A stretch of 29,601 nt of DNA from the IMG/VR virus record IMGVR_UViG_3300024267_000019, positions 1 through 29,601 of that record. One strand, 5' to 3'. Shown in pieces: positions 1 to 29,601 of this stretch; the stretch's first letter is position 1; every line of letters begins with the position of its first letter. Both the position numbers and the translations under genes were made by a program. Below the pieces are notes generated by a model that was not told where the DNA came from, searched no databases, and saw only the letters and a program-made list of their open reading frames with translations. Source of the stretch: a virus.

Positions 1-217
1 TTATTTATAATCTTATATTCAAATAAATAAATAATATTAACAATAGTAAATAAATTTAAAAATAATATAATTTTATGATATTATATTTATATACTACATT
101 TGTTAATAACAACATTTTATTTATATTTTAAATAGTTATATATTTAACATATAATTAAATTATCTTTCCCATAAAGTATTTTTTTAGTTTTGTTTTTTTT
201 TTATCATTTGCATTAAG

Positions 218-246
218 AAGGAGGGTATAAAAACTCTCCTTTTTTA
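218..246 (+). terminator. Rho-independent terminator upstream of the early operon
   Basis: A nine-base-pair stem with one G-T pair (218-226 with 233-241) and a six-base loop is followed by a T run through about 245. It reads rightward, so it should end transcription arriving from genes to the left of the window. There is no A run on its left side, so it is probably not bidirectional. Confidence 0.7.
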
Positions 247-247
247 A

Positions 248-295
248 TTTTAACATTTATTTAACACTTTTTTATTTTATTATAATATACTTTTG
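248..295 (+). promoter_or_regulatory. Putative early promoter with paired TTAACA boxes
   Basis: TACTTTTG at 288-295 fits the Bacteroidota -7 box TANNTTTG and sits 16 bases before the ATG at 312. Two TTAACA words at 250-255 and 261-266 are spaced exactly 11 bases apart, about one helical turn, in the -33 region. There is no TTG at the expected -33 position, so the promoter is weaker than the one at 10127. The same 11-base TTAACA pair recurs upstream of the gene at 3408. Promoter activity is inferred. Confidence 0.45.
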
Positions 296-311
296 CTAAA
301 ACTTATAAATT

Positions 312-467
312 ATGAAAGTAAACAATTCAGTATGGGATGCATTAAAATCTACGATTGAGATGCATACAAATCAAGACCATAACATTACAGATGTGTCAAT
401 TAACTATCAAGTAAAAGAAACTGATGGTGTTAAAAATATTTTAAAATTAAATGTAACAATAGATTAA
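312..467 (+). CDS. Small hypothetical protein, 51 aa
   Basis: This 51-residue frame starts at an ATG shortly after the terminator and TACTTTTG box, and ends three bases before the ATG of the ERF gene. It begins MKVNNSVWDALKST and has no recognisable domain. The position as first gene of a tight operon and the AT-rich codon use like its neighbours support it as real. Function is unknown. Confidence 0.6.
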   Translation: MKVNNSVWDALKSTIEMHTNQDHNITDVSINYQVKETDGVKNILKLNVTID

Positions 468-470
468 ATT

Positions 471-1004
471 ATGGAAAAATTAAGAAAGATTCAAGCCGAA
501 TTAAAAGCACCAAAAAACCAAAGAAACAATTTTGGAAAGTACAACTATAGAAGTTGTGAAGATATTTTAGAAGCAGTTAAACCTCTGCTAGATAAATACA
601 AATGTACATTAACAATCTCTGATGAAGTAAGAGAAGTATGTGGCGTATTGTTTGTTGAAGCAATGGCGTTTATATCTGATGGTAAAGATTCAGTACATAC
701 TAAAGCACAAGCTGGTATAGATCCAAACAGAAAAGGAATGGACATAGCGCAGTCTTTTGGTAGTTCAAGTAGTTATGCACGTAAGTATTGTTTAAATGGT
801 TTATTTTTGATTGATGATACAAAAGATGCTGATTCTACAAACACACATGGAAAAGGTGCTAAATCAACTGAAAAGAGTTGGTTAAATAAAGATACTGCTG
901 AATTTAAGAAAGTACAGACATACTTAAAAGGTGGAGGTAACATTTCTAAAGTTGAAGAAAAGTACAGAATATCAAAAGAAGTAAAAGAACTATTAACTAA
1001 ATAA
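471..1004 (+). CDS. erf: ERF-family single-strand annealing recombinase
   Basis: Likely a phage DNA single-strand annealing protein of the ERF superfamily, which anneals complementary strands during recombination and genome circularisation. Of 177 residues, about 1-115 carry the family pattern: an N-terminal helix with QAELKAPK, then NFGKYNYRS near residues 20-28, an EAVKPLL helix, and a conserved C-terminal GSSSSYARKYCLNGLFLI block near 97-114 ending in an acidic DD. After a linker, residues 130-177 form a small charged tail of unknown role. It lies in the early operon with an SSB-like gene (1467), and a RecE-like exonuclease is at 8362. Together these would make a RecET/Redαβ-like set. The family assignment is secure; the exact biochemical role is inferred. 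Confidence 0.88.
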   Translation: MEKLRKIQAELKAPKNQRNNFGKYNYRSCEDILEAVKPLLDKYKCTLTISDEVREVCGVLFVEAMAFISDGKDSVHTKAQAGIDPNRKGMDIAQSFGSSSSYARKYCLNGLFLIDDTKDADSTNTHGKGAKSTEKSWLNKDTAEFKKVQTYLKGGGNISKVEEKYRISKEVKELLTK

Positions 1005-1013
1005 ACATAAATT

Positions 1014-1307
1014 ATGATACAATTACCAACAGAAGCAGACGTAATAAATTTGATTGGTTTTGAAACACCTTTAAAATTTGAATTTATATCAGATGGTATA
1101 TTTACTTTTAAAACAGTAATACCAAATCAAAAAGATGATATAATATTTTATGAGATAGAGTTTTTTAGCAATCCAGATAAATCTTTAGATTTCTTTGCTT
1201 ATGATACTTTTTCAAACTTTTTATTGAAATATCAAATACATACAGTAAGTGCTATAAACGAATCAAAAAACACAAAAACAGAGATATATTTTAAAACTTA
1301 TGAATAG
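1014..1307 (+). CDS. Hypothetical protein, 97 aa
   Basis: The product is 97 residues, rich in Phe, Ile and acidic residues, with no signal peptide and no motif I recognise. The pattern of alternating hydrophobic and polar residues (for example FEFISDGIFTFKTVI) suggests a small beta-rich soluble protein. It lies nine bases after the ERF gene and overlaps the next small gene by eight bases, so it is probably co-translated in the recombination operon. Function is unknown. Confidence 0.7.
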   Translation: MIQLPTEADVINLIGFETPLKFEFISDGIFTFKTVIPNQKDDIIFYEIEFFSNPDKSLDFFAYDTFSNFLLKYQIHTVSAINESKNTKTEIYFKTYE

Positions 1308-1446
1308 TATAGAATTAAAACCAACAGAAAACAAAGACTATTACAGACTATTTTTAAATGGAGTAGATGTAACTGGCGAACAAGAAAGAAGTGTATTTAG
1401 ACACATTATAGGTGTTATTGATAACGGAATTACAACTGGATTATAA
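1300..1446 (+). CDS. Small hypothetical protein, 48 aa
   Basis: A 48-residue frame starts at an ATG that overlaps the last codons of the 1014 gene, and stops 20 bases before the SSB-like gene. It reads MNSIELKPTENKDYYRLFLNG and ends NGITTGL. It looks like a compact single-domain protein with a beta-hairpin flavour. No family is recognised. The tight overlap on the left and similar codon use support it. Confidence 0.6.
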   Translation: MNSIELKPTENKDYYRLFLNGVDVTGEQERSVFRHIIGVIDNGITTGL

Positions 1447-1466
1447 ATTTAAAAACAAGTAAAATT

Positions 1467-1841
1467 ATGAGTGCAAACAAAAGTTATTTATTAGGTGATG
1501 TTGAATTAAGATTAGATGAAATTAAAAAATTATCTCAATATTTTGAAGACATCTTAACATACAATTCACAAAGAGAATTAGTACCAAAAAAAGATGAAAA
1601 TGGTAAAGCATTTAAAAAATTAAAATTAAACTTTTCTATTTTTGAAGAAGGTAACTACGGACAAAATGTTTCTTTTACAATTCCTCAAACAAAGGAACAA
1701 AGAGATAATGGAGAAAAGAAAAGGTATGTTGCCAATGGTAAAATTTACTATGCATCAGACAACTTACAATCTTTTGTTCAAAAGTCAGAAGCAAAAGCAG
1801 AGAAAGCAACACCAGTTGCAGCAGATGATTTGCCATTTTAA
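1467..1841 (+). CDS. SSB-like single-stranded DNA-binding protein
   Basis: This 124-residue protein ends in an acidic tip, ADDLPF, matching the C-terminal interaction tail of bacterial and phage SSB proteins (D-D-[IL]-P-F) that docks recombination and replication partners. The body (residues about 1-100) has Lys-rich and aromatic strands and a low-complexity Ala/Lys/Glu linker at about 105-117 before the tip, the typical SSB layout of binding domain, linker and tail. The OB domain is divergent from E. coli SSB and I recognise it mainly from the tail, so other ssDNA-binding folds are possible. It lies in the same operon as the ERF annealing protein and is followed directly by a terminator. Confidence 0.7.
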   Translation: MSANKSYLLGDVELRLDEIKKLSQYFEDILTYNSQRELVPKKDENGKAFKKLKLNFSIFEEGNYGQNVSFTIPQTKEQRDNGEKKRYVANGKIYYASDNLQSFVQKSEAKAEKATPVAADDLPF

Positions 1842-1849
1842 ATTATAAG

Positions 1850-1875
1850 GGAGGTTTAAAAGCCTCCTTTTTTTT
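1850..1875 (+). terminator. Rho-independent terminator after the SSB-like gene
   Basis: GGAGG at 1850-1854 pairs with CCTCC at 1863-1867 around an eight-base loop, followed by eight T (1868-1875). It ends the first early transcription unit or attenuates into the genes that follow. Confidence 0.8.
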
Positions 1876-1898
1876 ATTTTAAATTTAATAACAAAAAA

Positions 1899-2084
1899 AT
1901 GAATTACAAAAAAATTGATAATATTGAAGTTGATGGAATAGATACAAAAGACTATCCAGATTTTTGCGATGCTTTTATAGTAAGCGCTGACTATAATGGC
2001 AAACCAATGACAAACAAGCAAATTGATAAGCTAAATGAAGATACTGATTTTGTTTATGAATGTGTAAATAATAATTTATTTTAA
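1899..2084 (+). CDS. Hypothetical protein, 61 aa
   Basis: A 61-residue acidic protein starting after an A-rich leader (ACAAAAAAATG) typical of this genome. The sequence has a DYPDFCDAFI stretch and a predicted second helix near KQIDKLNEDTDFVYECV. This layout recurs in short proteins from many phages of unknown role. It follows a terminator, so it may be transcribed by read-through or from its own promoter; no clear promoter is seen in the 24-base gap. Confidence 0.65.
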   Translation: MNYKKIDNIEVDGIDTKDYPDFCDAFIVSADYNGKPMTNKQIDKLNEDTDFVYECVNNNLF

Positions 2085-2095
2085 TTTAAAAATAA

Positions 2096-2527
2096 ATGTG
2101 GAATTATAAAGGAAAAAGAATAAAATCAAAAAAAGATTTACCAGCAGATGCTATTGGTTTTGTTTATAGAATATTTAATAGACAGACAGAGCAAGTTTAT
2201 ATTGGTAAAAAAATACTACTTAATAAACGTACTAGAAAACCTCTTAAGGGCTATAAACGTAAAAGAATAGATTATATTGAGAGTAACTGGATGAAATACA
2301 CTGGTAGCAATAAGGAAACAAAAGATTGGGACATAAAACATTGTTATAGAGAAATTATGTATATTTGCTATAATAAAACAATGATGAGTTATTATGAAAC
2401 AAAACTACAGTTTACTGAAAACGTTTTAGAAAATGATAAATTCTCAAATGATAATATACTTGGTAAATATTACAAGAAAAAAATACAAAAATATATAGAT
2501 GACGAAAAAAACAAAAATACTAGATGA
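2096..2527 (+). CDS. SegE-like GIY-YIG endonuclease
   Basis: The product (143 aa) matches the small SegE-like GIY-YIG nucleases found in T4-like and marine phages. Residues 21-41 hold the GFVYRIF and VYIGKK halves of the GIY-YIG motif. A basic stretch spans residues 39-57, the ESNWMKYTGSNKE block covers about 62-74, and YYETK at 99-103 supplies the expected catalytic Glu (E101). Such proteins are often free-standing homing endonucleases or act in host DNA degradation. It overlaps the start of the following ATPase by 29 bases. The family call is strong; whether it is a mobile homing gene cannot be told from one genome. Confidence 0.82.
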   Translation: MWNYKGKRIKSKKDLPADAIGFVYRIFNRQTEQVYIGKKILLNKRTRKPLKGYKRKRIDYIESNWMKYTGSNKETKDWDIKHCYREIMYICYNKTMMSYYETKLQFTENVLENDKFSNDNILGKYYKKKIQKYIDDEKNKNTR

Positions 2528-3350
2528 TGATACAAAAAGAATGTTTATGCAACTTATGGAGGATGATGCATATGTTGATATTAGTGAAGATGTTAAATAC
2601 CCACCAGTTGCAATAAGTTGTGGTACTTACAATGACATAAATCATAATGGAGATGTTGTAGAATATCATATACCAATTGGTACATACGGAAATTTCAGCT
2701 TTATCCAAGCACCACCAAAAAGTATGAAATCATTTTTTTCTAGTTTACTTGTATCAGCATATCAAAGTGATTCAAATAAATATAGTGGCTTATTAAAAGG
2801 ACATAGAAAAGGTAGAAATATAATTCATTTTGATACAGAGCAAGGAAAGTTTCATTGTCAAAAAGTTTTTCGTAGACCAATTATAATGAATAATATGCCA
2901 AATGATGACAACTATTATACTTATGCTTTAAGAACAATGAGTTATAAAGATAGAGTTTATTTTATTGATTATATTTTAAATGACAAATTAGAAGGAAAAG
3001 ATATTGGTTTAGTTATTATTGATGGAATTGCTGATTTAGTTGCTGATGTAAATAATTTAGAGCAATGTAATGAAATAATACAAAAGCTAATGAGTTGGAC
3101 AGATGAGCTGCAATGTCATATAGTTACAATTATTCATAGTAATTATGGTTCGGACAAACCAACTGGGCATCTTGGTAGTTTTTTAGAGAAAAAAGCAGAA
3201 ACACAAATTAAGTTAGAAAAGAATGGAGTTAATCAAGGTTGGATAACTGTTGAATGTAAAAGAAGTAGGAACAAAGGTTTTGAAAATTTTAGTTTTACAA
3301 TAAACGAAAATGGATTACCAGAATTTGTAGATAATGATTACCAATTTTAA
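2499..3350 (+). CDS. RecA-fold (AAA_25/RepA-like) ATPase
   Basis: A 283-residue protein with the layout of RecA-fold ATPases of the RepA/AAA_25 type, used by phages as helicase or recombination ATPases. The P-loop region at about 71-80 reads APPKSMKSFF: Lys77-Ser78 are kept but the usual Walker A glycines are replaced by Ala71 and Met76. A Walker B strand IGLVIIDGIADLV lies near 168-180, followed by a sensor-like VTIIHSNYGSDKPTGHLGS segment near 205-224. The start at 2499 overlaps the GIY-YIG gene; Met15 at 2541 would remove the overlap. Placement after the recombination genes suggests DNA replication or recombination. No primase or DNA polymerase is adjacent. Confidence 0.72.
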   Translation: MTKKTKILDDDTKRMFMQLMEDDAYVDISEDVKYPPVAISCGTYNDINHNGDVVEYHIPIGTYGNFSFIQAPPKSMKSFFSSLLVSAYQSDSNKYSGLLKGHRKGRNIIHFDTEQGKFHCQKVFRRPIIMNNMPNDDNYYTYALRTMSYKDRVYFIDYILNDKLEGKDIGLVIIDGIADLVADVNNLEQCNEIIQKLMSWTDELQCHIVTIIHSNYGSDKPTGHLGSFLEKKAETQIKLEKNGVNQGWITVECKRSRNKGFENFSFTINENGLPEFVDNDYQF

Positions 3351-3364
3351 CATAATTTTAACAT
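3345..3364 (+). promoter_or_regulatory. Tandem TTTTAACAT boxes, 11-base period
   Basis: TTTTAACAT occurs at 3345-3353 and again at 3356-3364, so the TTAACA cores are exactly 11 bases apart. This repeats the arrangement at 250-266. The pair overlaps the stop codon of the ATPase and lies 44 bases upstream of the next gene, where a TATTTTAA (3380-3387) could be a weak -7 element. I infer a regulatory protein-binding site or promoter element. Confidence 0.4.
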
Positions 3365-3407
3365 TTTATAATATAAAAATATTTTAATTTTAAAAAAAAC
3401 AAAAAAA

Positions 3408-3671
3408 ATGAATATATTAAAAAAAGCAAACGAAATAATTAACAAAAGATCTGAAGAAAAAGAAAGAATGTATGGTCCTTTTGAAGAAGGTATGGAAAGA
3501 ACAGCTATGATAGCAAAAGGATGTACTGGTAAAGACATAACAGCTAGAGATGTATATTTAATACTTGTAGCTTTAAAGTTGTCAAGACAATCTTATTCAC
3601 ACAAAGAAGATAATTTACTTGATGCGGTAGCTTATCTAGGTTCATTAAATGATTATTTAAATAAACAATAA
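3408..3671 (+). CDS. DUF6378-like phage protein
   Basis: The 87-residue helical protein resembles DUF6378, a small phage family with the pattern YG-x-F near the N-terminus, an IT-x-(R/E)DV helix, and a C-terminal K-x-DNLLDAVAYLGSL helix. Those elements appear here at about residues 22-25, 43-49 and 68-79. The paired acidic residues in the last helix recall the all-alpha NTP pyrophosphatase (MazG) architecture, but the function of the family is unknown. It is the first gene after the TTAACA pair and an A-rich leader, and precedes the modification cluster by 11 bases, so it may be co-transcribed with it. Confidence 0.65.
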   Translation: MNILKKANEIINKRSEEKERMYGPFEEGMERTAMIAKGCTGKDITARDVYLILVALKLSRQSYSHKEDNLLDAVAYLGSLNDYLNKQ

Positions 3672-3682
3672 AAACAATAAAG

Positions 3683-4594
3683 ATGAAAAAAATAGGTATA
3701 GTAGGGATTGTAAGTAATCCAGCTAAAAGATTAAATAGCCATAATGGTGGTTATACATTAGTACTTAAAAATATTTTTAAAGCAGATATTTTAACTCATA
3801 AAGATGATTGGGATCAATACGAAGAATTAATTGTATCAGAAGGAGTAAATTATAGAGAAAATGTATTTAATTTCTTTGGAGGTGTTCAAGATGAAGTATT
3901 TATTAGACTTAAAAAATTAAATGATTTTAAAGGTAAAACTTTTTGTGTTAATATACCTATAGATTATAATATTATTATAAATAAAAGAAAAGAATTAAAA
4001 GGTCTTCATTGTAATAAAATACCTACAGTATTAAAAATAGATGATATTAATAATAAGTTAATATTAGGAGATAGCCATAGTATATCTGTTTATAAACAAG
4101 GTTACTCTATAAGTAGAAACGACGGTAAAACTTTAAATGGTTTTTTAAATATAGGTTTAAAAAATTATATACATGAAGGTGTTGATGATCTTATTTTTTA
4201 TGCTGGTAATATAGATATTAGATTTCATGTACATAGATTTAATGGTAGAAAAACCGTGGTTGATCTTATAAAAAGATTATTTGAGCAATTAATAGATTTA
4301 AATATTAATAAAATAACTTTAGTTTCTTTATTACCTATTGAAGATGAGTCTAGAAAATTACCTAAAACTGGTCTATATAAAAATAAAAAGTTTTACGGAT
4401 CTAAAGAAGATAGAACTTACTACGTTAAAGAGTTTAATAGTTTATTAAAAAGAGGTTGTAATCATTATGGTTATAATTTAATAGAATGGGATTTTGATTA
4501 TGATAAAGGTTTGAGTTTTGATGACATGGAATCAAGACAATCTGTTCATTTAAGACCAAGTAGTTATAAATATATAAATGATTTACAATGTTAG
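3683..4594 (+). CDS. Two-domain protein with SGNH/GDSL-like C-terminal region
   Basis: Of 303 residues, about 1-110 form an N-terminal alpha/beta domain of unknown type. Residues about 122-303 resemble an SGNH hydrolase: block I LILGDSHS with Asp130-Ser131 after a hydrophobic strand, a block III-like YAGNID at 173-178 (Gly175, Asn176), and a late SVHLRPSSYKY with His289 as the probable catalytic His. The Asp normally three residues before that His is absent, which makes catalysis uncertain. SGNH enzymes cleave esters and acyl or sugar groups. It starts the cluster 3683-8362 and overlaps the next gene by seven bases, so it is likely to act with the base-modification enzymes. The substrate cannot be guessed from sequence. 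Confidence 0.55.
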   Translation: MKKIGIVGIVSNPAKRLNSHNGGYTLVLKNIFKADILTHKDDWDQYEELIVSEGVNYRENVFNFFGGVQDEVFIRLKKLNDFKGKTFCVNIPIDYNIIINKRKELKGLHCNKIPTVLKIDDINNKLILGDSHSISVYKQGYSISRNDGKTLNGFLNIGLKNYIHEGVDDLIFYAGNIDIRFHVHRFNGRKTVVDLIKRLFEQLIDLNINKITLVSLLPIEDESRKLPKTGLYKNKKFYGSKEDRTYYVKEFNSLLKRGCNHYGYNLIEWDFDYDKGLSFDDMESRQSVHLRPSSYKYINDLQC

Positions 4595-5499
4595 AACAAT
4601 TTAAAGATTATTATAGCAAAGCTAAAAAAATGCAAGAATATAAATATGAACATGTTAAATGGAATGAAAACGATGTTAATGATGATTTAGTATGGAATAT
4701 ACCAATATACGATGTAGTTAATAGAAAATATGCGGCATTTAGTAGCTTGTTAGAAGCTGTTAAGAAAAAAGATAAAGACCCTAAAGGTAATGGTAAGTAT
4801 TTTTTAAATATAGAAGATAGATTAACTGATGAAAATTTTATAAAGTTATCTTATTTATTTAGATTATGTGGTTCTGGGATTAATTACAAACCTAAAAAAG
4901 ATAATGAGTCTCCTTTTAAAACACATGGTTTTGGTAATTTTTGGATAGTAAATGAATTATCAAGAGGATTTACATTTGCATCTGATTGGATTAGAGTAAT
5001 GCCTGATTCAAGATTTTGCGATGTTAAAGGTTACTTACTCCCTATGATAAAAGGTGGTTTACATTTATTTATTTATAATAAATCAGAACAGTTAATGAAT
5101 CATCTTATAGATTATCTCTACAAAGGAGATAAAAAAGGTATTAAAGATGTTGTTGATTATGGTAACGAATGGTTAATAAGTAAAGGTTTTAAAAGACAAA
5201 AATTTGTTTTGACTGCTTTTGCTATGGATATGGCTGAATATTTTCCTGAGTTAGTAGATCGAGATAGTACAGTTTATATTGGTTCTAATGCTAAAAAATG
5301 TTTAAAATTAATATTACCAAATAAAAAACATGACGATGCGTTAGAGATGTTGTGTGATATAACTGGTGGCTTTTCAAAACCTTATGATATGGAAGATGTT
5401 GCTTGCGACTTTATAAGGTATATAGAAAACTTTCAATCTAAAGAACATATAGAATTAAATAATGGAATAATATATAAAAATAATATAAAATGTTTATAA
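4588..5499 (+). CDS. Putative alpha-glutamyl/putrescinyl-thymine pyrophosphorylase-like protein
   Basis: A 303-residue, mainly helical protein. The region at about 88-135 has LFRLCGSGINYKP followed by THGFGNFWIVNEL and a SDWIRVM helix. This resembles the helical, DNA-glycosylase-like fold proteins called alpha-glutamyl/putrescinyl-thymine pyrophosphorylases (aGPT-PPlases). In phages with hypermodified thymine, those replace the pyrophosphate on a 5-hydroxymethyl-dU base in DNA by an amine or amino acid. I assign it from remembered motif shape and from its neighbours, so it is a moderate call; an uncharacterised glycosylase-fold protein is the alternative. It overlaps the genes on both sides, indicating tight translational coupling with the SGNH-like and PLP genes. 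No hydroxymethyl-dU DNA kinase, normally needed to prime the base, is seen in this window. Confidence 0.45.
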   Translation: MLEQFKDYYSKAKKMQEYKYEHVKWNENDVNDDLVWNIPIYDVVNRKYAAFSSLLEAVKKKDKDPKGNGKYFLNIEDRLTDENFIKLSYLFRLCGSGINYKPKKDNESPFKTHGFGNFWIVNELSRGFTFASDWIRVMPDSRFCDVKGYLLPMIKGGLHLFIYNKSEQLMNHLIDYLYKGDKKGIKDVVDYGNEWLISKGFKRQKFVLTAFAMDMAEYFPELVDRDSTVYIGSNAKKCLKLILPNKKHDDALEMLCDITGGFSKPYDMEDVACDFIRYIENFQSKEHIELNNGIIYKNNIKCL

Positions 5500-6395
5500 A
5501 TAAACAAACTAAAGTAGAGAATAATGATTTAAAAGGTAAGTCTCTTGATTATTATTTAAAAATAACAGAAGGTTTTAAGTCTTCTTTTAAACATTTTAAT
5601 GTTAAAAACATAAATGGATTTAATGTTATAGATGAATCTAAATCTTGTGAAGTAGGTTACAAAGCTAGATCAGGTGAATTTTTCATACAACATTTAGTTG
5701 ATCAAGGTGTTAAAGAATTAGTATACGTACAGCCAAGAAGAGGTTTCGCTGGTATATCTTTATCTTGGTTATGTAAAAAATATAACTTAGATCTTACTTT
5801 AGTTATGCCATCATCTAAAGAAGTTAGTGATCATCAAGCTTTATGTATTGAGTTAGGAGCTAAGCCTTTATTTGCTAGAATAGCTGCTATGCCAAATGCT
5901 AATTCTTTAGCTAAAAAATATTCTATAGTAACTGGAGCTTACTTTATTCCTTTAGGTTTAAACCATCCTTTAGTAATAGCTGGAGGTGTAAGAAGTATTT
6001 ATGATTATTTTAAAGATAAACAAAAGCCTGAAACAATTTGGAGTGTTATATCTACAGGTGTTTTAAGTAGAACAATGCAAATTGCTTTACCTGGTACTAA
6101 TTTTAAAGCTGTTGCTGTTGCTAGAAATATACAACAAGGTGAATTAGGTATTGCTGATTTTTACTCGTACCATAAAGTTTTTAATAGTAAATCCGATTTA
6201 ATACCTACAGAATTTAATTGTGAAGATTCTTATGATTCTAAAGGTTGGGATTATATTAATAGATATGGTAAAAAAGGTGATTGGTTTTTTAGTGTAGCTG
6301 GTAATGCTAAGCTTCCTAATATAGATAAAAGTAGTATAGACTCTAAAAGAGAATGGAATGATTTAAAAGACTTTAATAAGTATGGAATATATTAA
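5490..6395 (+). CDS. PLP-dependent fold-type II (TrpB/cysteine-synthase-like) enzyme
   Basis: The product (301 aa) has the sequence order of fold-type II pyridoxal-phosphate enzymes such as cysteine synthase, threonine synthase and ACC deaminase. VGYKARSGEFF at 55-65 supplies the probable Schiff-base Lys58. A strand-turn-helix YVQPRRGFAGISLSWLCKK stands in for the usual SGN-x-G carboxylate loop. LTLVMPSSKE follows with the typical VMP, then ELGAKPLFA. WSVISTGVLSRTM near 185-197 matches the phosphate-binding glycine/serine loop position. Such enzymes do beta-substitution, deamination or elimination on amino acids. In phage DNA hypermodification, PLP enzymes tailor an amino-acid group attached to the base. 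It overlaps the genes on both sides of it in the cluster. Confidence 0.72.
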   Translation: MFINKQTKVENNDLKGKSLDYYLKITEGFKSSFKHFNVKNINGFNVIDESKSCEVGYKARSGEFFIQHLVDQGVKELVYVQPRRGFAGISLSWLCKKYNLDLTLVMPSSKEVSDHQALCIELGAKPLFARIAAMPNANSLAKKYSIVTGAYFIPLGLNHPLVIAGGVRSIYDYFKDKQKPETIWSVISTGVLSRTMQIALPGTNFKAVAVARNIQQGELGIADFYSYHKVFNSKSDLIPTEFNCEDSYDSKGWDYINRYGKKGDWFFSVAGNAKLPNIDKSSIDSKREWNDLKDFNKYGIY

Positions 6396-6408
6396 AAACA
6401 AAAACAAT

Positions 6409-6969
6409 ATGAAATACGATTTATTTAGTAGCTTCTTTTACGATAATCAACATTTGTTTAAGAAACATAAGAATGTTAAAACAGGTACTGCTCACGCAGA
6501 TAATATAGCTAAACTTAAAGAATTCTATGATATTAGATTTCCTTATGGACATTGCTTTCCTATAAGTCAATTTATGTTTTATTATTTAGGAGGTTATGGC
6601 TCTGATTACGAATTAAGGTGTATACATAAAATACCTATAAATATAAAAGGTTTTAAATTTTTTACTTCTCATTGGTTTGTACAAAATAAATTAACAAGTG
6701 AGATCATAGATTTATCTAAAGAACAATTTGATAAAGTAATAAATATTGATAATTACTATAAGTTTAGCCGTAAAGCTAATTTTGGTTTCCCTTATTTTTT
6801 TAGAAACGGAGGTAAAAGATATAAAAACACAGTACCAAGTAAACAAGTTATTAATTTATATAAAGAGTTTAGAGAAATTAATATATATTTGTTAAAAGAT
6901 AATAGTAAAATAGATATAAAATCTGAAACATTAGAGTTTTATTTAAAAGAATACGAGAATGGAATTTAA
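6409..6969 (+). CDS. YunG-like Cys-His-Asp protein
   Basis: The 186-residue product has the three-part pattern of YunG-like proteins, a papain/transglutaminase-type arrangement. PYGHCFPISQF gives Cys49, TSHWFVQN gives His88, and EIIDLSKEQF gives Asp101. Cys at a helix start, His in a strand and Asp followed by L-[ST]-x-EQF are what I know from the family, whose function is unknown. An amide-forming or amide-cleaving activity would fit a pathway that attaches amino compounds to DNA. I chose the ATG at 6409 because it follows an A-rich leader (AAAAACAAAAACAAT). An in-frame ATG at 6382 would overlap the PLP gene and add nine residues. It overlaps the next gene by 11 bases. Confidence 0.6.
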   Translation: MKYDLFSSFFYDNQHLFKKHKNVKTGTAHADNIAKLKEFYDIRFPYGHCFPISQFMFYYLGGYGSDYELRCIHKIPINIKGFKFFTSHWFVQNKLTSEIIDLSKEQFDKVINIDNYYKFSRKANFGFPYFFRNGGKRYKNTVPSKQVINLYKEFREINIYLLKDNSKIDIKSETLEFYLKEYENGI

Positions 6970-7597
6970 AAATGCAAATGAAGCTTACGAGTACTTATAC
7001 GAAAAAATTATACTTGATGGTATTGATTTTGATAATACTAAAGCATTGTTTAATGTCGGCTTTATTTTAAGAGACCCATTAGATAATAATATAACAAACA
7101 AAGAACGCAAGTTTAATTTAACTTATGCAGAAGCTGAATGGAAGTGGTACTTATCCGGTGACCCTAGTGTTGATAAGCTAGCTGAACTATATGGTAAAGT
7201 ACCACCAATATGGGAACGTATGGCTGATGAATATGGTCAGGTTAATTCTAATTACGGTTATCAATGGCAAAGAAATAACCAGCTAGGTTATGTTGTTGAT
7301 AAACTGAGAAATAATCCAGATACGAGACACGCTGCTATAAGTATATATGATGCAAAAGAACACGGTAGATATAGCAAAGATACTCCTTGTACTTATGCTA
7401 TTCAATTTACAGTTATAGATAATAAGTTAAATATGTCTGTTTATATGCGATCTAATGATCTATGGTATGGTTTCTGTATAGATCAATATTGTTTTTCATC
7501 TTTACAAAGTTTAGTATCATCTATGACTGGTTACAAGGTTGGTACTTATTACCACCACGCGCATAATTTACATTTGTATAACGATAAAATTAAATAA
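6959..7597 (+). CDS. Thymidylate synthase / pyrimidine-nucleotide hydroxymethylase homologue
   Basis: A 212-residue member of the thymidylate synthase fold, shorter than bacterial ThyA. NSNYGYQWQ near residues 96-104 matches the family's YG-x-xW block. DTPCT at 141-145 places the catalytic Cys144. MRSNDLWYG at 163-171 matches the R-S-x-D-x-x-L-G phosphate/base segment, and HNLHLYND near 202-209 gives the His/Tyr pair that holds the nucleotide sugar. Four residues after Gly171, where dUMP-specific enzymes have Asn, this protein has Asp175. In T4 dCMP hydroxymethylase that Asp selects cytosine. It could therefore make a 5-hydroxymethylpyrimidine nucleotide for incorporation into phage DNA, possibly hm-dCMP. 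Plain dTMP synthesis cannot be excluded. Confidence 0.8.
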   Translation: MEFKNANEAYEYLYEKIILDGIDFDNTKALFNVGFILRDPLDNNITNKERKFNLTYAEAEWKWYLSGDPSVDKLAELYGKVPPIWERMADEYGQVNSNYGYQWQRNNQLGYVVDKLRNNPDTRHAAISIYDAKEHGRYSKDTPCTYAIQFTVIDNKLNMSVYMRSNDLWYGFCIDQYCFSSLQSLVSSMTGYKVGTYYHHAHNLHLYNDKIK

Positions 7598-7603
7598 AGA
7601 AAA

Positions 7604-8362
7604 ATGTATTACGTATACTATATTAAAGGGATAAAAGTAGGATGTACTAAAGATATTAAAAAAAGAGTTGAAAAAGAGCAAGGCTATAAAGATTATTCTA
7701 TTTTATTTAAAAGTAAAGATATAAAAAAAGCTTCTAATGCTGAAAGATATTATCAAGAATTATTAAATTATAAAGTAGATACAAACACATACGAACAATT
7801 AACAAGCTTTAAAAATAAAAAAATGATTAAAAAAACAAACCACACTGTAACATTTAAAGTAGAAAAAAATAGTATTAATAAAGAATTTTTATTAAGCTTA
7901 GGTGTTATAAATGATTTAAATGGTAAAGATATAATAATATGTGAAGATTTAGCTGATTGGATTTTAAAAAATTTAAAAAAATCTCAATTTAACAATGAAA
8001 TGTTTATATACAATCAATCATTAATAAACGCTTATGATTTTTTAATAGAAAATAATATACTAGAAGATTCAAATATATTTGATTTAATTAGAGAATGGGC
8101 AGAAGATAAAGGTATATATAAATCAGGAGATGCTAGAACTCAATATGTAAAACTTATGGAAGAAGCAGGTGAATTAGCTCAAGCTATATTGAAAAATGAT
8201 GAGCCTGAGGTTATAGATGCTATTGGGGATATGGTTGTTGTATTAACTAACTTAGCAAAGTTAAGAGGGCATAACATAGAGGATTGTATTAAGTCAGCTT
8301 ATGATGTAATTAAATCAAGACAAGGTAAAATGATTAACGGAACATTTGTAAAAAACAACTAA
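7604..8362 (+). CDS. GIY-YIG-like / MazG nucleotide pyrophosphohydrolase fusion
   Basis: A 252-residue two-domain protein. The first 65 residues begin YYVYYIKGIKVGCTKDIKKRV, like the start of a GIY-YIG domain (YVY followed by KVGCT and a basic helix), with an AERYYQELL helix near residues 47-55. A middle region (about 75-155) is not recognised. Residues about 158-245 are a MazG-type NTP pyrophosphohydrolase: LMEEAGELAQAI gives Glu186, Glu187 and Glu190, and EVIDAIGDMVVVLTNLA gives Glu202, Asp205 and Asp209, the EExxE...ExxD metal-binding set. MazG enzymes hydrolyse (d)NTPs. Here that could remove an unmodified nucleotide from the pool in support of base modification. It stops on the A that begins the next ATG. 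The fusion itself is unusual. Confidence 0.78.
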   Translation: MYYVYYIKGIKVGCTKDIKKRVEKEQGYKDYSILFKSKDIKKASNAERYYQELLNYKVDTNTYEQLTSFKNKKMIKKTNHTVTFKVEKNSINKEFLLSLGVINDLNGKDIIICEDLADWILKNLKKSQFNNEMFIYNQSLINAYDFLIENNILEDSNIFDLIREWAEDKGIYKSGDARTQYVKLMEEAGELAQAILKNDEPEVIDAIGDMVVVLTNLAKLRGHNIEDCIKSAYDVIKSRQGKMINGTFVKNN

Positions 8363-9123
8363 TGGAAGAAATAAAACTACTTAATGATGAGATATTTAAA
8401 AAAGAAGATATACTAAAAAAAATGATGGATGATGATTTTTACTATGGTTATCTTGGTAAAAACGCTTTATCTAGTTCTTCTTGTAAAAGTTTAATAGAAG
8501 GTCCTGAATCTTACGTTGAAATGCTTAATAAAGATGATAACGGAAAAGAAGGTCAAGCATTAAGAGATGGTAGATTGATACATTTACTTTCTTTAGAACC
8601 ACATAGAATAGACGAATTAACTATAATTGATTCAACAAAAGGCAGTAAGTCTTATAAGTTAGCTATTCAAGAACAAATACCACAAACAGTTTATACTAGG
8701 TCTGAGTTAAATAGATGTAAAAGTATTGCTGATTCTGTTTTAGAAAATGATGAGTTTAGAGAGATTGTTAGATTTGCTCACTTTGAAAAACCTGAAATTG
8801 GATATTATAATAATTTACCTTTTAGAGGTAAAGCAGATATATGTTTACCTGGAATAGTTATAGATTTAAAAACAACAAGTGATATTAGTAGATTTGATGA
8901 ATCAGCTTTACATTGGAATTATGATTTACAAGCAGCACTGTATTTAGAACTGTTTAATGCTTTTGAATTTAAATATGTTGTTATTGACAAAAAAACACAA
9001 GAAGTTAAGTTTTTTGAATTTACTAATGATTTTATACAAAGTGGATATGAAAAATTAAATGTAGCTACTGAAAATTATAAAACGTATTTAGAAAATAAAG
9101 AATTCTACGATTTAGGTTTATGA
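8362..9123 (+). CDS. RecE/exonuclease VIII-like PD-(D/E)XK nuclease
   Basis: A 253-residue nuclease of the RecE / DUF3799 (PDDEXK) type that resects double-stranded DNA ends to expose single strands. Diagnostic parts are GRLIHLLSLEP near residues 70-80, FRGKADICL with Asp159, VIDLKTT with Asp168 and Lys170 (the D...DxK core), and YDLQAALYLEL with the downstream Gln190/Tyr194 motif. It overlaps the MazG fusion by one base and the next small gene by four. In phages this nuclease works with a single-strand annealing protein. Here the likely partner is the ERF protein at 471, separated from it by the modification cluster. Confidence 0.83.
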   Translation: MEEIKLLNDEIFKKEDILKKMMDDDFYYGYLGKNALSSSSCKSLIEGPESYVEMLNKDDNGKEGQALRDGRLIHLLSLEPHRIDELTIIDSTKGSKSYKLAIQEQIPQTVYTRSELNRCKSIADSVLENDEFREIVRFAHFEKPEIGYYNNLPFRGKADICLPGIVIDLKTTSDISRFDESALHWNYDLQAALYLELFNAFEFKYVVIDKKTQEVKFFEFTNDFIQSGYEKLNVATENYKTYLENKEFYDLGL

Positions 9124-9323
9124 GTGAAAAAGAACAATGTAAATTATTAGAACGAGTTGCTTATAAAAGTTGTTTAGATAGTTTTTTAAACAATAAAGAT
9201 AAAGAAGATATAATACAATACAAAAATCAATTAATAAAAGAAGGAAAGTATTGTCAATCAAATGGAGTAGAAAAAGCATTAGAATTAATAAAAATATACG
9301 AAGACTTAGATCTTAATGCCTAA
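9120..9323 (+). CDS. Hypothetical protein, 67 aa
   Basis: A small helical protein with three Cys residues (KEQCK, KSCLD, KYCQS) and no recognised family. It starts four bases inside the end of the exonuclease (ATGA overlap) and itself overlaps the next gene by eight bases, so translation is probably coupled. The charged helices suggest an accessory or DNA-associated protein, but no function can be assigned. Confidence 0.65.
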   Translation: MSEKEQCKLLERVAYKSCLDSFLNNKDKEDIIQYKNQLIKEGKYCQSNGVEKALELIKIYEDLDLNA

Positions 9324-9561
9324 AATAAAAAAGACTGTATCTTTAAAGAATTTAAACTATAAAGCACAAGCATACTGTTTTAAAAAAGGTTTTATTATTT
9401 ATCCAGTAGTTTACTACAATAAATTTAAAGTATGGTATGAGTTTGCTGGTAAAGGTAAATACTACGATAATGGAAAGGAATTTAATAATCAAGAATCTTT
9501 TCAAGCTATTTGGGATTTGTACACAAAAATCTACAAACATGATAAAAAGAAAAATAAATGA
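9316..9561 (+). CDS. Hypothetical basic protein, 81 aa
   Basis: A basic 81-residue protein rich in Lys, Tyr and Phe (KGFIIYPVVYYNKFKVWYEF), probably a small beta-rich fold ending in a Lys tail. No family is recognised. It overlaps its neighbours on both sides by a few bases, in keeping with an early operon of small accessory proteins. Confidence 0.65.
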   Translation: MPKIKKTVSLKNLNYKAQAYCFKKGFIIYPVVYYNKFKVWYEFAGKGKYYDNGKEFNNQESFQAIWDLYTKIYKHDKKKNK

Positions 9562-9716
9562 ACTTAGTAAGATACGAGCTTAAAGTAGGTTTTTTTAAAG
9601 GATTATTATTTGGAATAAGGCATTATACTTTTAATGATATTGAAATGTATGAAGAAGATATAGTATTATACATTGGTATCTTTCAAATAATAGTAACTAA
9701 AATATACGAGAAATAA
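9558..9716 (+). CDS. Small hypothetical protein, 52 aa
   Basis: A 52-residue frame beginning MNLVRYELKVGFFKGLLFG and ending IFQIIVTKIYEK. It starts at an ATGA overlap with the previous gene and its TAA shares an A with the next ATG (TAATG), so the boundaries are strongly supported by coupling. It has hydrophobic segments but no clear transmembrane helix. I recall similar short proteins from flavobacterial phages, without a known function. Confidence 0.68.
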   Translation: MNLVRYELKVGFFKGLLFGIRHYTFNDIEMYEEDIVLYIGIFQIIVTKIYEK

Positions 9717-9949
9717 TGAATACAAGAGAAAAATGGGCAGAGATGCAAGAAGAACAAGATAGTATTGTTAAATCAGTTGTAAGTTCATATAGAGAACGTT
9801 CTAGGATAGGTATTAATAAATACAATAATACTATGGATAGAAATGATTTAAGTACCTTAGAGTGGCTACAACACCTACAAGAAGAATTAATGGATGCAAC
9901 ATTATATATTGAAAAACTAAAAAAAACATTATGTACAAAAAAAAATTAA
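9716..9949 (+). CDS. Small helical phage protein, 77 aa
   Basis: The sequence has a recurring phage pattern: YRERSRIGINKYNNTMDRNDLSTLEW near residues 25-50, then LQHLQEELMDATLYIEKLK. The G-x-x-KY-x-x-T-x-DR-x-DLS-x-x-EWLQH-x-x-EE-x-x-D layout occurs in many small phage proteins. The closing helix with paired acids looks like part of a MazG-like all-alpha fold, but only about one helical pair is present, so enzymatic activity is doubtful. It is coupled to the previous gene by a TAATG overlap. Confidence 0.7.
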   Translation: MNTREKWAEMQEEQDSIVKSVVSSYRERSRIGINKYNNTMDRNDLSTLEWLQHLQEELMDATLYIEKLKKTLCTKKN

Positions 9950-10089
9950 TACAGAAACTACAACAACTAATTGACAAATTACCAGCTTGCATTAGAAGGC
10001 AAGAAGCAATGGACGACTTAATAGATTTAAAGTTAAGCAAATCAGATTATCATTATATGTCATTAAAAAACAAATACAAAGAATTATAA
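9931..10089 (+). CDS. Small basic hypothetical protein, 52 aa
   Basis: A 52-residue Lys-rich, probably all-helical protein beginning MYKKKLIQKLQQLIDKLPAC and ending NKYKEL. It overlaps the previous gene by 19 bases and is the last gene before the promoter region at 10098-10156. Its composition would suit nucleic-acid binding, but no motif is recognised. Confidence 0.6.
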   Translation: MYKKKLIQKLQQLIDKLPACIRRQEAMDDLIDLKLSKSDYHYMSLKNKYKEL

Positions 10090-10097
10090 TTGTATTT

Positions 10098-10133
10098 TGT
10101 TAAATGTTAAAAAAGTATTAACATAGTTGTTAA
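10098..10133. promoter_or_regulatory. Operator-like cluster of TGTTAA words with inverted repeat
   Basis: ATGTTAA (10104-10110) and TTAACAT (10118-10124) form a perfect seven-base inverted repeat with a seven-base spacer. Further TGTTAA copies lie at 10098-10103 and 10128-10133. The last copy overlaps the -33 TTG of the promoter at 10127, so a protein binding these words would compete with or recruit RNA polymerase. The word is the complement of the TTAACA boxes at 250-266 and 3345-3364. Function as an operator is inferred. Confidence 0.5.
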
Positions 10134-10156
10134 TTAAATAATTTATTTTATATTTG
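10127..10156 (+). promoter_or_regulatory. Bacteroidota-type promoter for the 10184 operon
   Basis: TTG at 10127-10129, 19 bases, then TATATTTG at 10149-10156 match the Bacteroidota consensus TTG-N19-TANNTTTG exactly. Transcription would start around 10162-10164, leaving a leader of about 20 bases that ends in an A-rich AACAACAATAAA before the ATG at 10184. It should drive the small-gene operon up to 12076 using the host housekeeping sigma factor. Confidence 0.75.
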
Positions 10157-10183
10157 ATTATTATTAATTAAAACAACAATAAA

Positions 10184-10438
10184 ATGGGATTAATACATTC
10201 AAATTTATTAATTGAAGATTCAATTAAAGCAGTTAAAGAAAGATTAAAAACAACTTTAGGAAATATTAAGTTTCAAGATGGTCAAGTATTTTGTGATGAT
10301 ATAGAAAAATTAGAGCATTGCATAATGGCTTTAGAAAATTTAGAAAACAAAGAAGATGTAGAAGATGAAAGTATTTATGAATTGACTGAAGGAGAAGCAC
10401 AAGAATATGCTTACTATACTGCATATTGGGAAGAATAA
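10184..10438 (+). CDS. Hypothetical acidic protein, 84 aa
   Basis: The first gene after the well-formed promoter. The product is acidic, with two helices (residues about 1-30 and 42-60) and a Tyr/Glu-rich end, YAYYTAYWEE. No family is recognised. The position directly behind an operator-bearing promoter suggests an early, strongly expressed host-interaction or regulatory protein, but this is only inference from location. Confidence 0.68.
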   Translation: MGLIHSNLLIEDSIKAVKERLKTTLGNIKFQDGQVFCDDIEKLEHCIMALENLENKEDVEDESIYELTEGEAQEYAYYTAYWEE

Positions 10439-10475
10439 TAATTAACAATTTAAATATTTTAAAAAACAAAACAAG

Positions 10476-10562
10476 ATGAAAAAATTACAAACTTTAGTAT
10501 TGATTTTAGCACCAAGCTACTTTATAGCAAGAATGTTATTAGGTTTAATCTTTAACGTATAA
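10476..10562 (+). CDS. Membrane mini-protein, 28 aa
   Basis: A 28-residue frame starting after an A-rich leader (AAAACAAAACAAG). Two Lys at the N-terminus are followed by a hydrophobic segment (LVLILAPSYFIARMLLGLIF), enough for one membrane helix. It sits three bases before another single-helix mini-protein. Such peptides are common but uncharacterised in phage early operons. Coding status rests on position, leader and hydrophobicity only. Confidence 0.45.
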   Translation: MKKLQTLVLILAPSYFIARMLLGLIFNV

Positions 10563-10564
10563 TT

Positions 10565-10681
10565 ATGAAGAAGATGCTTACAAGATTCGGAGAGTTCGTA
10601 TTTGTACTACTTATGATTATGATAGTTGCTTATATGTGCTTATGGTTTATATCAATGATATTAATATTATTTAACAGTTAA
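10565..10681 (+). CDS. Single-pass membrane mini-protein, 38 aa
   Basis: A 38-residue frame beginning MKKMLTRFGEF and continuing into an uninterrupted hydrophobic stretch of about 25 residues (residues 11-35) with several Met and Ile, a clear transmembrane helix with N-terminal positive charges. It lies between another membrane mini-protein and the 10693 gene. Possible roles include superinfection exclusion or membrane perturbation, but nothing in the sequence decides. Confidence 0.5.
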   Translation: MKKMLTRFGEFVFVLLMIMIVAYMCLWFISMILILFNS

Positions 10682-10692
10682 AAACAAAACAA

Positions 10693-10878
10693 ATGGAAAA
10701 ACAAAACAACTTAACACTAGAAACTTTAGAAACATTAGAATTAATTAAAATCTATGCTAAAAATAGTGATAATTGGTGGCTTGAAAATAAAATAGAAATT
10801 TTAGAAGTACAAATAATGATTGAGAAAAACAACTCACAAACAGAAGTGTATAAAAAACTAAATGATGGAATTAATTAA
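10693..10878 (+). CDS. Hypothetical helical protein, 61 aa
   Basis: An A-rich leader (AAACAAAACAAATG) precedes this 61-residue, Leu/Glu-rich helical protein with a repeated LETLETLEL segment near residues 8-17 and a DNWWLENKIEIL helix. The layout is like small phage proteins of unknown function. It overlaps the next gene by 17 bases. Confidence 0.6.
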   Translation: MEKQNNLTLETLETLELIKIYAKNSDNWWLENKIEILEVQIMIEKNNSQTEVYKKLNDGIN

Positions 10879-11164
10879 ACTAATAAAAACAATTGAGCCA
10901 GAGTACCACAATAGAGATTTTTGTATAAACTCATTACCAAATGAAGTAACTTTAATTTCAGATACTGAACAATACTTAATAGAAGTAAGTTTAAAGAATG
11001 AGATATTAGAAACTAATTTCTATCAAGGAGAAGAAATATACAAAGCATCAAATGATGAGATAGATTTCATCTATAACTATCTTGAACAACTATTAGCAGA
11101 CAAGATAGAAGAAACAAAACAATACTACAACGAACAAAACTACAATTACCAAACATGGAGTTAA
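10862..11164 (+). CDS. Hypothetical protein, 100 aa
   Basis: The acidic 100-residue protein has alternating beta-type segments (EVTLISDTEQYLIEVSLKN) followed by a long C-terminal helix rich in Glu, Gln and Tyr. It has no recognised domain. It overlaps genes on both sides (17 and 10 bases) and is part of the small-gene operon started at 10127. Confidence 0.68.
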   Translation: MMELIKLIKTIEPEYHNRDFCINSLPNEVTLISDTEQYLIEVSLKNEILETNFYQGEEIYKASNDEIDFIYNYLEQLLADKIEETKQYYNEQNYNYQTWS

Positions 11165-11538
11165 CACAAAAGAATTTAGAAAAGATTAGTGGCGCAATAA
11201 TAACATCATTTGTAAACCAACATTTTTTAGAAGAAGCAATGCATACTGGTTTATTTAGACATAGACTAAAGAATAATATAAATAGAACTATAAAAGAACT
11301 AATGCATATAGAATCTGAATATTATAATAAGATTGAAGATGTAGATGATAAAGGTTTAGGAGATAAACTTATTGCAAACAAATTAGAGTTTGTTAAATGG
11401 GTGTTAAATGAATTTGACTTTAATGATTTCTGTAAAATACAGGAAATATGTAAAGCATACACGTTAGACAAAGAAACACTAACAAAAACATCAGATAAAA
11501 TATTAACTTTTAATGGAGTAGCTAAAGATGAGATATAA
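11155..11538 (+). CDS. Hypothetical helical phage protein, 127 aa
   Basis: An all-helical 127-residue protein with conserved-looking segments SFVNQHFLEEAMHTGLFRHRLK and IESEYYNKIEDVDDKG. I recall proteins of this appearance from several flavobacterial phages, always in the small-gene region and without assigned function. It ends 11 bases inside the DnaA-IV-like gene that follows, suggesting coupled translation and perhaps a shared role in replication control. Confidence 0.7.
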   Translation: MELTQKNLEKISGAIITSFVNQHFLEEAMHTGLFRHRLKNNINRTIKELMHIESEYYNKIEDVDDKGLGDKLIANKLEFVKWVLNEFDFNDFCKIQEICKAYTLDKETLTKTSDKILTFNGVAKDEI

Positions 11539-12076
11539 TTATAATAGAATAGCAGCAGATGAATTAGCAAATGATTTTTGTGAAATAACAAAATTAGATA
11601 TACTTGACAAATCTAGATCAAATGATAAAGCATACTTTAGAGCATTACTATATAAAATATTAAATGAACTAAATGGTATGAATGATAGAATGATATCAGA
11701 CTGGTTTGCAGAAAAAGGAATATCAAGAAACAGGTCAAGTATTTTTCATGCTTTAAAAAAGATAGATTTATATTATGATAATTTTACAAGATTTAGGAAT
11801 GTATATGATATTTATTTTAATGATAAAAAAGAAGAAACAATAAAGAAAGAACGGGCTAAACTAGAACGTTTAAAGAACAGAACTAAATCAATTAAACAAG
11901 TTATATTAAACAAAAAAAAGGATGCACTAGAGTTATTAATAGACACTGTGCCTGATAAAAGAAGAGATGAAATATACGAAATGGTAAATATGCGAATAAA
12001 ATCTTGGGAATGGAAGTCAAGAGATAAGTGTGAAATAATAGAAAGCAGTACATCAATGGAAGGAATGCATTGGTAG
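11528..12076 (+). CDS. DnaA-domain-IV-like DNA-binding protein
   Basis: In this 182-residue protein, residues about 25-85 read KSRSNDKAYFRALLYKIL, then MISDWFAEKGISRNRSSIFHALKKID. This follows the pattern of the DnaA C-terminal helix-turn-helix: an Arg/Ser-rich start, a long helix, and a turn followed by R-x-x-[ST]-[VI]-x-HA-x-x-K. Only that DNA-binding part is present; there is no AAA+ domain. The rest (about 98-150) is a highly charged helix, perhaps coiled coil. It probably binds phage DNA, at an origin or operator. The non-coding region 12077-12321 lies immediately downstream and is a natural candidate target. Confidence 0.6.
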   Translation: MRYNYNRIAADELANDFCEITKLDILDKSRSNDKAYFRALLYKILNELNGMNDRMISDWFAEKGISRNRSSIFHALKKIDLYYDNFTRFRNVYDIYFNDKKEETIKKERAKLERLKNRTKSIKQVILNKKKDALELLIDTVPDKRRDEIYEMVNMRIKSWEWKSRDKCEIIESSTSMEGMHW

Positions 12077-12321
12077 TTATTTAAAATCATTATAAATTAC
12101 AAAACTAACTATATAAATCTTTTAAATTGTCATTCTAGAATTATTATATAATTATATTTTTATTTAGTAAACAATTATTTTTCTATATGATTAATATATA
12201 AAATAGTATTAACAAAATAATAATTAGATGTTGAAGCAGTAGCTATACACTTTTCTTAGTGTTAATATCTTTTATTTTTTATATTTAAATATATTTTTTA
12301 TTTTTAGAAAAACAGTAATAC
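12077..12321. other. Non-coding intergenic region upstream of sigma-like gene
   Basis: A 245-base AT-rich stretch without a supportable gene. It contains TTCTAGAA (a palindrome) at about 12133-12140 and, immediately after it, the 17-base word TTATTATATAATTATAT (12141-12157), identical to the one before terS. It also has a TTAACA near 12210 and a small hairpin (ACACT 12247-12251 with AGTGT 12258-12262). It probably contains the promoter for the sigma-like gene and could hold an origin. Confidence 0.5.
12141..12157 (+). promoter_or_regulatory. TATTATATAATTAT element upstream of sigma-like gene
   Basis: The 17 bases here are identical to 13154-13170 ahead of terS and share the TATTATATA core with the elements at 14763, 22066, 23110 and 25336. 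Unlike those, it lies 165 bases upstream of the next ATG. If it is a promoter element, it would create a long leader to the sigma-like gene. Inferred from word sharing only. Confidence 0.35.
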
Positions 12322-12795
12322 ATGTTAGAAAAAGTATTTGAGTCCCATAATAAGTGGATAAATACAACATTAAAATTTGGATGCAATAGAGAAGAGGCAG
12401 AAGATATTGTCTCTCAAATGTATCTTATTATAGGTACTATGCTTAAAAAAGGATTAGATATATCTTACGGCGACGAAGTAAACTACTATTATATTTATAG
12501 AACATTAAGAACTTCTTTTTTACAATTAAAGAATAAACAAAAAAAAGAAAACAAAATACCAATTGACTTAGTTGTAGATCTAAGTAGTGGAGAATATATA
12601 GACTTTGAATCAGCAAATGACTTAATTGAACAAGAAATTAAAAAACTACATTGGTATGATAAAAAAGTATATAACCTTATACAAAGTGGAGATTCAATAA
12701 CTGAACTATCAAACAAAACAAATATTACATACCATTCTTTATATAACACATATAGAAAAGTAAAACACAAATTAAAAGAAAAATTAAAAGAATGA
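12322..12795 (+). CDS. Sigma-70-family-like transcription factor
   Basis: A 157-residue protein with the layout of small sigma factors. CNREEAEDIVSQMYLIIG near residues 20-37 resembles the EAEDLVQ-x-x-F-x-x-[LI] core of sigma region 2. SITELSNKTNITYHSLYNTYRKVKHKLKEKL near 127-156 is a region 4 type helix-turn-helix. The linker is short and acidic. Similar small sigma-like genes sit just before the terminase in many Bacteroidota phages. It may redirect host RNA polymerase to phage late promoters, perhaps the TATTATATA elements found in the virion block, or be a diverged DNA-binding protein. The non-coding region upstream gives it separate control. Confidence 0.7.
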   Translation: MLEKVFESHNKWINTTLKFGCNREEAEDIVSQMYLIIGTMLKKGLDISYGDEVNYYYIYRTLRTSFLQLKNKQKKENKIPIDLVVDLSSGEYIDFESANDLIEQEIKKLHWYDKKVYNLIQSGDSITELSNKTNITYHSLYNTYRKVKHKLKEKLKE

Positions 12796-12920
12796 AACTA
12801 GGAGACTTTATAGAGCGCATTACATATTATACTGGTATCAAATGGATATGGAAAAAATTATATCCAAATTGTAAATGTAAAGAAAGACAAGAACAATTAA
12901 ATGATATTCAACTATGGTAG
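12792..12920 (+). CDS. Small Cys-containing protein, 42 aa
   Basis: A 42-residue frame that overlaps the end of the sigma-like gene (ATGA) and the start of the next gene by seven bases. It begins MKLGDFIERITYYTGIKWIW and contains CKCKERQEQLND. I recall the Ile-Lys-x-Ile/Trp-Lys helix plus CKCxxRQxxLN ending from short proteins next to terminase genes of Bacteroidota phages. The three clustered Cys might bind metal. Function is unknown. Confidence 0.65.
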   Translation: MKLGDFIERITYYTGIKWIWKKLYPNCKCKERQEQLNDIQLW

Positions 12921-13102
12921 AAGATAAAATTATTTGGCAAGGTGTAAAACAAAGAACAACATCAACGATGTCAAATGAAGATTTTAAAATAATGTGTAAA
13001 CTACATTCAAAGTATTTTAATCATAAATATAGTGAACCTTGTACTTGTAATAAGAAAATGTTAAGAAACTGGATTCAACAACTTGACGAAAAGTTATTAT
13101 AA
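12914..13102 (+). CDS. Small Cys-motif phage protein, 62 aa
   Basis: A 62-residue protein with a helical N-terminal half (SNEDFKIMCKLHSKYF) and a C-terminal EPCTCNKKMLRNWIQQLDE. The PCxC-x(6)-W-I-x-x-L-[DN] ending recurs in small proteins of Bacteroidota phages located beside the terminase. It is coupled to the preceding small gene by overlap and followed by a terminator, so it closes the unit started by the sigma-like gene. Function is unknown. Confidence 0.68.
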   Translation: MVEDKIIWQGVKQRTTSTMSNEDFKIMCKLHSKYFNHKYSEPCTCNKKMLRNWIQQLDEKLL

Positions 13103-13127
13103 AACTAATCAATAAATAAATTTAAAG

Positions 13128-13154
13128 CCTAGCAGTAAAATGTTAGGTTTTTTT
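13128..13154 (+). terminator. Rho-independent terminator before terS
   Basis: CCTAGCA (13128-13134) pairs with TGTTAGG (13141-13147) with one G-T pair and a six-base loop, followed by a T run from 13148 to about 13155. It separates the early/regulatory unit from the packaging and virion block. Confidence 0.75.
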
Positions 13155-13170
13155 TATTATATAATTATAT
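13154..13170 (+). promoter_or_regulatory. TATTATATAATTAT element upstream of terS
   Basis: TTATTATATAATTATAT follows directly after the terminator and lies 20 bases upstream of the terS ATG. It is identical over 17 bases to 12141-12157 and shares the TATTATATA core with four other elements ahead of virion genes. As a -10-type box it would start transcription near 13167, giving a leader of about 24 bases. Promoter function is inferred. Confidence 0.5.
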
Positions 13171-13190
13171 GAATAATCAAATTATTTCAA

Positions 13191-13436
13191 ATGTCAGAAA
13201 ATAAAAGAGGAGGAAAAAGAGAAGGAGCAGGTAGAAAATCTAAGTCAGAAGAAATGAAATTAGTTGAAATGCTTAATAAACATATTGACAAAGATGAAGC
13301 TATCATAAAATTAAAAGGAATGATTGATGAAGGTGATTTTAAAGCAATACAATTATACATGAACTACATGTATGGTAAACCAAAAGAAACTAAGGACATT
13401 TCTATAACATCTGAGCAACCTTTATTTGATCTTTAA
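13191..13436 (+). CDS. terS: Small terminase subunit
   Basis: An 81-residue protein starting with the basic GGKREGAGRKSKSEE segment common to many phage small terminase and terminase-associated proteins, followed by short helices (residues about 20-60) and ending in an acidic tail. It would recognise phage DNA and hand it to the large subunit for packaging. It is short for the family, with essentially no separate HTH visible beyond the N-terminal basic region. Its stop shares an A with the terL ATG (TAATG). The call rests mainly on this position and the REGAGRK motif. Confidence 0.75.
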   Translation: MSENKRGGKREGAGRKSKSEEMKLVEMLNKHIDKDEAIIKLKGMIDEGDFKAIQLYMNYMYGKPKETKDISITSEQPLFDL

Positions 13437-14602
13437 TGTTTCAAACAACTACTGCTATAAAGAAGCTACACGCGCTTAAAAAGCGTAAAAAAGTAATTCA
13501 AGGTGGTACATCAGCTGGTAAGACATTTGGTATTATACCAATACTTATCGATAGATGCATAAGAACACCAGGTCTTGAAACAAGTGTAGTATCTGAATCT
13601 ATACCTCATTTACGTAGAGGTGCTATGAAAGATTTCTTAAAAATAATGATGGTAACAAATAGATTTAGAGATAATCAATGGAACAGATCATCTTTAAAGT
13701 ACACATTTACAAATGGTAGTTATATAGAATTTTTTAGCGTTGAACAACCAGATAAATTAAGAGGTGCAAGAAGAAGTGTATTGTATATAAATGAAGCAAA
13801 CAATGTACCTTTTGAAGCATACACACAATTAAGCATAAGAACATCTGGAGATATATGGATTGACTTTAATCCAACTGCAAACTTTTGGGCACATAAAGAA
13901 GTTGTGGGCAACGATGATGCAGACTTTATTACACTAACATATAAAGACAATGAAGCATTACCAGAAACTATTGTAAAAGATATAGAAGCTGCGAGAGATA
14001 AAGCAAAGACAAGTACTTATTGGAGCAACTGGTGGAAAGTATATGGTCTTGGACAAATAGGAAGTTTAGATGGTGTATGTATTCCAGACTGGAAAGAGAT
14101 TAAACAACTACCAACAGAAGCAAGGTTATTATGTTACGGAATGGACTTTGGTTATACAAATGACCCAACAACATTAATTGGTTTATACAAATACAATAAT
14201 ACTTATATTTTAGATGAGGTTATACATCAAACTAAATTACTAAACGTAGATATATCAAACATACTTAAACAACTTAATATAAATGATATAATATATGCAG
14301 ATTCAGCAGAACCAAAATCAATTGCAGAATTAAGAACATACAGACATAAAGTAATGCCAGTTAAAAAAGGTAAAGATTCAATTGTATATGGTATCAACTT
14401 AATAAATCAAAATGATATCTATGTAACCTCAACAAGTAAAAACCTAATTAAAGAATTACAGAGTTATAGTTGGATGAAAGATAGAGAAGGTAACACAATT
14501 AATAAACCAATTGATGCTTTTAATCATTGTATTGATGCAGCACGTTATGCCATTACATCACAGTTAAGTAGTCCAAACAAAGGTAAATACAATATAAGAT
14601 AA
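13436..14602 (+). CDS. terL: Large terminase subunit (ATPase-nuclease)
   Basis: The packaging motor that translocates and cuts concatemeric DNA at the portal. In 388 residues, the P-loop GGTSAGKT is at 23-30 and the Walker B VLYINEANN at 115-123 has Glu120. The RNase H-like nuclease domain shows MDFGYTNDPTTLIG at 236-249 (Asp237), YADSAEP at 287-293 (Asp289) and AFNHCIDAARYA at 361-372 (Asp367). All expected catalytic residues are present, so it looks complete though compact. It resembles the PBSX/Terminase_3 type. It is coupled to terS. Confidence 0.93.
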   Translation: MFQTTTAIKKLHALKKRKKVIQGGTSAGKTFGIIPILIDRCIRTPGLETSVVSESIPHLRRGAMKDFLKIMMVTNRFRDNQWNRSSLKYTFTNGSYIEFFSVEQPDKLRGARRSVLYINEANNVPFEAYTQLSIRTSGDIWIDFNPTANFWAHKEVVGNDDADFITLTYKDNEALPETIVKDIEAARDKAKTSTYWSNWWKVYGLGQIGSLDGVCIPDWKEIKQLPTEARLLCYGMDFGYTNDPTTLIGLYKYNNTYILDEVIHQTKLLNVDISNILKQLNINDIIYADSAEPKSIAELRTYRHKVMPVKKGKDSIVYGINLINQNDIYVTSTSKNLIKELQSYSWMKDREGNTINKPIDAFNHCIDAARYAITSQLSSPNKGKYNIR

Positions 14603-14754
14603 TGAGTAACGAGGAAATGATCTCTACTATTCAATGCTTTATACATCACAAAACAAATAAGCAAATAAGAATATTGAAACCAAAAACACCAAACCAGTTT
14701 TTATTACTTACAAGTCTATATGAAAAATGTATAGGCTTTTTTATAAGACATTAA
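14602..14754 (+). CDS. Doubtful small frame, 50 aa
   Basis: An ATG overlaps the last base of terL and the frame runs 50 residues (MSNEEMISTIQCFIHHKTNK...). A terminator hairpin at 14712-14742 lies inside its last third, so the end of this frame is constrained by RNA structure and the frame may be fortuitous. The coupled start and lack of other genes in the gap argue for it. No family is recognised. Confidence 0.35.
   Translation: MSNEEMISTIQCFIHHKTNKQIRILKPKTPNQFLLLTSLYEKCIGFFIRH
14712..14742 (+). terminator. Rho-independent terminator after terL
   Basis: GTCTATA (14714-14720) pairs with TATAGGC (14730-14736) with one T-G pair, extended by flanking AA/TT, with a nine-base A-rich loop and a T run to 14742. 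It separates terS-terL from the tail genes and is followed within 20 bases by the TATTATATA element at 14763. Confidence 0.65.
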
Positions 14755-14762
14755 TATAATAG

Positions 14763-14777
14763 TATTATATATATATG
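14763..14777 (+). promoter_or_regulatory. TATTATATATATATG promoter/start element (tail chaperone)
   Basis: TATTAT at 14763-14768 is followed by six bases and the ATG at 14775. The 18 bases 14760-14777 (TAGTATTATATATATATG) are identical to 25333-25350 in front of another virion gene. Taken as a -10 box, transcription would start on or beside the A of the ATG, giving a leaderless mRNA. Inferred. Confidence 0.5.
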
Positions 14778-15511
14778 AAGATTGAAATAAACGTACCAAC
14801 ATCATTAAGTGAAGTTACATTAGGACAATATCAAAAGTTCTTAAAGATAGCAGAAGATAATCCAGAAGGTAATTTCTTAAATGCTAAAATGATAGAAATA
14901 TTTTGTGGAATACCTTTAAGTGATAGCTACAAATTAAAGATGAGTAGTGTTATTGCTATTATAGATATACTTAATGAATTGTTAAGTCAAACACCAAAAA
15001 GAGTAGAACAGTTTACAATGAATGGTGTTCAGTATGGATTTATACCAGACTTAGACGAAATGAGTTTAGGAGAATATGTAGATTTAGATGGTAGTGCAAG
15101 TGATTGGAATAATATGCACATTGCAATGAATGTATTATACAGAAAAATAAAAATAAAGAAATCTGGTAAATATAATATAGTTGATTACAATGTAGAGAAT
15201 CCAGAGAAGATGAAAGATATGCCTTTAGATGCAGCAATTGGTTCTTTGTTTTTTTTTTACAATTTAGGAATGGAACTGTCGAAGCATACGATACTCTCTT
15301 CCAGCAATCAAGTGGAGATGGAGGCTTATCAAGATCAGCTAATTTCGCAAACAAATGGGGATGGTATCAGTCAATTTATGGTCTCGCTAACGGAGATATT
15401 ACAAGATTTGAAGATATCACTAAATTAAATATTCATCAATGCTTTACAATGTTATCATTTATGAAAGAGAAAGCAGAGCTGGAAGCAAAACAAATAAAAA
15501 GTAAATTCTAA
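14775..15511 (+). CDS. Tail assembly chaperone, -1 frameshift fusion
   Basis: Two frames overlap here. The zero frame from ATG 14775 gives 217 residues ending at 15428 (TLGQYQKF near residues 16-23; LFFFYNLGMEL near 158-168). A run of ten T at 15249-15258 lets ribosomes slip into the -1 frame. That frame continues as FRNGTVEAYDTLFQQ, then KWGWYQSIYGLANGDITRF and a Lys/Glu-rich helical end, stopping at TAA 15509-15511, whose last A starts the next gene. After the T run the -1 frame has the more typical AT-ending codons. The GWYQSIYGLA...GDI-x-[RK]F ending is what I recall from chaperones of Bacteroidota phages. Position before the tape measure and a two-product frameshift fit lambda G/GT. A homopolymer sequencing error is the alternative. 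Confidence 0.7.
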
Positions 15512-15966
15512 TGAAGGGTTTTTATCAAGTAACGGAAACAATAAAGAATCAATTATTATCAGATGTAAACGTTAATAATGTAACAACTGGAGATATAACA
15601 AAGATTGATTTAAGTAAACAAACAATGTTTCCTTTATCACACATAATAGTAAATAATGTAAATAACGAAGATAATGTATTACGTTTCAGTTTATCTGTTT
15701 TGTCTATGGATATTGTTGATGTTTCGAAAGAAGCAACAGTAGATATTTTTAGAGGTAATGATAATGAGCAAGACATATTAAATACTCAATTAGCAGTACT
15801 TAATAAATTAGCACAAATATTAAGAGGAGGCACATTACACCAAGATTTATATCAGTTAGATGGCACACCAAATTTAGAGCCTTTTTATGATAGGTTTGAA
15901 AATGAATTAGCTGGATGGGCAATGACATTTGATGTTCTTGTAAATAACGATATTAATATATGTTAA
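15511..15966 (+). CDS. Conserved Bacteroidota-phage structural protein, probable tail terminator/completion protein
   Basis: A 151-residue protein of a family I recognise from flavobacterial phages by the landmarks GDITKIDLSKQTMFPLSH near residues 27-44, SMDIVDVSKEATVDIF near 65-80, NDNEQDILNTQLAVLN near 83-98 and a final FDVLVNNDINIC. It always lies between the tail chaperone-like gene and the gp10-like gene. By size and position it is a good candidate for the tail terminator or head-tail completion protein, but the biochemical role is inferred. The start shares an A with the stop of the frameshift product, and it overlaps the following gene by seven bases. Confidence 0.7.
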   Translation: MKGFYQVTETIKNQLLSDVNVNNVTTGDITKIDLSKQTMFPLSHIIVNNVNNEDNVLRFSLSVLSMDIVDVSKEATVDIFRGNDNEQDILNTQLAVLNKLAQILRGGTLHQDLYQLDGTPNLEPFYDRFENELAGWAMTFDVLVNNDINIC

Positions 15967-16469
15967 AGAATGTACAACAAGAGCTGAATAGATTTGCAAA
16001 GTATGTTATAACACAATCAAAGGCAAACTTAACAAAAGGTAAAAAGAATAGCTCTAAAGCACTTTATAACAGTTTAGACTACGATATAAACGTAAGTCCA
16101 AATAGTTTTTCTTTAAGTTTCTTAATGGAAGATTATGGTGTATTCCAAGACAAGGGTGTAAGTGGTATAAAAAAGAAATATAACACACCTTATAGCTATA
16201 CAAACAAAATGCCACCTCCAAGTAAAATGGATAAGTGGATTGTAAGAAAAGGTTTAAAAGGTGTAAGAGGTAAAGATGGTAAATTCATATCAAGAAAGTC
16301 TTTACAATTTATGATAGCAAGAAGTATTTATAACAATGGTATTAAACCAAGTTTGTTTTTTACAAAGCCATTTCAAAAAGCATTTACTAATTTAGACAAA
16401 GACATAATAAAAGCATATCAATTAGATGTTGAAGAACTACTAAAATTTACAACAAATGGCAATAATTAA
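15960..16469 (+). CDS. HK97 gp10-like tail completion protein
   Basis: A 169-residue protein with the pattern of HK97-gp10/tail-completion proteins: an N-terminal helix, then a central LMEDYGVFQDKGVSG near 55-70. This is followed by PYSYTNKMPPPSKMDKW near 76-92 and a C-terminal ARSIYNNGIKPSLFFTKPF near 120-138, the usual 'I-x-x-x-GI-x-x-x-x-F' signature that ends in FF-x-KPF. These proteins sit at the head-tail joining region. It overlaps its neighbours by 7 and 14 bases. Confidence 0.78.
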   Translation: MLKNVQQELNRFAKYVITQSKANLTKGKKNSSKALYNSLDYDINVSPNSFSLSFLMEDYGVFQDKGVSGIKKKYNTPYSYTNKMPPPSKMDKWIVRKGLKGVRGKDGKFISRKSLQFMIARSIYNNGIKPSLFFTKPFQKAFTNLDKDIIKAYQLDVEELLKFTTNGNN

Positions 16470-17625
16470 TACAAGAAGTCCTTACTTTGTAAGAACTGCA
16501 ATAGCGAATATAGCTTATGCTACTTTAGATATTGAAATATATACTGGAGATAGAGATACTGCTTATACTGGCACACCTCAATATTCTTTAAGAAAACAAA
16601 TATTACCAAATGCTACTGGAATAAATTTTGAAATATCTGAACTCATTAGAGATTATTTAGATGTACCTTTTTTTGGTTTTTATTTTGCTGCTGATGAATA
16701 TTACACTTGTAAGTGGGTGCGGATTATAAAGACATCTTTTGATTCAAACGGAGGTCAATTACAACAAGCAACATCAATTGATTTAGCATTAGATGGTTAT
16801 TCTTATTTTGAAGAAGGTAGTTACTATTCTTATACTGGAAAGAATCTTTTAATGACAAACAGAGAAGTGTTTGCATTAGATGATAATGTTTACAGAATAC
16901 CAGTTTATATTGGAACAGATATCAGTATTGCTTTTTTAAGAGATGGAGAAGTTGTTGGTAGTTATGTTAATACAGATAATTCTTTAAATACCACAGACCA
17001 AGTAGCACATATTAGTATAAACGGAAAGAGCGAACGAGATTCGTTTAAGTCAAGAGTAGCTAGTAATTATCTTGGTGTATTTGAAGATAATAAATGTATA
17101 TCACAATATTTAGATACTTTAAGTATTGGTAAAGTAGATGCTATACATATTGGAAATACTGATGGCACACTTGATATTATAAAAGTAAAAACTATTGAGG
17201 AATGTAAATACGAGCCAAAGAAAATAACATTTATAAACAAGTTTGGTGTATTGCAAGACATCTATTTCTTTAAAAAGAAAGTCGAGCAAATGACTACTAA
17301 AAGAGAAAGTTATAAAGCAAATACTTTAACTTATACTAATCAATACGATACAAGTGTACACACAAAAAGAGATTTTAACATTACTGCAAACGAATCAATG
17401 ACGTTAAGTAGTGGCTTTTTAAGTGAATCTTACAATGAGGTATTTAAACAATTAATGTTATCTGAAAAAATATGGATAACAAACTTAACAAATACAGACG
17501 AACAAGTACTACCAATAAATATAAAGACAAGTGATATTACATATAAGACTAGCTTAAATGATAAATTAGTTGAATACACAATTGAGTTTGAAAATTCTTA
17601 CAGTGTTTTAAATGACATAAGATAA
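16456..17625 (+). CDS. Large tail protein, possibly distal tail/baseplate
   Basis: A 389-residue beta-rich protein. The N-terminal half begins with SPYFVRT and an aromatic, acidic YLDVPFFGFYFAADEYY segment. Near residues 253-280 it has ECKYEPKKITFINKFGVLQDIYFFKK, a segment I recall in tail proteins of flavobacterial phages located before the large tail protein and tape measure. Size and order suggest a distal-tail or baseplate hub component. No enzymatic motif is seen. It ends exactly one base before the next ATG, so the two are translated in tandem. Confidence 0.62.
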   Translation: MAIINTRSPYFVRTAIANIAYATLDIEIYTGDRDTAYTGTPQYSLRKQILPNATGINFEISELIRDYLDVPFFGFYFAADEYYTCKWVRIIKTSFDSNGGQLQQATSIDLALDGYSYFEEGSYYSYTGKNLLMTNREVFALDDNVYRIPVYIGTDISIAFLRDGEVVGSYVNTDNSLNTTDQVAHISINGKSERDSFKSRVASNYLGVFEDNKCISQYLDTLSIGKVDAIHIGNTDGTLDIIKVKTIEECKYEPKKITFINKFGVLQDIYFFKKKVEQMTTKRESYKANTLTYTNQYDTSVHTKRDFNITANESMTLSSGFLSESYNEVFKQLMLSEKIWITNLTNTDEQVLPINIKTSDITYKTSLNDKLVEYTIEFENSYSVLNDIR

Positions 17626-20082
17626 ATGCAAAAAATACAACTATACATAGAAGGTCAAAGAGTAGATTTATTTGAAGATGAAAGTGTTGTATTAACGCAA
17701 TCTATTCAAAACGTAAAAGACATTAGTAAAATATTTACTGAATTTACAAGAACGTTTGCAATACCAGCATCAAAAACAAATAATAAAATATTTAAACACT
17801 ATTATAATTTTAGTATTGCAGAAGGTTACGATGCAAGAATTAAAAAACAATCAACATTAGAATTAAACAATCTTTCTTTTAAAGAGGGATTGATAAAACT
17901 AAATGGTGTTAAGTTAAAGAATAACGTACCTCATACATACAATATTACTTTTTTTGGAAACACTATAAATCTAAAAGATGTTCTTGCTGATAGCCAGTTA
18001 TCATCTTTACAAAAATTAAATGACTATAATCAAATTTATAATTTTAGTAATGTTACAAGTGCAATGCAAGTTGCTGCAGAAAATGGTAATATTATAGTAC
18101 CTTTAATCACACATACAAACAGATTAATTTACGATAGTTCTAGTCATACTGCATTTGACCCAGAAGCTACTATTAACAACATATCACATCACGGAACTGG
18201 TACACACAATCAAAATGGTGTTGAATGGAATCAGTTTAAGTATGCTATAAAAGTACAAGCTATAATTGATGCTATACAATCAGAGTCTTTTCTTGGTGGT
18301 CAAACATTAACTTTTTCTGATGACTTTTTTAATGATGCTACAAATGACGAATTTGATAATTTGTTTTTGTGGTTGCATAGAAAGAAAGGACACGTAGATG
18401 CACCAGCACAAGTAATACAAAACTTTACACAAGTAACAGAATTAGGAACAACAGTTTGTGTACCAACTACTAATTGTCAGCCATCAACATCAAATGTTTT
18501 AAATGGTGTTTTAGCATTAACAGCTCAATCTCCTTATAGTATATCTTTTTTAAATTTAAATGTAACACCTCCAAATACAACAGATGCATATACAATTAGA
18601 GTTATAAGAGATGGCTCAACAATAGTAGGAGAAACAACTGGTACTGGAGCAAAACAATTAATAATAGTACCTTTTAATAATAGTACATACACAGTACAAA
18701 TTGCATCATCAACAAATATGACTTTTGCAGCTGGTAGTATTCAATGGACTGTATCTTGGACACTAGGAGGTTTAGGTTTTGGACAAAATGGACAAATGGT
18801 TTATTCAAATGCATTTCCATTTGCTACAACTGCATTTACTGAATTTAATATTCAAGAGCAGATGCCTAAAATGACTATTATAGATTTTTTAACTGGTCTT
18901 TTTAAAATGTTTAATTTAACTGCTTATGTAGACAATGATGGAGTTATTGTTGTAAAGACTTTAGATAGTTATTATGCATCTGGTTCAACAACACCAATTG
19001 ATATAACTAAATACATAGATACAGAAAATTCAACTGTTGATGTAGCATTACCTTTTAAACACATTGATTTTACATACAAAGGTTTAGGAACTTTTTTAGC
19101 TAAACAATTTGAGCAGTTAAACAATCAAAAATGGGGGTCTTTATCTTATAGCTTAAATTCAGATATATTTGATGCACCAAGTAAATCTTATAAACTAGAA
19201 TTACCTTTTGAGCATTTGCAATATGAAAGGCTTTATGATGTAGATGGTGGTAGTGCAACAGATGTTCAATGGGGTTATTTTGTAGATGACAACCAAGAGC
19301 CTTATTTTGGCTCTCCTTTATTATTTTACCCTATAAGACTATCAAACGAAACAAGTATAAGAATAAGAGATACAGAAACAAATAATGGTCAAAATCCTGA
19401 AGATATTAACGAATACTATATCCCATCAAATGCTCTTGCTTTAACATCAACTGCAAGTAAATCTAATATACATTTTGGTAATGAGATAAACGAGTATCAA
19501 GCAAATCAACCAGCGGTAGACCCTTTAGCTTTTACAGATAGTTTATTTGAAACTAATTATAAGACTTATATTCAAGATGTTTTTAATGCAAGAAGAAGAA
19601 TAACAAAAGTAAGTGCTTATTTACCATTTGGTCTTTATTATAATTTAAAGCTGAATGATTTAGTAAAATTTGGTAATAATGCTTATAGAATAAACTCATT
19701 AAAAACTAATTTAAAAACTGGTAAATCAGACTTTGAATTATTAAATGACGTTACATCAATATTAACATCAAGTGGTAATAATCCAACACAAGTTACTGGA
19801 TTGGTTGCATCAAATATAACAAGTACATCATTTACTGTTACTTGGAATCCAAGCACATCTCCAGATAATATTACAATGTCTTATTATGTTGTTTACGCAA
19901 ATGGTGTAGCAGTTGGTGGGTCAATGGCACAACCTTTACAAACAACTTATTCAGATGACATTACTGGTTTAAGTCCAGCAACATCATATTCAATAACAGT
20001 AGTTGCTTATGATATTTTATTAAATGAATCAACACCATCTGGTGCATTAGTAGTAACTACTTTAAGCGGACCAACACCTTAA
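17626..20082 (+). CDS. Large tail/baseplate protein with C-terminal fibronectin III domain
   Basis: The longest gene of the window (818 aa). The N-terminal 150 residues are conserved-looking (TEFTRTFAIPASKTNNKIFKHYYN near 44-67, a pattern of Bacteroidota-phage tail proteins). The middle is beta-rich with Ser/Thr-rich stretches. The C-terminal about 95 residues (from NPTQVTGLVASN to the end) are a fibronectin type III domain: SFTVTWNPS, Y-x-VYANG and LSPATSYSITVVAYD are the three hallmark strands. It is probably the tail-tip hub or tail-associated protein, and the FnIII domain may bind the cell surface. Confidence 0.75.
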   Translation: MQKIQLYIEGQRVDLFEDESVVLTQSIQNVKDISKIFTEFTRTFAIPASKTNNKIFKHYYNFSIAEGYDARIKKQSTLELNNLSFKEGLIKLNGVKLKNNVPHTYNITFFGNTINLKDVLADSQLSSLQKLNDYNQIYNFSNVTSAMQVAAENGNIIVPLITHTNRLIYDSSSHTAFDPEATINNISHHGTGTHNQNGVEWNQFKYAIKVQAIIDAIQSESFLGGQTLTFSDDFFNDATNDEFDNLFLWLHRKKGHVDAPAQVIQNFTQVTELGTTVCVPTTNCQPSTSNVLNGVLALTAQSPYSISFLNLNVTPPNTTDAYTIRVIRDGSTIVGETTGTGAKQLIIVPFNNSTYTVQIASSTNMTFAAGSIQWTVSWTLGGLGFGQNGQMVYSNAFPFATTAFTEFNIQEQMPKMTIIDFLTGLFKMFNLTAYVDNDGVIVVKTLDSYYASGSTTPIDITKYIDTENSTVDVALPFKHIDFTYKGLGTFLAKQFEQLNNQKWGSLSYSLNSDIFDAPSKSYKLELPFEHLQYERLYDVDGGSATDVQWGYFVDDNQEPYFGSPLLFYPIRLSNETSIRIRDTETNNGQNPEDINEYYIPSNALALTSTASKSNIHFGNEINEYQANQPAVDPLAFTDSLFETNYKTYIQDVFNARRRITKVSAYLPFGLYYNLKLNDLVKFGNNAYRINSLKTNLKTGKSDFELLNDVTSILTSSGNNPTQVTGLVASNITSTSFTVTWNPSTSPDNITMSYYVVYANGVAVGGSMAQPLQTTYSDDITGLSPATSYSITVVAYDILLNESTPSGALVVTTLSGPTP

Positions 20083-20086
20083 AATT

Positions 20087-20230
20087 ATGATAAAAGAAAT
20101 ATTAGAATTGTTGAAAGATACAGATTGCAATGCAGGTATTGTACAATTAGCAAAAGGAAAAAATAAGTTTCCAGATAGTTTTAAAGAAGTATTTAAAAGA
20201 CAAAAACAAGAAATAAAATGGAAAAAATAA
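20087..20230 (+). CDS. Small hypothetical protein, 47 aa
   Basis: A 47-residue, Lys-rich frame (MIKEILELLKDTDCNAGIVQ ... KQEIKWKK) fills the gap between the FnIII tail protein and the tape measure and overlaps the tape measure start by 13 bases. The helical, positively charged composition is like short gap-filling tail genes seen elsewhere. No family is recognised. Coding is supported by the snug fit only. Confidence 0.5.
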   Translation: MIKEILELLKDTDCNAGIVQLAKGKNKFPDSFKEVFKRQKQEIKWKK

Positions 20231-22041
20231 TAGTAGAGTTAGAAGCAAAAACTGACAAGGCTTTAAAAGGTATTGATGATGTTGCAAAGAGTGTTCAAGA
20301 TTTAAACAAAGAGGTAGTAAGTTCAAATCAAGATACTGCTAAATCTTTAAAGAATGTTGAAACATCTTCTGGACAAGCTGCAAAAGGTATAAGAGGTATT
20401 GGTAATGCTTTAAAGGCTGCTGGTATTGGATTAGCAATTGCTGCTTTTGCTACACTAAAAGATATATTTATGCAGAATCAAAAAGCTGCTGATTTCTTCA
20501 ATACATCATTTGAAGTTGTTAGTATTGCTTTTAATGATTTTGTTGGATTTGTTATAGACAACGGAACAAAGGTAACAGAATTTTTTAAAGCTATATTTGA
20601 TGACCCATTAGAAAGTGTTAAAGAATTAGGAGCAAGTATAAAAGCAAACATTGTAGAACGTTTTGAAAGTTTTTTAGATACTCTTGGTTTTTTAGCAAGT
20701 GCGGTAAAGAAAGTATTTAGTGGAGATTTTTCTGGTGCATTAGAAGATGTAAAAAGTGCTGGTAAAGAATCATTAGATGTTTTAACTGGTGTTAATGATA
20801 CCTTTGATAAAAGTGTTGATATTGTTAATAGTAGTGCAGATGCTATTTCAAATTATGCAAGTGAAACTGTTAAAGCCGCAAAAGGGAATGTAGAATTAGC
20901 AAAGTCTGCTGAATTAGCGGCGGTAAAAAATCAAGGTTTAATTGAAAAGTATGACAGACAAGCGGAACAACAAAGACAGATAAGAGATGATGAAAGTAAA
21001 AGTATTGAAGATAGAATAAAAGCAAATGATGAGCTTGCTAAAATACTAGACAAGCAAGAAGAAGCAATGCTTAAAAATGCTGATATCGCAGTCGCATCTG
21101 CTAAAGCAGAATTAGATAAAAATAAAGAGAACGTACAATTACAAAAAGCATATCAAGAAGCACTTAACGAAAGAGCTGGTATTGAAGCACAAATAACTGG
21201 TTTTAGAAGTGAGCAACAAACAAATACAAATTCTTTATTAAGAGAACAAAAAGAAATAATGAATGAGATTGCTCTTTTTGGTAAATCTGAAAGAGATAAA
21301 GAAAGATTAGAATTAGAACAACAATATGAAGCAAACAAACTTTTAATAGAAAAAGAAATTACTGATGATGTAGAAAAGAAAGAAAGATTACTTGCTTTAC
21401 AAAAAGATTATAATGCACAGTTAAAAGAAGTAAATGATGTTTTTGCACAAGAAGATTTAGAGAAGAAAAAAGAAATAGCAGATAAAGAAAATGAAATTGA
21501 AGAAAGAAAACGACAACAAAGACAAGAAACTTTAAGTAATTTAGTTACAATTGCTGGAGCAGAAACTGCGGTTGGTAAAGCAGCTTTAGTAGCAAAACAA
21601 CTTTTAAATGCAAAAGAATTAATATTAGAAATAAGTAAAACAATTACATTTTCAACACAAGCAGCAGCAAGGTCAGCAGTTGCTATGGCAGAAGGAACTG
21701 CGCAAACTGCAAAAATTGGATTTCCAAAAAATATTCCTATGTTGATTGGTTATGCTGCCCAAGCAGTTGGAATTTTTTCAGCTATAAGGTCAGCAGTAAG
21801 AAGTGCTAAAGGCGGTGCTACAATTCCAAATCCAACACCAAAGATTGCTGCTCCCCCAACAACATCAGCTAGTATTCCTCCAGCATTTAACATAGTTGGT
21901 CAAAGTGGTACAAATCAATTAGCATCAGCTATTGGCGGTCAATCACAACAACCAATACAAGCATTTGTAGTTTCAAGTGAAGTATCAACTGCACAAGAAT
22001 TAGATAGAAATATAATTGAAGATGCAAGTATAGGAGGTTAA
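20218..22041 (+). CDS. Tail tape measure protein
   Basis: The 607-residue protein sets tail length and is ejected with the DNA. It is largely helical, with long charged coiled-coil stretches (about residues 225-440, rich in Glu, Lys, Gln and Ala). There is a hydrophobic segment near residues 66-80 (AAGIGLAIAAFATL) and an Ala/Gly-rich hydrophobic segment near 515-530. The C-terminus is Ala/Pro/Ser-rich, including PNPTPKIAAPPTTSASIPPA. At 607 residues it predicts a tail of around 90 nm by the usual 1.5 Å per residue rule. No lysozyme or peptidase motif is visible. Confidence 0.85.
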   Translation: MEKIIVELEAKTDKALKGIDDVAKSVQDLNKEVVSSNQDTAKSLKNVETSSGQAAKGIRGIGNALKAAGIGLAIAAFATLKDIFMQNQKAADFFNTSFEVVSIAFNDFVGFVIDNGTKVTEFFKAIFDDPLESVKELGASIKANIVERFESFLDTLGFLASAVKKVFSGDFSGALEDVKSAGKESLDVLTGVNDTFDKSVDIVNSSADAISNYASETVKAAKGNVELAKSAELAAVKNQGLIEKYDRQAEQQRQIRDDESKSIEDRIKANDELAKILDKQEEAMLKNADIAVASAKAELDKNKENVQLQKAYQEALNERAGIEAQITGFRSEQQTNTNSLLREQKEIMNEIALFGKSERDKERLELEQQYEANKLLIEKEITDDVEKKERLLALQKDYNAQLKEVNDVFAQEDLEKKKEIADKENEIEERKRQQRQETLSNLVTIAGAETAVGKAALVAKQLLNAKELILEISKTITFSTQAAARSAVAMAEGTAQTAKIGFPKNIPMLIGYAAQAVGIFSAIRSAVRSAKGGATIPNPTPKIAAPPTTSASIPPAFNIVGQSGTNQLASAIGGQSQQPIQAFVVSSEVSTAQELDRNIIEDASIGG

Positions 22042-22065
22042 AAATATAAAATAACACTAAAAAAA

Positions 22066-22080
22066 TATTATATAATTATG
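22066..22080 (+). promoter_or_regulatory. TATTATATAATTATG promoter/start element (prohead protease)
   Basis: TATTAT at 22066-22071 is followed by six bases and the protease ATG at 22078, in the 36-base gap after the tape measure. Same geometry as at 14763, 23110 and 25336. It probably starts the head-gene transcription unit with a leaderless mRNA. Inferred. Confidence 0.5.
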
Positions 22081-22944
22081 AAAATAATAGAACTTATTTT
22101 AGATGATGACGAAGCAATAGGAGTAGAAGCTATTTCTGTTGTTGAGAATCCAGCAATTGAATCTGATTTTGTTGCACTTAATAAACAAGAAATTAAACTT
22201 GCTGAAATAGACAAAGAGAAACGTTTGTTAATGGGTGCTTTACTTATACCAAAGAAACCTATTTATAGAAAGTCTGGAGAAGATGAGTACTATATTTTCT
22301 TTTCTGAAAAGACTGTTGAGAAAGCATCTCAAATGTATTTGATGAATGGCAATCAATCTAATTCTACATTAGAACATGATTCAGAATTGCAAGGATTAAC
22401 TCTAGTTGAATCTTGGATAGTTGAAGATAAGCAAAAAGATAAAACAGCATTATATAATTTAGATGTCCCTGTAGGCACTTGGATGGGTTCTGTTAAAGTA
22501 AACAACGATGAAGTTTGGAATGACTATGTAAAGACTGGTAAAGTAAAAGGTTTTTCAATAGAAGGTTATTTTGCTGACAAGATGGAAAGACCAAACGAAG
22601 AACTAAAAGAAGAATTAGCATCATATACAGACTATCCACAAGGAGCAACAAACAATGCAAAGAGAGCATTAGCTTGGGTAGAAAAGAATGGATGGGGAAG
22701 TTGTGGAGAAGCAACTGGAAAACGTAGAGCAAATCAATTAGCAAAAAGACAACCAATAACAAGAGATACAATTGCTAGAATGGCATCATTTAAAAGACAT
22801 CAACAACATAAAGACGTACCTTATTCAGAAGGATGTGGTGGACTTATGTGGGATGCTTGGGGTGGTACTGCCGGTGTTAATTGGGCATCAAGAAAACTTG
22901 ATCAATTAGAAAAGCTAGAAGAACTTAAAAAACTATTATCATAA
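22078..22944 (+). CDS. XkdF-like prohead protease with extra C-terminal domain
   Basis: Of 288 residues, about 1-180 are the XkdF-like prohead protease region. It begins MKIIELILDDDEAIGVEAIS-x-x-ENPAIE, followed by GALLIPKKPIYR (near 53-64) and then a TLEHDSELQGLTLVESWIVED block (near 100-120), with His104 and Ser/Glu residues as likely catalytic parts. GFSIEGYF (near 161-168) is the terminal strand seen in these proteases. Residues about 183-275 are a separate Cys/His-rich domain: WVEKNGWGSCG, ANQLAKRQPITRDTIARMASFKRH and GCGGLMWDAWGG. That domain is known from many phage and plasmid head-gene products but its role is unclear. The enzyme would cleave scaffold and capsid precursor during maturation. 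It ends TAATG into a small Cys-rich gene. Confidence 0.8.
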   Translation: MKIIELILDDDEAIGVEAISVVENPAIESDFVALNKQEIKLAEIDKEKRLLMGALLIPKKPIYRKSGEDEYYIFFSEKTVEKASQMYLMNGNQSNSTLEHDSELQGLTLVESWIVEDKQKDKTALYNLDVPVGTWMGSVKVNNDEVWNDYVKTGKVKGFSIEGYFADKMERPNEELKEELASYTDYPQGATNNAKRALAWVEKNGWGSCGEATGKRRANQLAKRQPITRDTIARMASFKRHQQHKDVPYSEGCGGLMWDAWGGTAGVNWASRKLDQLEKLEELKKLLS

Positions 22945-23078
22945 TGAGAGCAGTATATTGTAAATGTAAAAATACTTATTCGATAGATTGCAAAAATAAA
23001 AATGATAAAAATTGCAAGACACCAGAGTATTGGAAACAAGGTATAGGAAGAATAAGTGCATCAGAAGAAGAAGAGTAA
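22944..23078 (+). CDS. Small Cys-rich protein, 44 aa
   Basis: A 44-residue frame starting at the TAATG overlap with the protease. It has four Cys in CKC, C and C spacing within residues 6-24 (YCKCKNTYSIDCKNKNDKNC) and an acidic SEEEE end. The Cys spacing would allow one zinc ion, so it may be a mini zinc-ribbon. No family is recognised, and its position between protease and scaffold suggests a head-assembly accessory, which is inference. Confidence 0.5.
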   Translation: MRAVYCKCKNTYSIDCKNKNDKNCKTPEYWKQGIGRISASEEEE

Positions 23079-23109
23079 AATTTGAAAATGTAAAATTAAT
23101 CTTAATTTT

Positions 23110-23124
23110 TATTATATAAATATG
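23110..23124 (+). promoter_or_regulatory. TATTATATAAATATG promoter/start element (scaffold)
   Basis: TATTAT at 23110-23115, six bases, then the ATG at 23122. It differs from the 22066 element in one core base. It precedes the highly expressed scaffold-capsid pair, so a strong dedicated late promoter here makes sense. Inferred. Confidence 0.5.
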
Positions 23125-23727
23125 AACACAAAAGACACACTTAACAAGGTTAGAGCTGTACTTGGTATTGAAGTAAAGCTAGAACAAATGAAACTTGAGA
23201 ATGGTGCTATCTTAGAAGCTGAAAAATTCGAAGCTGGAGCAGAAGTATTTGTCGTTGCAGACGATGAAAGAGTTGCTATGCCTGTTGGAGAATACGAAAC
23301 TGAAGATGGTAAAATGATTATAGTTTCTGAAGAAGGAATCATTGCTGAAATTAAAGAGGTTGAAGCTAAAGAAGAAGAAACTCAAGAAACTGAAGCAAAA
23401 GAAGAAGTAGTTGAAGAAGAAGAGTTATCTACTGAAACTGCATCTCCAAAGAAAATAGTTAAATCAATATCAGAAGAAATGTTTTTCTCTGAAATTGAAA
23501 AACTAAGAACTGAAATCAACGAGCTAAAATTATCTAAAACAGAAGTTGTTGCAGAAGAAGTAGTTGTTGAATTATCAGAAGAAAAAGTAGAGTTATCTAC
23601 CGAAGAAGTTGAAGGTATTTCTCATAATCCAGAGAATGTATCTGACAAAAAAGAAACAACACTTTATTCTCAAAAAGGGAATAAAAACACATTAAGAAGT
23701 AGAATATTTAACAAAATAAACAAATAA
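23122..23727 (+). CDS. Acidic, Glu-rich probable capsid scaffold protein
   Basis: A 201-residue protein with an extremely acidic, Glu/Val-rich region at about residues 73-170 (repeated blocks of EAKEEETQETEAKEE type) that should form extended helices or coiled coil, and a basic C-terminal tail with KKIVK, KGNKNTLRSRIFNKINK-type segments. The N-terminal 70 residues form a small folded part (EVFVVADDERVAMPVGEYET). Location between the prohead protease and the major capsid gene, the size and the helical acidic core fit a scaffold protein, which the protease would later remove. Family assignment is not possible from motifs. Confidence 0.65.
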   Translation: MNTKDTLNKVRAVLGIEVKLEQMKLENGAILEAEKFEAGAEVFVVADDERVAMPVGEYETEDGKMIIVSEEGIIAEIKEVEAKEEETQETEAKEEVVEEEELSTETASPKKIVKSISEEMFFSEIEKLRTEINELKLSKTEVVAEEVVVELSEEKVELSTEEVEGISHNPENVSDKKETTLYSQKGNKNTLRSRIFNKINK

Positions 23728-23730
23728 AAA

Positions 23731-24639
23731 ATGAGTTTATCAATTACAACCACGTATGCTGGGGAATTTGCTGGAAAATATGTATCAGCAGCACTTTTAT
23801 CTGGTAATACAATCGCTAACAACTTAATCGAAGTTAAGCCAAACATAAAGTTTAAAGAAGTATTAAAAAGAGTAGATCTTTCTGGTGCTATTAAAAATGC
23901 ATCTTGTGATTTTACAGATGCTGGAGTAGTTGCTTTAACAGAAAAGATTATTGAGCCAAAAGAATTGGCAGTAAATTTAGAATTATGTAAAACTCCTTTT
24001 CAATCAGATTGGGAAGCAGTATCAATGGGATATTCTGCTCATGATAATTTACCAAAAACTTTTTCTGATTACTTTATTGGTTTAATGTCTGAATCAATTG
24101 CACAAGCTACCGAAAATGATATTTGGGGAGGAACTGCTGGTGATGGAACTTTTGACGGTTTCAAAACTTTATTAAACGCTGATGCTGGACACACTGGAGC
24201 AAAGAAAATTGCTGGAGCTGCTGTAACTGCTTCAAATGTAGTTGAGAAACTAGGAGATATTGCAGACGCTATTCCATCAAGCGTATATGGAAAAGAAGAT
24301 CTATATATTTATGTTGCACAAAACATATTTAGAGCTTATAAAAGAGCTTTAGGTGGATTCCAAACTGCTGGACCTGGACATAACCAAGACATGGATGTAC
24401 AATATTTTGATGGTATTAAAGTTGTAGCATGTAACGGATTAGATGACAACAACGCTATAGCTGCACAAAAATCTAACTTATTCTTCGGTACTGGAGTATT
24501 ATCAGACCACAATGAAGTAAAAGTATTAGATATGGCTGATTTAGATGGTTCTCAAAATGTACGTTTCATTATGAGATATACCGCCGCTGTACAATATGCG
24601 GTTGTTGAAGATATCGTATCTTACGGATTAGGACTATAA
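23731..24639 (+). CDS. Major capsid protein
   Basis: A 302-residue protein with the features of Bacteroidota-phage major capsid proteins, probably an HK97-type fold. It has an N-terminal TYAGEFAGKYVSAALLSGNT segment, a repeated SISEQATENDIWGG-like helix-turn (here SIAQATENDIWGGTAGDG near 125-142), YIYVAQNIFRAYKRALGG near 190-207 and a C-terminal NVRFIMRYTAAVQYAVVED. Codon use is visibly less AT-rich than in early genes, as expected for the most abundant virion protein. It lies three bases after the scaffold gene with an A-rich leader, and is followed by a strong terminator. Confidence 0.85.
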   Translation: MSLSITTTYAGEFAGKYVSAALLSGNTIANNLIEVKPNIKFKEVLKRVDLSGAIKNASCDFTDAGVVALTEKIIEPKELAVNLELCKTPFQSDWEAVSMGYSAHDNLPKTFSDYFIGLMSESIAQATENDIWGGTAGDGTFDGFKTLLNADAGHTGAKKIAGAAVTASNVVEKLGDIADAIPSSVYGKEDLYIYVAQNIFRAYKRALGGFQTAGPGHNQDMDVQYFDGIKVVACNGLDDNNAIAAQKSNLFFGTGVLSDHNEVKVLDMADLDGSQNVRFIMRYTAAVQYAVVEDIVSYGLGL

Positions 24640-24664
24640 TCTATATAACAAACAATAATAATGA

Positions 24665-24695
24665 GGGTAGGTAGTTCATCTGCTTACCCTTTTTT
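24665..24695 (+). terminator. Strong rho-independent terminator after the major capsid gene
   Basis: A ten-base-pair stem (24665-24674 with 24680-24689, including two G-T pairs) with a five-base loop TTCAT, followed by six T. It lies 25 bases after the capsid stop and should boost capsid over downstream expression. Confidence 0.85.
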
Positions 24696-24719
24696 AATAA
24701 CTTAAAAAAATAAAAATCA

Positions 24720-25247
24720 ATGGCTTGTTTACTTACATCTGGTAGAGCTTTACCTTGTAAAAGTAGTGTTGGTGGCTTAAAAGCAGTTTATTTTGCAGAC
24801 TATGGTACTTTAGGTTTACCTACAATAGATTCTGGAGAAATTGCTGCAATTGCTGGAACACCAGACTTTTTCAGATTCGACATCAAAGGTAATTCTTCAC
24901 TAGAAACCACAATTAATAGTTCAAGAGAAAACGGAACTACATTTTACACACAAACTTTAAATTTAACTTTACCAGTTTTAGATAAAGCTACGCAAGAGCA
25001 AATAAAAATATTGGCTACTGCACGTCCACACGTTGCAATAGAAGATTACAATGGTAATTTCTTTATGGTAGGTTTAGAACACGGAACAGAAGTAACTGGA
25101 GGCACAATTGTATCTGGTGCTGCTATGGGAGATTTAAGCGGATTTACTCTAACGTTAGAAGCTCAAGAAACTGACCCAGCATTTTTCACTCATAGTGCAG
25201 TTATAACTGGACACGAGAGTTCTACTCAAATAGACCCTAACGCATAG
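24720..25247 (+). CDS. Probable major tail tube protein
   Basis: A 175-residue beta-rich protein. MACLLTSGRALPCKSSVGGLKAVYF at the start and a central TINSSRENGTTFYTQTLNLTLP are features I recall from tail tube proteins of Bacteroidota phages that lie next to the capsid gene. LGLEHG-like and GFTLTLEAQETDPAFF near the end complete the pattern. It is an expected abundant virion protein. It stands alone between two strong terminators, so it is probably transcribed by read-through from the capsid promoter. No separate promoter is clear in the 24-base gap. Confidence 0.78.
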   Translation: MACLLTSGRALPCKSSVGGLKAVYFADYGTLGLPTIDSGEIAAIAGTPDFFRFDIKGNSSLETTINSSRENGTTFYTQTLNLTLPVLDKATQEQIKILATARPHVAIEDYNGNFFMVGLEHGTEVTGGTIVSGAAMGDLSGFTLTLEAQETDPAFFTHSAVITGHESSTQIDPNA

Positions 25248-25275
25248 TTTTTTTCATAATTTGTTTTTAAAGAAA

Positions 25276-25304
25276 GGTAGTCTTAATTGATTACCTTTTT
25301 TTTT
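25276..25304 (+). terminator. Rho-independent terminator after tail tube gene
   Basis: GGTAGTC (25276-25282) pairs with GATTACC (25289-25295) with one G-T pair around TTAATT, followed by nine T. The AAA before the stem can pair with the first T's. Separates the tail tube gene from the portal unit. Confidence 0.82.
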
Positions 25305-25335
25305 ATGTGTAATAAATAAAAATACAAACTTTTAG

Positions 25336-25350
25336 TATTATATATATATG
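25336..25350 (+). promoter_or_regulatory. TATTATATATATATG promoter/start element (portal unit)
   Basis: TATTAT at 25336-25341, six bases, then the ATG at 25348. The 18 bases at 25333-25350 equal those at 14760-14777. It lies about 30 bases after the terminator at 25276, as expected for a promoter restarting transcription. Inferred. Confidence 0.5.
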
Positions 25351-25710
25351 AAACATTTGTTACCTACAACAAACGCACAAACAATAAAGATTATACCAAG
25401 AGTATATTCAACAAGTGTTACAATAAAATTAAGAGATGACAGTTCAAATGATGAAACAATAATTTTACCATCTGCTATAATTAATAAAAACTATGTTGAA
25501 CTAACAAACGTATTTACATTGGTTGAAGGTAGGTTTTATGATTTAAAAGTATATAATGGTCAAGGTTCTGTAACAGAAGCAGATATTATTTACAGAGATA
25601 AAATATTTTGTACTGCACAATCAACAAACCAATCTAATAACGAACACTATACAGTAAATAAAGATGTGTACAAACAAAAGAGTGGTAACAATGACTTTAT
25701 AATATTATGA
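25348..25710 (+). CDS. Hypothetical virion-block protein, 120 aa
   Basis: A 120-residue beta-rich protein without a family I recognise. It begins MKHLLPTTNAQTIKIIPRVY, has alternating short strands to about residue 70 (SVTIKLRDDSSNDETIILP; YVELTNVFTLVEGRFYDLKVYNG) and a more flexible Asn/Gln/Ser-rich C-terminus. Its last four bases overlap the portal start. By position and fold type, a small head or neck component is plausible, but that is inference. Confidence 0.65.
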   Translation: MKHLLPTTNAQTIKIIPRVYSTSVTIKLRDDSSNDETIILPSAIINKNYVELTNVFTLVEGRFYDLKVYNGQGSVTEADIIYRDKIFCTAQSTNQSNNEHYTVNKDVYKQKSGNNDFIIL

Positions 25711-27533
25711 GTAAACACATAAATAAATACAGGAAGCCAAAAGTGGAAAATAAAAACAATTCTAAAGTTAGTTTTGTAAATTTATCTACTTACACATCTC
25801 CACAAATTGTAGAATCTAAATCAAAAGAATGGGTTGAATTTGGAGCAGATAATAATTACTTTCAGTTTCTAATAGACAGATTTAACGGGAGTGCTACAAA
25901 TAATGCTTGTGTAAATGGTATATCTCAAATGATATATGGAAAAGGTTTAGATGCAACTGATAGTGCAAAGAAACCAGAAAGTTATGCAAGAATGATATCT
26001 TTATTTAAAAAAGATGTTGTTAGACAATTATCATACGATTTAAAATTAACTGGACAATGTGCAATACAAGTAATTTATTCAAAAGATAAACAATCTATTG
26101 CTAAAGTAGAACACTTGCCAATAGAAACGTTAAGAGCAGAGAAATGTGGAGAAGGAGATAAACAAGTACAAGCGTATTACTATCATCCAGACTGGGCAAA
26201 TATAAAGCCAAGTGATAAACCATTAAGAATACCAGCTTTTGGTGTTTCAAGTACACCTCAACCAATTGAGATATTATATGTTAAACCTTATGTTGCTGGT
26301 ATGTATTATTATAGTACACCAGATTATCAAGGTGGTTTACAATATGCAGAGTTAGAAGAAGAAATAAGTAACTATCATTTAAACAATATAATGAATGGTC
26401 TTGCTCCATCAATGTTAATCAACTTTAACAACGGAGTACCAGACGAAGAAAAACAATCATTAATAGAAAGTAAGATACAAGCTAAATTTCAAGGTAGTTC
26501 AAATGCTGGTAAATTTATACTTGCTTTTAACGATGACAAAGAATCACAAGCTGATATTACACCAGTACAATTAAGTGATGCACATAACCAATACCAATTT
26601 TTAAGTGACGAATCACAAAAGAAGATAATGGTATCTCACAGAATTGTATCTCCTATGTTATTAGGTATAAAAGATTCAAGCGGACTTGGTAATAATGCAG
26701 ACGAGTTACAAACTGCATCTATATTAATGCATAACACAGTTATAGTGCCTTTTCAAGAACTTTTAACTGATGCATTTGATAAAATACTTTCTTTTAATAA
26801 TATTGCCTTAAACCTATACTTTAAGACGTTACAACCATTACAATTCTTGGATTTAGATAATGTAAAAGACGAAGAAACAAGAGAAGAGGAAACTGGTGTT
26901 AAGATGTCAAAGGTATTTTCTGATTTAGAAGAATTTGGAGAAGATGAAGATTTAGAAAATTGGGAATTGATTGATGAAAGAAAAGTTGATTATGATCAAG
27001 AAGATGAATTAGACGAAGAATTAAATAAATTAAACAATCCTAAATTATCTGTATTGTCAAAAGTTTGGAATTTAGCAACAACTGGAACTGCTAGACCAAA
27101 TGCAAAAAGTGAACAAGATGGAGAAAATGAAGAAGGAGTACAATTCAAAGTAAGATATCAATATGCACCTTTAAGAACAAGTAATAACAGTAGAGAGTTT
27201 TGTTCAAAAATGGTTGCAGCAAAAAAGATATACAGAAAAGAAGATATTCAGCAAATGAGCCAAAGAGCAGTTAATGCTGGTTGGGGATTAAATGGTGCTG
27301 ATACTTATGATATATGGCTTTATAAAGGTGGTGGAGATTGTCATCATTTTTGGATGAGAAAGACTTACAAAGCAAAAACTGCTAAAACAAGACCAGATGT
27401 TGGTAATCCAAATGCAGAAGTAAGTGTAAATAAAGCTAAAAAAGAGGGTTTTAAACCAGAGGTAAATGCTAAAGAAGTTGCAAAAAGACCAACGGATATG
27501 CCAAATAACGGATTTGTAAATAAAAAGAGATAA
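25707..27533 (+). CDS. Portal protein with C-terminal Cys/His domain
   Basis: A 608-residue portal, the dodecameric DNA channel at one capsid vertex. The first about 450 residues show features of the family: YTSPQIVESKSKEWVEFGADNNY, GISQMIYGKGLD, and a GMYYYSTPDYQGGLQYAELEEEISNYHLNNIMNGL crown/stem region. This is followed by KIMVSHRIVSPMLLGIKDSSGLGNNADEL, the conserved 'SHRI-x-xP-x-L' helix. Residues about 478-555 form a separate domain with YAPLRTSNNSREFCSKM, VYRKED-like IYRKEDIQQM, and IWLYKGGGDCHHFWMRKTY. Its conserved Cys and paired His suggest metal binding. Such domains appear in head proteins of Bacteroidota phages. It overlaps the previous gene by four bases. Confidence 0.82.
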   Translation: MSKHINKYRKPKVENKNNSKVSFVNLSTYTSPQIVESKSKEWVEFGADNNYFQFLIDRFNGSATNNACVNGISQMIYGKGLDATDSAKKPESYARMISLFKKDVVRQLSYDLKLTGQCAIQVIYSKDKQSIAKVEHLPIETLRAEKCGEGDKQVQAYYYHPDWANIKPSDKPLRIPAFGVSSTPQPIEILYVKPYVAGMYYYSTPDYQGGLQYAELEEEISNYHLNNIMNGLAPSMLINFNNGVPDEEKQSLIESKIQAKFQGSSNAGKFILAFNDDKESQADITPVQLSDAHNQYQFLSDESQKKIMVSHRIVSPMLLGIKDSSGLGNNADELQTASILMHNTVIVPFQELLTDAFDKILSFNNIALNLYFKTLQPLQFLDLDNVKDEETREEETGVKMSKVFSDLEEFGEDEDLENWELIDERKVDYDQEDELDEELNKLNNPKLSVLSKVWNLATTGTARPNAKSEQDGENEEGVQFKVRYQYAPLRTSNNSREFCSKMVAAKKIYRKEDIQQMSQRAVNAGWGLNGADTYDIWLYKGGGDCHHFWMRKTYKAKTAKTRPDVGNPNAEVSVNKAKKEGFKPEVNAKEVAKRPTDMPNNGFVNKKR

Positions 27534-27536
27534 TAA

Positions 27537-28037
27537 ATGGCAACTGCATTATTCATAAGTAGAACAGATTTAGTAAAGAATAGTATTGTTGATGGTAACG
27601 TTGATACAGATAAATTCATACAATTTATTAAGATAGCACAAGAGATACACATACAAAACTATTTAGGAAGTAAGTTGTATGATAAAATATCAGCAGATAT
27701 AATTGCAGATAGTTTAACTGGTAATTATTTATCTTTAGTTACAGATTACATACAACCTATGTTGATTCATTATGCTATGGTTGATTATTTACCATTTGCA
27801 GCATATCAAGTAAAGAATGGTGGTGTATTTAAACACACATCAGAAAATTCTGAAAGTGCAACAAAAGATGAAGTTGATTTTTTAGTACAAAAACAAAGAG
27901 ATTTTGCAGAATATTATACAAGAAGATTTGTAGATTACATTTGTTTTAATAGTACTTTATTTCCAGAATATACAAGTAATACAGATTCTGATGTATATCC
28001 AGACAAAGATGTAAATTCAAGTAATTGGGTATTGTAA
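27537..28037 (+). CDS. Head-tail connector (gp6/DUF6712-like) protein
   Basis: A 166-residue, mostly helical protein: an N-terminal FISRTDLVKNSIVDGNVDTDKF segment, then IAQEIHIQNYLGSKLYDKI (residues about 37-55), LVTDYIQPMLIHYAMVDYLPFAAYQVKNGGV (about 71-101), and a long C-terminal helix with FVDYICFN. The order and the IHIQ-x-x-LG-x-x-L-Y motif match a family located right after the portal in Bacteroidota phages, thought to be the gp6-like head-tail connector. Its stop shares an A with the next small gene (TAATG). Confidence 0.75.
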   Translation: MATALFISRTDLVKNSIVDGNVDTDKFIQFIKIAQEIHIQNYLGSKLYDKISADIIADSLTGNYLSLVTDYIQPMLIHYAMVDYLPFAAYQVKNGGVFKHTSENSESATKDEVDFLVQKQRDFAEYYTRRFVDYICFNSTLFPEYTSNTDSDVYPDKDVNSSNWVL

Positions 28038-28132
28038 TGGGTAGATATAAACCAAAGAAACATAACATTGTAAAGTTAAAGAAATACTTAACAAAAAAAG
28101 AAAAAGATAATGGCAAACGAAATATACGATAG
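28037..28132 (+). CDS. Basic mini-protein, 31 aa
   Basis: A 31-residue, strongly basic frame (MGRYKPKKHNIVKLKKYLTK ...) starting at a TAATG overlap with the connector gene and overlapping the next start by 23 bases. No family is recognised. Its size makes coding uncertain, but the coupled start and A-rich codons fit the local style. Confidence 0.42.
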   Translation: MGRYKPKKHNIVKLKKYLTKKEKDNGKRNIR

Positions 28133-28292
28133 TTCTTGGTGGGGTAACACAATAGATACTGCATCTTCTATTGGAACATCAACTGAAATGATACAAGGTC
28201 AGTTTAATATGAATGATAGACAAGAAGTTGAAGCAGTTAAGTGTTTAGCAGATTCAATACATAGAATAGGAATACAAGACTTAAATAATTAA
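28110..28292 (+). CDS. Small conserved phage protein, 60 aa
   Basis: A 60-residue protein with the sequence EIYDSSWWGNTIDTASSIG and a C-terminal helix EVEAVKCLADSIHRIGIQ. I recall this IYDSSWWG-x-x-x-x-x-x-x-x-x-GW/SIG pattern from short proteins placed between the head-tail connector and fibre genes in flavobacterial phages. Function is unknown. It ends three bases before the fibre gene. Confidence 0.68.
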   Translation: MANEIYDSSWWGNTIDTASSIGTSTEMIQGQFNMNDRQEVEAVKCLADSIHRIGIQDLNN

Positions 28293-28295
28293 ACA

Positions 28296-29546
28296 ATGGC
28301 AAAACCAAAATTAGCATTAATACCAGCTGCACAAGGCTCAAAGTTGTTTTCTGTACTACCATCAAGTGGTGTAGGAGATTTTGACTTTAGCAGAAGTGGT
28401 AAAGCAACAAGAATAAACTCACAAGGACTAATAGAAGAAGTTGCAAACGGACAATCAAGATTAAACTATCCAATGATTGATGGTAAAGTTGTAGGATGTC
28501 CACATCATATTTTAGAACCAGCTAGAACTAATTTATTACCTTATAGTGAAGATTTTAGTGTTTCAAACTGGTCTAAATATGGAGCTGGAACTGGAGTTGC
28601 TCCAATACTAACATCTAATTATGCTATTTCTCCAGATGGAACACTAAACGCTTCAAGATTGCAGTTTGACAAAGGTACTGGAACTGGGTCTGGAAATATG
28701 TCTATTCTTTTTGATTCTTTAACTGTAACTTCTGGTTTGACAACAAATAAAAATATATATTTGAAATCAAACACAAGCGAAGAATATGATTTAGTTCTTT
28801 ATGGTTCTTCTGATGCAAGTGGTACAAACTTAAAAAAAATAAGAGTAACAAGTGAATGGCAAAGATTTGATGTTTTTAAAACCATATCCGCTACAACTAC
28901 TGGATTATCTGTTGGCTTAAGAGAGATTAATGTTACTGGATTATCAAATACTGCTGATGTATTGATTTACGGAGCGCAAGTTGAAGATGGTTCCTATCCT
29001 ACATCCTACATCCCTACCAACGGAAGCACAGTAACTCGTAATGCAGAAACTGCTAATGGCTCTGGAGATGCAGCTACGTTTAACGATTCAGAAGGAGTTT
29101 TGATGGCAGAGATAAAAGGATTTACAGATATAACAACATCTTATCATAGTATCCAGATGGGGAATGATATGTTAAATAGAATAGGGGTAGGATTTAGTAG
29201 TACATCTAAATTGTTTGCGTATAAAAGAAATTCAACTGGTAGTTGGAACTCGCAATATATTTACAATTTAACATTAAACAATAAAATAGCAATATCTTAT
29301 AACACTGATAATAATAATTTTTGGTTAAACGGATTTAAAATAGATACTAATACAACAGTAGGAGATTTACAAGTACAACCAACAATATTAAGTTTTAATG
29401 CTCCAAATAATTCAGAGAATTTCTACGGAAAAACTAAACAAATACAATACTACGATTCAGCATTAACAGATATAGAACTAGAACAACTAACGTCTTGGAC
29501 ATCTTTTACAGATATGGCACAAGCACAACAATATTCAATAAAATAA
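28296..29546 (+). CDS. Lectin-like tail fibre / receptor-binding protein
   Basis: A 416-residue beta-rich protein. It starts with a conserved AKPKLALIPAAQGSKLFSVLP segment and FDFSRSGKATRINSQGLIE (near 28-46), followed by EPARTNLLPYSEDF. This N-terminal arrangement is typical of phage host-recognition proteins from aquatic phages. The middle (about 75-260) looks like a carbohydrate-binding (CBM-type) jelly roll ending in QVEDGSYPTSYIPTNGSTVT with Arg/Asn-Ala-Glu. The C-terminal about 150 residues look like a concanavalin-A/LamG-type domain closing in YYDSALTDIELEQLTSW. It is likely to bind host surface sugars. Base composition in the joint near 28985-29040 is much less AT-rich than around it. 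Confidence 0.72.
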   Translation: MAKPKLALIPAAQGSKLFSVLPSSGVGDFDFSRSGKATRINSQGLIEEVANGQSRLNYPMIDGKVVGCPHHILEPARTNLLPYSEDFSVSNWSKYGAGTGVAPILTSNYAISPDGTLNASRLQFDKGTGTGSGNMSILFDSLTVTSGLTTNKNIYLKSNTSEEYDLVLYGSSDASGTNLKKIRVTSEWQRFDVFKTISATTTGLSVGLREINVTGLSNTADVLIYGAQVEDGSYPTSYIPTNGSTVTRNAETANGSGDAATFNDSEGVLMAEIKGFTDITTSYHSIQMGNDMLNRIGVGFSSTSKLFAYKRNSTGSWNSQYIYNLTLNNKIAISYNTDNNNFWLNGFKIDTNTTVGDLQVQPTILSFNAPNNSENFYGKTKQIQYYDSALTDIELEQLTSWTSFTDMAQAQQYSIK

Positions 29547-29548
29547 AT

Positions 29549-29601
29549 ATGGCAAATACTTTAAAATTTGGGAACGGAAATTGGGCAACAAAAGAAGGCT
29601 C
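29549..29601 (+). CDS. Partial gene at window edge
   Basis: An ATG three bases after the fibre gene stop opens a frame (MANTLKFGNGNWATKEGS) that runs off the window. The MANTLKFGNGNWATKEGSLL-type start is one I recall from structural or tail genes in aquatic phages. The 17-18 codons present are too few for a functional call. Confidence 0.6.
   Translation, partial: MANTLKFGNGNWATKEG

Follow-up and report, generated by a model that had tools for sequence, protein, structure and literature searches.

A conserved phage gene cluster that probably makes a hypermodified cytosine and encodes an apparent half-glucosyltransferase/SGNH hybrid protein

INTRODUCTION

Amino-acid-based hypermodification of DNA has been described for thymine, where it proceeds via a dedicated DNA kinase; Pseudomonas phage M6 makes 5-(2-aminoethyl)-dU. 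The window analyzed here, a stretch of 29,601 nucleotides of viral DNA (IMG/VR record IMGVR_UViG_3300024267_000019), contains six adjacent genes that an earlier note, made from the sequence alone, had grouped as a DNA base hypermodification cluster. Which base would these genes modify, and what would stand in for the kinase? We put at roughly 0.6 the probability that phage DNA receives a hypermodified cytosine from this cluster by the pathway proposed below.

RESULTS

Gene content of the cluster

A check of the window's open reading frames (ORFs) bore out the six-gene cluster, with all coordinates and the shared strand as previously given. Successive ORFs overlap by 7, 10, 14, and 11 bases, and a 6-base gap precedes the last. 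The six genes and their neighbors are as follows.

3408..3671, + strand: small, helical DUF6378 protein that opens the conserved unit (PF19905, E = 5.7e-13)
3683..4594, + strand: half-BGT/SGNH hybrid (AlphaFold, Foldseek, PF09198 in the family, hhalign)
4588..5499, + strand: all-helical protein with an aGPT-PPlase/amino acid:DNA transferase/HMUDK_hel fold, candidate base-flipping transferase (AlphaFold, Foldseek)
5490..6395, + strand: PLP enzyme of fold type II, in the same family as phage M6 gp52 (phrog_7093, E = 2.3e-17)
6382..6969, + strand: YunG-like accessory protein, optional cluster member (PF24585, E = 0.23 only)
6959..7597, + strand: dCMP 5-hydroxymethylase-type TS homolog (PF00303, E = 1.9e-29)
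7604..8362, + strand: C-terminal MazG/PRA-PH nucleotide pyrophosphohydrolase domain with a weak T5orf172/GIY-YIG-like N terminus (PF03819, E = 6e-7; PF01503, E = 5e-5; PF10544, E = 0.025)
8362..9123, + strand: DUF3799/exonuclease VIII-like recombination nuclease (PF12684, E = 5e-18; phrog_412, E = 7e-30)

These Pfam matches agree with the TS-family and MazG assignments made previously. The fold-type II assignment of the PLP enzyme was likewise upheld, by phrog_7093 and by a PF00291 match just under the cut-off (E = 4.8e-8), as was the SGNH-like hydrolase, on which AlphaFold and Foldseek agree. For the 6382 product, described earlier as a YunG-like Cys-His-Asp protein, the Cys, His, and Asp are retained in a distant homolog (locus L117, 30% identity), and the PF24585 match falls below threshold (12 bits versus a cut-off of 27). 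The DUF6378 gene, which the earlier note overlooked, belongs to the same conserved unit, and its product may possibly relate to the nucleotide pool. The DUF3799 nuclease gene adjoins the cluster in only a subset of relatives and probably lies outside the modification pathway.

Conservation of the neighborhood

We surveyed linkage in 89 distinct viral loci with a homolog of the 4588 gene, with denominators that differ for each neighbor. The PLP gene lies directly downstream of the 4588 homolog in 81/81 loci, and the SGNH gene flanks it in 74/74. A TS gene is nearby in 55 of 57 loci, a MazG gene lies within 5 kb downstream in 36 of 38, and a DUF6378 gene lies within 2.5 kb upstream in 56 of 58. 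In many loci of large, unrelated phages, DUF6378 likewise sits directly 5′ of the SGNH gene. Gene order and orientation are kept in dozens of contigs, mostly at 40 to 95% identity. A second lineage (loci L356, L357, L364, L365, and L369) has a rearranged order, with the 4588-like, PLP, and SGNH genes together, mostly accompanied by TS. Conservation of the neighborhood is far beyond chance. The gene set proposed earlier is thus strongly conserved in related phages, the YunG-like gene (near the 4588 homolog in just 7 of 57 loci) being optional. The cluster occurs in many small phages of aquatic origin, and cultured Aeromonas phages have a modified form of it.

The 3683 product appears to join half of T4 BGT to an SGNH domain

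The most unusual feature of the cluster, overlooked previously, is the N-terminal part of the 3683 product. Over residues ~1 to 100 the protein is a homolog of T4 beta-glucosyltransferase (BGT), matching its N-terminal half, and residues ~125 to 303 form an SGNH-hydrolase-fold domain. The BGT-half homology rests on three methods: Pfam, hhalign, and Foldseek. PF09198 matched 10 of 37 hybrid family members over profile positions 1 to 100, below the curated cut-off (best E = 5.4e-5); these matches are to family members and the family profile, and the window protein itself gave none. Alignment of the hybrid family with BGT by hhalign gave a probability of 95 and an E value of 3.8e-8 (controls, <0.5). 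With the AlphaFold model (pLDDT, 92.6), Foldseek retrieved GDSL/SGNH enzymes at probability 1.00 and T4 BGT (1bgu) at E = 5e-3. When a profile of the BGT-like half was compared with PDB sequences, BGT was not retrieved.

The C-terminal UDP-glucose-binding domain of BGT is absent from the 3683 product, and the SGNH fold is in its place. The hybrid is widespread, with no fewer than 592 related stretches among viral contigs. Nearly all members have an SVH-type His motif, and 195/196 have a GDSH motif; the Asp of the SGNH DxxH motif, three residues before the His, is replaced by Q, G, K, or R in every member scored. The protein appears to be half of T4 BGT joined to an SGNH (GDSL-type) esterase-like domain. 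We know of no SGNH enzyme that acts on DNA bases, and this point and the replaced Asp both count against the pathway proposed below. The presence of a BGT-half relative at the N terminus points to 5-hydroxymethylcytosine (5-hmC) in DNA as the substrate.

In 67 loci of other phages, the hybrid pairs with HMUDK_hel proteins. Such SGNH partners match PF18723 (HMUDK_hel) with E values of 2e-15 and 8.5e-10, and in Aeromonas phage 44RR the hybrid is fused to an HMUDK_hel-like domain. The donor genes accompanying these pairs are quite different, encoding inositol-phosphate synthase, cytidylyltransferase, or cysteine-synthase-like proteins.

The 4588 product and the PLP enzyme

The earlier note had described the 4588 product as pyrophosphorylase-like, a relationship found here by structure and not by sequence profiles. 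In Foldseek, the AlphaFold model (pLDDT, 89.8) matched both aGPT-PPlase clade 1 and proteins named "Amino acid:DNA transferase" (E = 7e-12 and 1e-4) at probability 1.00; among PDB entries, the matches were weak ones to AGOG DNA glycosylases only. The fold, as modeled, is that of the aGPT-PPlase/amino acid:DNA transferase (ADDT) group. Sequence searches gave no Pfam or PHROG family match. PF18724 (ADDT) matched neither the 4588 protein nor its relatives (M6 gp51, E = 1.4e-46), and PF18723 did not match the 4588 product. Profile comparisons based on several alignments of the 4588 family, one of them enlarged by a second lineage of 380 to 400 amino acids, gave no significant link with ADDT, with HMUDK_hel, or with the C-terminal domain of the 44RR protein. 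The reaction of the 4588 protein is uncertain because there is no sequence tie to either ADDT or HMUDK_hel. Bacterial and archaeal genomes contained no relatives, so the family looks virus-only, and tblastn found none in cultured phages.

The PLP enzyme had been considered a TrpB-like novelty for such systems. It belongs instead to the same PHROG as M6 gp52, which matches phrog_7093 at E = 2e-159 and in M6 adjoins the ADDT. K58 and R60 are invariant across the PLP enzymes, M6 gp52 included, and Lys58 is expected to be the Schiff-base lysine. A search against PDB sequences gave no match.

These observations bear on an alternative arrangement of the same hmC chemistry, in which the 4588 protein would be an HMUDK_hel-like base-flipping helper, the SGNH domain would install the final group, and the PLP enzyme would make only a free small-molecule donor. 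Such an arrangement would fit the pairing of SGNH with HMUDK_hel proteins amid quite different donor genes, the fusion in 44RR, and the position of the 4588 gene, which sits beside SGNH where HMUDK_hel does elsewhere. However, the closest named structural matches of the 4588 protein are amino acid:DNA transferases rather than HMUDK_hel, and the PLP enzyme is of the gp52 family, whose M6 member adjoins an ADDT. We regard this arrangement as unlikely.

In a further reading, which we consider very improbable, the genes would serve the modification or salvage of nucleotides or of some other small molecule and leave DNA unaltered. MazG and the TS homolog do handle nucleotides, and SGNH and YunG-like families elsewhere act on small molecules or proteins, but the BGT-half domain and the DNA-glycosylase-type fold are DNA-facing, and the HMUDK_hel pairing in other phages is typical of DNA modification systems.

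The TS homolog has a cytosine-type specificity residue

The catalytic Cys144 of the TS homolog is invariant in an alignment with the T4, 44RR, and M6 enzymes. Thr occupies the position of E. coli H147, and Asp175 that of E. coli TS Asn177. All 108 of the TS homologs that could be scored have Asp at this position, as do T4 and 44RR gp42 in the alignment; the residue in the M6 dUMP enzyme is Asn. The best PDB matches were a single thymidylate synthase (E = 1.7e-21), followed by the CMP hydroxymethylase MilA (E = 1e-20) and T4 dCMP hydroxymethylase (E = 1e-17). In metaviromes, Asp177 in TS homologs tracks modified cytosine (PMC8670742). Since all 108 homologs have the Asp of T4 dCMP hydroxymethylase, the modified base is, judging by this residue, very probably 5-hydroxymethylcytosine. 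The earlier proposal of thymine hypermodification by known M6/ViI logic fits the enzyme classes (TS homolog, aGPT-PPlase fold, PLP), but we reject it as barely plausible given the cytosine-type Asp in place of Asn, the lack of Pfam matches to an HMUDK kinase or an ADDT in the SGNH-bearing records searched, and the BGT-half domain, which points to hmC.

No known DNA kinase was found with the cluster

The earlier note had found neither a DNA kinase nor a DNA polymerase in the window, and neither turned up as a gene family among the window's relatives, including a contig of ~33.7 kb that is probably a complete genome because its ends overlap. The P-loop 5-hmdU DNA kinase family PF18748 was detected in 0 of 29 SGNH-bearing records, many of them fragmentary and that of 44RR complete (positive control, M6; E = 1.1e-19), and PF18724 in 0 of 25, complete 44RR included. 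A location of the missing kinase outside the window is thus unsupported for the known kinase family in these relatives. We propose that the hybrid takes over from the kinase in acting on the 5-hydroxymethyl group. A point against the proposed pathway is that no radical SAM enzyme occurs with the cluster.

DISCUSSION

The cluster shares with M6 a TS-family hydroxymethylase and helical proteins of the aGPT-PPlase superfamily, and the fold-type II PLP enzymes of both fall into one PHROG. M6, in contrast, acts on uracil, with Asn at the TS specificity site, and has a P-loop 5-hmdU DNA kinase with HMUDK_hel, a Pfam-recognizable ADDT, and a radical SAM enzyme; the window, in which that kinase is absent, encodes the cytosine-type TS homolog and the half-BGT/SGNH protein. 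T4, which glucosylates hmC by means of gp42 and BGT, resembles the window in its dCMP-type hydroxymethylase and in the N-terminal half of BGT, but the window hybrid has SGNH instead of the UDP-glucose-binding half, and the PLP and transferase-fold enzymes are additional. Phage 44RR encodes the same half-BGT/SGNH protein (ORF233c, 30% identity), and its genome also contains a MazG-like gene and that of the gp42 hydroxymethylase. Its SGNH is fused to the HMUDK_hel-like domain, whereas that of the window adjoins the 4588 gene, and its PLP candidate, in the part of the genome inspected, is SHMT-like. MetaGPA identified 5-hmC carbamoyltransferase systems in phage contigs with modified cytosine; these also have TS homologs with Asp177 and PRA-PH/MazG-type domains but use a carbamoyltransferase (PMC8670742), where the window has SGNH, 4588, and PLP enzymes.

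The general type suggested earlier is retained here for cytosine: DNA base hypermodification that has no recognizable DNA kinase and is built on a hydroxymethylase of the TS family, a protein with the aGPT-PPlase/ADDT fold, and a PLP enzyme. Beyond the gene families, the folds, the cytosine-type residue, the linkage, and the absence of the known kinase family, which the analysis shows, we infer DNA as the substrate, the order of steps, the group transferred by SGNH, and the final product as follows. MazG, perhaps with the DUF6378 protein, would adjust the nucleotide pool, for example by converting dCTP to dCMP. The TS homolog would hydroxymethylate dCMP to 5-hm-dCMP, which host enzymes would bring into DNA; the probably complete small relative shows no DNA polymerase, so incorporation of 5-hmC would depend on the host. 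The BGT half of the hybrid would recognize 5-hmC in DNA, and the SGNH domain, with its Ser and His, would act on the oxygen of the 5-hydroxymethyl group, O-acylation being the simplest possibility; the hybrid would thereby fill the role that a P-loop DNA kinase has in the thymine pathways. The 4588 protein, with its base-flipping glycosylase-like fold, would then put an amino acid or similar nucleophile at the activated position, and the PLP enzyme would trim this amino acid once it is attached, e.g., through decarboxylation. To this kinase-free route in its particulars, with activation of 5-hmC (e.g., as an ester), a swap to an amino acid by a new aGPT-PPlase/ADDT superfamily branch, and PLP-dependent trimming to an undescribed base, we give somewhat less than an even chance.

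The cluster argues for a cytosine branch parallel to thymine hypermodification, in which another enzyme would stand in for the kinase, and suggests a likely role for a large unannotated phage protein family (phrog_13881 and phrog_17781). SGNH-type enzymes acting on 5-hmC could serve as reagents. The prediction is testable, since phage 44RR is cultured and any modified base in its DNA could be measured directly. If true, it would add one more base and one more enzyme class to phage defenses against restriction.

Conservation of the gene cluster

The window, 29,601 bases long, spans an entire IMG/VR virus record and is probably a fragment; the cluster lies near its left end, with phage structural genes downstream. 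The six open reading frames (ORFs) described in the earlier note were recovered where it placed them; they share the + strand and have short overlaps, and a DUF6378 gene forms a seventh member of the unit.

3408-3671, DUF6378 gene
3683-4594, + strand, half-BGT/SGNH hybrid (BGT, T4 beta-glucosyltransferase)
4588-5499, + strand, helical protein (4588 product)
5490-6395, + strand, PLP enzyme
6382-6969, + strand, YunG-like protein
6959-7597, + strand, TS homologue
7604-8362, + strand, MazG protein

Many related viral loci were matched when the 4588 and PLP products were used as queries. The co-occurrence survey proposed earlier was run by mapping the cluster genes on such loci, and the gene set is kept together. 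Linkage was counted for 89 distinct 4588 sequences, with testable loci as denominators. The SGNH gene is directly upstream of the 4588 gene in 74/74 loci and the PLP gene directly downstream in 81/81; TS lies within 3.5 kb (55/57 loci), MazG within 5 kb (36/38) and DUF6378 upstream (56/58). YunG is present in 7 of 57 loci of 4588 homologues. In another lineage, whose 4588-like protein is longer (380 to 400 aa), the 4588-like, PLP and SGNH genes stay together, mostly with TS, in differing orders (TS...4588-like...PLP-SGNH in contig stretch L356; SGNH-PLP-4588-like in L365). Their persistence together despite rearrangement is strong evidence that the cluster proteins function jointly.

The window MazG protein begins with a weak T5orf172/GIY-YIG-like segment (7604-7800; E, 0.025), which was not seen in the MazG of most relatives, often about 100 aa long.

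The modified base

PDB matches of the TS homologue were one thymidylate synthase, followed by MilA CMP hydroxymethylase and T4 dCMP hydroxymethylase. In the window protein, T4 gp42 and gp42 of Aeromonas phage 44RR, the residue equivalent to E. coli Asn177 is Asp; in the uracil-type enzyme of Pseudomonas phage M6 it is Asn. In a pattern survey, all 108 TS homologues with a readable site had Asp (one truncated copy was unreadable). According to the MetaGPA study (PMC8670742), Asn177Asp changes the preference from dUMP to dCMP, and Asp here marks phage contigs with modified cytosine. Thymine, the base favored by the earlier note, is therefore unlikely, and hydroxymethylation of dCMP by the TS homologue is well supported.

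The half-BGT/SGNH hybrid

The AlphaFold model of the 3683 product (pLDDT, 92.6) has an SGNH/GDSL fold in its C-terminal part (probability, 1.00). The fold search also returned T4 beta-glucosyltransferase (1bgu; E, 5e-3), and the N-terminal domain of the family was therefore examined alone. PF09198, the BGT profile, matched 10 members out of 37 in the family, over profile positions 1 to about 100 (best E, 5.4e-5; all hits inspected one by one fell under the curated cut-off). Since the window protein is not among the 10, its BGT assignment is based on the fold and on the alignment of the family. Profile-profile alignment of the family with BGT gave a probability of 95 (E, 3.8e-8), with seven unrelated control families all below 0.5; when this alignment was used in an ordinary profile search against PDB sequences, BGT was not found. 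A YD..I/V...N.FGG signature is common to the family and BGT, and the sugar-nucleotide half of BGT is absent. The SGNH half retains Ser (GDSH, 195/196) and His (SVH-type) and has lost the usual Asp of DxxH. The pairing of a domain related to the hmC-DNA-binding enzyme of T4 with an acyl-type Ser-His active site suggests that the hybrid acts on 5-hmC in DNA, at its hydroxymethyl group. A literature search, which reached few subscription journals and not two key thymidine papers, found no SGNH enzyme in DNA base modification; the domain combination would surprise a specialist.

The SGNH hybrid family occurs in at least 592 stretches of viral contigs. A helical protein of one family accompanies it in 67 of about 80 loci examined, counting 44RR, where a single 795-aa fusion protein contains both. 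Representatives of this helical family match PF18723 (HMUDK_hel; E, 2e-15 and 8.5e-10), as does, weakly, the C-terminal part of the 44RR fusion (E, 6.7e-4). In M6, the PF18723 protein (gp55) is the helical partner of a P-loop kinase (PF18748, gp54). This P-loop kinase was not found in any of 29 SGNH-bearing records, many of them fragments but including complete 44RR; the same search found the kinase in M6, the positive control. Given this gene content, the simplest reading is that the hybrid stands in for the kinase.

Large phages carry the hybrid gene too (L222:9947-14208, L230, L248, L258, L280, L284, L291, L294 and similar loci). Encoded with it are an HMUDK_hel protein, a small HAD-like protein and a homologue of myo-inositol-1-phosphate synthase, joined in some loci by a cysteine-synthase-like PLP enzyme, a cytidylyltransferase or a methyltransferase of the FkbM type. 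These loci apparently hold a further hmC hypermodification system that uses another donor. Besides the fusion (ORF233c, L125:6001-8388, with L128), 44RR encodes gp42 hydroxymethylase and a gp56 nucleotidase and has MazG-like and SHMT-like PLP genes; no beta-glucosyltransferase was found when its genome was searched with Pfam. Its DNA may carry an hmC derivative not yet described.

The 4588 product and the PLP enzyme

The AlphaFold model of the 4588 product is all-helical and confident (pLDDT, 89.8). Among viral models, Foldseek matched it to "amino acid:DNA transferase" proteins (E, 7e-12 with TM 0.81, and E, 1e-4) and to aGPT-PPlase clade 1 (probability, 1.00), a fold match that favors the previously proposed relationship to aGPT-PPlase. 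PDB matches were weak and only to AGOG-type DNA glycosylases, and no sequence-profile link to ADDT (PF18724) or HMUDK_hel (PF18723) was found. We treat the protein as a putative new branch of the aGPT-PPlase/ADDT fold and a candidate transferase or base-flipping helper.

At L292:9114-13165, L310:5134-8650 and L335:5190-8650, a longer 4588-like protein adjoins an HhH-GPD (EndoIII/MBD4-like) DNA glycosylase and a conserved protein of about 335 aa, family unassigned; at many such loci, SGNH and PLP genes were not seen nearby.

The window PLP enzyme matches phrog_7093 (E, 2e-17), of which M6 gp52 is a full-length member (E, 2e-159); gp52 directly follows gp51, a Pfam ADDT. The "TrpB-like" enzyme, previously taken as a departure from known systems, is thus a feature in common with M6. 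The expected PLP-binding lysine is invariant, also in M6. In the thymidine pathways of Lee et al. 2021, PLP enzymes reportedly decarboxylate amino acids once these have been attached to the base; by analogy, the window enzyme may do likewise.

Among cultured phages, the closest relatives of the PLP enzyme are in Erythrobacter phage ZS04 (L123:2326-4764) and Microcystis phage Mae-JY30 (L124:7929-8639). They carry a DNA methylase annotation and either form fusions with DNA methyltransferase and ParB-like segments or have ParB-like genes next to them. This setting suggests a second context in which the family acts on DNA.

Proposed pathway and a probably complete relative

In the proposed scheme, the TS homologue would hydroxymethylate dCMP; the SGNH hybrid, by homology, would act on 5-hmC in DNA and might O-acylate its hydroxymethyl group; the 4588 product would transfer an amino acid, which the PLP enzyme would trim. 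The scheme in this full wording is somewhat better than an even bet; for a narrower claim, hypermodification of cytosine in DNA by the cluster, the probability is about 0.85. In operation the cluster would be a cytosine counterpart of the M6 system, but it lacks three defining features of that system, a uracil-type TS, a P-loop kinase and an ADDT recognizable by sequence. Its overlap with T4 glucosylation consists of the initial step and one half of an enzyme.

The ends of a related contig, G005 (L208/L209), overlap by 164 bases at 99% identity, so that its roughly 33.7 kb are probably the complete genome. Among 48 of its ORFs, a set that excludes the tape measure ORF, there was no Pfam match to DNA polymerase, kinase or radical SAM families. 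G005 can serve to study the whole gene set of the phage group to which the window belongs.
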